Shown here piece by piece: positions 1-51,966 of a stretch of 51,966 nt of DNA. The position numbers were made by a program, and so were the translations under genes. Each line of letters opens with the position of its first letter. Position 1 is the stretch's first letter. The notes below the pieces were generated by a model, which ran no database searches, had not been told where the DNA came from, and saw only the letters and a program-made list of their open reading frames with translations. The stretch comes from Deltaproteobacteria bacterium (GTDB lineage Bacteria; Desulfobacterota; Desulfobaccia; Desulfobaccales; 0-14-0-80-60-11), in assembly GCA_003599195.1 (NCBI GenBank), contig QZIZ01000077.1:1-51966 (forward strand), read 5' to 3'.

Positions 1-148
1 ATCTCCTGGCTACCCGGCCTTTGTAAATATTGCCGGTGGGGTCGCTTTGCTGATGGCGCTCGACGAAAAACTCCGCCAGCCGCCCATCTTCCAGCATGGC
101 TACCCGGGTGTCATGTTCCGCGACGCTGATGAGTAATGAATTGGCCAT
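1..148 (-). CDS. rng: Ribonuclease E/G family, N-terminal part (runs off the window edge)
   Basis: Reverse strand translates MANSLLISVAEHDTRVAMLEDGRLAEFFVERHQQSDPTGNIYKGRVARR, typical of the RNase E/G N-terminus (ETRVALLE..LxExxVER...GNIYKGRV); lies directly downstream of a TIGR03960-like gene, a common neighbour. Confidence 0.85.
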   Translation of the reverse strand, partial: MANSLLISVAEHDTRVAMLEDGRLAEFFVERHQQSDPTGNIYKGRVARR

Positions 149-247
149 TATCGAGTCGTTAGCTTAAATTTATTCGGGAAAAAGGGGAAAGGGGAAAAAG
201 GGATAAAAAAGAACGATGACTTGCTCTTCCTTTCCCCCTGGTTCCCT

Positions 248-2734
248 TCACATACTCTTTAATTTCAAAATCTGCAAGTCTTTGGTTTGCTCTTCGCTTA
301 ATTGGAAGATGGCCGCCAGGGTATCCGTCACCTTCAGGTTGTCTCTTTCCTGAAAACGCATGGTCAGCCGCAGGTTATGGGGGTCCGCCATTTCCAGCCC
401 GGCCACCAGGGCGCGTAAGTTTACGGTACGCTCTTCCTTGGGGCGCTTCCGGGTCACCGGGAACTCCTCCAGGTTGAGGAAATCGGCGGCCGTTTGGGAA
501 GCGAATAGAGGCTCCGGGCTTGCCACCTGATAGACCGCAATCTTCAGGCGGGGCGGGGACAGCCGCTTCGGCAGGCGCCGGGCCTCCAGGATTCTCAGGC
601 CCGGCGGCAGGACCAGGTTCAGGCCCTCCACCAACTTGCCGGTTTCCACAGGCCCGGCCAGACCCACGTCCAGGGTCTCGGCCAGGCTCTCCACACCCAC
701 GGGCAAGGCCCCATGGAAGGAGACCCGGGGCAATGGATGGAACCCGTCGCTAAAAGACAAAGGGAGCCGGGAGCGGCGCAGCCCCCGGTAAAACGCGGCG
801 ACCATCTCCAGGTGGCTGAGCCAGCGGGCTGCGTCCATCTTGCTGAAGGAGAGGCGGTACCACATCGGCTGGGGGGGCGTCCCCTCGGCCGGCCGCGGTG
901 GCGGCTGGGCCTCCCCGGGCGCGTCTTGGAGGTCCAAGGCAATGCTTTCCTGATCGCAGATACCGCAGTCCTGGCAACCGGCCCGGCGGCAGTCCGGGGT
1001 CTGTAGCCCCTGATAGGCCCGGTCCCTTTCGGCCGCGAGAAATTCCCGGCTCACCCCGGAATCCAGGTGGTCCCAGGGCAGCTTTTCGTCCTGCCCCCTT
1101 TCCCGCAGATAAAAATCAGGATTAACCCCCGTTTCCTGGAAGGCCTCCCGCCAGGGCTCCAGCCGCAGGTGTTCGCTCCAGGCATCCAGGCGGCAGCCCC
1201 GGCGGTAGGCGGCCACAAGCGCCGGGGCCAGGCGGCGGTCGCCCCGGGAAAAGACGCCCTCCAGCCAACTTTGGGCCGCGGAATTCCACTTGGCCTGCAC
1301 CTGGGGATGGCGCAGGCGGTCCTTCACCGCGTGAAGGCGGGTGCGGCTTTCTTCCAGGCCCGCCATGGGCTCCCACTGAAAAGGCGTATGGGCCTTGGGG
1401 ATAAAGGTGGACAGACTGAGGTTGATGCGGCCCCGGCGGCCCTGGGGTGCGCTTTTCAGCACCTGCCGGGTGAGCGCGGCGATGGCCTCCAAATCCTCCG
1501 GCGTCTCGCCGGGGAGGCCGATCATGAAATAGAGTTTCAGAAGCTGCCACCCGGCGCCGAAGGCCCGGGCCGCGGCATTGATGATCTCCTCTTCCGTCAG
1601 GTTCTTGTTGATCAGCCGCCGCAACCGATCGCTCCCCGCTTCCGGGGCCAGGGTCAGGCCGGTGCGCCGCACCCGTTTGATCTGGTCCATCATCTCCGGG
1701 GTCAGGGTGTCGGCCCGAAGCGACGGCAGGGACAGGGCCACCTTCCGGGGGGCCAGCCGGTCCATGAGCCGGGCCAGCAGCCAGGGCAGGGGCCGGTAAT
1801 CGCCGGCGCTCAAGGAGAGCAGGGAGACCTCTTCATAACCCGTGTTATCCAGAGCTTCCTCCACCCAGGCCTCTACTTTGGCCGGGTCCCGCTCCCGGAC
1901 CGGCCGGTAGAGCATGCCCGCCTGGCAGTAGCGGCAGCCCCGGGAGCACCCCCGGGCGATTTCGAGCTGCAGACGGTCATGGACGATCTGGCAGTAAGGG
2001 ACCAGGGGCCGAGGCGAAATCTCGATGCGGTTCAGGTCGCTGAACACCCTTTTGCGGACCACGCCCCGGCGGCCCCGGGGGATGACCTCCCGGAGGCGGC
2101 CGGTTTCATCAAATACGGGTTCGAACAAGGCGGGGACGTAAACCCCGTCGATTTCTTCCAGGGCCTGCCACAGCTCTTTCCGGGTCCCTTTTGCGGCTTT
2201 CCAGGCCTTGACCGCGGCCGCCAGCTCCAGGATCACCTCTTCGCCGTCCCCCAACACCAGGGCGTCGAAAAAGGAGGCCTCCGGCTCGGGATTGCATGCG
2301 GCCGGGCCGCCGCCGATGACCACGGGATCGCCAGGGCCCCGGTCCGCGGCCAGTAACGGAATGCCTCCCAGGTCCAGCATGTTCAGGAGATTGGTATAGC
2401 TCAGTTCATACTGAAGGCTGAAGCCCACCAGATCAAATTGACTCAAAGGCGTGCCGGACTCCAGGCTAGTCAACGGCAGCCGGCTGCCGCGCAGCTCCGC
2501 CTCCAGATCCGGGGCCGGCGCGTAGGCGCGCTCCGCCCAGATATCCTCCCGGCGGTTCAGGATGTCGTAGAGCAGGCCCAGACCCAGGTGGGACATGCCC
2601 ACTTCGTAAAGGTCGGGAAAGAGCAGCGCCACCCGCAGGGATACGGCCCGGGGGTCTTTATAGACGGCGTTGATCTCCCGGCCCCCGTAGCGGCTGGGGC
2701 GCTGGATGCGGCTGAGATAAGAGAAGTCAGTCAA
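248..2734 (-). CDS. TIGR03960-type B12-binding radical SAM protein fused to a C-terminal DUF2344 (TIGR03936-like) domain
   Basis: 828 aa; radical SAM CxxxCxxC motif in 'EIARGCSRGCRYCQAGMLYRPVRER'; C-terminal 'MWYRLSFSKMDAARWLSHLEM...PLSFSDGFHPLPRVSFHGALPVGVES'. Confidence 0.88.
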   Translation of the reverse strand: MTDFSYLSRIQRPSRYGGREINAVYKDPRAVSLRVALLFPDLYEVGMSHLGLGLLYDILNRREDIWAERAYAPAPDLEAELRGSRLPLTSLESGTPLSQFDLVGFSLQYELSYTNLLNMLDLGGIPLLAADRGPGDPVVIGGGPAACNPEPEASFFDALVLGDGEEVILELAAAVKAWKAAKGTRKELWQALEEIDGVYVPALFEPVFDETGRLREVIPRGRRGVVRKRVFSDLNRIEISPRPLVPYCQIVHDRLQLEIARGCSRGCRYCQAGMLYRPVRERDPAKVEAWVEEALDNTGYEEVSLLSLSAGDYRPLPWLLARLMDRLAPRKVALSLPSLRADTLTPEMMDQIKRVRRTGLTLAPEAGSDRLRRLINKNLTEEEIINAAARAFGAGWQLLKLYFMIGLPGETPEDLEAIAALTRQVLKSAPQGRRGRINLSLSTFIPKAHTPFQWEPMAGLEESRTRLHAVKDRLRHPQVQAKWNSAAQSWLEGVFSRGDRRLAPALVAAYRRGCRLDAWSEHLRLEPWREAFQETGVNPDFYLRERGQDEKLPWDHLDSGVSREFLAAERDRAYQGLQTPDCRRAGCQDCGICDQESIALDLQDAPGEAQPPPRPAEGTPPQPMWYRLSFSKMDAARWLSHLEMVAAFYRGLRRSRLPLSFSDGFHPLPRVSFHGALPVGVESLAETLDVGLAGPVETGKLVEGLNLVLPPGLRILEARRLPKRLSPPRLKIAVYQVASPEPLFASQTAADFLNLEEFPVTRKRPKEERTVNLRALVAGLEMADPHNLRLTMRFQERDNLKVTDTLAAIFQLSEEQTKDLQILKLKSM

Positions 2735-3187
2735 AGATTAAACCTTATATTATTTCGCTCTCCCCTCGGCATTATTACCCATAAGCTGAGAGGGTGAGGA
2801 TAACTTATGACGGATATTCAGTATTTGCGGGCCTTATCCCCCCCTCACCCTGCCTCTCCCCCCCAGGGGGGAGAGGGGAATACTTGACATATCCACAAGA
2901 TACAGGCTTATGGTAATGGGAAGCCTCCTGAGGGAAAAGGGAACTGCTTGGCTTATCAATAAAAATAACTCATCGATCTGCGGGTATTAATCCCCTCTCA
3001 CCTCGGGGGAGGGTTAGGGTGAGGGGGGCGTCTTGGCCATGTAGCTGTTATCAGCCAAAAGACGCCACCCCTACCTCGGCCCTCCCCCCTCGAAGGGGGA
3101 GGGGGAAAAGACCGTCCCGCTTAGGTTAAAATATTTACGTGACGGTAAGCGGGAATCATGGCCGCCGATAGGAATTCTCGGATGCTA

Positions 3188-3913
3188 TCAGCCCTGGGCC
3201 AGCCTGATGGCTTCCGGCAATTGGAAGACACCGTCGTACAAGGCCCGGCCGATGATCACCCCCACCACTCCCAGGGGCTCCAGCGGCAGGAGGGCCTCGA
3301 TATCGGAGAGGGAACTCACCCCGCCGGAGGCGATCACCGGCAGGTCCACGGCCTGGGCCATGGCCTTGGTGGCCTCCACGTTGACGCCCTTTTTCACCCC
3401 GTCCCGGGCGATGTCGGTGTAGATCAAGGCTGCGGGTTTGAGAGGAACCAGCTTTTTGGCCACGTCCAGGACGTTCTGGGTGCTGGTCTCGGTCCAGCCC
3501 TCCACCGCCACCATGCCATCTTTGGCGTCCAGGCCCACGGCGATACGGCCGGGATAGGTGGAACAAGCCTTGGCCACCAGGTCCGGGTCTTTCAGCACCG
3601 CGGTGCCCAGGATCAGGCGATCAATGCCCAGGTTGATATACAAGTCCAGAGTCTCCAGGGTGCGCAGGCCGCCGCCCAACTGGATGGGAATGGTGAGCGC
3701 CTGGCGCAGGCCCTTGATGGACTCCAGGTTCTGGGGCCGGGAGCTGAACGCGCCGTCCAAGTCCACCACGTGCAGCCACTTGGCCCCCAAATCTTGCCAC
3801 TTCCGGCCCATGGCCACCGGGTCGTCGCTGAAGACGGTTTCGTCTTCCTTCCTACCCTGGCGCAGCCGCACACACTTGCCGCCCTTCAAGTCAATCGCGG
3901 GAAAAATCAGCAT
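3188..3913 (-). CDS. hisA: Phosphoribosylformimino-5-aminoimidazole carboxamide ribotide isomerase
   Basis: 241 aa; 'MLIFPAIDLKGGKCVRLRQG', 'QLGGGLRTLETLDLYINLGIDRLILGTAVLKDP', 'IASGGVSSLSDIEAL'. Confidence 0.95.
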   Translation of the reverse strand: MLIFPAIDLKGGKCVRLRQGRKEDETVFSDDPVAMGRKWQDLGAKWLHVVDLDGAFSSRPQNLESIKGLRQALTIPIQLGGGLRTLETLDLYINLGIDRLILGTAVLKDPDLVAKACSTYPGRIAVGLDAKDGMVAVEGWTETSTQNVLDVAKKLVPLKPAALIYTDIARDGVKKGVNVEATKAMAQAVDLPVIASGGVSSLSDIEALLPLEPLGVVGVIIGRALYDGVFQLPEAIRLAQG

Positions 3914-4173
3914 AATATGAAAATTTTAACCAAGAATATGGGAACTGACAATCCCCGAGGCGGATAATTACAGCTTTGGCGAATCCCCTTAAAATTTCGA
4001 AAAGTTATTCGAAAATTCTTTCCTCGAGAGGAGTGAGTGGGCATCACGTGAATCTTTCCAGGGAACAGGTTGTTTTATTGCCATCTGGCCGATTCATGCC
4101 CATAAAAGCGCTTGGTCGATGCGCTCAAGCAATTGTTGCCGGGTTTTGGCGAAGAAATCGCTGAACCATTCGG

Positions 4174-4568
4174 TCAGCCGATTTCATGCTGAAGTTCTTG
4201 CCGGAGATAACCATGAAACTTCACCGCCGTCCAATGGAGCTGGTCGGCTAACTTCGGCTGTTCGATGAGCTGGCGATAATGCGCGCTTTGCTCCGGGGTG
4301 ATCTTGGCCGGCCGCCCGGGCCGCTCTCCTTCAATCAGGCCGTCGACACCTTGTTGATTGAAGCGTCTGATCCAGTTGTTCAACTGCGCAGGGAGATGCT
4401 GTATAAAGCGGCCACCTGCTTTGGAGGGATGTTCAAGGCCAAGGCCCTGATAGGCCAACAGACGATTATGGCTCCGCTGGGAAGGAGCGGCTTTGGCGGC
4501 CACTTCCAGTTCCGCTGGGGAACAATTCTCCAGGTTGGGCGCAAGGAGTCTGGGCACGAATTAAACAA
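4174..4568 (-). pseudogene. Degraded IS630-like transposase N-terminal (HTH) region
   Basis: Frame 1 gives 'AELEVAAKAAPSQRSHNRLLAYQGLGL' and 'LNNWIRRFNQQGVDGLIEGERPGRPAKITPEQ'; the intervening HTH 'IPPKQVAALYSISLRS' is in a different frame (ORF 4380..4568). No DDE catalytic domain follows. Confidence 0.65.
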
Positions 4569-4578
4569 AGCATATGTT

Positions 4579-5205
4579 TCACCAGAAGTCTAGTTTTTTT
4601 GTAATCTTATTAACGCCTTCTATCGGAAAAAACTTTTGGCAATCGCTATATTTTACCATCTCCCGGGCCAGGGACGCGGCCTGGTCCAGAAGGGCCGTCT
4701 GATGTTGGATCTCGCCGGGGTTTTTCACCCCCACCGCCCGGAGCAGATAAATCCGCTCATACCCGAACCAGTTGAGCCAGCGTTGATAGCGGGGAAAAAT
4801 ATCGTCATATTGGCCCGCGTCCGGGTTGGCCTGGGCCAACACCAGTACCGCCTTCTTACCCCCCGGAAGGCGGCTGGAAAAATCCGGATTAAAAAAAGAA
4901 TAGGTGCGGTCAAAAAAACATTTCAACTGGCCGCTTAAGTCCCCGAAATAAACCGGGGAGGCCATGACCAGGACGTCCGCTTCCTTAACGATCTCCAGGA
5001 CCGGAGTCAAGTCGTCCTCCTGGATGCAGACCTCGACATTGGCCTTGCAGGCCCCGCATCCCTGACAGCCCTGGAAGGCCATCAGGTTCAGGTGAAAGAC
5101 CCGCACCTCGGCCCCCAATTCCCTGGCGGTAGTCAGGAATCTGTGGGCCAAAGTGCTGCTGTTCCCCTGGGGCCGGGGGCTTCCCAACACCGCGGCGATT
5201 TTCAA
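4579..5205 (-). CDS. Flavodoxin-like NAD(P)H-dependent FMN reductase / iron-sulfur flavoprotein
   Basis: 208 aa; 'AAVLGSPRPQGNSSTLAHRFL', 'CQGCGACKANVEVCIQEDDLTPVLEIVKEADVLVMASPVYFGDLSGQLKCFFDR'. Confidence 0.88.
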   Translation of the reverse strand: MKIAAVLGSPRPQGNSSTLAHRFLTTARELGAEVRVFHLNLMAFQGCQGCGACKANVEVCIQEDDLTPVLEIVKEADVLVMASPVYFGDLSGQLKCFFDRTYSFFNPDFSSRLPGGKKAVLVLAQANPDAGQYDDIFPRYQRWLNWFGYERIYLLRAVGVKNPGEIQHQTALLDQAASLAREMVKYSDCQKFFPIEGVNKITKKLDFW

Positions 5206-5252
5206 GGCTTCCTCCTGGGGGAAATATCCGGCACGGCTTTTCTTTCCATAAG

Positions 5253-5468
5253 CTATTCGCCCAGGATATTCAAAACATTATTACAGTATCTTTCCCAACT
5301 GATCCATTTCACTTCGTCGATTTCTCCCCTTTCAAACATCTCCCTGGTGCTGTCGTCAACAATGGGATCCTCACCGCCGCAGGAAAGCCGGTACATCTGC
5401 TCCATTTCCTTGATCGCAGCCCGGTAAATGGACTTTTTGGTCGGCCGGAAATCAACAATCTCTCCCAT
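5253..5468 (-). CDS. Small hypothetical protein
   Basis: ORF 5253..5519; likely start MGEIVDFRPTKKSIYRAAIKEM at 5468. Confidence 0.5.
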   Translation of the reverse strand: MGEIVDFRPTKKSIYRAAIKEMEQMYRLSCGGEDPIVDDSTREMFERGEIDEVKWISWERYCNNVLNILGE

Positions 5469-5845
5469 GGTCTGCACCTCCTCATCCACTTGTCGGCCGG
5501 CTAGGGAGCCCTGATGCAAATAAGGGTAAAGCAGCGCCTGGTTACCTCAGCCCTAATCCAGCCGGCAGTAATAAATCCTTCCATGCCTCTTACATCGGCA
5601 AAATCGTCTCGAATCTGAACGGATTTTGTTCTAAACAATGGAATGGGAAAATTTTCCCAAGTCTTGAAAAGTTCCGAGTTCCAGGTTCCGAGTTCCGAGT
5701 TAAGAAAATGCCGATCAGGAACTTTTCATAATTTGTGGGTGGGCCGGAGGCTCATGAATGACTGCTAACCCCACCTTTTTCTTGACTATACCGCAATATG
5801 TAATTATAAGTTCATTAGTGTATTTCCAAATTCAGGAAGTGACTT

Positions 5846-6457
5846 ATGATTTTCGGTAAAAAAGCCGTGATGGCTTTGGCAGCCGTGTCGGCCCGGCAGG
5901 TGGAGCATTGGGCTGCCACCGGCGTGGTCAGACCCTCCATACCCGCAGCGGGTAAAGGAAGCAGGCGGGGGTATTCCTTTAAAGACCTGGTGGCCTTGCG
6001 AGTGGCCAAGAGGCTCAAGGAGGAAGGAATCAGCCTGCAGAAAATCAGACAGATCCTTGCCTTCTTAAGGAAGAATTTCCCTGAGAAAAAAGAGCCTTTG
6101 GCCGAACTCCGTTTTCTGACCGACGGCAAAGACTTGTTTGTCTTAACAGATGATCCGCAAGTGGCCTTAAACGCTCTAAAACGGCAGTTCGTCTTTTCCC
6201 TGGCCCTGGGAGAAATCATGGAAGGGCTCCGGGGGGAGCTGAAGAAGTTGGCGGCCCCCAAAGAGGAAAAAATTATGTTGGGGAATAGTTCCTTTACCGT
6301 GGTTTTGACCCCGGACCTGGAAGATGGCGGCTTTAGGGTTCAATGCCGGGAAGAACCCGCGGCCGTCTCCCATGGGGCAACGGAACAAGAGGCCCTGGAC
6401 AATATTATTGACGCCTTGCAATTATGTTTGGAACATGAAAAGGATATAGCTGGCTGA
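5846..6457 (+). CDS. MerR-type HTH protein with C-terminal HicB-like domain
   Basis: N-term 'VSARQVEHWAATGVVRPS...RRGYSFKDLVALRVAKRLKEEGISLQKIRQIL'; C-term 'FTVVLTPDLEDGGFRVQCREEPAAVSHGATEQEALDNIIDALQLCLE' resembles the HicB partial RNase H-like fold. Confidence 0.75.
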   Translation: MIFGKKAVMALAAVSARQVEHWAATGVVRPSIPAAGKGSRRGYSFKDLVALRVAKRLKEEGISLQKIRQILAFLRKNFPEKKEPLAELRFLTDGKDLFVLTDDPQVALNALKRQFVFSLALGEIMEGLRGELKKLAAPKEEKIMLGNSSFTVVLTPDLEDGGFRVQCREEPAAVSHGATEQEALDNIIDALQLCLEHEKDIAG

Positions 6458-6588
6458 TTGGTTTTCTCGAGCGGAACCCTTTCGGAATCTCTCTCAAATT
6501 TTCTCTTGAACTTTTAAGGTATTGTAGATATAAACAGATCATTCGGGGTAAGAAACCCCGGTTCGCGAAAAACCCCAAATTAAAAATC

Positions 6589-6643
6589 AAAGCCATGAAG
6601 GCTGGCGATCCCCTGAAGGGGACGTTGCCCCATGGCTTTTTTT
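6589..6643 (+). promoter_or_regulatory. Stem-loop with U-tract, upstream of the Ni/Co transporter operon
   Basis: AAAGCCATG...CATGGCTTTTTTT perfect outer stem with inner GATCCCCTGAAGGGG hairpin. Confidence 0.5.
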
Positions 6644-6766
6644 GTGGCCCGGGGCTTCCTGGAATCTAATAGCAATGGCATATCCTCATGAAACAAACTG
6701 GTATGCTAACGTATCGATTTTTTTTTACGGAAAGCGAGCCTTTTGCAAAATGCTTAATTAATCATA

Positions 6767-6857
6767 ATTCTCTCTGCGTATCCTCTGCGTCCTCTGCGTC
6801 TCTGCGGTAAAAATAAAGGAACATTCACCGCAGAGACGCAGAGAGCGCAGAGAAAGG
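6767..6857. repeat. Dispersed inverted-repeat element (CTCTGCGTCTCTGCGGT family)
   Basis: 'tctctgcgtcctctgcgtctctgcggtaaaaa...ttcaccgcagagacgcagagagcgcagagaaa' forms a long hairpin; related copies at 13201, 14166, 25431 and 27865. Confidence 0.8.
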
Positions 6858-6926
6858 ACAGGCAGAGAAAAGACATCTGCAAAAGATTCGGAAAACGAAA
6901 ACCGCAAAACGGAAAACGGTCCTAAA

Positions 6927-7532
6927 ATGCACATTTCCGAAGGAGTGCTCAGCCCCGCGGTCCTGGCCGGGGGCGCGGGCCTGGCGGTGTTGGGCACCGC
7001 CATCGGCCTGAAAAAAATGGATTACGAGGCCATCCCCCGGGTGGCCATCCTCTCCGCGGCCTTTTTCGTGGCCTCCCTCATCCGGGTGCCGGTGGGGCCG
7101 GTGGGCCTGCACCTGGTGCTCAACGGCCTCCTGGGGCTGCTGCTGGGCTGGGCGGCGGTACCCGCCATCCTCATCGCCCTGGTTCTCCAGGCCTTGCTCT
7201 TTCAATTCGGCGGGCTGACGGTCCTGGGAGTGAACACGGTGATCATGGCCGCGCCCGCAGTCTTTTGCTTTTATGCCTATCGTCCTTTATTGCGCCGTCC
7301 GGGCAAACCGGCCGCGGTGGGGGCCTTTGCCTGCGGCGCCAGCGCCATTCTGCTGAGCGGCCTGCTGGCGGCCGGGGCCTTGATCACCACCGGGGAGGCC
7401 TTTCTCCAGGTGGCGGAACTGGCCCTGGCGGCCCATATACCGGTGATGATCATCGAAGGGATCATCACCCTCTTTATTTTCCGGTTCATTAAAAAGGTCC
7501 GGCCCGAGATGTTGGAGGGGATGTATGAATAA
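6927..7532 (+). CDS. Cobalt/nickel ECF transporter S component (CbiM/NikM)
   Basis: 'MHISEGVLSPAVLAGGAGLAVLGTAIGLKKM...PVGPVGLHLVLNGLLGLLLGWAAVPAILIALVLQALLFQFGGLTVLGVNTVIMAAPA'. Confidence 0.92.
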   Translation: MHISEGVLSPAVLAGGAGLAVLGTAIGLKKMDYEAIPRVAILSAAFFVASLIRVPVGPVGLHLVLNGLLGLLLGWAAVPAILIALVLQALLFQFGGLTVLGVNTVIMAAPAVFCFYAYRPLLRRPGKPAAVGAFACGASAILLSGLLAAGALITTGEAFLQVAELALAAHIPVMIIEGIITLFIFRFIKKVRPEMLEGMYE

Positions 7533-8220
7533 GTTCCAAGTTCGTAGGGTGCGTTTCACGCACCCTAAATGGCTTGCGAAAAAGCCAAGGATATGGAACT
7601 ACCAGGTCCTGGGCTTCTTCCTATTCCTGGCTTTGGGTTTGTTCGACTCCCCGGCCCTGGCCCATCGAGTGCTGGTCTTCGCCCATGCAACCGGGGACAC
7701 CATCCACACGGAAAGCAAGTTTGTCCCCGACAGCCCGGTGCGCCAGGGCCGGGTGCAGGTATCGGATCAAAAGACCGGCCAGGTTCTGGTGTCCGGCAAA
7801 ACCGATGAGAAGGGGAAATTCTCCTTTAAAATTCCTTCTGACGCCGCGGCCCAAAAAATGGACCTGAAGATCGTGGTGGCCGCAGGCCAGGGCCATCAAG
7901 GGGAATGGCTGCTGAAAGCCGCGGCTTATCTGCCGGAAGCGAAAGCCGCTCCGGGCGCAACTCCTCCCCCGTCGTCCCCGGCGGCGTCCGCCTCGATCCC
8001 GGCAGCTCCCGGGGCCAAAACCGCAGCCGTTGACACCCACCTGCTGGAAACAACGGTGAACCAGGCCCTGGAGCGCCAATTGGCGCCCATAAATAAGCAG
8101 CTTGCAGAGCTGGCCGTGCGCCGCACTTCTCTGACCGATATCATCGGCGGCTTCGGCTATATCCTGGGTTTCTTCGGCATCTGGGCCTACTTCCAGAGCA
8201 AAAGGAAAAAAGATTCTTGA
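7525..8220 (+). CDS. NikL-like carboxypeptidase-regulatory-like membrane protein of the Ni/Co transporter
   Basis: 'LAHRVLVFAHATGDTIHTESKFVPDSPVRQGRVQVSDQKTGQVLVSGKTDEKGKFSFKIP' and one C-terminal TM 'DIIGGFGYILGFFGIWAYF'; lies between cbiM and cbiQ. Confidence 0.75.
   Translation: MNKFQVRRVRFTHPKWLAKKPRIWNYQVLGFFLFLALGLFDSPALAHRVLVFAHATGDTIHTESKFVPDSPVRQGRVQVSDQKTGQVLVSGKTDEKGKFSFKIPSDAAAQKMDLKIVVAAGQGHQGEWLLKAAAYLPEAKAAPGATPPPSSPAASASIPAAPGAKTAAVDTHLLETTVNQALERQLAPINKQLAELAVRRTSLTDIIGGFGYILGFFGIWAYFQSKRKKDS
7544..7567. repeat. Dispersed GTAGGGTGCG...CGCACCCTAC palindrome
   Basis: GTAGGGTGCGTTTCACGCACCCTA; other copies at 13123-13145, 14241-14263, 14593-14613, 15062-15083 and 47373-47395. 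Confidence 0.9.
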
Positions 8221-8987
8221 GTCTTCTACAAGAGCCTTTTGCCGACGGTGCATCCATTGCGCACCGGTTGGACCCCCGGGGCAGGGTGCTGGCGGCCGGG
8301 GCCTTTGCGGTCCTGATGGCCGCGGCCCGGACCTATGCTGCCGTTATAGCCGGATTGGCCCTGGCCCTGATTCTCCTGGCCCTGGCCCGGCTCCCCTGGA
8401 AGAAAGTGGGCGCCCGGCTGCTGGTGGTGAACGGTTTTATAGTATTTCTCTGGTTCGTCCTGCCTTTAACTTATCCGGGGGAGGAGGTGTTCAGGCTGGG
8501 GCCTCTGGCCGTCAGCCGCCAGGGCCTGTTATCTACCGGGTTGATCACCTTGAAGTCCAACGCCATGATGATCGCTCTGATCGCCCTCATCGCCACGCAG
8601 CCGGTGAACACCCTGGGAGAGGCCCTGCAGCAGCTCAGGCTGCCCGGCAAGTTGTGCCATCTATTGCTATTTACCTACCGCTATCTGCACGTCTTCGAAC
8701 AGGAATTCCAGCGCCTGGTCCAGGCTCTGAAAATCCGGGGATTCCGGGCCGGCACCAATCTCCATACCTACCGCACTTACGCCAATCTGGCGGCTATGCT
8801 CCTGGTGCACAGCTTTGACCGGGCCGACCGGGTGTACCGGGCCATGCTCTGCCGGGGCTTTAAAGGGAAGTTTTACAGCCTGCGGACCTTTTCCTGGCAG
8901 GCCCGGGACCTGGTCTTCGGCCTGCTGTCTTTACTGGCCCTGGCCGGGCTCCTGTACCTGGAGTGGCGGGACGCCGGCTCCTTGTGA
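8217..8987 (+). CDS. cbiQ: Cobalt/nickel ECF transporter T component
   Basis: 256 aa; 'AHRLDPRGRVLAAGAFAVLMAA', 'KLCHLLLFTYRYLHVFEQEFQRLVQALKIRGFR', 'MLLVHSFDRADRVYRAMLCRGFKGKF'. Confidence 0.9.
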   Translation: MSLLQEPFADGASIAHRLDPRGRVLAAGAFAVLMAAARTYAAVIAGLALALILLALARLPWKKVGARLLVVNGFIVFLWFVLPLTYPGEEVFRLGPLAVSRQGLLSTGLITLKSNAMMIALIALIATQPVNTLGEALQQLRLPGKLCHLLLFTYRYLHVFEQEFQRLVQALKIRGFRAGTNLHTYRTYANLAAMLLVHSFDRADRVYRAMLCRGFKGKFYSLRTFSWQARDLVFGLLSLLALAGLLYLEWRDAGSL

Positions 8988-8991
8988 GGTT

Positions 8992-9654
8992 ATGATGCAC
9001 GAACCCTTGATCAATCTGCAAGATATCACCTTTGCCTATCCCGGGGCCGAGACCACGGTTTTCCGGGATTTTAATTTCCAGTTCCTGCCGGGGAACCACG
9101 TGGGTCTCATCGGCCCCAACGGCTGCGGCAAGACCACGCTTTTGCACCTGATCATGGGGCTGGTGAAGCCCCAGAAAGGCCGCATCGAGGTTTTGGGGCA
9201 GGAGGTGAGCCGGGAGAAGGATTTTGTGGCCATCCGGCAGCAGGTGGGGCTGGTCTTCCAAAACCCCGACGATCAGCTCTTTTGCCCCACGGTCCTGGAA
9301 GACGTGGCCTTCGGCCCCCTGAACCAGGGAAAATCGCCGGCGGAAGCCGTGGGCATCGCCCGGGAGACCATGGAGCGACTGGGACTGATAGGCTTCGAGG
9401 ACCGGGTGACCTATAAACTCTCCGGGGGCGAAAAGAAGCTGGCCTCCCTGGCCGCGGTCCTGGCCATGCAGCCCCGGCTGCTCCTGTTGGACGAGCCCAC
9501 CACCGGGTTGGATACGGAGACCAAGCACCGCCTGGTGCACTTCCTCCAGGACCTGGAAATCGGCTACATGATCGTCTCCCATGAGGATGCTTTTTTGCAC
9601 CACACCGTGGGCGAATACTACCATGTGCACGAACACTGTTGCCAGCTAATCTGA
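8992..9654 (+). CDS. cbiO: Cobalt/nickel ECF transporter ATPase
   Basis: ABC motifs GPNGCGKTT (Walker A), LSGGEKK (signature), LLLLDEPTTGLD (Walker B); start MMHEPLINLQDITFAYPG at 8992/8995. Confidence 0.92.
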   Translation: MMHEPLINLQDITFAYPGAETTVFRDFNFQFLPGNHVGLIGPNGCGKTTLLHLIMGLVKPQKGRIEVLGQEVSREKDFVAIRQQVGLVFQNPDDQLFCPTVLEDVAFGPLNQGKSPAEAVGIARETMERLGLIGFEDRVTYKLSGGEKKLASLAAVLAMQPRLLLLDEPTTGLDTETKHRLVHFLQDLEIGYMIVSHEDAFLHHTVGEYYHVHEHCCQLI

Positions 9655-9729
9655 AGCCCCCAGAAGGGGGCCGGTATAATACCGTTTTCGGTTTTCGGTT
9701 TTCGGTAAAATAAAAAGTTTTTGGATGGA

Positions 9730-9785
9730 AAAGCCACGAAGGCTTGGGCGCCTGCAAACGCCAGGTTTTCGCGGCTATTTTTTTT
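9730..9785 (+). promoter_or_regulatory. Terminator-like stem-loop immediately upstream of the DUF4198 gene ribosome-binding site
   Basis: AAAGCCACGAAGGCTTGGGCGCCTG CAAACG CCAGGTTTTCGCGGCTATTTTTTTT followed directly by AAGGAGG and ATG 9799. Confidence 0.5.
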
Positions 9786-9798
9786 AAGGAGGAAGATT

Positions 9799-10578
9799 AT
9801 GCAACGTTATTTCACCTTAGGTCTCTGTTTGCTCCTCGTTTTCGCCCAGGCCAATATCAGCCTGGCCCATTTCGGGATGGTCCTGCCGGACAGATCCATG
9901 GTTATGCAGGGCGATAACCCGGATTTGGACCTCATCCTGGCCTTCTGCCATCCCTTCGAGCAAAAAGGCATGCCCCTGGCCAGACCCAAAAAATTCGGGG
10001 CGCAAACCGGGAAGGAAAAAACCGATCTCTTAAATACTCTTCAAGAAACCAAGGTCTTGGATAATCAAGCCTGGAAAACCAAATTCACCCTGAAAAAGCC
10101 GGGTATTTACGCTTTCTATTTCGACCCCCAACCCTATTGGGAACCGGCGGAAAACAAATATATCATTCATCAGACGAAAGCCTATGTGGCGGCCTTCGGC
10201 GGGGAAGAGGGTTGGGACCGGGAAGTAGGTCTAAAAGCGGAAATCGTGCCCCTGACCCGGCCCTTCGGCCTCTACGCGGGGAACGTCTTCCAGGGGGTGG
10301 TGAAATTCAAAGGCAAGCCCGTGGCCGGGGCCGACGTGGAGGTGGAATACTGGAACCCGGAGAAAAAAGTGGCCGCTCCCAACGACTATTTCATATCCCA
10401 GGTGGTGAAGACCGATAAAAACGGGGTCTTCACCTTTGCTCCCCCTCAAGCCGGCTGGTGGGGTTTCGCGGCCCTGACTACGGAAAAGCAGGCCGTGATG
10501 CATCCGGACGGCAAGAAAAAGGACGCGGAATACGGCGCGGTGCTCTGGGTGCAGTTCACCGGCTGGCCGGGAAAATGA
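9799..10578 (+). CDS. DUF4198 periplasmic protein (NikK-like nickel uptake component)
   Basis: Signal peptide 'MQRYFTLGLCLLLVFAQANISLAHFGMVLPD'; 'PGIYAFYFDPQPYWEPAENKYIIHQTKAYVAAFGGEEGWDREVGLKAEIVPLTRPFGLYAGNVFQGVV'. Confidence 0.82.
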   Translation: MQRYFTLGLCLLLVFAQANISLAHFGMVLPDRSMVMQGDNPDLDLILAFCHPFEQKGMPLARPKKFGAQTGKEKTDLLNTLQETKVLDNQAWKTKFTLKKPGIYAFYFDPQPYWEPAENKYIIHQTKAYVAAFGGEEGWDREVGLKAEIVPLTRPFGLYAGNVFQGVVKFKGKPVAGADVEVEYWNPEKKVAAPNDYFISQVVKTDKNGVFTFAPPQAGWWGFAALTTEKQAVMHPDGKKKDAEYGAVLWVQFTGWPGK

Positions 10579-10708
10579 GGAAAAATGCGCGGGTGCAGAA
10601 GATTTCTGGCAACTGGCGATAATTTGTGTTAGGAATAGATTAAGAATCCTCTAGAAATAGCTTGGATCCAAAACAATTTGGACCGAGACTTAAAGGAGGG
10701 GAGTTATG

Positions 10709-10742
10709 CGCCTTCCGAGTGGTCTCCGGGAGGCTTTTTTTT
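10709..10742 (+). terminator. Intrinsic-terminator-like hairpin at the start of the hxlB reading frame
   Basis: GCCTTCC GAG TGGT CTC C GGGAGGC followed by 8 T. Confidence 0.55.
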
Positions 10743-10759
10743 CGGAGTCGCCCCGGACT

Positions 10760-11320
10760 ATGAAATTCACCGAGGCCTTGGACCAGATGAAGGGTGAGCT
10801 GCAGGGGCTCATGTCCCGCCTCACCCCGGAGATGGCCGAGACCCTGATTCAGGAAGTGGAAACCGCGCCCCGGATTTTCGGCTGCGCCACCGGGCGCTCC
10901 GGGTTCATCCTCCGGGGTTTCCTGATGCGGCTGATGCACCTGGGTTTCACCGTTTATATCGTCGGGGAAACCATCACCCCCCGCCTCCAGCCCGGCGACC
11001 TGCTCCTGGTCATGTCCGGCTCGGGCGAGACGGCCCAGCCCCGGGAAATCCTGCGCCGGGCCAACACCGTGGGGGCCCGCACCCTGGCCTTGACCGCGGC
11101 CCCGGACTCCACCATCGGCCGGGAGGCTCAAGTAACCATCGTCATCCCCGGCACCACCAAACTGACCCTGGCCCACGAACCCGCCTCCCTGCAATGCCCC
11201 GGCAGCTTATTCGAGCAGGCCACCTTCCTCTTCCTGGAAGCAGTGGTGCTCCTGCTCTACCAACGCCGCCTGGGGCATAACCGCGGAGAAATGCTTTCCC
11301 GGCATACGGATTTGGAGTAG
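10760..11320 (+). CDS. hxlB: 6-phospho-3-hexuloisomerase (SIS domain)
   Basis: 'RIFGCATGRSGFILRGFLMRLMHLGFTVYIVGETITPRLQPGDLLLVMSGSGET'; alternative in-frame start at 10706 with a strong SD. Confidence 0.88.
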   Translation: MKFTEALDQMKGELQGLMSRLTPEMAETLIQEVETAPRIFGCATGRSGFILRGFLMRLMHLGFTVYIVGETITPRLQPGDLLLVMSGSGETAQPREILRRANTVGARTLALTAAPDSTIGREAQVTIVIPGTTKLTLAHEPASLQCPGSLFEQATFLFLEAVVLLLYQRRLGHNRGEMLSRHTDLE

Positions 11321-11337
11321 TATGCGTGAGGGAAGCA

Positions 11338-11432
11338 GTGATCAGTCATCAGTAATCAGTGATCAGTTTGCGTGTAAGGTAACGGTCGCCAAAGACTGGC
11401 TACTGATTACTGATCACTGATTACTGATCACT
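11338..11432. repeat. Inverted repeat made of AGTGATCAGTAATCAGT-type units
   Basis: 'gatcagtcatcagtaatcagtgatcag...ctactgattactgatcactgattactgatcac'; similar units at 16003-16076 and 51738-51785. Confidence 0.8.
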
Positions 11433-11480
11433 TTCAAACCCCCATCTCCAACAATCATCACAAACATTCAGGAACCCAAT

Positions 11481-12770
11481 ATGGCTGCTATATTGCAATT
11501 AGCGTTGGACTTTGTGGACCTGCACCGGGCCTTGAAGGTCGCGGATGCGGCCGTGCCCGCGGGAGTGGATTGGATCGAGGCGGGCACTCCCTTGATCAAA
11601 AGCGAAGGTTTGGACGCGGTGCGGGAGCTGAAAAAGCGCTTTCCCGACAAGGCCATTGTCGCGGACATGAAGATCATGGACGCGGGCCGCATCGAAGTGG
11701 AGGCCGCGGCCAAGGCCGGGGCTCAGCTCATCGACGTCCTGGGGACCGCGACCGACGCCACCATCGAGGAGTGCGTCCTGGCCGGCAAGAATTACGGGGC
11801 CAAGATCGTGGTGGACCTGATCGCGGTGCCCGACCCGGTGGCCCGGGCCAAACAGGTGGAGGCCCTGGGCGCGGACTATATCTCCGTGCACGTGGCCATT
11901 GACGAGCAGATGCGGGGCGAAGACCCCTTTGCCACCCTGTATGCGGTCAGCCACGCGGTAAAAGTGCCCGTGGGTGTGGCCGGGGGCATCAACTCCGAGA
12001 CCGCGGCCTTAGCCGTGGAGCACGGGGCCGCGTACGTCATCGTCGGCGGGGCCATCACCAAGGCTTTAGACCCGGGCGCAGCTACCGCTGAAATCCGCCG
12101 GGCCTTGGATGAAGGCGCGGTTATCCCCACCACCCTGTTTAAACGGGTGGGGGAAGAAGATATCCGCCGGGTCCTGGAGCTGGTCTCCGCGGCCAATCTC
12201 TCGGACGCCCTGCACCGGGGCGGGGTCCTGGAGGGGATCAGGCCGCTCTTTCCCGGCGTCCGGGTGGTGGGCCGCGCCCTTACCGTGCGTTCCTACCCGG
12301 GGGATTGGGCCAAGCCGGTGGAGGCCATTGACGCGGCCCAACCCGGGGACGTGCTGGTCATCGACACCGGGGGGGTGGGGCCGGCCATCTGGGGGGAACT
12401 GGCCACTCACTCCGCGATCAACAAGGGCGTGGCCGGGGTGGTGATTAACGGCGCCATCCGGGACTCCGGGGACATCATCCGGCTCAAATTCCCTGCATTC
12501 ACCCGCCTGGTGATGCCCAACGCCGGGGAGCCCAAAGGCTTCGGAGAGATCGGCGCGCCCATCCGCATCGGCAACGTCAGGGTGGAGACCGGGGACTGGG
12601 TTTTAGGCGACGACGACGGCGTGACGGTCCTGCCCCAAAAGCAAGCCGTGGAATACACCAACCGGGCCATGGACGTGCTGGAGAAGGAAAACCGCATCCG
12701 GGCGGAGATTAAAGAGGGAAGGACGCTGGCGGAGGTGACGGACCTCCTGCGCTGGGAAAAGAAAGTCTAA
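11481..12770 (+). CDS. hxlA: 3-hexulose-6-phosphate synthase fused to an RraA-like domain
   Basis: N-half 'LQLALDFVDLHRALKVADAAVPAGVDWIEAGTPLIKSEG...ADMKIMDAGRIEVEAAAKAGAQ'; C-half 'NLSDALHRGGVLEGIRPLFPGVRVVGRALTVRSYPGDWAKPVEAIDAAQPGDVLVID...AVINGAIRD' RraA-like. Confidence 0.9.
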   Translation: MAAILQLALDFVDLHRALKVADAAVPAGVDWIEAGTPLIKSEGLDAVRELKKRFPDKAIVADMKIMDAGRIEVEAAAKAGAQLIDVLGTATDATIEECVLAGKNYGAKIVVDLIAVPDPVARAKQVEALGADYISVHVAIDEQMRGEDPFATLYAVSHAVKVPVGVAGGINSETAALAVEHGAAYVIVGGAITKALDPGAATAEIRRALDEGAVIPTTLFKRVGEEDIRRVLELVSAANLSDALHRGGVLEGIRPLFPGVRVVGRALTVRSYPGDWAKPVEAIDAAQPGDVLVIDTGGVGPAIWGELATHSAINKGVAGVVINGAIRDSGDIIRLKFPAFTRLVMPNAGEPKGFGEIGAPIRIGNVRVETGDWVLGDDDGVTVLPQKQAVEYTNRAMDVLEKENRIRAEIKEGRTLAEVTDLLRWEKKV

Positions 12771-12860
12771 AATCGAAGCTCCCCTCCTCCTGGTTCCCAA
12801 GCTCCGCTTGGGAACCCACTTGGATGCGAAGCTCTGCTTCGCCTCGAAGCCGGAATGCCC

Positions 12861-13126
12861 ATGAAATCAAAAGAAAGGAAGGCTGATTTCAGCCAAGCCC
12901 GCCGCGGCCCGGTTGCGCCCCTGGCGCCGGGACGACCCGGATCACCGTCCGCCTGGACCACGAGGTCCTGGATTGGTTCCGCCAGAAGGCGCACGCGGCC
13001 GGGGGCGGGAATTACCAGACCCTGATCAACCAGGCGCTGCGGGAATATATCCAATCCCGGGAGGGCCTCCTGGCGGAGACCTTACGCCGGGTTATAAAAG
13101 AGGAATTGGCCGGGGCCGCCAGGTAG
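12861..13126 (+). pseudogene. BrnA-like antitoxin with apparent single-nucleotide frameshift
   Basis: Frame from ATG 12861: MKSKERKADFSQARRGPVAPLAPG; the frame from 12932 continues TTRITVRLDHEVLDWFRQKAHAAGGGNYQTLINQALREYIQSREGLLAETLRRVIKEELAGAAR*. Confidence 0.7.
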
Positions 13127-13200
13127 GGTGCGTCTCACGCACCATAGAAGGTTTCGCTGGTCAAACTATACATGGCGGCATAAATAATTGCGCATCATTA

Positions 13201-13268
13201 ATCTCTGCGCTCTCTGCGCCTCTGCGAGATAAAAAAGTTTCTCGCAGAGGCGCAGAGGCCGCAGAGAA
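13201..13268. repeat. Dispersed inverted-repeat element (CTCTGCG family)
   Basis: 'tctctgcgctctctgcgcctctgcgagataaaaaagtttctcgcagaggcgcagaggccgcagaga'. Confidence 0.8.
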
Positions 13269-13370
13269 TGTCAACCGCGGCTAATTAAGCCGCTCAGTAT
13301 AAGAAAGATTCAAAAATAAATGGTGCTTTGAACCTTGAACTTCGAACCTTGAACTGCTAAGGGTTTATTC

Positions 13371-14123
13371 ATGCATCCTATCCCGGTTCTCATTATCAGT
13401 CTGGCTCTCGCCCTGGGGGTGTTTTTTATTGTGCGCCGCTTCCCGTTGGGGGAGATGTTCGCGTCCGAGTTTAATTTCCTCAACGTGGTGGCCCGGATCG
13501 TGGGCACCATCTTCGGCCTCTTTTTGGCTTTTACCATTATCCTGGGGTGGGGCAGGTACACCGAGGCCAGGCGCACCATGTTTACGGAGATCACCTGTTT
13601 AAGCCTGATAGAGCGGAATGCCGCGGTCTTCCCGCCGGAGGCCCGGGACCGGGTGAGCCATCTGCTCCACGCCTACATCCAATCGGTCATTAAGGACGAA
13701 TGGCCCGCCATGGCCGCAGATCAAGGCAGCCCCCGGACCCAGCAGCTATATCGGGAACTCTGGGATTTTTATACCGCGTTTACCCCGGAGAACGAGCATC
13801 AGAGATTATTCCACCGCCGGGCCGTCGGCAAATTGAACGAACTGGGGGCAGCCCGCCGGCTCCGGCTGTTGTACTGCCAGACCACCTTCATCACCCCGGT
13901 GCTCATCTTCCTGTTTTTCGGGGGGATGGTCATGGTGGGGATCTCTTATTGTTTCCCGGTGAAAAATGTCTGGTTCCATGTAGTATTGATTGCCATTGTA
14001 ACGATCATCATCGCCTTCAGTATCTTCCTGGCTTATGAAATGCAAAACCCCTTTTCCGGTTTTGTTACCATCGAGCCGGACGCGTTTCAGGAATTGCTGG
14101 CCGAATTCGGCCAGAGACGCTGA
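13371..14123 (+). CDS. DUF4239-like / bestrophin-like membrane protein
   Basis: Four predicted TM segments; 'FNFLNVVARIVGTIFGLFLAFTIILGWGRYTEARRTMFTEITCLSLIERNAAVFP'. Confidence 0.65.
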   Translation: MHPIPVLIISLALALGVFFIVRRFPLGEMFASEFNFLNVVARIVGTIFGLFLAFTIILGWGRYTEARRTMFTEITCLSLIERNAAVFPPEARDRVSHLLHAYIQSVIKDEWPAMAADQGSPRTQQLYRELWDFYTAFTPENEHQRLFHRRAVGKLNELGAARRLRLLYCQTTFITPVLIFLFFGGMVMVGISYCFPVKNVWFHVVLIAIVTIIIAFSIFLAYEMQNPFSGFVTIEPDAFQELLAEFGQRR

Positions 14124-14259
14124 AAAAATCTCTTTTCCGGTTTTCGAGCCTTTTGCAAAAGTCTTTTCTCTGCACTCTCTGCGTCTCTGCGGTGAATTCT
14201 TCCTTTTTTCACCGCAGCTGTTTGATTGCAAGTCATAAAAAGGGTGCGTAAGACGCACC

Positions 14260-14442
14260 CTACTTCTCCTGCTCCTCCACCTTGCCCGAGGTCTTGGCGC
14301 CGCACATGGGGCAGAGGATATCGATCTCTTTTTCGTCGCCGATGAAGCGTTTCCTGAGTTCCTCCGGCCCCAGGAAGCTGATGTCCCCGCAGGCGCATTG
14401 GGGGCACTCGGCCCGCACCAGGTATTTCCTCTTTTTGGCCAT
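14260..14442 (-). CDS. Small zinc-ribbon-like protein
   Basis: 60 aa with CPxCxC and CPMCGAK pairs: MAKKRKYLVRAECPQCACGDISFLGPEELRKRFIGDEKEIDILCPMCGAKTSGKVEEQEK. Confidence 0.6.
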   Translation of the reverse strand: MAKKRKYLVRAECPQCACGDISFLGPEELRKRFIGDEKEIDILCPMCGAKTSGKVEEQEK

Positions 14443-14640
14443 ATCCGCTCCTTGTTAAATCTCTGATATGCAGGATGCACCGGCCGTTGCCATTCCCATA
14501 GAGGCCGTGCCGATCTGGAATTTAACTTAATCATCAACCATGGGAGACGCAAGACTGGACGCTGACGGAGGGGATGAAGATTTTTAAGGAAATAGGGTGC
14601 GTTTCACGCACCAGCAGTGAAAGCCCGGCAAAATCTGCGA

Positions 14641-15003
14641 CTATTTGGCTCTCATGGCCCGGGTGCGGGATACCGTATGCCGCTCCATATCAATGATGAG
14701 GCGAAAATCCTGGAGCACATGGGTGCCGGCCAAGGGTTCAATACCCGGAGGGCCGATGATGATATTGCCGGCAATGGTTTCGCCGCCGAAGGAAAAGAGG
14801 CAAAAGCCATAAGGGTATTCGGTTACCGAACCATCGGCTAATTCCAGGGGGACTTTGCCGATGGGGGTGATGGATAATTTCTCAGCAAGATCCTGGGGCA
14901 GCCAAGCCCTGGTGGCTCCGGTATCCACCAGGAAGGCGATCTCTTGGTGGAGTGCCGGGTCATTTATGTTAGCTACGATCAGCTCTAAATAAATGTCGCC
15001 CAT
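14641..15003 (-). CDS. Clan AA (retropepsin-like) aspartic protease
   Basis: 'IAFLVDTGATRAWLPQDLAEKL' (DTGA motif), 'LADGSVTEYPYG', 'GPPGIEPLAGTHVLQDFRLIIDM'; start MGDIYLELIV at 15003. Confidence 0.75.
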   Translation of the reverse strand: MGDIYLELIVANINDPALHQEIAFLVDTGATRAWLPQDLAEKLSITPIGKVPLELADGSVTEYPYGFCLFSFGGETIAGNIIIGPPGIEPLAGTHVLQDFRLIIDMERHTVSRTRAMRAK

Positions 15004-15079
15004 GGCCGCCTCTTTGTAAGTAATTTTAAATAACAATGCCCAAAGAAGCCAGTATAAATATGGTGTCGTAAAACGCACC

Positions 15080-15286
15080 CTACCCCTTTTCCCCTTCCTT
15101 TTCCTTGCACCGCTTCCGGGCCTCCTTGCGGCAGAGTTCCCAGATAACGCATTCCCGGCGGAATTTGCAGTAGAGGCAAGGGTCGGTGCAGGCCCGGCAG
15201 GCGTCCAGGCATTCCTGGCAGTAGCCGAACTCCATCTTTTGGCAGACTACGCAACCCTCCCTTTCCGGGTGAAAACGGCATTCCAT
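15080..15286 (-). CDS. Small cysteine-rich protein
   Basis: 68 aa with about 11 Cys: MECRFHPEREGCVVCQKMEFGYCQECLDACRACTDPCLYCKFRRECVIWELCRKEARK. Confidence 0.6.
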   Translation of the reverse strand: MECRFHPEREGCVVCQKMEFGYCQECLDACRACTDPCLYCKFRRECVIWELCRKEARKRCKEKEGEKG

Positions 15287-15473
15287 CGAGCAACGCCCCC
15301 TTTATTTTCCCTTTTATGGACTTATATTATTATACCAGATGTCCGGGGCGGGGCGTCTCCCGCCCTCGACAAGATACGGATAAGACGAAACAATTTCTTG
15401 ATAGTTAGCGTCTTTCTTTGCGCCTTAGCGTCTTTGCGTGAGGCTTATCTTTTGAATACAGGAGGTATCTTCC

Positions 15474-16004
15474 ATGCTCCCTCTGGACGTGCATATTGAA
15501 GGCCGCAACCTGGAAATCCTGCCGGAATGGCGGGCAAAAATCGAGGAGGAACTGGCCCGGCTGCAGAAACATTATATGGATCCCATCCTTCACGCCCGGG
15601 TAACCCTCATCGGCACCGAGCACCACCGGCTGGGAACTTTTGAAATCCACCTGGCGGCATCCGTGCCCGGGGACACCATTACGGTTACCCGCCAGGGAGA
15701 ATACGTGCTGCCATTGATCGTGGAAGCCCTGGACGTCCTGGACCGGCGCCTGGAGGAGCACTCCCATATCCAGCAGCAGAAGGTCAAGGCCCACGAGGAA
15801 TTCGCCCAACACGGCAAGATTTTGCGCCTCTTTCCGGAAAAGGACTTCGGCTTCCTGGAGGCCCCGGACGGCCTGGAAGTCTATTTCCATGCCCATGCCG
15901 TGAAAAAAGGCAAGTTTGCTTCCCTTCACCCGGGACAGGCGGTAAAATTCGCCATGGAAGAGGGAGAAAAGGGGCCCCAGGCCACCTGGGTGCGAGTGGA
16001 GTGA
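15474..16004 (+). CDS. HPF/RaiA-type ribosome-associated protein with C-terminal cold-shock-like domain
   Basis: N-term 'MLPLDVHIEGRNLEILPEWRAKIEEELARLQKHY'; C-term 'GKILRLFPEKDFGFLEAPDGLEVYFHAHAV'. Confidence 0.82.
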   Translation: MLPLDVHIEGRNLEILPEWRAKIEEELARLQKHYMDPILHARVTLIGTEHHRLGTFEIHLAASVPGDTITVTRQGEYVLPLIVEALDVLDRRLEEHSHIQQQKVKAHEEFAQHGKILRLFPEKDFGFLEAPDGLEVYFHAHAVKKGKFASLHPGQAVKFAMEEGEKGPQATWVRVE

Positions 16005-16076
16005 GCAGTGAGCAGTGAGCAGTAAGCAGTAAGCAGTGGTCAGTGGTCAGTGGTCAGTGATCAGTATTCAGTGAGT
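16003..16076. repeat. Tandem AGCAGTG/GGTCAGT low-complexity repeat
   Basis: 'gagcagtgagcagtgagcagtaagcagtaagcagtggtcagtggtcagtggtcagtgatcagtattcagtgag'. Confidence 0.9.
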
Positions 16077-16162
16077 AATCTTGCCATTCCAGGATATTGT
16101 CAACCTTGAACTTTGAACTCTCCAAAACTGCTCACCGCTCATTGTTCACAAAGAGGAAGAAC

Positions 16163-16828
16163 ATGACCGAAGATGAGTTCACCGCCATTCGGAAGCGGAT
16201 GGTGGATACCCAGATTGAGGCCCGGGGGGTCACCAGCCCCAGGGTATTGGCGGCTATGCGGCGGGTGCCCAGGCATCGCTTTGTGCCCCAGGGCCTGTGG
16301 GACCAGGCCTATAACGATTATCCGCTGCCCATCGGCGAGGACCAGACCATCTCCCAGCCCTACATTGTCGCCCTGATGACGGAAGCGTTGGAGCTAAAGG
16401 AAGGGGATCGGGTTCTGGAGATCGGCACCGGCTCCGGTTATCAGGCCGCGGTCCTGGCGGAGTTGGCGTCTGCGGTCTACTCCATCGACCGCCTGGGCTC
16501 CCTGACGGAGAAGGCCCAAAAGGTGTTGGCGGAATTGGGGTATAACAATCTCCACGTGCGGGTGGGGGACGGCACCCTGGGGTGGCCGGAGGAAGCCCCG
16601 TTTGACGCCATTCTGGTGACTGCGGGGGCCCCCCAGGTGCCCCGGCCCCTGGTGGAGCAACTGGCCTTAGGTGGAAGGTTGGTGATTCCCGTGGGGGACC
16701 GTTTCTCCCAAACCCTCACCCGGGTCAGGAAGGTCAAGGACGGAGTGAAATACGATTACCTGGGGGGCTGCCGCTTCGTGCGGCTCATCGGCCAATACGC
16801 CTGGCCGGCGGGAGGGGTGGATTACTAA
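16163..16828 (+). CDS. pcm: Protein-L-isoaspartate O-methyltransferase
   Basis: 'MVDTQIEARGVTSPRVLAAMRRVPRHRFVP', 'IGEDQTISQPYIVALMTEALEL', 'VLEIGTGSGYQAAVLAELA'. Confidence 0.93.
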   Translation: MTEDEFTAIRKRMVDTQIEARGVTSPRVLAAMRRVPRHRFVPQGLWDQAYNDYPLPIGEDQTISQPYIVALMTEALELKEGDRVLEIGTGSGYQAAVLAELASAVYSIDRLGSLTEKAQKVLAELGYNNLHVRVGDGTLGWPEEAPFDAILVTAGAPQVPRPLVEQLALGGRLVIPVGDRFSQTLTRVRKVKDGVKYDYLGGCRFVRLIGQYAWPAGGVDY

Positions 16829-16895
16829 AGAAAAATTGCGTCTTGCTTTGCGCCTTTGCGTCTTTGCGTGAGGTTATCTTTCAGAGCTGGATTCA

Positions 16896-18719
16896 TCATT
16901 CCGGCTTCTCATTCTCCTCCAGCTCCTCCGGTTTCTCCGCGGGAGGCGCCGCCTTTTCCGGGAAATAAGCGGCCAGGATTCTCCGGGCCAGGGGAGCGGC
17001 CACCGCGCCGCCGCCGCCGCCGTGTTCGATGAGCACGGCCACGGCTATTTCCGGTTCCTCCACCGGGGCAAAAGCCACGAACCAGGCATGGTTTTCATAC
17101 TTGCGGATGGTTTTTCCCCCTTTGCCCTTTTCCTTTTTTTCCTTTTCCAGGGCCACCACCTGGGCGGTGCCGGTCTTGCCCGCCACTTCCTGGCCGGGGA
17201 TCAGGCAGCCTCGGCCGGTCCCCCTCTCCTCGTGCACCACTGCCCTGAGGGCCTTGCGTATCACCGCCAAAGTGGCCGGGCTGACGTCCACCAGAGACTT
17301 GGGTGTGGCCGGGGCTTGAAAGAGGACTTCGCCTGCCGGACTTTCCACCTTTTCCACCAATTGGGGTTCGAAGAGGCGGCCGCCGTTGGCCACGGCCGCG
17401 GTCACCTGGGCCATCTGCAGGGGTGTGGCCAGATTGTAGCCCTGGCCGATGGACACGGAGAGGGTGTCCCCTTCCTGCCAGGGCTGGCGAAAGCGGCGCA
17501 GTTTCCAGGCGGGGTCGCCCACCAAACCGGCCATCTCCCGGTCCAGGCGCAGCCCGGTGGGGGCTCCCAAACCGAACTTCCTGCTCCATTTGGCTATCCG
17601 TTCGATCCCCAGGCGCCGCCCCAGTTGGTAAAAATAGACGTCACAGGATTCCACCAGAGCCCGGTGCAGGTTGACCGTGCCGTGGCCTCCCTTGCGCCAG
17701 CAATGGAAGATGTGTTGGCCGGAGGGCAGCTCCCCGGTGCAATCGAAGGTGGCGCCGGGGGTGATGACCTTTTCCTCCAGGGCCGCGGCGGCCATGACGA
17801 TTTTAAAAGTGGAGCCCGGGGGATACTGGCCCTTGATGGCGCGGTTTTCCAGGGGATGGTCTTTGCGCTTGCTCAGTTGCTCCCATTCGTAGGCGGTGAG
17901 CCCGCGTTCAAAGGCCACCGGGGAATAGATGGGAGAAGAGGCCAAGGCCAGAATCTTGCCGGAACGGGGGTCCAGGGCCACAATGGCCCCGGTCTGGCTG
18001 TCCAGACAATTCTCGGCCTCTTGTTGCAGCCGGGGGGCCAGGGTCAGAAAGACGTTGGCCCCGGGGGTGGGAAACTGCCGGTCCAATTGCCCCAACTCCC
18101 GGCCGTAGGCATCCACTTCAATGCGGCGGTAGCCCCGCCTGCCCCGGAGGTATTCTTCCCACGCCGCTTCGATGCCGCATTTCCCCAGGGAATCCCTCAT
18201 CTTGTAGTTGGGGAAGCGGCCGCTTTTGAGCTGGGCCTCGCTGATTTCCCCCAAATAACCCAGGGTATGGGAGGCTCGTCCTCTTTGCAGGTATTCCCGC
18301 TTAGGCTGCACCTGGACCAGGGTTCCCGGCAACTCCGGCCGAAAGGTCTCCACCAGGGCCATTTCCTCCCAGGCCAGATCCGCCTTGATCCGCACCTGGG
18401 TTAAGCCCCCGGCCCGGGCCGCCTCCAGTTGGGTGTTGACCTGGGCTTCCTCCAGGTGCAGCAGCTTGGCCAGGCGCCGGGCCAACGGGGAAATATCCGT
18501 GACGTCTTCCATGACCACCACCAGGTCATAACTGGGGCGGTTGGCCACCAGGACTTCACCGTTCAGGTTCAGGATCATCCCCCGCCAGGGGGGCAGGTCC
18601 TGAAGGCGGAGGCGGTTATTTTCGGAGCGCTGCTGCATCTCCTTGCCTTCCACGATTTGCAGAAACCAGAGGCGCAGAAAAAGAAGGCCCGCCAGGCAGA
18701 GGACGACCAGGGCCACCAC
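16896..18719 (-). CDS. mrdA: Penicillin-binding protein 2
   Basis: Transpeptidase motifs STFK ('PPGSTFKIVMAAA'), SCD ('VESCDVYFYQLG'), KTGT ('VAGKTGTAQV'); linked to mreBCD. True start may be slightly upstream. Confidence 0.93.
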   Translation of the reverse strand: MVALVVLCLAGLLFLRLWFLQIVEGKEMQQRSENNRLRLQDLPPWRGMILNLNGEVLVANRPSYDLVVVMEDVTDISPLARRLAKLLHLEEAQVNTQLEAARAGGLTQVRIKADLAWEEMALVETFRPELPGTLVQVQPKREYLQRGRASHTLGYLGEISEAQLKSGRFPNYKMRDSLGKCGIEAAWEEYLRGRRGYRRIEVDAYGRELGQLDRQFPTPGANVFLTLAPRLQQEAENCLDSQTGAIVALDPRSGKILALASSPIYSPVAFERGLTAYEWEQLSKRKDHPLENRAIKGQYPPGSTFKIVMAAAALEEKVITPGATFDCTGELPSGQHIFHCWRKGGHGTVNLHRALVESCDVYFYQLGRRLGIERIAKWSRKFGLGAPTGLRLDREMAGLVGDPAWKLRRFRQPWQEGDTLSVSIGQGYNLATPLQMAQVTAAVANGGRLFEPQLVEKVESPAGEVLFQAPATPKSLVDVSPATLAVIRKALRAVVHEERGTGRGCLIPGQEVAGKTGTAQVVALEKEKKEKGKGGKTIRKYENHAWFVAFAPVEEPEIAVAVLIEHGGGGGAVAAPLARRILAAYFPEKAAPPAEKPEELEENEKPE

Positions 18720-19031
18720 GGAAAAGGTCCCCCGCAGCCGCTCCTGTTCTTCCGCAGACAGCTTTCCCCCCAGAGTCTCCTCCGAGTATGGGTAGCGGTT
18801 GGCCAGGCGGTTTATGTTCGTTATCCTCCGTGATCTTAATTTCTTGGGTTGTCTGGGCTGTCTGTTGAGATAGTTTAAAGTTCAAGGTTCAAAGTTCAAA
18901 GTTGACAGAAGAGTGACTTCGCAGTGGTCTCAAGTTCAAAGTTACGGCCATGACTCCGGCGACTTTTTATAATTGTTGGATAACCCAGGGGTCAGCGCCA
19001 CTCTCAGCTTTTCAACCTTGAACTTTGAACT

Positions 19032-19547
19032 TCATTCCGAGGCCTCAGACCTTGCGGCCCGCCAGCCATAGCGCTGCAAGAAATTTTCCAATCCATTCAC
19101 CAAAGCGGCCATCAAGGGAGCCAGGGCGGCAGTGGCCAGGATCTCCAGACCCTGAAAAGACGTCAACTCCGAAAGGACAAAGGGCTGGAATCCCTGGATC
19201 ATCAAAATGAGCAAAATCCCCATCTCCTGCAAGGTCAAAGCCGCCAGACTGGCAATGATCAGGGGGCCGGTCTTTTGCAGCAGCAAGCGGCGGCGGCAGA
19301 ACCGGGCCATGCCCACCAGCAGCAGCGATCCCGCCAGATGGAGGCCGAAAGGGGTGGCCGCGAAACTGTCCTGCAGCAATCCCAGGACCAGGGCCAGGGA
19401 AAAGGCCAGGGAAAAAGAGGGCCTCAGGCCCACGTAAAACAGGAAAAGGCCCAGCAGGCGCAGACGGACCTGGGGGAAGAGCAGCAGGTTTTGCAGATAA
19501 AACAGGCCCAATCCCACCAGGCTGAAAAGAAGGACGGGAATAGTCAT
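19032..19547 (-). CDS. mreD: Rod shape-determining protein MreD
   Basis: 171 aa hydrophobic protein between mreC and mrdA; 'GLLQDSFAATPFGLHLAGSLLLVGMAR'. Confidence 0.82.
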   Translation of the reverse strand: MTIPVLLFSLVGLGLFYLQNLLLFPQVRLRLLGLFLFYVGLRPSFSLAFSLALVLGLLQDSFAATPFGLHLAGSLLLVGMARFCRRRLLLQKTGPLIIASLAALTLQEMGILLILMIQGFQPFVLSELTSFQGLEILATAALAPLMAALVNGLENFLQRYGWRAARSEASE

Positions 19548-19550
19548 AGA

Positions 19551-20381
19551 TCAGGGAGAGGCGGCCAGATTGACGACCTTCACCACCACCACTTCTTCCA
19601 GGGCTGAGAGATCCACCACGGGAGTCACCTCGATTTCCTGGAAGACCCCCGGGGTCTTCTTATTGGCCCCGCTGACCTTGCCGAAAACCTGGCCCTTGGG
19701 GAAGACGCCCCCCAGGCCGGAGGCCAGCACCAGGTCCCCGGTCTGGACGTCGGCGCTCTTGGGCACATAGCCCAGGGAGCAGCGGTTGCCGCCTTTGCCC
19801 TGGAGAATGCCCCGGACCCGGGTGCGCTGCACCATGGCGTCCGCGTTGCTGCTGCGGTCCACGATGAGCATGACCTTGGAATAGTGGGGATAAACTTCCA
19901 CGATGCGGCCGGCGATCCCCTGGGCGGTGAGCACCGGCTGACCCCGCCGCACTCCCTGGTCCCGCCCCTGATCCAGCAGGGCGCAGCGGGACCAGAGCGA
20001 GGGGTCGTAAGCAATTACATGGGCGCCCACCACCGGCAGGGCCACCTCCTTTTTCAGGTCCAGGAGGGACTCCAGGCGGGCCAGGGTCTGCTGGGCCTCC
20101 TGGTAGCGCACCTCTTTCTGGGCGTATTCATCCAGGCGGCGTTTGAGCGCGGCGTTTTCCCGCTGCACCCCCACCAGATTAAAATACCCCTCCCAGACCC
20201 CCGCCAAAGTGCGGCCCAGGTAGTGGAGCCCCTGCAGGCCGGGAGCGGCCATGGAAACCACTACTCCCTCCACTTTTTCCAGGACCGGAGAACGCTTGAC
20301 GCTGAGAGAGAGCAGAGAGATGATCAGCAACAGGGTGGCGGTGATTAGCAGGGAGGTGCGAAAACGCGGTTGCGGGCGCAC
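19551..20381 (-). CDS. mreC: Rod shape-determining protein MreC
   Basis: 'VVGAHVIAYDPSLWSRCALLDQGRDQGVRRGQPVLTAQGIAGRIVEVYPHYSKVMLIVDRSSNADAMVQRTRVRGILQG'. Confidence 0.93.
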   Translation of the reverse strand: MRPQPRFRTSLLITATLLLIISLLSLSVKRSPVLEKVEGVVVSMAAPGLQGLHYLGRTLAGVWEGYFNLVGVQRENAALKRRLDEYAQKEVRYQEAQQTLARLESLLDLKKEVALPVVGAHVIAYDPSLWSRCALLDQGRDQGVRRGQPVLTAQGIAGRIVEVYPHYSKVMLIVDRSSNADAMVQRTRVRGILQGKGGNRCSLGYVPKSADVQTGDLVLASGLGGVFPKGQVFGKVSGANKKTPGVFQEIEVTPVVDLSALEEVVVVKVVNLAASP

Positions 20382-20393
20382 GAGCCACTCCCC

Positions 20394-21437
<1,044 letters not shown>

Positions 21438-21765
21438 TTAAGCAGAGGAAAAATCAAAGAAAAATGCTTCCCAGCACCGACTGACAACCGGCCTCATGGC
21501 CGGCCCCAGGGCAAAGAAGGAGGACCATAAAAGTCCCCCCTTACCTATTTTGCCAGTTTGTGAGAAAAATTCAACCTTTATTAATGACTTTCGGCACAAG
21601 CCCTCATCATCTGGTTCCCAAGCGGAGCTTGGGAACGAGGACCGGTGGGGCGGGCCTCCGTGCAGTGGGGCGGGCGTCCCCCCCCGCCGTCATTTAAATT
21701 CTTGCGCCTTGCTTTGCGCCTTTGCGTCTTTGCGTGAGGCCTATCTTTTCAGAAGCAGTGCAATG

Positions 21766-22185
21766 TTACACCTTTTCCAATTCATTAAAGAAAAAGGCGA
21801 TCTCCGTCTTCGCGGTTTCCGCCGCGTCCGAGCCGTGGACGATGTTGGCCTCGATGTCTCTGGCAAAATCCGCCCGGATGGTGCCGGCCGCGGCCTGGCG
21901 GTAGTCGGTGGCCCCCATCAGGTCCCGGTTCACCTGGATGGCGTTTTCCCCCTCCAGGATCAGGGCCACGATGGGGCCGGAGCTCATGAACTCCGTGAGG
22001 CTGCCGTAAAAGGGGCGCTCTTGGTGCACCGCGTAGAATTGCTGGGCCTGGGCCTTAGTGAGATGCAGCATCTTCATGGCCTTGATTTTTAAGCCATTCT
22101 TTTCAAAACGGCCGATGACTTCGCCGATAAGACCGCGTTTCACGCCGTCTGGTTTGATCATGGATAAAGTCTGTTTTATCGCCAT
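21766..22185 (-). CDS. ndk: Nucleoside diphosphate kinase
   Basis: '[42 protein letters not shown]', '[26 protein letters not shown]'. Confidence 0.97.
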
Positions 22186-22280
22186 AAGATTAATCTCCAC
22201 TTATTTAACAAAATTGGCACTTTTGAATATTTATATCAAAATTCCACAATAATATTAACAAATTAATAACGATTAATAAC

Positions 22281-23258
22281 TTAAATAGTTAAAAAACCCA
22301 AAGCTTCTCTGAACAAAATAATCATTCCCAAAACGAAAGAAGCCATTGCAAATGAGTAGAATAATTTCTTATTTCTAAATTTATTCCAAAATAATGGAAT
22401 TAATATTCCAAATATAAAATTAACAGAAAGCAAAATCGTAAATAGAAGTATTTTATATCCTCCAAATTTTCTTAAAATATAATCACTTTTTTTAATAAGT
22501 AATCCAAGAGGGATAACAAGCTCATAATGTTTGTCAAGATAATATATTACACTATCGAGATATAAACCAATACGCGACTTTATATAATCATCTTTAAAAT
22601 TGCCAGCCAAAAACATAGCATGCGCTATGTTTTGCCTTTCTTTTTTGAGTTTCAAAGTAAATTTGTAGTTTAAATTATAGATGTCATCTACTTGCTTTCT
22701 TAACAGATTGATTTCAATATTTTTATGGGTATTAATGCTTTCGTGTCTATAAATGTCTAATATTGCAACTCCATCTTTGTCGATTTCTATTATCGGCTTA
22801 TATGGATAGGAATAAGCAATATGGGTTATAATCATTTGTACTCTTTTGCCATAGTTACTCAATTCATTCCTTGAGAGATTACCCTTTTCCATTAAATCCG
22901 TTATTCTTGAAAATTCTTCAAGCAACAAAAAATTCCGTTTATTATAGTCAAAATAATCCTTTTGTCCTGTAACCGTTATAAATTGAAAAGGATATGGAAT
23001 GTTAATGGCATTAATTTCTATAACCTTAGAAAATATTTCAGATTGAATATTACTCATTTGATGTGAAAAAAATACGAAATAGGCAAAAGTTAGACCCAAA
23101 AAAATATTAAAAATCGAAACAAATAAATTAATAGAACTTAAATCTTTACCATTATCAAAAGTAATAGGATCTTTGAGATGCTCGGTGCCTTTCTTGACTC
23201 GGCTCCCCGATCCATCTGGACCGGTTGATTCCCCTTTTTGCTTGGTTTTTTGATTCAC
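22281..23258 (-). CDS. AT-rich hypothetical membrane protein
   Basis: 325 aa; one N-terminal and two C-terminal predicted TM segments; strongly AT-rich compared with flanking ndk and fusA; GTG start overlaps the fusA stop (GTGA). Confidence 0.75.
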
Positions 23259-25303
23259 TTCTCCTCCCGCCGCTCCACGTAGCCGAAGTGGTGGAATTGC
23301 AGGGTAAAAGTGCCCCGCCCCTGGGTCAGCGACCGCAGTTGGGTGGCATAGCCGAACATTTCCGACAGCGGGGCCAATCCCGAGATCAGGCGCACCGGGC
23401 CCTTGGCCAGGAGCTGCTCCACCTTGCCTTTCCGGGCGTTGAGGTCGCCCATGACCTCGCCGGTGAACTCCTCGGGCGCGATGATCTCCACCTGCATGAT
23501 GGGCTCCAGCAATTGGGGCCGGGCTTTCATCATGCCCTGCTTCACCGCGGTCATGGTGGCGATGCGGAAGGCCATCTCCGTGCTCTGTCCTTCTTTGACG
23601 GCCGCGTCCTTCAAGGCCACGGCCACGTCCACCCCGGGGTGGCCGTAAACCGGCCCGCCCTCCAGGGCCTCCTTGACCGCCTGGGCGATCACCGGCACGA
23701 AGGCCTGGGCCGGGTGGTCCTCCGGCAGCAGCGGGGTAAAGGTATTGCCCGCGCCCCGGGGCCGGGGCGATAAACTCAGATCCACCTGGGCGAAATGCTG
23801 TTTTCCCGCCAGCTCCCGATCGAATACCCCCGTTTCCTGCACGCTGCCGGCGATGGTTTCCCGGTAGACCACCTGGGGGCGGCCGGCCCGGAGGCGGGCG
23901 TTAAATTCCCGTTCCAGGCGGTGGATGATCACCTCCAGGTGGAGTTCCCCCATCCCGGAAAGCAGAGTCTGGCCGGTGTCTTCGTCGACGTCCACCCTTA
24001 AGCTCGGGTCCTCCTCGGCCACCCGGGCCAGGGCCGGGCCTAACCTCTCCTGGTCGTCCCGGGTCATGGGTTCGATGGCCAGGGAGATCACCGGCAGGTA
24101 GGAAGAGATGGGCTCCAGGATAATGGGCCGGTTCGGCGCGCACAGGGTGTCCCCGGTGGTGGCGGCTTTCAGGCCCAAAAGCGCAACGATGCTGCCCGCG
24201 GCCGCCTCGGTCAGGGGTTCCCGCTTATTGGCGTGGAGCCTCAGCAGCCGGGCCACCTTTTCGGTCACCCCTTTTATCGGGTTGAAGACCTCCTGCCCGG
24301 GTTTCAAAGTCCCGGAATAGAGGCGCACAAAGGTGAGGCGCTGGGCCTGGTCCATCTGGATCTTGAAGGCCAGGGCCGCCAGGGGGCCGTCATCTTTGGG
24401 CGGCCGGGCCTCCGCCGCCCCGGTTTGAGGATGATGCCCGATGATGGGGGGCACCTCCGTGGGGTCAGGGAGAAAATCCTTGATGCCTTCCAAAAGAGGC
24501 TGGATGCCTTTATTTTTCAGGGCCGAGCCGCAGTAGATGGGGACGCCTTTCAGGGCCACGGTGCTGCGGTGGATGGCGGTCTTCATTTCGTCGGGGGGCA
24601 GGGTTTCTTCCGCCAGGAAGGCCTCCATGGCCGTATCATCCACTTCCGCTAGGGCCTCCCAGAGGGCCTCCCGGGCATTTTCCGCCTCCTCCCGGTAGTC
24701 CTCCGGGATGTCCCGCTCTTCGAAGACCGCGCCCAGGGTCTCATCCTGCCAGACCAGGGCCTTCATTTTCAGCAGGTCGATGACCCCGCGGAATTGATCT
24801 TCCTGGCCCCAGGGGATGGTGAGGACCAGGGGATGGGCCCCCAATTTCTCCCGCATGGAGGCCACGGCCTGGTAAAAATCGGCGCCCAGGCGGTCCATCT
24901 TGTTGATGAAGGCCAGTTTCGGGACCCGGTATTTGTCCGCCTGGTGCCAGACCGTCTCCGATTGGGGCTCCACCCCGGAGACCGCGTCGAAGACGCCGAT
25001 GGCCCCGTCCAGGACCCTCAGCGACCGCTCCACTTCGATGGTGAAGTCCACGTGGCCCGGAGTATCGATCAGGTTGATCACCGCACCCTTCCACTGGCAG
25101 GTGGTCACCGCCGCAGTGATGGTGATGCCCCGTTCCTGCTCCTCCGGCATCCAATCCATCACCGCTGCGCCGTTGTGGACCTCCCCCATCTTGTGGGTGC
25201 GCCCGGTATAATAGAGGATGCGCTCCGTCAAGGTGGTCTTGCCGGCGTCGATGTGGGCAATGATGCCGATATTGCGGATGGCCTTGAGCCTGGGGGTGGT
25301 CAC
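23255..25303 (-). CDS. fusA: Elongation factor G
   Basis: 682 aa; '[57 protein letters not shown]', '[27 protein letters not shown]'. Confidence 0.95.
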
Positions 25304-25430
25304 CTGGGAGGTCTCCGGGAATTAGCCGAAATAGGACCTTGATTCTTTTAAACGAATTTGCCCATAGTTTCAAGCCCTAATATAAAAGGCCGGTTTCCGG
25401 TTTTCAGTTTTCGGTTTTCGGTAAAAAAAA

Positions 25431-25497
25431 CTCTCTGCGTTCTCTGCGTCTCTGCGGTGAAAATGAATAACCGCAGAGACGCAGAGTGCGCAGAGAA
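25431..25497. repeat. Dispersed inverted-repeat element (CTCTGCG family)
   Basis: 'ctctctgcgttctctgcgtctctgcggtgaaaatgaataaccgcagagacgcagagtgcgcagag'; preceded by GGTTTTCGGTTTTCGG units at 25392-25425. Confidence 0.8.
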
Positions 25498-25542
25498 AAA
25501 AATTTCCAATTAAATGTGAGTCTGTATATAAAACTAAAGATC

Positions 25543-26064
25543 ATGATATCCTGTACCCCTCCCCGCTACCGCTTCTGCCCCTGTTGCGGCGGCTTGCTTG
25601 CGACCCGGCCCCGGGGCGGCCGGGACCGCCTGGTCTGCCAAGAATGCCATAAGGTGCTTTACCTCAACCCGGCGGTGGGAGTGGCGGTGGTGGTGCGCCG
25701 GGGGGACGAAATCCTTTGGGGACGTAGGAAAGGCGGCCCTTATCAGGGGGCCTGGTGCATTCCCTGCGGCTACGTGGAATGGGGGGAAGACATCCGGGCC
25801 GCGGCGGTCCGGGAGTTTCAGGAGGAGACCGGCCTGATGGTGGAGCTTAAAGAGGTGCTGGCGGTGCACTCCAATTTCCATGACCCGGAGCGCCTTACCG
25901 TGGGCGTCTGGTTCGCAGGCGAGGTGGCCGGGGGCGATCTTAAGGCCGGGGATGATCTGGACGCAGCGTGGTTCTTTCCCCTGGAGACCCCGCCGGCGCC
26001 CTTGGCCTTCCCCACCGACGCCCTGGTGGTGGAAGAGCTTCGGGGAAAAAGGGAAAAAGGTTAA
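25543..26064 (+). CDS. NUDIX hydrolase with N-terminal zinc ribbon
   Basis: '[11 protein letters not shown]...[22 protein letters not shown]'; Nudix box '[23 protein letters not shown]'. Confidence 0.9.
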
Positions 26065-26121
26065 AAGGGCAAGAGGGGGCGCAGGGAAAAGGCCCTTTTC
26101 CCCTCTTTCCCTTTTCCCCCT

Positions 26122-26757
26122 TTATAAAGGAAAAAGCTCGATTGCTTCCAGAGCGGCCAGATCCGTGAGAGAGACCATGGCGATCCGGGAATCCAAAAGA
26201 TCCAGGACCGCGAAGCTGAAGGTGGGGTGGCGCCCCTCCTCCAGGGTGAAGGCCCCGGGGACAATGAGGTAGATGGTGTCCGGGGCCAGGGTCAGACAGG
26301 CCTGGCGGGCTTGAAACTCCTCGGGCCGCAGGGCGTCATTGTTATACAGGAGACGGCTGAAAGGGGGGCTATAGCGGGTGACGCAGGGCACGTGGGTGTG
26401 GCCGTGGCACAGCAGCAAGGGAGGCCGGGCCACGGTGCGGCCCTGCTGGTAGGCGTGCACCCGGTCCTTGAAATGGGTCCAGAGGATGGCCCGGGTGTGG
26501 GCCAGGAAGATGCGGCCTGCCACTTCCAGGGCCTCGGCGCAGCCGGTGGCTTCGGGCATCTCCGGCCCGTAGACGTCATAGACCCAGTAGAGCCGGTGGC
26601 CCGGGTCCATCTCCAGCCAGGGGCGGAAAGGCTCCGGCGGGCAATCCCCCAGGCAGGCCAGATGGCGGATGCCTTGGGCGCGAAAAAAAGCGAGGAGCCG
26701 GGGCAGGCCGGCCTGGTAGGCATGGGTATCGGCCACCAGGGCCAGCCTGTCCATCAC
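26122..26757 (-). CDS. Calcineurin-like metallophosphoesterase
   Basis: 'RLALVADTHAYQAGLPRLLAFFRAQGIRHLACLGDC', 'LLLCHGHTHVPCVTRY'. Confidence 0.78.
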   Translation of the reverse strand: MMDRLALVADTHAYQAGLPRLLAFFRAQGIRHLACLGDCPPEPFRPWLEMDPGHRLYWVYDVYGPEMPEATGCAEALEVAGRIFLAHTRAILWTHFKDRVHAYQQGRTVARPPLLLCHGHTHVPCVTRYSPPFSRLLYNNDALRPEEFQARQACLTLAPDTIYLIVPGAFTLEEGRHPTFSFAVLDLLDSRIAMVSLTDLAALEAIELFPL

Positions 26758-26783
26758 TCCTCTGAAACCACTAGCTGCTTAAA

Positions 26784-26945
26784 TTACTTTACCGGCCCGG
26801 TGCCGCAGGCGCGGCCGGCGTGTCCCTTCAGCATCTCCACCAGTTTGGCCAGATACTTGAGGGCCTCCTCCTTGTCTTTGTCGATGACGATGCCTTCGAT
26901 CTGCATCTGCTCCTGGTCCGAAAAAACGATCTGTTTTTCTGCCAT
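26784..26945 (-). CDS. Small conserved protein, paralog A
   Basis: 53 aa MAEKQIVFSDQEQMQIEGIVIDKDKEEALKYLAKLVEMLKGHAGRACGTGPVK; near-identical start to paralog B. Confidence 0.75.
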   Translation of the reverse strand: MAEKQIVFSDQEQMQIEGIVIDKDKEEALKYLAKLVEMLKGHAGRACGTGPVK

Positions 26946-27020
26946 AGTGATTCCCCTTTGTCAGTTGCCGCGTCGGTTAGAAAAGAATTTTAAGGGAAAT
27001 GCGGGGCGATCCGGTCCTGA

Positions 27021-27200
27021 TCAACCGTGGCCCGGAGGGCCTTCCGCGGCCTTGGGGCCGCAGGCGTGGCCCAGGTGTCCTTTAACGCGGTCCAACAGGT
27101 CCGCCAGATACCGCAGGGCTTCCTCCCCATCCTTGTCGATGACGATGGACTCTATCTGCATCTGCTCCTGATCCGAAAAGACGATGGTTTTATCCGGCAT
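27021..27200 (-). CDS. Small conserved protein, paralog B
   Basis: 59 aa MPDKTIVFSDQEQMQIESIVIDKDGEEALRYLADLLDRVKGHLGHACGPKAAEGPPGHG, within ORF 27021..27470. Confidence 0.75.
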   Translation of the reverse strand: MPDKTIVFSDQEQMQIESIVIDKDGEEALRYLADLLDRVKGHLGHACGPKAAEGPPGHG

Positions 27201-27387
27201 GGGTAGTTCTCCTTTCGTTCCTGGTGAACACAATTTAAGATTAAGGGGGGGAGGTGTCAATAGTAAGCATAAGATCAGAATTGCCTCTCCGGAGAAAAAC
27301 CGCGATAATTTTTTCGGACCCTCCGCCAGCCTCACGCAAAGACGCAAAGGCGCCAGGAAAGACATCAGACAAATTGAGAGGAACAAT

Positions 27388-27756
27388 ATGCCCAAGTTAT
27401 TTTCCGACCGCACCAAACCGGCCCAGTGCCCCTTTTGCCGGCGGGAGATCCTGCCCCCCCGGGAGATCAAGGGCGGACAGTGGTTTGACTTCCCCGGCGG
27501 CTATTGCGCCTGCGGCGCGGTCTTCGCGCTCGATCCCACGGCCAGAAACGGCGGCGCGGTCCTGCTGCAAGCCATGCTCATGGCCTGCAAGGGCGATATG
27601 GAGCGGGTCCTGGGCCTCTCCCTGGAGACGGACTACGAAGAGGGCCACGTGCATAAGTATAACGACCGGACCCACCAGGTGGAGCCCCAGGCCTTCGGCA
27701 CCCTTTATTTCATCCGCCTCCGGGAGGAAAGGGAGGCCGGTGAGGGCGATAATTGA
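27388..27756 (+). CDS. Zinc-ribbon hypothetical protein
   Basis: 'AQCPFCRREILPPREIKGGQWFDFPGGYCACGAVFALDPTARNGGAVLLQAMLMACKGDMERVL'; start at 27388. Confidence 0.65.
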   Translation: MPKLFSDRTKPAQCPFCRREILPPREIKGGQWFDFPGGYCACGAVFALDPTARNGGAVLLQAMLMACKGDMERVLGLSLETDYEEGHVHKYNDRTHQVEPQAFGTLYFIRLREEREAGEGDN

Positions 27757-27864
27757 CCCCGGGCGGGAAAGGCCCTCTCCGATTATTACCAAGAGTCCGG
27801 GCCCATTTTTACTTCAACTTCCGCCACTTTTTATCTAAGGCCTCATAATTAATTGCAGATTCTG

Positions 27865-27916
27865 AATCTCTGCGCTCTCTGCGTCTCTGCGGTAAAAAAA
27901 ATCACCGCAGAGATGC
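27865..27916. repeat. Dispersed inverted-repeat element (CTCTGCG family)
   Basis: 'tctctgcgctctctgcgtctctgcggtaaaaaaaatcaccgcagagatgcag'. Confidence 0.75.
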
Positions 27917-27985
27917 AGGGGAGCAACTAATTTCCTGCCCGGTTATCATCATCCCTTTATTCACATCCATTAAGCCTCTTTGCAG

Positions 27986-28068
27986 TTGTCGGATTTTCCA
28001 AAAATAATTTTTCACAATAATCAATAAGTTACCCATATCCCCCTGGGACCTGTATGATTTTCCAACAA
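27986..28068 (+). promoter_or_regulatory. Two direct-repeat candidate enhancer sites (UAS)
   Basis: 27986 TTGTCGGATTTTCCAAAAA and 28050 CTGTATGATTTTCCAACAA, 15/19 identical, 64 bp apart, upstream of a sigma54 promoter match. Confidence 0.5.
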
Positions 28069-28131
28069 TTGAGGGGGCCTGGAGACTTTGGGGCAATCAA
28101 AAAAACGTCATAATATCAGTAAGTTAGCTAA

Positions 28132-28146
28132 TGGCATACGTCTTGC
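28132..28146 (+). promoter_or_regulatory. Sigma54 (-24/-12) promoter candidate
   Basis: TGGCAT-ACGTC-TTGC, matching TGGCAC-N5-TTGC at the invariant GG and GC with correct spacing. Confidence 0.7.
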
Positions 28147-28198
28147 CTTATGCATGAGGCAAAGCAACAGTCACGTGTGGACTTTCAAGGGGAAGATT

Positions 28199-30511
28199 GT
28201 GACGAAAAATAATATCAGCCCTGATTTGTACAGCGAGGTCCAGAGGCTTGGGGCCAGGGACATGGAAGTCTGCATGCAATGCGGCAACTGTGCTTCCGCC
28301 TGTCCCTTGTCGGCCGGGGAAAACACCTTTCCCCGAAGAATCTATCGCTATCTCCAGCTCGGCTTGAAAGACAAGCTGCTGGAAGCTCCGGAACCTTGGC
28401 TCTGTTATTATTGCGGTGACTGCAACACCGATTGTCCCCGGGGCGCGGAACCCGCGGAGACCATGATGGCGACGCGGCGCTGGCTGATGACCCAGTATGA
28501 TTGGACGGGAATTGCCAGAAGATTTTATACCTCGCCCAAAACCGAGGTTGGCGCTTTTCTCGGCGTTGGCCTGGTCGTCATCCTGCTTTTCCTGATCTTT
28601 CATGGGCCGGTGGTTACCGACCGGGTGGAGCTCAACACCTTCGCGCCGGTCCATTGGATCCACCTCGGCGACCAGATCGTGATGGGATTTGTTTTTTTGA
28701 TGTTGTTTTCGAATGCGGCCCACATGTTTTCCAGGATCATGCGGGGCATGAAGATACCGCTGCATCTCTATCTCACCCAGGCGCCGGTGTTCCTCATCAA
28801 CTACTTCACCCAGAAACGGTGGCGGAAATGCGGCACCGGTCCGGGCAGCGCCTGGTGGCGGCACCTTTTCCTGTTCTCCGGCTGGGTGTCGATGGAGATC
28901 CTGGTGATGGTGTATCTCTCGGACTTCCAGACCGATATCGTCCATCCCGTTTGGCATTGGACCCGGCTGCTGGGCTATTACGCCACCATCGCCCTGATGG
29001 TTGCCTCCACCGCCATGCTGTACAGCCGCTGGTTTAAGAAAGAGCAGAATCTCCACCGCTATTCCGATTTTACGGACATGTTCTTCCTGGTGTTGATCGC
29101 CGCCATTGCGGCCACCGGCATTCTGGTCCATTTTTTCAGGCTGGCCGGACTGCCGATCATGACCTACTCGACTTATGTGCTCCATCTCGCCATCACTGCG
29201 GGCATGCTGACCCTCATGATCCCGTTTGGCAAACTCTCCCATCTGATGTACCGGCCTCTGGCCATCTTCCTGACGACCTTGAAAGAAAAGGCCCTCCGTG
29301 ATTCTCCGGCCACCCTGGCGGCAATGCGTGCGGATCTCGGCGATACCTTCCAGAGCTGCATGCAGTGCGGCGCCTGCACTGGGATCTGCCCCTGGAACGA
29401 GGTTGCCAGCTACAGTCCCCGGAAGATTCTCCGGGATATTTCTTTGGACAAGGCCTCGAACTTTTCAGTCGATCAAGCCTCATGGACCTGCGCCACCTGT
29501 AACAGCTGCGCCGAACAATGCCCCCGGGGCATCAGCTCCCTTGATCTGATAAAGTCCGTCCGCCGCCATGTCGTCGAGGCCGGATCATTGCCGAAATCCT
29601 TTAATGCAGCCGTGCAGAGTCTGAAAACAGACGGCAACCCTTGGGCCGGGAAAAGGGAAAACCGCCTGGCTTGGGCCAGGGGCGCCAACCTGCCCGCTTA
29701 TAGCGAAGAACACGAGTATTGCCTCTTCACCTGCTGTACCACGGCCTATGACACCGCGGCCGATAAAGGCAGCCAAAAGGCCGGCATTGCTCTCCTCAGC
29801 CTGCTCGATTATGCCGGCGTCTCCTATGGAACCCTGGGAACCAAGGAGAGTTGTTGCGGTGACGTGGCCGACAAGATCGGGGCCGCGGACACCGCCGCCG
29901 CACTGGCCAACAAGAATACCGAGATATTTTTAGAGGCGGGCGTTTCCAAGATCCTGACCATCTCCCCTCACTGTCTGAATTCATTCAAAAAGAATTATGA
30001 CGGGCTGAAGAAGCTAGACATAGTTCATTCCACCGAGCTTCTGGATGAACTCATCCAGAAGGGTTTAATCCAACCCGTCAACAGGCTTGACCTCAAGGTG
30101 ACCTACCATGATCCCTGCTATCTGGGCAGGCATTCCGCCATCTATGATGCGCCCCGGAGAATCCTGGAGGCCATCCCGGGCGCAACACTGCTGGAGATGC
30201 AGAATAGCCGGGAGCGGAGCTTCTGTTGCGGTGGCGGCGGCGGGGGGCCATGGAAGGAGAAGGTCGGCAAAGAAAGTCTGGGCGAAATTCGAGTCAAAGA
30301 GGCCTTAGGCACCGGCGCGGGGGTGATCGCCACCGCCTGCCCTTACTGCATCCGCACGCTCAATGAGGCCATCGCCAGACTGGGGGCCGGAAACAAGATT
30401 ATCGTCAGGGATATAGCAGAACTGCTTCTGGAGTCGGTTGATCTGTCGCTACGTCTGTCCAAACCGCAAAAACCAATATTGGGGCTTTCCCAGGAGTACT
30501 CTAATGTCTGA
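28199..30511 (+). CDS. HdrC-like / NarI-like cytochrome b / HdrD-like fusion iron-sulfur membrane protein
   Basis: N-term 'CMQCGNCASACP' and 'CYYCGDCNTDCP'; about six TM segments; second pair 'CMQCGACTGICP' and 'CATCNSCAEQCP'; C-term CCG domains 'YHDPCYLGRHS...SFCCGGGGGGPW'. GTG 28199 preceded by AGGGGA and lies after the sigma54 site, so preferred over 28088. Confidence 0.85.
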   Translation: MTKNNISPDLYSEVQRLGARDMEVCMQCGNCASACPLSAGENTFPRRIYRYLQLGLKDKLLEAPEPWLCYYCGDCNTDCPRGAEPAETMMATRRWLMTQYDWTGIARRFYTSPKTEVGAFLGVGLVVILLFLIFHGPVVTDRVELNTFAPVHWIHLGDQIVMGFVFLMLFSNAAHMFSRIMRGMKIPLHLYLTQAPVFLINYFTQKRWRKCGTGPGSAWWRHLFLFSGWVSMEILVMVYLSDFQTDIVHPVWHWTRLLGYYATIALMVASTAMLYSRWFKKEQNLHRYSDFTDMFFLVLIAAIAATGILVHFFRLAGLPIMTYSTYVLHLAITAGMLTLMIPFGKLSHLMYRPLAIFLTTLKEKALRDSPATLAAMRADLGDTFQSCMQCGACTGICPWNEVASYSPRKILRDISLDKASNFSVDQASWTCATCNSCAEQCPRGISSLDLIKSVRRHVVEAGSLPKSFNAAVQSLKTDGNPWAGKRENRLAWARGANLPAYSEEHEYCLFTCCTTAYDTAADKGSQKAGIALLSLLDYAGVSYGTLGTKESCCGDVADKIGAADTAAALANKNTEIFLEAGVSKILTISPHCLNSFKKNYDGLKKLDIVHSTELLDELIQKGLIQPVNRLDLKVTYHDPCYLGRHSAIYDAPRRILEAIPGATLLEMQNSRERSFCCGGGGGGPWKEKVGKESLGEIRVKEALGTGAGVIATACPYCIRTLNEAIARLGAGNKIIVRDIAELLLESVDLSLRLSKPQKPILGLSQEYSNV

Positions 30512-33500
30512 GCGAATCGGGTTTTATATCTGCCACTGCGGGATCAACATTGCCTATCGTGTCAGAGTCCAGGAGGTGGCGGAATATGCGGCCACCTTCC
30601 CGGGGGTCGTGGTTTCCAAAGATTATCTCTTTATGTGTTCGGACCCGGGGCAGGATCTCATCGAAAAAGACATCAAGAATCTAGGCCTCACGCATGTGAT
30701 TGTGGCCTCCTGCTCGCCCCGCATGCATGAAAAGACCTTTCGCGCCGCCTGCCAGCGGGCGGGGTTGAATCCCTACCGGGCTTTCCATATGGTCTGTGTC
30801 CGGGAACACGGATCCTGGGTGACGGAAAGCGAGGATGAGGCTACCGCCAAGGCCATCACCCTGGTCCGGGCCGGCCTGATGCGGGTTACGAATCAGGTTG
30901 CGCTCTTTCCCAGCAAATTCTCGGTCAATCCCAACACCCTGGTGGTCGGGGGCGGGATCGCCGGCATGCAGGCGGCACTGGATATCGCCAGCTCCGGCAA
31001 TCAGGTCTATCTGGTGGAACGCCAGCCCACCGTTGGGGGGCACATGCTCCAGTACGACAAGACCTTCCCGACCTTGGACTGTGCGGCCTGTATCGGCACG
31101 CCGAAAATGGTGGCCGTGGGCCAGGACAAGAACATCAATCTGATGACCAATTCCGAGGTGGAGAGCGTCAGCGGTTTTGTGGGCAACTTTAAGGTCAATG
31201 TCAATCAGCGCTCCCGCTACGTGAAGACGAACTGCACCGGTTGCGGGGACTGTGCCAAGGTCTGTCCGGTGGAGGCCCCGAACGAATGGGATGTGGGGAC
31301 GAAGATGCGCAAGGCCATCTATATCTCCTTCCCCCAGGCGGTGCCGGTGCGTTATGCCATTGAAAAATATGACCGGGGACCCTGCGTGCAAACCTGTCCG
31401 GCCGGCATCAATATTCAGGGGTTTGTCGCCCTGATCAAAGACGGGAGATACCAGGAATCACTCAAGGTGATTATGGAAACGATGCCGCTTCCCGGCACGC
31501 TGGGCCGTATCTGTCCCGCTCCCTGCGAGGCCCAGTGCCGCAGGCGGGAGGTTGATTCCCCCCTGGCGGTCTGCCAGTTGAAACGGTTTGCGGCGGACCA
31601 GGTTGATTGGGACACCTTGCCGGCGCCGGAAATTGAGAAGAAGCCGGAAACCGAGAAGGTGGCCGTCATCGGCGCGGGTCCGGCAGGGCTTTCCACTGCC
31701 TATTTCCTGGCTAAGAAAGGGTATCATCCCACCATTTTCGAAAGAGCGCCCTTTGCCGGCGGCATGCTCCGGGCCGGCATCCCGGACTACCGGCTGCCGC
31801 CCGCGGTCCTGGAACAGGAGATCAACTACATCAAAAAGCTGGGCGTGGACATTCAGCTGAATGTCGAGATCGGCCAGGACCGTCCGGTTGCCGGTTTCTT
31901 CGATGAGGGATTTAAGGCCGTTTATCTGGCGGTGGGCGCCCAGAGCAGCATGAAGTTGAAAATCGAAAATGAGGATGCCGTAGGGGTCATGCACGGCATC
32001 GATTATCTCGGCCTGCTCAACCGCAGGCAACCGGTCAAGACCGGCAATAAGGTCGCGGTGGTCGGCGGCGGCGACGTGGCCATCGACGCGGCCCGGGAGG
32101 CCATCCGGCAGGGTGCGTCCGAAGTGAAGATGCTCTACCGGCGCAGCCGGGAAGAAATGCCGGCTTCCAAGCATGAGATCCAGGCCGCCGAGGAAGAAGG
32201 CATCAAGATCGAACTGTTGACGGCTCCCGTCTCAGTACTGACCACAGACGGCAAGGTTTCCGGGCTGCGCTGCATCAAGATGGAGCTGGGTGAGCCGGAC
32301 GCCTCCGGTAGAAGGCGGCCGGTGCCGGTTGCCGATTCGGAATTTGACGTCGATTGCGACATGATCATCCCGGCCATCGGCCAAAGGGTCAACAGCAGCT
32401 TCCTGGAAGGCACGGAAGGGATCGAATTAACCCGCTGGGGAACGATTGTGGCCGATCCGGTGACCTATCAGACCACCTTCCCGGGGATCTTTGCCGGCGG
32501 TGACATGTTTACCGGTCCGTCCGTCGCCGTGGCCGCGGTGGCCGCAGGCCAGCAGGCGGCCATTTCCATAGAAAGGTATCTGCTGGGCGAGGACCTGGCG
32601 GAGAACAGGCCCTCCAAACCCACGGGGAATAACTGGAAGGCGATCTCGAAAAAGGTCAAGGCCTCCTCCCGGGCGAAGATGCCGATCCTGCCGGTGGCGG
32701 AGCGCCTAGACAATTATAAGGAAGTCGAGCTGGGATTCGATGAGGCGCAGGCCAGGGCAGAGGCGGCCCGCTGCGTGGATTGCGGGGGCTGCTGCGAATG
32801 CAAGCTCTGTATCGAGGCCTGCAAGGCCGGCGCCATTGACCATGAGATGACCGACAAGAAGGAGACCATCGACGTCGGCTCCATCATCATTGCCACCGGT
32901 TTCGATCCCATGAATCCGGTGAAGATGACCCAATACGGCTACGGCAAGTACCGGAACGTCTTTACCAATATTGAATTCGAGCGTCTTTCCAACGCCACCG
33001 GGCCGACCGCGGGCAAGCTCCTGAAGCGTGATCTGAAAGATCCCTTGAAGTTCACAGAAGCGCCGAAGAGCGTGGCGATTCTCCACTGCATCGGCAGCCG
33101 GGACCAAAACTACCATGAATACTGCTCCCGCACCTGCTGCATGTATGCCCTGAAGTATGCGCATCTGCTGAAAGACAAATGCGGGCATGACACCCAGGTC
33201 TATAACTTCTATATCGACATGCGCTGCTTCGGCAAGGGCTACGAGGAATTCTACAAGAAGGTCCAGGCCGAAGGAGTCAAGATGATCCGCGGCAAGGCCG
33301 GCTCCATCACCGAGGACGAGAACGGCATCCTCACCGTTAAGGGAGAAGACACCCTTTCCGGCCGCCTGATCGAGGTCCCGGTGGAGATGGTGATCCTCTG
33401 CACCGCCATGGAAGCCAGGCCGGATGCGCCGGATGTCATGCGGAAGTTCGGGATAGGTATCGGCCAGGACGGATTCTTCCAGGAGTCGCATCCCAAACTG

Positions 33501-33887
33501 GCGCCCGTATCCACCCCCACCAGCGGCGTTTTTCTGGCCGGGGCCTGCCAGGGGCCGAAGGATATCCCGGACACGGTGGCCCAGGCGAAGGGGGCCGCAG
33601 CGGAAGCCCTGGCCTTGACCTCCGCGGGCCAGGTCGAGATCCCGCCCATGATCTCCAGTATCGATCCCGACATCTGCGTCGGTTGCCAGCTCTGTATCGG
33701 GCTTTGCGCCTATTCGGCCATCGAATTCAACAGGTATGCCGGGATTAGCGAGGTCAACAGCGCTATTTGCAAGGGATGCGGCAGCTGCTCCGGCATCTGC
33801 CCCAGCGGCGCCGCCAAGGTGAGACACTTCACCGATAAACAGATTTTTGCAGAAATAGACGGACTCTTACTTTCCCAAGGAGCTTGA
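30504..33887 (+). CDS. HdrA-like FAD/Fe-S protein with embedded GltD-like NAD(P)H oxidoreductase module
   Basis: HdrA part 'IGFYICHCGINIAYRVRVQEVAEYA', 'VVGGGIAGMQAALDIASSGNQVYLVERQPTVGGHM'; insertion 'PCVQTCPAGINIQGFVALIKDG...GRICPAPCEAQCRR...VAVIGAGPAGLSTAYFLAKKGYHPTIFE...VAVVGGGDVAIDAAREA'; HdrA resumes with 'EYCSRTCCMYALKYAHLL' and C-term ferredoxin clusters. Confidence 0.9.
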   Translation: MSERIGFYICHCGINIAYRVRVQEVAEYAATFPGVVVSKDYLFMCSDPGQDLIEKDIKNLGLTHVIVASCSPRMHEKTFRAACQRAGLNPYRAFHMVCVREHGSWVTESEDEATAKAITLVRAGLMRVTNQVALFPSKFSVNPNTLVVGGGIAGMQAALDIASSGNQVYLVERQPTVGGHMLQYDKTFPTLDCAACIGTPKMVAVGQDKNINLMTNSEVESVSGFVGNFKVNVNQRSRYVKTNCTGCGDCAKVCPVEAPNEWDVGTKMRKAIYISFPQAVPVRYAIEKYDRGPCVQTCPAGINIQGFVALIKDGRYQESLKVIMETMPLPGTLGRICPAPCEAQCRRREVDSPLAVCQLKRFAADQVDWDTLPAPEIEKKPETEKVAVIGAGPAGLSTAYFLAKKGYHPTIFERAPFAGGMLRAGIPDYRLPPAVLEQEINYIKKLGVDIQLNVEIGQDRPVAGFFDEGFKAVYLAVGAQSSMKLKIENEDAVGVMHGIDYLGLLNRRQPVKTGNKVAVVGGGDVAIDAAREAIRQGASEVKMLYRRSREEMPASKHEIQAAEEEGIKIELLTAPVSVLTTDGKVSGLRCIKMELGEPDASGRRRPVPVADSEFDVDCDMIIPAIGQRVNSSFLEGTEGIELTRWGTIVADPVTYQTTFPGIFAGGDMFTGPSVAVAAVAAGQQAAISIERYLLGEDLAENRPSKPTGNNWKAISKKVKASSRAKMPILPVAERLDNYKEVELGFDEAQARAEAARCVDCGGCCECKLCIEACKAGAIDHEMTDKKETIDVGSIIIATGFDPMNPVKMTQYGYGKYRNVFTNIEFERLSNATGPTAGKLLKRDLKDPLKFTEAPKSVAILHCIGSRDQNYHEYCSRTCCMYALKYAHLLKDKCGHDTQVYNFYIDMRCFGKGYEEFYKKVQAEGVKMIRGKAGSITEDENGILTVKGEDTLSGRLIEVPVEMVILCTAMEARPDAPDVMRKFGIGIGQDGFFQESHPKLAPVSTPTSGVFLAGACQGPKDIPDTVAQAKGAAAEALALTSAGQVEIPPMISSIDPDICVGCQLCIGLCAYSAIEFNRYAGISEVNSAICKGCGSCSGICPSGAAKVRHFTDKQIFAEIDGLLLSQGA

Positions 33888-33891
33888 TGCG

Positions 33892-34320
33892 ATGAGCGAG
33901 TTTGAACCCCAAATAGTGGCGTTTTTCTGTAACTGGTGCACCTTCACCGCCGCGGATCTTGCGGGCACTTCGCGGTTGTCATACCCGCCCAACCTCAAGA
34001 TCATCAGGGTGATGTGCACCGGCATGGTCGATCCGAAGTTCGTCATCAAGGCCTTCCTGCACGGCGCGGATGGTGTCTTGATCGGCGGCTGTTGGCCCGG
34101 GGATTGCCATTACATCAATGGCAACCTGAAGGCGCGGCGCCGGGTGGCCAACCTCACCGAGGTTCTGAAACAGTACGGGATCGGTGAAGACCGGTTCTGG
34201 CTCCGGTGGATCGCCGCCAGTGAAGGGACCATGCTGCAGGAAGTGGCGAAGGACATGACTGAAAAATTGAAGCAGCTCGGACCAAGCCCCCTTCGGAATT
34301 TGGGTCAAATAGCAGTTTGA
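33892..34320 (+). CDS. MvhD-like hydrogenase iron-sulfur subunit
   Basis: 'VAFFCNWCTFTAADLAGTSRLSYPPNLKIIRVMCTGMVDPKFVIKAFLHGADGVLIGGCWPGDCHY'. Confidence 0.9.
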   Translation: MSEFEPQIVAFFCNWCTFTAADLAGTSRLSYPPNLKIIRVMCTGMVDPKFVIKAFLHGADGVLIGGCWPGDCHYINGNLKARRRVANLTEVLKQYGIGEDRFWLRWIAASEGTMLQEVAKDMTEKLKQLGPSPLRNLGQIAV

Positions 34321-34339
34321 AGACACGGAGAGGACGAAA

Positions 34340-35470
34340 ATGGCTAAATTCGCAAAAGTGTCTTTCAAGAAAGACGAATTGAATAAGGAGCTGTCCAAAT
34401 TTTTCAAGGGCATGCTCTCAAATGGCGCGGTTGACGCGGTCCTTACTCCGATGGCTCAGGCAAAGAAGGGGGTCAGACTGTCACTCGTTACCTCGGCGGC
34501 CCATACGGCACAGGTGGATCCTTTTGCGCCGGTCGCGGCCGTAAGCGGCGCCAAGATTGCCTCATCGCTCACCGCGCGGCCCTCCGGCCGCAAGGTGGCC
34601 ATGGTCCTGCGACCCTGCGAGGTGCGGGCGGTGGTTGAGCTGTCCAAGCTGAAGCAGGTGAATCTCGAAGATACTCTGCTGATCGGCATGGATTGTCTCG
34701 GCCGCTATGAAAATACCGATTTCGCCAAATTCCAGGAGCAGGGCGGAACCTCCGAGTCCTTCCTGGAGAACGCCCAGGCCGGCAAGACCGCCACGAATGG
34801 CTTCGATATTACCGGCGCCTGCAAGATCTGTGAATTTCCGGCGGCTGACAAGGTCGATATGAGACTGTGCGCCCTAGGCGCGGAAAGCGGCGCGGTTTAT
34901 ATCGAAGCCCTAACCGAAAAAGGTGAGCAAGCTCTGGAGAAATCGGGAGTAAAGGGTGGCGGGGCTCCAGCAGGCCGGGATGAGGCGGTGAAGAAGCTGG
35001 CGGCGGCGCGTACCGAGGCCAGGGATAAGAAATTCACCGATATCCGGGCTGAAATCACCAACTTCGAGGCGCTGGCAGACAAATTGGCTCCCTGTGTCAA
35101 CTGCTACAATTGCCGGGTGGCCTGTCCGGTCTGCTATTGCAAGGAATGCGTCTTCGTCACGGACACCTTCCGGCACACCGGCGACCAGTTCATGATGTGG
35201 GCGGATCAAAGCGGCATTCTGAAGATGCCTAATGACACCATGTTCTTTCATCTGACCCGCATGACCCATATGAGCCTGTATTGTGTCGGCTGCGGCCAGT
35301 GCACCAGCGCCTGCCCGAATGGTGTTGATCCCATGCCGTTGTTCCGGGCCTGCGCCGATAAGACTCAAGCCCGGTTCAACTATCAGCCGGGACGGTCGGT
35401 GGACGAAGAACTGCCGTTGGCCGGGTTCAAAGCTGACGAACTGGTTGAAGTGACCGGTCAGGTCAAATAG
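34340..35470 (+). CDS. FrhB/FdhB-like (coenzyme F420 hydrogenase beta-type) protein with C-terminal 4Fe-4S domains
   Basis: 'MVLRPCEVRAVVELSKLKQVNLEDTLLIGMDCLG', 'CVNCYNCRVACPVCYCKECVF', 'CVGCGQCTSACPNGVDPMPLFR'. Confidence 0.82.
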   Translation: MAKFAKVSFKKDELNKELSKFFKGMLSNGAVDAVLTPMAQAKKGVRLSLVTSAAHTAQVDPFAPVAAVSGAKIASSLTARPSGRKVAMVLRPCEVRAVVELSKLKQVNLEDTLLIGMDCLGRYENTDFAKFQEQGGTSESFLENAQAGKTATNGFDITGACKICEFPAADKVDMRLCALGAESGAVYIEALTEKGEQALEKSGVKGGGAPAGRDEAVKKLAAARTEARDKKFTDIRAEITNFEALADKLAPCVNCYNCRVACPVCYCKECVFVTDTFRHTGDQFMMWADQSGILKMPNDTMFFHLTRMTHMSLYCVGCGQCTSACPNGVDPMPLFRACADKTQARFNYQPGRSVDEELPLAGFKADELVEVTGQVK

Positions 35471-35480
35471 GAGCGGTATC

Positions 35481-38400
35481 ATGGCTGAAAAGAAGCCTGC
35501 AGGCACAGTCCTGGTGGCCGGCGCCGGCATCTCTGGAATCAAGGCGGCCATTGAGCTGGCTGAATCCGGCTACAAGGTTATCCTGACCAATGATTCTCCA
35601 CAGATAGGCGGTATCCTGGCCAAACTTGATTACCAATTCCCGACGGACCACTGCGGCATGTGCAGAATGCTGCCCCTGGTGGGCCGGGAGTATGCTTCGC
35701 AGTACTGCATGCGCAAAAGCCTGTTTCATGAAAATATCGAGATCATGCCCTTTACGGAGATCACCGCGATACAGGGGGATGCGGGGAATTACAAGGTCGA
35801 CCTGCTGAAAAAGGCCCGCTGCATCGACCCGGCCGTCTGCAATGAGATGGGCAAATGCATCGACGTCTGCCCGGTGGAGGTTGAAGACGAGTTCAACCTG
35901 GGACTGACCAAGCGGAAAGCAGTCTACCAGGCAGTGCCCCATAATACCCCCAAGATGCTGCTCATCGACAAACAGGCCTGCACCCGCTGCGGCGAGTGCC
36001 TCAAGGTATGTCCGACCAATGCCATCAATCTGGATGCCGAAGACGAGCCGGAGACCAGGGAGGTCCACGCCATTATCCTGGCTTCCGGCGTGAAGCTCTA
36101 TAATATCCAGGAATTTGAGGACGCCAAGTCCTACGCGGTATCACCGGATGTCGTCACCTCCCTTGCCTTCGAGCGGATGCTCAGCGGCACCGGCACTTAT
36201 CAGGGCGACGTAATCCGGCGGCCCTCAGACGGCAGGCCGGCCAAAAACATTGCCTGGATCCAGTGTATGGGATCCCGGAATCGGCGCCAGAAAAGAGAAT
36301 ACTGCTCCTCCATATGCTGCATGTTCGCGCTGAAAGAGGCCGTCCTGGCTAAGGAAAAAGGCGGGCCGGAGGTTGACACTACCATTTTTTATATGGATAT
36401 GCGGACCTTTGGCAAAGGCTTTCAACAGTACCGGGACAAGGCCGTCAACGAGCACGGAGTGAACCTTATCCGCTGCAGGGTGCAGGGAGTTATGCTCAAG
36501 CCCGACGGCAATCTGCAGATGCGTTATATCGATCCCGACACCAACGAATTCTTTTTAAAGGATTACGATCTGGTGGTGATGTCCACGGGGCAGATACCCT
36601 TTGAAACCCACAAGAAATGGGCCGATCTCCTGAATGCGCCTTTAGATGAGCGAGGCGTTCTGGCTACCGAGAAGTCCAGTAAGGTCAAGGTCGCCGACAA
36701 ACCGGGCCTGTTTCTGTGCGGCTCTCTGATGGGGCTTACCGATATCAGTGAGGCCATGGTCAGCGGTATTGCCGCGGCGGGCGAGGCCAGCAAATTTCTG
36801 GCCACTTTGGGCGTGGACAAGATGCAGGAGGAGGAAATTCCCGAGCCGCCCGCCCAAAGCCGGGAACTGCCCCTGGTCTCGGTGGCCCTGTGTCAATGCG
36901 GGGAGAAGCCGGGTGCGGAAGGACTCGATTATGAGCTGCTCAGCGCTGAATTGAAACGCCATCCCGGAGTGGATGCAGTCCATACCATTACTTCCATCTG
37001 CAAAGCCGAGGGAGAAACCGAGCTCGCCGGCCTCCTGGGCAAGACCAAGTGCAACCGGCTCTTGATCGGGGCCTGCCAGCCTTTCATGTACCGGCGGAAG
37101 CTGAAAAACGAGGCCAGGAAAGCAGGTTTCAACTCCTCCATGGTGGAGATCTTCGATCTGTTCGGCATTGCCAGGAGGGGCATGGTCGAGTCTGCGAACG
37201 GAGACTGGACCTTACGGGCAGCCCGGGATGTCAAATCGGATATCGAAAAGCTCAAGTATAAACCTGAGTTAAAGGTGAGCACCTTGCCCATCAACCAGAG
37301 CGCCCTGGTGATCGGCGGCGGCATCGGCGGCATGCACGCGGCGCTGTCCCTGGCCGATCGGGGCGTGCCGGTGCATCTGGTGGAAAAGGAAGCGCACCTG
37401 GGCGGCTACCTCGGCAACCAGTTGGAGCATACGGTGGATGGCCTGGCGCCCATGGCCATGGCTACAGCTATGAAGCTGAGGGTGTTCGAAAACAAGAACA
37501 TCACGGTCCATCTGAATAGCGAGGTGGAAAAAAGCGTCGGCACCCTGGGCTGCTTTGAAACCAAACTGCATTCCCAGGAGACCGCTGAAAATACCTATCT
37601 GCGCCATGGCGCGGTGATCCTGGCCACGGGCGGGCATGAGGGAGCCACCAGCGAATACGGTTACGGGACTTCGGACGCAGTGCTGACCCAGGGCGAATTG
37701 AAGAAAGGTCTGGCCAGCGGCGATCTCGATCTCAGCGAGGTCGAGAACGTGGTGATGATCCAATGCGTCGGTTCCCGGCAGCCGGGGGGCCGCCCTTACT
37801 GCAGCCGTATCTGCTGCCTGGGCGCCATCGACAACGCTCTGAAGATCAAAGAGAAAAATCACGAGGCCCGGGTCTTCATTCTTTACCGCGATATCATGAC
37901 CTATGGCTTCTACGAGCAATACTATTCCCAGGCGAGGTCAGCCGGGATCATCTTTATGAATTACAGTCTGGACGACAAGCCGGAGGTGGAGTTCGTCGAC
38001 GGACAACCGGTCGTCATCTTGACGGATCCTGTCCTGAAAGAGGAAATGGAGCTGAATGCGGATCTCCTGGTTCTTTCCACCGGCGTGGATCCGGAAGAGT
38101 CAAACAAGAGACTCGCCGCTGCCTTCGGCGTTTCCGTGGCCGAGGACGGGTTCTTCGCCGAAGCGGATTCGAAATGGCGTCCCATCGAGTTCCAGAAAGT
38201 CGGACTTTATCTGGCCGGCACGGCCCATTCACCCATGCCGCTGCGGAGCGTGATCCTGCAGGCCGAAGCCGCGGCCCAGAAGGCCTATACTTACCTGTCC
38301 GGCCGCGAGGTGCACACCGCCGCAGTCACTTCTACGGTGAAAGACGCCCTGTGCATCCGCTGCCAGAGATGCGTGAACATCTGTCCGTACGGGGCGAGGT

Positions 38401-38606
38401 CATACAACGAAGCGGATAAGCGCATCGATATTGACGCCGCCGAATGCCAGGCCTGCGGCATGTGCGCGGCGGAGTGCCAGAACAACGCGGCTGAGGTCAG
38501 AGGCTGGAGTGACAAACAACTGATGGCTGTCATTGATGCGAAGATCATGGACAGCACGCTCTCAAGCCTTGGAGATGGCAAAAGCGGCCTAAGGCAAAAC
38601 GTTTAA
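35481..38606 (+). CDS. Tandem HdrA-HdrA-like protein
   Basis: 1041 aa; two FAD Rossmann motifs 'VLVAGAGISGIKAAIELAESGYKVILTN' and 'ALVIGGGIGGMHAALSLADRGVPVHLVE', and two 'YCS(S/R)ICC' motifs. Confidence 0.9.
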   Translation: MAEKKPAGTVLVAGAGISGIKAAIELAESGYKVILTNDSPQIGGILAKLDYQFPTDHCGMCRMLPLVGREYASQYCMRKSLFHENIEIMPFTEITAIQGDAGNYKVDLLKKARCIDPAVCNEMGKCIDVCPVEVEDEFNLGLTKRKAVYQAVPHNTPKMLLIDKQACTRCGECLKVCPTNAINLDAEDEPETREVHAIILASGVKLYNIQEFEDAKSYAVSPDVVTSLAFERMLSGTGTYQGDVIRRPSDGRPAKNIAWIQCMGSRNRRQKREYCSSICCMFALKEAVLAKEKGGPEVDTTIFYMDMRTFGKGFQQYRDKAVNEHGVNLIRCRVQGVMLKPDGNLQMRYIDPDTNEFFLKDYDLVVMSTGQIPFETHKKWADLLNAPLDERGVLATEKSSKVKVADKPGLFLCGSLMGLTDISEAMVSGIAAAGEASKFLATLGVDKMQEEEIPEPPAQSRELPLVSVALCQCGEKPGAEGLDYELLSAELKRHPGVDAVHTITSICKAEGETELAGLLGKTKCNRLLIGACQPFMYRRKLKNEARKAGFNSSMVEIFDLFGIARRGMVESANGDWTLRAARDVKSDIEKLKYKPELKVSTLPINQSALVIGGGIGGMHAALSLADRGVPVHLVEKEAHLGGYLGNQLEHTVDGLAPMAMATAMKLRVFENKNITVHLNSEVEKSVGTLGCFETKLHSQETAENTYLRHGAVILATGGHEGATSEYGYGTSDAVLTQGELKKGLASGDLDLSEVENVVMIQCVGSRQPGGRPYCSRICCLGAIDNALKIKEKNHEARVFILYRDIMTYGFYEQYYSQARSAGIIFMNYSLDDKPEVEFVDGQPVVILTDPVLKEEMELNADLLVLSTGVDPEESNKRLAAAFGVSVAEDGFFAEADSKWRPIEFQKVGLYLAGTAHSPMPLRSVILQAEAAAQKAYTYLSGREVHTAAVTSTVKDALCIRCQRCVNICPYGARSYNEADKRIDIDAAECQACGMCAAECQNNAAEVRGWSDKQLMAVIDAKIMDSTLSSLGDGKSGLRQNV

Positions 38607-38619
38607 GGAGGAACATATC

Positions 38620-39711
38620 GTGAAGCCTCAGCAAACCAGCGAACGGCCCCATATGAAAAATGTCTTAGGCTTTCAGGTGCCCACCGATGTCTATTATTTG
38701 CATCAGGGCCATGCCTGGGCAGCGTTGGAAGAAACGGGCCTGGTGCGCGTTGGCCTGGATGATTTCTCGCAAAAAATCATCGGCCCGGCAGACGGCCTCA
38801 AGCTGCCCGGAATCGGCAAGACCTATTATCAAGACCATATCTGCCTTTCCCTGTTCAAAGAGGGAAGAAAGGCTTCCTTCGAAGCCCCGCTGGATGGGGT
38901 AATCGAGGCCGTCAATCCCAAAGTTCGCCAACAGCCCAATCTGGTTCATGACGATCCTTATGGGGAAGGCTGGCTGTGCCTGGTCAAGCCCATCAATCTC
39001 GAGAGCAACCTGGACAACCTCTCTTCCGGAGAGGCCAATGCCACCTGGATCAATGAAGAAGCTCACCGCTTGCTGAACTTCACGGAGGGTAAGGCCGGCG
39101 TTACCCTGCCGGATGGCGGCGCCGTCGTCGACAACCTCCTCGGACTTTACCCGGATATTGGCTGGCGGCCGCTAATCAGGGAGTTTTTCTTAAAACACTT
39201 GACCACAAAAGTCTTGGCAGAAGGATCAACCAAAGATTTGTGGAAAGACATCTACAGCAACGGCAATCTCCAGTACTGCTTCAACTGCAGCACCTGCGTA
39301 TCCGGATGTCCCGCCTCCCATGGAGATCCGCCGCTTTTGGTGAGAAATCTGGCCAGGAAGGTGATCTTGGGGCTGGAGGAGGAACTCATCGAAGATAACA
39401 CTCCATGGGCCTGCGTCTCCTGTTCCAGATGCGAGGAGATGTGCCCCATGAATGTCATGCCCTTTGAGATGATTCTCTCTATCCGGCAATGGCAGTGCCG
39501 CAACGACGAGACCCTGATCCCGCCCGCCATCGTCGAGATCTATAAGCGAGGCTACACCCAGGCGGTCGGGGTGAATATGGAGTTACGGGAATCGCTGGGG
39601 TTGTCCCAGTTGCCCACCATAACCAACAATCAGGAACAACTGGAAATGTTTCGTGAAATGCTGATGCAGACCCAGATAGTCAGCGAGAACGACTATATGT
39701 TCAAGGGTTGA
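38620..39711 (+). CDS. GcvH-like domain fused to an HdrC-like 4Fe-4S domain
   Basis: N-term 'VYYLHQGHAWAALEETGLVRVGLDDFSQKIIGPADGLKLPGIGK...LVHDDPYGEGWLCLVKP'; C-term 'YCFNCSTCVSGCPA...CVSCSRCEEMCPMNVMPFEMI'. Start at 38620 (GTG, after GGAGG) or 38653. Confidence 0.88.
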   Translation: MKPQQTSERPHMKNVLGFQVPTDVYYLHQGHAWAALEETGLVRVGLDDFSQKIIGPADGLKLPGIGKTYYQDHICLSLFKEGRKASFEAPLDGVIEAVNPKVRQQPNLVHDDPYGEGWLCLVKPINLESNLDNLSSGEANATWINEEAHRLLNFTEGKAGVTLPDGGAVVDNLLGLYPDIGWRPLIREFFLKHLTTKVLAEGSTKDLWKDIYSNGNLQYCFNCSTCVSGCPASHGDPPLLVRNLARKVILGLEEELIEDNTPWACVSCSRCEEMCPMNVMPFEMILSIRQWQCRNDETLIPPAIVEIYKRGYTQAVGVNMELRESLGLSQLPTITNNQEQLEMFREMLMQTQIVSENDYMFKG

Positions 39712-39782
39712 AAAAGTGGACTGTGAGATGATTGGTTCCGCCTGATTTTGGGCGATCATATCAGACACACGAGGAAAACGAG

Positions 39783-40688
39783 ATGCAACTATGTTTCTTC
39801 CCAGGCTGTAATACACCTGCCATCCGACCGGATGTAGAGCGGGCCATAAGGGCGTCAATGCCCGTTCTGGGCATTGAGCTGGTGGATGCCGACAACTATG
39901 TCTGCTGCCCGGCATTCGGCTCTTTCCCCTCTGCCGATGAGGAAGCCTGGATGGCGACCAGCGGCTGGAATCTTTCCATTGCCGAACAAAAAGGGTGCGA
40001 TTTCGTCGTTCAGTGCGGCTCATGTTACAGTTCCCTGCGCATGGGACGGGAGCATTTGGTGCATGACGCGGAAAAACTGGCCCACGTCAATGAACTGCTC
40101 GAGCCCACCGGACGGCAGGTCACGGGAAGTTCCAAAGTGCGCCATGTGTCCGAGGTCCTCTTTAAGGAAATAGGCCCTGAAAAGATTGCGTCGCACCTCA
40201 AAAAGAGTCTGGAGGGACTTCACGGCATCGCCCAGTATCCCTGCCATACCTTGTTCCCGAGTGAGGTCGTGGGGTTTGAAGAATCCCCCAGGGCGCCGGA
40301 GGGCTTGCGCCGCTTACTGGAGGCGCTGGGAGCGGAAGTGGACGGCTACAGCCGGGAACTGCAATGCTGCGGCGGAGCGGGCGGATTCATGAAGAGCACG
40401 CCGGAGCAGGCTCTCGAATTCGCCAAAACCAAGTTCGATGCAATTCTCGAGGAAACCAAGGCCGATTTTATCGCCGTCTCCTGCATCACCTGCCTGATGC
40501 ATATGGAAAGGGTGCAAAATACCTTCAATCAACAGCTTGGGGAAGAGCGATACAAAATCCCGGTTTTCGATTACAACCAGTTGCTCGCGCTCTGTCTGGG
40601 ATTTGATCCGAAACAGGTTTCGGCGATCTATAACGTTCCCAGGGACTCGGTCCTAAGCCGCATAGTGTCCGTCAAATCAAATGCGTAA
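39783..40688 (+). CDS. HdrB-like CCG-domain protein
   Basis: 'MQLCFFPGCNTPAIRPDVERAIRASMPVLGIELVDADNYVCCPAFGSF', 'ELQCCGGAGGFM', 'FIAVSCITCLMHMERVQ'. Confidence 0.9.
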   Translation: MQLCFFPGCNTPAIRPDVERAIRASMPVLGIELVDADNYVCCPAFGSFPSADEEAWMATSGWNLSIAEQKGCDFVVQCGSCYSSLRMGREHLVHDAEKLAHVNELLEPTGRQVTGSSKVRHVSEVLFKEIGPEKIASHLKKSLEGLHGIAQYPCHTLFPSEVVGFEESPRAPEGLRRLLEALGAEVDGYSRELQCCGGAGGFMKSTPEQALEFAKTKFDAILEETKADFIAVSCITCLMHMERVQNTFNQQLGEERYKIPVFDYNQLLALCLGFDPKQVSAIYNVPRDSVLSRIVSVKSNA

Positions 40689-40763
40689 CCGGCCCTCTAC
40701 CAGGGGTTTTAGTAGAGGATGGCACAAGCAGACTGAGGCAAATTCTTTAAGGAGGGACAGGCC

Positions 40764-41378
40764 ATGATGCCTCAACAAAAAATCACACGGCCTCAGATGG
40801 AGGAGGTCTTCGGCTTTCAGGTGCCCGTTGAGAATTATTATCTGCACCAGGGCCATGCCTGGGCGGCGCTTGAGGGCGACGATCAGGTGCGGGTTGGATT
40901 GGATGACTTCTCCCAGAAGCTCTTAGGCCCGGCGGATGAGATCAGACTGCCGGAGATCGGCAAGACTTACTACCAGGATCATCTATGCATGGCCCTGTTC
41001 CGGGAGGGGAAAAAGGCTTCCTTTGAGGCTCCGGTGGACGGCGTCATTGAAGCGGTCAACCCCCTGGTCCGGCAGAATCCCGGCCTTATTCACGATGATC
41101 CTTATGGGGAGGGCTGGTTGTTTTTGGTCAAGCCCGTAAATCTCCGCCGCAATCTGGAGCACCTGCGCTCCGGCAAAGAGGCGGTCACCTGGATTAACGA
41201 GGAATCGCACCGTCTGCTGAACCTGATGGATACCCGGATTGGGGTCATCCTGCCCGACGGCGGCGCCATTGTCGATGACGTTTATGGCAACTATACGGAA
41301 TTGGGCTGGAAGCCCCTGGTCCAGGAATTCTTTTTGAAATACCTGACCAAAAGGGGTCACATTCCCCGGGCGAAGTAG
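40764..41378 (+). CDS. Standalone GcvH-like protein
   Basis: 'VENYYLHQGHAWAALEGDDQVRVGLDDFSQKLLGPADEIRLPEIGKTYYQDHLCMALFREGKKASFEAPVDGVIEAVNPLVRQNPGLIHDDPYGEGWLFLVKP'. Confidence 0.85.
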   Translation: MMPQQKITRPQMEEVFGFQVPVENYYLHQGHAWAALEGDDQVRVGLDDFSQKLLGPADEIRLPEIGKTYYQDHLCMALFREGKKASFEAPVDGVIEAVNPLVRQNPGLIHDDPYGEGWLFLVKPVNLRRNLEHLRSGKEAVTWINEESHRLLNLMDTRIGVILPDGGAIVDDVYGNYTELGWKPLVQEFFLKYLTKRGHIPRAK

Positions 41379-41526
41379 AAGAAAAAGGCCTGAAAACCCG
41401 GAGAATGCGCCATTCCTCCCCTTACCCGGCCCTCACCCTCCTTTGAGGAGGGTGAGGCGGGTGGCTTGGGCAAACCTTATCCATTGATTGAATCCGCCAA
41501 AGATGGTCATGTTGGGAGCTACGTCC

Positions 41527-42408
41527 ATGGCAGAGAAAATTATCGAAAGCAAAAACCGCTGCATATGGATGGATGCCGGGGTGGTTCAATTCAAGCTCTG
41601 CGATAGTGATTTCGATTGCCTATCCTGCGAATTCGACCGGGCCATGACCGAATCCGCGGCCCAACAACTGGCGCGGCGGCAACTGGCGGATAAATCCGCG
41701 CCCCGGGAAGTAAAGGCGGTTCCGTGGGAAACCAAGATGCGCCAACGTTTCGGGGAACGCCGGGATTGCCCCTTGATGAAGTCAAATCTTTGCCATCATT
41801 GTTCGTTCGATGAACTTCTTGAGGAGCAATTCGATTCTTTCCTGGCTCCGGAAAACCCCCGGGTCCATGAAATCTTCGGCATTCGGGTGACCACCTCCAA
41901 CTTCCTGCACCGCGGCCATACCTGGGTGGCTCTGGAAGACGGAAACCGGGTGCGCCTCGGGTTGGACGACTTCTCTCAGAAAGTTCTGGGGCCCGCCACC
42001 AAAATCAATTTGCCGAAAGTTGGACAACAAATTATCGCCAACGAACCCTTCATGGCCCTGGGCCGGAACAGGAACAAGGCTGAGGTTCTGGCGCCCCTGG
42101 ACGGGATCATTGAGGCGGTCAATCCCAAGGCCGGGAAGAGGCCCCAAATTGCCCATGACGATCCCTACGTCGAGGGCTGGCTGGTGATAATCGCCCCCGG
42201 AAACCTTAAGGGAAATTTGCAGGAGATGCTATTCGGCCAGTGCAACATCGCCTGGACAGAGAGCGAAATCATCAAGCTGCTGGGAATGCTGCAAACCGCG
42301 CCCGGACTTACTCTGCCTTCCGGCGGAGCCCTCATGGACGACGTTTATGGGAACTACCCGCAGTTGGGGTGGAAGCGTTTGGTGCATGAATTTCTGCATA
42401 CCGCTTGA
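41527..42408 (+). CDS. GcvH-like protein with N-terminal Cys-rich extension
   Basis: N-term 'NRCIWMDAGVVQFKLCDSDFDCLSCEFDRAM...CPLMKSNLCHHCSFDELL'; C-term GcvH-like 'FLHRGHTWVALEDGNRVRLGLDDFSQKVLGPATKINLPKVGQ'. Confidence 0.83.
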   Translation: MAEKIIESKNRCIWMDAGVVQFKLCDSDFDCLSCEFDRAMTESAAQQLARRQLADKSAPREVKAVPWETKMRQRFGERRDCPLMKSNLCHHCSFDELLEEQFDSFLAPENPRVHEIFGIRVTTSNFLHRGHTWVALEDGNRVRLGLDDFSQKVLGPATKINLPKVGQQIIANEPFMALGRNRNKAEVLAPLDGIIEAVNPKAGKRPQIAHDDPYVEGWLVIIAPGNLKGNLQEMLFGQCNIAWTESEIIKLLGMLQTAPGLTLPSGGALMDDVYGNYPQLGWKRLVHEFLHTA

Positions 42409-42970
42409 GGGGTGGAAGCAGGCCCTGGTTCCGGAAGTAATCGTTCAAAAAGATCCGGCAGTAGCGGCAGAAGGCTGGATTTTTCCGGTCCAGTTCTTCC
42501 AGGCTCGATGAAAATTCCATTAAACAGCCATCTTCGCGGCAATGCCCCAGACCGAAAGTGTGTCCCAATTCGTGCAGGCTCAGCTTTACCAGGCGTCCCA
42601 ATAAGACTCGCTTAGACGCCGGGGGCCCACCGTCGTCACCCCGGGGGCGGAACAACGAGATGATGGCGGCCTTGCCGTTTAACTGGGCCTCACCGAAGAC
42701 GAAAGTCAGGATGGGGATAAAAAGGTCTTTGGCAGTCACCCCCAAGATCCGAAAAGCCTCGGTTTCTCCATCATCTATTAGAAATTCCAGCAGTTGGGCG
42801 GCATGATATTGCCGGCGGGTTATGTGATAAGACTGCCGCGGCAAAGGCTTGGGATCCAGCACCCGCACCGGCAGCAACAGGAGTCTATCGAGGGTGGCGC
42901 ACAGTTTCCGGAGGATGGCCGGATCGACGGGGCCTAAAGCCACCAAGCCTAAAAACGGATGCTTTGCCAT
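42332..42970 (-). CDS. Archaemetzincin-like zinc metalloprotease
   Basis: HEXXHXXGXXHCxxxxCxM motif in 'LSLHELGHTFGLGHCREDGCLMEF'; second Cys pair 'CRYCRIFL'. Confidence 0.88.
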   Translation of the reverse strand: MAKHPFLGLVALGPVDPAILRKLCATLDRLLLLPVRVLDPKPLPRQSYHITRRQYHAAQLLEFLIDDGETEAFRILGVTAKDLFIPILTFVFGEAQLNGKAAIISLFRPRGDDGGPPASKRVLLGRLVKLSLHELGHTFGLGHCREDGCLMEFSSSLEELDRKNPAFCRYCRIFLNDYFRNQGLLPPLKRYAEIHAPNASTPTAGSSHKRRP

Positions 42971-43014
42971 TTAATCCCTAAGCCGGCATAGGAAAGTAGA
43001 AAAATCGATGTCGC

Positions 43015-44364
43015 TTAGGGCGCCAGGCCGTATTTCTTGACCTTTGCATAAAGAGTGGAGCGGTTGATGCGCAGGATTCTGGCAGTGGTGGAAAGATTAC
43101 CGGCTTCGATGGCCAGGACCCGGGCAATGTGCTGGCGCTCCATCTCATCCAGGGACAACTTCTCCATTTCTGCCGCGCCTCCCAAGGGAATGACAAAAGG
43201 CAAATCGTTAAGTTGGATTTGCCGGTTTTTGCCCACCACCACGGCGCGTTCGATGGCATTTTCCAATTCCCGGACATTTCCGGGCCAGGGGTAACGCCGT
43301 AAGGCCTCCATCGCCTCCGGTTGAATGGAATCGATCTTCTTATTCGTCTCGGTGGCATAGCACCGCAAAAAATGCTGGGCCAGCAGCGGGATGTCTTCCG
43401 GCCGTTCCCTCAGCGGGGGCACCTGGAGATGAACGACGTTCAGGCGGTAATACAGATCGGCCCTGAAGGTCTTCTTATGGATTGCTTCCTGAAGGTCCTG
43501 GTTGGTGGCGGCGATGACCCGGAAATCGCTGCGCAGGGTCGCGGTGCCGCCCACCCGGGAAAATTCCCGGGTCTCCAGCACCCGCAGCAGGTCAATCTGC
43601 ATTTTCATTGAAATATCGCCCACTTCGTCAAGGAAGAGGGTCCCGGCATTGACCATTTCCAGGCGGCCTTTTTTAGTATTTTTGGCATCGGTGAAGGCGC
43701 CTTTCTCGTGGCCGAAAAGCTCGCTCTCAAGAAGTTGCTCGGTGAAGGCCCCGCAGTTGATGGCAATGAAAGGGGCGTAACACCGCGGGCTTTGGGCATG
43801 GATGGCGCGGGCCACCAATTCTTTGCCGGTGCCGGTTTCGCCGGTAATCAGGACGGTAGCGTCAGTCTGCGCCACATCAACAATGGTTTCAAACAATTGG
43901 ACCATGGCCGGGGCCTGGCTCACCAGATTCTCAAACCGAGTGAAGGTGGCGACCCGCTCCCTCAGAATCAGGTTTTCCATGGTCAGGGCCTGCATTCGCA
44001 CCAGTTTCTCGATGGTGAGGTTTAATTCCTCGAGGTCAAAGGGCTTGAGCAAATAATCATAGGCCCCCAGTTTCATGGCCTCCACCGCGTCCCGAATATC
44101 GCCGTGGGCGGTCATCATGACGATGATGGCATCCGCATCGGTTTCCTTTAACTTTTTGAGCAAGGTCAGGCCGTCTATTTCCGGCATCTTGACATCGACG
44201 AAGATGATGTCGAAACGGTTCTCCGCGTTCTTGGCCAAGGCCTCGGGACCGCCGGCCGCAGTCTCCACCTGATAGCCGCCCCGTTTCAGCCAACCCCTCA
44301 AAGATTCGCGGATACTCAATTCGTCATCAACTATCAGGATGCGGACCTTTTTATGCGGCACCAT
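43015..44364 (-). CDS. Sigma54-dependent NtrC-family response regulator
   Basis: Receiver 'ILIVDDELSIRESLRGWL...IIFVDVKMPEIDGLTLL'; AAA+ 'GETGTGKELVARAIHAQS' (Walker A) and GAFTDA; Fis-type HTH at the C-terminus. Confidence 0.95.
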   Translation of the reverse strand: MVPHKKVRILIVDDELSIRESLRGWLKRGGYQVETAAGGPEALAKNAENRFDIIFVDVKMPEIDGLTLLKKLKETDADAIIVMMTAHGDIRDAVEAMKLGAYDYLLKPFDLEELNLTIEKLVRMQALTMENLILRERVATFTRFENLVSQAPAMVQLFETIVDVAQTDATVLITGETGTGKELVARAIHAQSPRCYAPFIAINCGAFTEQLLESELFGHEKGAFTDAKNTKKGRLEMVNAGTLFLDEVGDISMKMQIDLLRVLETREFSRVGGTATLRSDFRVIAATNQDLQEAIHKKTFRADLYYRLNVVHLQVPPLRERPEDIPLLAQHFLRCYATETNKKIDSIQPEAMEALRRYPWPGNVRELENAIERAVVVGKNRQIQLNDLPFVIPLGGAAEMEKLSLDEMERQHIARVLAIEAGNLSTTARILRINRSTLYAKVKKYGLAP

Positions 44365-46618
44365 GTTCTTCTCCAGCTTTCAAAGCGGGCAGACGGATGG
44401 TAAAGGTGGTCCCTTTCTCCAGGACACTGTCGACTTTGATAATGCCCTTATGGTCCCGGATAATGCCGTAGACCACCGAAAGCCCTAATCCCGCTCCGGA
44501 GCAGGTCTTTTTAGTGGTAAAAAAAGGTTCGAAGATTTGGGAAAGGCTTTCCCTGGGAATACCCTTCCCCGTATCGGAGATTTTTATCAATACGTCCCTG
44601 CGGATATTCTTTGTTTCCAGGGTTAGGGTGCCCCCTTGAGACATGGCTTCTTGGGCGTTCAGAACCAGATTTACCAGGATCTGTTTGATCTGCCCTCTAT
44701 CCGCTAAAACCTGATGCAGATCCGCATCCAGGTGGCGTTTAACAGTAATGTTTTGCAGCCGCATTTGGTGGCCGATGAGAGAGATGGTCTCTTCGATTTC
44801 GGCATTGAGGTTCACAGGCTGGAAATTCGGCTTGGATTTGCGGGAAAAAGCCAGCAGGTTGGACAGCGTTTTGCTGACCCTGGCGGTTTCATCATAGACC
44901 ATGGATAGATAATTGCGTATATCCCCCAATTCGTCCTGGCCGGGGTCCCCGTCATCCAGCATAGTCTGCATCAATTTGACGAAATTGAGTATCCCGGTCA
45001 AAGGGTTGTTGATTTCATGCACCACACTGGCCGATAATTTACCCAGGGAGGTCATCTTATCGTCGTGCAGCATTTGCGTGCGGGCCATAATTTCCTGGGT
45101 AACATCCCGGGCCAGATCAACCACCTGGTGGATGCGCCCATTCTCATCGTAAATGGGGTGGCAGACTACCTGATAGAACCGCTCCCGTCCCTGCTTGTCG
45201 AAGTGCACGTGGGTGACCGAGGAGGCCTTGCCGGTAGCCACCGCATCCTTTAAGGGACAGGGATGCTCCGGGTCGGCGCAGGGGTGCTTCAGGTGGTGCG
45301 TCACTTCATAACAAAATTTCCCCACCACTTCTTCGCGCTTCCGCCCCACCATCTGCAGCAAGGCCCGATTTACCTCGATGATCCGATAGTCCAGGCCTAT
45401 GACCATCATGTGATCCTGGATGCCGTTGACAATGGTTTCGAGAAAGGCCTTGTCTTTCCGGACCCGTTCTTCCGATTCTGCCAGGGCCTCCTCCAACTGC
45501 TTGCGGGCGGTGACATCCCTGATGACCTCGATCACCCTTTTTCTGGTCCCCTCAGGAGGACATAAGGGAGCCATGGTGATTTCGTCAAAGCGCTCGGTGC
45601 CGTCAGCATTGTCAAAGCGCTGTGTTACTTTGACGATTTGGTAATTCTCCATAACTTCCGGCAAGGGACAGGTCATGCCCAGGCGATCGCAGGGCTCCTT
45701 AAAACCATGAAAAACCTCGTAGCAGGGCCTGCCCACCACCTCCTCGAACTTCTTTTGGAAACGTTCCAGAGAGGGAAGGTTGGCTTCCTCCACTATGTAA
45801 TCGGGTTTCAGCACCAACACGGGATCAGGGAGATGGTTAAAGATTCTTTGAAACCGGTTGCGTTGGCCGGCCAATTTGATCTCGCTCTCGATCTTGCTGC
45901 GCACCCAGTCTTCTTCATAACGCAGCAGGTCCCAGAAGAGACGGGCCTTGATGTGGTCGATAACTTGGGTATAAGGATCCTTTCGCTGGATAATCTGCTC
46001 CCGCACTTGAGAATTGCCGGTGAGTTCCAGGATCAGATCCGGTTTTTCCGCCAGAAGATGGGTATAATCCCGAAAAGTAGGAATATTCAGACTTTGAGCC
46101 AGGATCATTCCCAGGGCTTCAAGATCGGGGTCGGCCACTCCGAGGATTTCGATGCGCCTTTTGTGGCGGGGGTCTTCGGTAATGAGCTGCAGTACTTCGT
46201 GTGCGGCCTTGCCGCCCCCCACGATGCCGAGGCGCAAGGGGGCGAATTCCTGGGAAGAGAGCTCCATGGAGATGAGGTCCCAGAATTTTTCCCAGGAATA
46301 GGGACGGTCAACACTCAAGACGATGAGGTTTTCCGGGCGCTGCTCATTCAAGCGGCGCGACACCTCCGGACTGCCGGTAGCGTTGACGATGATATTCACT
46401 TCCGGAAGCTGCAGCAGATCGGTGAAATTGACGGTGACGAAAAGATTGTGGCGGTAGGCGTATAAAATGCCGGGAGCTTCCGGATTGAGGTCCGCCACTC
46501 CTACCACCCGAATGGATTCATCTTCCTTGCGGGGCGGCACCAGAGCCGCCAGGATGGACATCCCCTGCCGCCCCGCGCCCACAATGGCCAGATTATATTT
46601 GGGTTTAAAAGGACTCAT
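44351..46618 (-). CDS. PAS-containing sensor histidine kinase with two N-terminal NAD(P)-binding-like Rossmann domains
   Basis: 'YNLAIVGAGRQGMSILAAL' and 'LRLGIVGGGKAAHEVLQLI'; two PAS domains; H-box 'SASVVHEINNPLTGILNFVKL'; ATP-binding 'ISDTGKGIPRESLSQIFEPFFTTK'. Confidence 0.9.
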   Translation of the reverse strand: MSPFKPKYNLAIVGAGRQGMSILAALVPPRKEDESIRVVGVADLNPEAPGILYAYRHNLFVTVNFTDLLQLPEVNIIVNATGSPEVSRRLNEQRPENLIVLSVDRPYSWEKFWDLISMELSSQEFAPLRLGIVGGGKAAHEVLQLITEDPRHKRRIEILGVADPDLEALGMILAQSLNIPTFRDYTHLLAEKPDLILELTGNSQVREQIIQRKDPYTQVIDHIKARLFWDLLRYEEDWVRSKIESEIKLAGQRNRFQRIFNHLPDPVLVLKPDYIVEEANLPSLERFQKKFEEVVGRPCYEVFHGFKEPCDRLGMTCPLPEVMENYQIVKVTQRFDNADGTERFDEITMAPLCPPEGTRKRVIEVIRDVTARKQLEEALAESEERVRKDKAFLETIVNGIQDHMMVIGLDYRIIEVNRALLQMVGRKREEVVGKFCYEVTHHLKHPCADPEHPCPLKDAVATGKASSVTHVHFDKQGRERFYQVVCHPIYDENGRIHQVVDLARDVTQEIMARTQMLHDDKMTSLGKLSASVVHEINNPLTGILNFVKLMQTMLDDGDPGQDELGDIRNYLSMVYDETARVSKTLSNLLAFSRKSKPNFQPVNLNAEIEETISLIGHQMRLQNITVKRHLDADLHQVLADRGQIKQILVNLVLNAQEAMSQGGTLTLETKNIRRDVLIKISDTGKGIPRESLSQIFEPFFTTKKTCSGAGLGLSVVYGIIRDHKGIIKVDSVLEKGTTFTIRLPALKAGEEHGAA

Positions 46619-46938
46619 GAGAAAACTCCGGAAAAGGAGCAGGACCGCTCAGTTACCTGAGCAGCAATTGGCCGTTGCCGAATAAAAAGCCGTTGGCGCT
46701 GCCAGCCTTGGTCATAATACTTTTGAGAAATATTATTTTCCTGACACTTATAAAATATTTTGTCTAAAAAAATTCTAATCCGTTTTCATTTTGCAATATA
46801 TTTCACAATAATCGCAAATATAAAATATCATATTTCCATAGCCTCTAGCAAAATTCATTTTCAAATAGTTCTGGGGAGCGATGCGGGGAATGAATATAAA
46901 AAGGGTTAGGCCATATAGCCTAACCCCTTGATTTTCAT

Positions 46939-47016
46939 TGGCGTCCCCAACCGGATTTGAACCGGTGTTGCCGGCGTGAAAGGCCGGTGTCCTGGACCAG
47001 GCTAGACGATGGGGAC
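46939..47016 (-). tRNA. tRNA-Glu (anticodon TTC)
   Basis: Reverse complement GTCCCCATCGTCTAGCCTGGTCCAGGACACCGGCCTTTCACGCCGGCAACACCGGTTCAAATCCGGTTGGGGACGCCA folds as a cloverleaf; encoded CCA included. Confidence 0.95.
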
Positions 47017-47029
47017 GTCTCTCTTTTGT

Positions 47030-47105
47030 TGGTGGGCCGTGTTGGATTCGAACCAACGACTCTCTGCTTAAAAGGCAGATACTCTACCGACTGAGTTAAC
47101 GGCCC
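47030..47105 (-). tRNA. tRNA-Lys (anticodon TTT)
   Basis: Reverse complement GGGCCGTTAACTCAGTCGGTAGAGTATCTGCCTTTTAAGCAGAGAGTCGTTGGTTCGAATCCAACACGGCCCACCA. Confidence 0.95.
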
Positions 47106-47642
47106 AAACCCTGTATTTTTAACCTCTCCCAAAAACGTTGTCAAGAAATCCGCTACGGTTTTTTCGCAACAATTGTTCCGGAGCCAGCGGCTCAACCAAA
47201 ACCTGAAACGCCATAGGCGGTTGTCTCTCCCGCGGCCATCCTCTTAAAGCATGAAAAATCGGGGGCGGGTGTCTCGCCTGCCATCATCCTAAATAATCCG
47301 CACCCGCCGGAGAGGCTGTGCCACCGTCCTTAAACCTGCGCCCCTCCGGGGACTAAGTATGAGACAACATAAATGGTGCGTGGAACGCACCCTACAGATC
47401 TCGCCTCTTACTTTGTCCCCTGGTGTTTTACGGGAGGCCCCATCTTTTCGGAACACCTCCTCATGGGCCTTTAGCCCACCCGCAAAGAATGAAAAGTGCG
47501 TAGGCTGGGCGTCTCGCCCGGTCTGGAATCCGTACAGGCTTGAAAGCCTGTACTACCGCTTAGAACTTTTCGGAGCAGCTCCTTTATGAGGATGCGGCTC
47601 AGCAGCAAATAAAATTATGTACAATTCCTGATGGGCAATCCA

Positions 47643-48266
47643 TTAACTTGGAACTTGGAACCTGGAACTTGGAACCTTTCCCAAGGCCGTCAGGGTTGCG
47701 GCCAACAGGGCGGTATGCAGAGCCTGGCTGGTGGCCCGGGCGTCCACCTTTTGGATTTGCGGTCCCTCCAGGATGTCAAAAATTGCCGCCACCCGCTCCA
47801 GGTAAGGGGCCAGTTCGCTTAGCTGGCGCGGCCTTTGTAACCGGGCCAGGGCCTGGGAAACGGGCAGGATGAGGAGAAACACCAGGTCCGGCCGGGGGGC
47901 GAAGGTTTCGTTGGCCGCCAGAATCTCCCCGGGGTCCAGCCCCAGGGCGCCCTGGTAGGCCATGGTGGAATAATAGTAGCGGTCGGTGATGACGATTCGC
48001 CCTGCCGCCAGGCCGGGCTTGATGACCCGCTCCACGTGTTCCCGGCGGTCGGCCAGGAAGAGGTCCAGTTCTTCCCCGGGGCTCAAGTTCCGGCTGGGGC
48101 CTTGCAGGTAGCGGCGCAATTTTTGCCCCAACTCTCCGTCGCTGGGCTCCCGGGTAAGCACCACCTCCCGGCCCTGTTGGAGCAGGGATACGGCCAGGAG
48201 GCGGGCCTGAGTGCTCTTCCCGGAGCCGTCAATCCCCTCCAGGGCCAGGAAAAAGCCGCGGCCCAT
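47643..48266 (-). CDS. tmk: Thymidylate kinase
   Basis: 'FFLALEGIDGSGKSTQARLLAVSLLQQGREVVLTREPSDGELG', 'DRYYYSTMAYQGA'; the C-terminal residues run into a GAACTTGGAACC repeat. Confidence 0.94.
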   Translation of the reverse strand: MGRGFFLALEGIDGSGKSTQARLLAVSLLQQGREVVLTREPSDGELGQKLRRYLQGPSRNLSPGEELDLFLADRREHVERVIKPGLAAGRIVITDRYYYSTMAYQGALGLDPGEILAANETFAPRPDLVFLLILPVSQALARLQRPRQLSELAPYLERVAAIFDILEGPQIQKVDARATSQALHTALLAATLTALGKVPSSRFQVPS

Positions 48267-48268
48267 GA

Positions 48269-48724
48269 TTATTCGTGCCAGGCTTCCGGGAAGGCCGCGT
48301 TGTTATAGAGGTATTCCACCTTCTCCTTGTGCCCCAACTCCACGCGGGCCATTTTCTCTAAAAAATCCCGAATCTCCCCCGGAGGCTGCAACGCGGCCAG
48401 GCCCTGGTAAAATTTGTAAGAGCCTTCCTCCCGCTTCATGGCTATAACCAGGGCCTCCTTGGGGGCCAGGTCCCCGGTGAACTCCGGGGCCTTGAGATGT
48501 TCCGCCAGATGGACGTTTTTGGGGTGGCTCACCAATTTGCAGCCATCGGCGGTAAAGCAGGATTGCAGAAAGGCCTTATGGCCCAGCTCCTCCTTGGCCA
48601 GGTATTGGAAAGTCTCTTTGGTCTCCGCATGGCTCACCAGTTCGGCCATGCGCTGATAAAAATCATGGGACAACTCTTCCTGGGCAATGGCATTGTCGAT
48701 GATGGTCTGAAGTTCGGTGTCCAT
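48269..48724 (-). CDS. Ferritin-like / rubrerythrin-type protein
   Basis: 'AIAQEELSHDFYQRMAELVSHAETKETFQYLAKEELGHKAFL' and 'MKREEGSYKFYQGLA...LEKMARVELGHKEKVEYLY'. Confidence 0.85.
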   Translation of the reverse strand: MDTELQTIIDNAIAQEELSHDFYQRMAELVSHAETKETFQYLAKEELGHKAFLQSCFTADGCKLVSHPKNVHLAEHLKAPEFTGDLAPKEALVIAMKREEGSYKFYQGLAALQPPGEIRDFLEKMARVELGHKEKVEYLYNNAAFPEAWHE

Positions 48725-48813
48725 AAAGGGTTCCTTCCGGGCGCTCCGCCCTCTGGCGGTTGAAAAGCAGAGGGGATAATGGGGGCCCCCTTTGCCGGGA
48801 GCCCCCGAAGGAT

Positions 48814-49263
48814 TCAGGTGGCCTTGATCTCGATGGCCTTGGGTTTGGCTTCTTCTTTCTTGGGACAGGAGATGGTCAGGACTCCCTGCTTATAGCTGGC
48901 CTCGATCTGGTCCGCATCCACCGCCGCGGGCAGCTTCAGGGAACGGGAAAACGAGCCGTAGGTCCGCTCCACCAGGTGGTAGTTCTCCTTTTTCTCTTCC
49001 CGGGCCGATTTCTTTTCCCCTTTGATGGTGAGGACGTCAGCGGCGAGAGAGATATCGATATCCTTGGCTTCCATCCCCGGGACCTCAGCCTTGATTACCA
49101 CCAGGTCCGCGGTTTCCGAGACATCCACCGCGGGGGCCCATTCCATTTCCATGGGTCGCAGGGCCTTGCGGCCGGGGCCGAAGAAGTCATCCCAAAGGCG
49201 GTCCATCTCCCGGCGCAGGCGCGAGACTTCCCGAAAAGGTTTCCATTCCACAATATCCGGCAT
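48814..49263 (-). CDS. Hsp20/alpha-crystallin small heat shock protein
   Basis: 'EWAPAVDVSETADLVVIKAEVPGMEAKDIDISLAADVLTIKGEKKS...YGSFSRSLKLPAAVDADQIEASYKQGVLTISCPK'. Confidence 0.95.
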   Translation of the reverse strand: MPDIVEWKPFREVSRLRREMDRLWDDFFGPGRKALRPMEMEWAPAVDVSETADLVVIKAEVPGMEAKDIDISLAADVLTIKGEKKSAREEKKENYHLVERTYGSFSRSLKLPAAVDADQIEASYKQGVLTISCPKKEEAKPKAIEIKAT

Positions 49264-49425
49264 AAAACACCTCCGAAAACTTGCGCTGATGGTGATCGAA
49301 TCTTATTAAAATTAATAGTGATAAGGCTTATGGCTGTCAACTCGGTCCCGGAAAAATTGCCGGATAATAATCTTGAATTTGGGGCGGAAGGATGGTAGAA
49401 AGGGTGAAGTCGTTAAGGATACATC

Positions 49426-49490
49426 ATGACTCGCTTGATAGCTGCCCATACCGCCAACCGCCTCCTTACCCGGTAAGGAGGTTTTTTTTT
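49426..49490 (+). promoter_or_regulatory. Candidate leader peptide plus intrinsic terminator upstream of pyrB
   Basis: ORF ATG 49426-TAA 49476 (MTRLIAAHTANRLLTR) with AAGGA upstream; the stop lies inside hairpin CCTCCTTACCCGGTAAGGAGG followed by 9 T. Confidence 0.5.
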
Positions 49491-49512
49491 GCCGCCAAGG
49501 AAGGATTAGTTT

Positions 49513-50439
49513 ATGGAATTCCGGCGTAAAGACCTGCTGGGCGTCGCCGACCTGGAACCGGAAGAGATTCAGCTCATCCTGGACACCGCCGCGTCTTTTA
49601 AAGAGATCTCCACCCGGCCCATCAAGAAGGTCCCTACGCTTCGGGGCAAAACGGTGGTAACCATGTTCTACGAGCCCAGCACCCGCACCCGCATGTCCTT
49701 TGAGATTGCGGCCAAGCGCCTCAGCGCCGACACCCTGAACCTGACGGTGTCCGCGTCGTCCGCGGTCAAGGGCGAGACCCTGGCGGACACCGCCCACAAC
49801 CTGGAGGCCATGGCCCCGGATGTCCTGGTAATTCGGCACTATGCCAGCGGCGCGCCCCATTACCTGGCCCAGCGCCTGAAGTGCGGGGTGGTTAACGCCG
49901 GAGACGGCCTCCACGAACACCCCACCCAGGCCCTGCTGGATCTCCTCACGGTGAGAGAGGCCAAGGGCACGCTGTCCGGCCTGAAGGTGGCCATTGTCGG
50001 GGATATCGCCCACTCCCGGGTGGCCCGCTCCGATATTCATGCCTTCACCAAGATGGGCTCCAAAGTGACGGTGGCCGGACCCGCCACCATGCTGCCCCCT
50101 TACCTGGAAACCCTGGGGGCCCGGGTCACCACTTCCCTGGTGGAGGCGGTGCGCGACGCGGACGTAATCATGATGCTCCGGCTGCAACTGGAGCGCATGG
50201 GCCAGATGTTTATGTCCACCTTAAGGGAATACAGCCAATATTTCGGCCTGGCCCCCCGGCACTTAAAACTGGCTAAAGATGACGTGATCATCATGCACCC
50301 CGGACCCCTCAACCGGGGCGTGGAGATTTCTCCGGAAGTGGCCGACGGTCCCCATTCCCTGATCCTGGAGCAGGTGGCCAACGGGGTGGCGGTGCGCATG
50401 GCCGTGCTCTATTTTCTGATCGGAGGTGAAAAAGGGTGA
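49513..50439 (+). CDS. pyrB: Aspartate carbamoyltransferase catalytic subunit
   Basis: '[30 protein letters not shown]', '[22 protein letters not shown]'-type motif ('[22 protein letters not shown]'), '[14 protein letters not shown]'. Confidence 0.97.
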
Positions 50440-51725
50440 GCCTGTTAATCAAAGGCGCTCTGGTGGTGGACCCCTCCCGGCATCTGGAGGAACCCCTGGA
50501 CCTGCTGGTGGAGAAGGGAAAGATCGCGGCCCTGGAGTCCCCCGGGAGCATCCCGGAAGCAGGGCGGCGGGTAATCGCCGCCACCGGGTTGGTGGCGACC
50601 CCGGGCCTGATAGATATGCACGTCCACCTCCGGGAACCGGGGGAGGAATATAAAGAGACCATCTGTACCGGAAGTAGGGCCGCGGTGCAAGGCGGCTTCA
50701 CCGCCGTAGCCTGTATGCCCAACACCAAGCCGGTGAATGACACTGCGGCCGTGACCCGCCTCATCCTGGACCAGGCCAAGGCCGCGGGCAACGCCCGGGT
50801 TTACCCGGTGGGGGCCATATCCATTGGCTCCAAGGGGGAGGCTCTCAGCGAATACGGCGACCTCAAGGCCGCGGGGGTAGTGGCCCTCTCCGACGACGGC
50901 CGCCCGGTGAGCAATTCCATGCTCATGCGCCGGGCCCTGGAATACGCCAAGACCTTCGATCTGCCCATTATTTCCCACTGCGAAGACCTGCAATTGAGCG
51001 CCGACGGCGTCATGCACGAAGGCCAGGTCTCCTTGCAACTGGGACTGAAAGGCGTCCCCGGAGCCGCGGAAGAGGTCATGGTCTACCGGGACCTGACCCT
51101 GGCCGCGCTTACCGGCGCCCGGCTCCACATCGCCCACGTCAGCACCGCCGGCAGCGTGGCCATTATCCGGTTGGCCAAGGCCATGGGCCTGCAGGTAACC
51201 GCCGAGACTGCGCCTCATTATTTCAGCCTCACGGACGCCGCGGTGCTGGGCTATGACACCCGCGCCAAGGTCAACCCGCCCCTGCGCACGGAGATGGACG
51301 TCAAGTCCATCAAGGAAGCCCTCCGGGACGGCACCCTGGACGCGGTGGCCTGCGATCACGCGCCCCACAGCTCGCTGGAAAAAGACCTGGAGTTCTCCGC
51401 CGCGGCCTTCGGCCTCATCGGCCTGGAAACGAGCCTGGGGCTCACCCTCAAACTGGTGCATGACGGCACCCTTAACCTGATACAGGCCATCGAACGCCTC
51501 AGCACCGGTCCGGCCCGGATTCTGGGCGTGGCCGGAGGGACCCTGGCAAAGGGGACCCCGGCGGACATCACCCTGATCGACCTCAACCGGGAATGGACCG
51601 TGGACGCAGGCGCTTTCGCCTCCAAATCCCGCAACTGCCCCTTCCACGGCTGGAACTTGAAAGGCAAGGCGGTGATGGCCATCGTCGGGGGCAGGGTGGT
51701 GTGGGAGGAGGAAAGCAGGGGTTAG
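50436..51725 (+). CDS. pyrC: Dihydroorotase
   Basis: '[46 protein letters not shown]', '[19 protein letters not shown]', '[15 protein letters not shown]'; GTG start overlaps the pyrB stop. Confidence 0.96.
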
Positions 51726-51966
51726 GGTTTAGGGGTTGTAATCAGTAATCAGTGATCAGTAATCAGCGACGTTGATCGCTGATCGATTTTCAATAGTATT
51801 GTAACATAGTTATGCCTTTACGAAAGTCCCTCTTCTGTCATTCTGAACGGAGCAAAGCGGAGTAAAGAATCTAGTATTTAACAGTGCCTTCGAGAGCTTC
51901 GGTAACTCCATTTCCGTTTATTGATTTTTTTGCAGGAGACGCAGGCAGTTGTAACTACAGTTTTTC

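What the first reader, a model, noticed from the sequence alone, without database searches (positions are those of the whole stretch)
38620..39711. GcvH-HdrC domain fusion
Seen: one ORF carries an N-terminal GcvH-like domain and a C-terminal HdrC-like pair of 4Fe-4S motifs, immediately upstream of HdrB. Inference: the fusion directly ties the GcvH-like fold to the HdrBC heterodisulfide-type active site, as a tethered substrate/carrier or a structural adaptor.
Basis: partly seen in the sequence, partly recalled or inferred. Interest (0 to 1): 0.68.

Follow-up and report, generated by a model that had tools for sequence, protein, structure and literature searches.

The report
Lysine-less GcvH domain fused to HdrC
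In a sulfur-cycle bacterium, a protein shaped like the glycine-cleavage H protein, but without the lysine that carries its cofactor, is fused to an iron-sulfur subunit of a heterodisulfide-reductase-type electron-transfer complex; it belongs to a widespread, undescribed family that has become attached to such complexes at least three separate times.

Summary
ORF 38620-39711 is one uninterrupted frame with a complete GcvH-fold domain (residues 19-143), a conserved extension of about 55 residues, and a complete HdrC with two CX2CX2CX3C motifs, directly upstream of HdrB. A second species of the genus has the same fusion (85% identity), so it is not an assembly artefact. Elsewhere in the phylum the same operon has a stand-alone HdrC and no GcvH. 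A gcvH-like copy with its own leader was inserted between hdrA and hdrC.

The "carrier" interpretation fails. The lipoyl-lysine position is glycine, and the "KA" lysine lies two residues away, inside a strand, and is not conserved. The genome lacks GcvP and GcvT, and neither lipoate ligase nor lipoate synthase was found.

The domain belongs to a large family ("GcvHx") found in 116 of 395 sampled genomes of the phylum. GcvHx travels with an M54 peptidase, a sigma-54 response regulator and a histidine kinase, carries sigma-54-type promoters, is enriched near Hdr genes, and has been fused to Hdr subunits in three different ways. Best explanation: a cofactor-free docking or adaptor subunit of sigma-54-controlled Hdr complexes. 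This is a new variant of a known theme (compare LbpA with sHdr).

The parts
28132..28147 (+). sigma-54 type -24/-12 promoter-like site (TGGCATACGTCTTGCC) in front of the Hdr operon
   Evidence: 2 mismatches to TGGCACN5TTGCW; same place and TGGCAT-N5-TTGC core in G016 and G015; GcvHx upstream regions <=1 mismatch 45/139 vs 0/309 controls
28163..30511 (+). QmoC-HdrC/HdrB fusion subunit (HdrF-like)
   Evidence: NCBIfam qmoC, TfrB and HdrC matches; homologues begin at about codon 26 of the listed ORF
30507..33887 (+). HdrA with inserted GltD-like NAD(P)H module (HdrL-like)
33892..34320 (+). MvhD/FlpD
   Evidence: PF02662 175 bits
34340..35470 (+). FrhB/HydB-like iron-sulfur subunit
35481..38606 (+). 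tandem HdrA-type flavoprotein
   Evidence: C-terminal tail differs from relatives where the GcvHx leader starts
38620..39711 (+). GcvHx-HdrC fusion protein, 363 aa
38674..39048 (+). GcvH-fold domain, residues 19-143
   Evidence: PF01597 62 bits; AF2 pLDDT about 97; Foldseek to 3ab9, TM 0.90 on target
38839..38883 (+). hairpin residues 74-88; tip E81-G82; the canonical lipoyl-lysine position is G82; K84 lies in the second strand
39049..39213 (+). family-specific C-terminal extension (WINEE..LPDGGAVVD..LGW..REFF), residues 144-198
   Evidence: conserved in all GcvHx aligned; pLDDT 82-97 to residue 190
39214..39708 (+). HdrC domain, residues 199-363; clusters at C220/223/226/230 and C265/268/271/275
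   Evidence: 73-86% identical to stand-alone HdrC
39783..40688 (+). HdrB, two CCG domains with CxxC/CC motifs
   Evidence: PF02754 90.7 bits, TIGR03288 219.9 bits
40764..41378 (+). stand-alone GcvHx (GcvH2); likely source copy, leader resembles that of the fusion gene
   Evidence: 68% identical to fusion N-half; leader match
41488..42408 (+). GcvHx with N-terminal Cys-rich domain (GcvH3)
42335..42970 (-). archaemetzincin-type M54 metallopeptidase
   Evidence: PF07998 85 bits; co-occurs with GcvHx
43015..44364 (-). sigma-54-activating response regulator
   Evidence: PF00158, PF00072 and HTH_8
44351..46618 (-). histidine kinase with N-terminal Rossmann-like region and PAS domains

Best explanation
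The N-terminal half is a cofactor-free GcvH-fold protein ('GcvHx') that acts as a docking or adaptor subunit of an Hdr-type, flavin-based electron-transfer complex; here it is permanently joined to HdrC. Shown by sequence: the fusion, its conservation, intact Fe-S and CCG motifs, loss of the lipoyl lysine, absence of detectable glycine-cleavage and lipoate machinery, recurrent fusion of the family to Hdr subunits, and a sigma-54/HK/M54-peptidase gene module. Inferred: the domain holds partners (other GcvHx copies, the Cys-rich GcvH3, or another donor/acceptor) against the HdrBC arm, and the whole operon is switched on from the sigma-54 site at 28132 by the RR/HK encoded downstream.
For: Fold. 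Same fusion in a second species under purifying selection. Canonical lysine column has K in only 5 of 73 family members (G in 36), and column 84 has K in 30 of 73. No LplA/LipB in G000 or any GcvHx-bearing genome of the family. No LipA above cut-off in them. No GcvP in 22/22 and no GcvT in 6/6. Three separate fusion clades (GcvHx-HdrC, HdrA-MvhD-GcvHx, HdrA-GcvHx). Hdr genes near GcvHx in 22/60 loci vs 3/40 random loci (P 9e-4). M54 peptidase in 100/116 GcvHx-positive vs 46/279 negative genomes. Sigma-54 sites.
Against: No complex could be modelled, so docking is inferred from fusion and neighbourhood only. The same Hdr operon exists elsewhere with no GcvHx in it (L042, L060-L065), so the domain is not essential to catalysis. 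Some GcvHx arrays sit beside SQR/DUF1641-like genes rather than Hdr (L009, L047, L051, L052), so the partner need not always be Hdr. The window's own sigma-54 site has 2 mismatches.
Confidence: 0.58

Rival explanations
1. Tethered carrier: the GcvH domain carries lipoate (or a related thiol group) on K84 and delivers it, or a sulfur-bound substrate, to the HdrB cluster, as proposed for LbpA with sHdr.
For: GcvH fold confirmed. LbpA, a lipoylated GcvH homologue, is essential for sHdr sulfur oxidation (PMC6067878, PMC10332631). K84 and the hairpin sequence KEGRKASFEAP are identical in both fusion carriers.
Against: The lipoyl position is Gly82; K84 is two residues off and in a strand, and K in only 30 of 73 family members. 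No LplA/LipB-fold ligase (the fold of sLpl) and no LipA above cut-off in the GcvHx-bearing genomes of the family.
Confidence: 0.08
2. Signalling coupler: GcvHx reports the redox or occupancy state of the Hdr complex to the adjacent histidine kinase/sigma-54 regulator, and the fusion places the reporter on the enzyme.
For: GcvHx genes lie beside M54 peptidase, RR and HK in 42/60 loci and carry sigma-54 sites. The kinase has an N-terminal Rossmann-like region. GcvH3-type members have an invariant Cys4 motif.
Against: Sigma-54 sites in front of GcvHx genes fit GcvHx being the output of the regulator at least as well as its input. The fused copy lacks the Cys domain.
Confidence: 0.2
3. Incidental fusion: a duplicated GcvHx gene landed in frame in front of hdrC; the fusion is tolerated but adds nothing beyond co-expression.
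For: Only two genomes of one genus have it. dN/dS of the GcvH part (0.40) is higher than that of HdrC (0.085). The leader shows it came from a duplication.
Against: The frame stays open and under constraint in both species. The family has been fused to Hdr subunits at least twice more, with different partners and at the other end.
Confidence: 0.14

Closest known systems
LbpA lipoate-binding proteins of the sHdr sulfur-oxidation system (PMC6067878, PMC10332631)
   Same: GcvH-like proteins genetically tied to an Hdr-type complex rather than to glycine cleavage
   Different: LbpA is a separate, lipoylated protein with its own ligase and LipS1/S2; GcvHx lacks the lysine, has a C-terminal extension, is fused to HdrC or HdrA, and sits in a sigma-54/HK/M54 module
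Glycine cleavage H protein GcvH (PF01597, PDB 3ab9)
   Same: Fold (TM 0.90 on 3ab9) and core sequence
   Different: No lipoyl lysine, no GcvP/T, extra C-terminal extension, fusion to HdrC
HdrC of methanogen HdrABC (PDB 5odc, 8rvv; TIGR03290)
   Same: Two CX2CX2CX3C motifs, homologous along most of the domain, next to HdrB
   Different: N-terminal GcvHx fusion; below the curated cut-off for the CoB-CoM enzyme
Hdr-like clusters of Desulfobacterium autotrophicum (HdrL = HdrA/glutamate-synthase fusion, HdrF; PMC2702500)
   Same: Same kinds of subunits: HdrA-GltD, membrane HdrC/HdrB fusion, MvhD
   Different: No GcvH component mentioned in the paper text
NCBIfam NF045810 'GcvH-related protein'
   Same: GcvH-like protein, by its model name from sulfate reducers
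   Different: Window proteins score 29-37 bits against a cut-off of 150

Membership tests
Glycine cleavage H protein (GcvH) | GcvH beta-barrel fold | tested here: met
   PF01597 62 bits; Foldseek 3ab9 TMt 0.90
Glycine cleavage H protein (GcvH) | lipoyl-accepting lysine at the hairpin tip (ESVKA) | tested here: not met
   Gly82 in both fusions; K in 5/73 family members
Glycine cleavage H protein (GcvH) | partner enzymes GcvP and GcvT in the genome | tested here: not met
   GDC-P 0/22, GCV_T 0/6, controls positive; G000 is 81% complete but relatives up to 100%
LbpA (sHdr system) | lipoylated lysine | tested here: not met
   no lysine at the site
LbpA (sHdr system) | cognate sLpl(AB)-type ligase | tested here: not met
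   PF21948 absent in G000 and all GcvHx-bearing family genomes; rings in the Sulfolobus control
LbpA (sHdr system) | LipS1/LipS2 | not tested
HdrC | two CX2CX2CX3C [4Fe-4S] motifs | tested here: met
   C220-C230 and C265-C275
HdrC | encoded next to HdrB and HdrA | tested here: met
HdrC | curated CoB-CoM HdrC score (TIGR03290, 160 bits) | tested here: not met
   73.7 bits: an HdrC homologue, not the methanogen equivalog
HdrB | two CCG domains with CC...CxxC cluster motifs | tested here: met
   PF02754, 2 stretches; sequence
NF045810 GcvH-related protein | score over 150 bits | tested here: not met
   29.1 bits fusion, 36.8 bits GcvH2

The most novel reading that the evidence does not exclude
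GcvHx is a new class of cofactor-free subunit for electron-bifurcating Hdr-type complexes across the Desulfobacterota: an H-protein fold recruited as a docking platform, deployed through a dedicated sigma-54 two-component/M54-peptidase module, and fused to Hdr subunits on three independent occasions.
Probability: 0.35. Interest if true: 0.75.

Novelty: new variant of a known kind. Interest (0 to 1): 0.57.

Why it matters
GcvH-like proteins next to Hdr-type enzymes are usually read as lipoate carriers because of LbpA. This family shows the same genetic association without a lipoylation site or a detectable lipoylation pathway, so the link between the H-protein fold and Hdr chemistry cannot rest on lipoate alone. 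It also names a common, uncharacterised regulatory and redox module in sulfur-cycle bacteria: 29% of sampled genomes of the phylum carry the family, 25% carry it together with an M54 peptidase.

Tried and rejected
Merged-gene or assembly artefact: rejected, same fusion in an independent MAG and constrained frame. Glycine cleavage: rejected, no GcvP/GcvT. Lipoyl carrier: strongly disfavoured. Sigma-54 site at the fusion gene itself: none within about 220 nt; the site lies at the operon head. A deeper alignment (A3) to improve the HdrC half of the model failed because MAFFT split the distant HdrC rows, so the HdrC half stays at low pLDDT and domain orientation is not interpreted. Foldseek of the GcvH3 model found only H proteins among its significant hits; the Cys-rich N-terminal domain was not identified. 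Literature searches found no paper on a GcvH-HdrC fusion or on the GcvH/M54/sigma-54 module (open-licence full texts only).

Full report
1. Observation. ORF 38620-39711 (+) encodes 363 aa in one frame. Pfam GCV_H matches residues 28-143 (62.2 bits) and 4Fe-4S models match 217-279. NCBIfam HdrC TIGR03290 matches 218-353 (73.7 bits), and solved HdrC chains match from residue 214 (E about 5e-20). HdrB (two CCG domains) follows. The gene lies in a same-strand run: QmoC-HdrCB, HdrA-GltD, MvhD, HydB-like, tandem HdrA, GcvHx-HdrC, HdrB, GcvHx, GcvHx.

2. Not an artefact. G016 (MAG WY4.bin79, same genus) has the same full-length fusion at 85% identity and the same gene order. Between the two, dN/dS is 0.22 for the whole frame, 0.40 for the GcvH core and 0.085 for HdrC.

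3. Origin. Other Desulfobacterota carry the same operon with a stand-alone HdrC of 167-186 aa, 73-86% identical, and no GcvH gene in it (L042, L060-L065). The fusion keeps all of HdrC. Its upstream leader resembles that of the stand-alone GcvHx downstream (40764) in both species, and the end of hdrA has been replaced where that leader begins. So a GcvHx copy with its leader was most likely inserted between hdrA and hdrC, in frame.

4. Not a lipoyl carrier. Across 73 GcvHx rows it is K in 5; K84, the 'KA' lysine, is K in 30. AlphaFold2 gives residues 10-190 block-mean pLDDT of 82-98, with the hairpin turning at E81-G82 and K84 in the next strand. The genome has no LplA/LipB-fold ligase, no LipA above cut-off, no GcvP and no GcvT. 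The genome is 81% complete, but GcvHx-bearing relatives of 93-100% completeness give the same result for LplA/LipB, LipA and GcvP. The only other GcvH homologue found in this genome also lacks the lysine.

5. A family with a module. A profile of the domain plus its C-terminal extension finds 116 of 395 genomes across the phylum. In 60 loci from diverse families, 48 have an M54 peptidase, 48 a sigma-54 regulator, 48 a histidine kinase and 42 all three. M54 genes occur in 100 of 116 GcvHx-positive and 46 of 279 negative genomes (not corrected for kinship). Hdr genes lie near GcvHx in 22/60 loci against 3/40 random loci (P 9e-4). Regions upstream of GcvHx genes hold a sigma-54 site with at most one mismatch in 45/139 cases and 0/309 controls (controls come from five genomes). 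The window operon has TGGCATACGTCTTGCC at 28132, conserved in G016 and G015. The stand-alone-HdrC relative G006 has no such site within 590 nt of its operon.

6. Recurrent fusion. Besides GcvHx-HdrC, the family is found at the C-terminus of an HdrA-MvhD protein (G008-G010, G017, G024) and of HdrA (G346, G399, G206). The three groups fall in separate, well-supported places in the domain tree. Repeated fusion to different Hdr subunits is the best evidence that GcvHx works with Hdr complexes.

7. Mechanism. Shown: the points above. Inferred: GcvHx docks on the Hdr complex, and the fusion fixes it to the HdrC arm that feeds HdrB. What it docks, and the substrate of this HdrB, are unknown. I place the adaptor reading at 0.58, a signalling coupler at 0.20, an incidental fusion at 0.14 and a carrier at 0.08.

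8. Comparison. The nearest concept is LbpA with sHdr (PMC6067878, PMC10332631), which defines a GcvH-like protein working with an Hdr-like complex. GcvHx fails its defining feature (lipoylated lysine), so it is not filed as LbpA or GcvH. No paper on this architecture was found in the open-licence library; that is not proof of absence.

Noticed in passing
38620-39711 vs L040:13123-14217: Synonymous divergence between the two fusion genes is about 0.2 in residues 1-200 but about 0.5 in HdrC and in the rest of the operon, with the step near the fusion point; this suggests recombination or later spread of the GcvHx part.
   Followed up: partly
G000:C123:4120-4476 (L001) and homologues across the family: A second GcvH homologue (EAKNGRRELIAPISG) with no lysine at the lipoyl position, in genomes without GcvP; function unknown.
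   Followed up: partly
41488-42408; also about 60 homologues: GcvH3-type members carry an N-terminal domain with an invariant Cys4 motif (CIWMxAGVVxxKxCxxxxDCxxC) and a second Cys cluster, without a Pfam match; probable metal or Fe-S site.
   Followed up: partly
L009:7256-12531 (G000:C3); L047, L051, L052: Three or four tandem GcvHx genes followed by an SQR-like flavoprotein and a DUF1641-like protein (identified from sequence by eye), in most cases next to a second HK/RR/M54 set: the family is not tied to Hdr alone.
   Followed up: no
L043, L045, L046, L048, L049, L053, L148, L149, L162, L198: HdrA-like and MvhD-like frames are interrupted so that the pieces align to consecutive parts of one protein; probable selenocysteine (TGA) versions, a type known in sulfate reducers (PMC2702500). 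Stop codons were not checked one by one.
   Followed up: no
44351-46618: Histidine kinase whose N-terminal 260 residues resemble NAD-binding Rossmann domains (PF01408/PF03447); may sense a nicotinamide cofactor.
   Followed up: no
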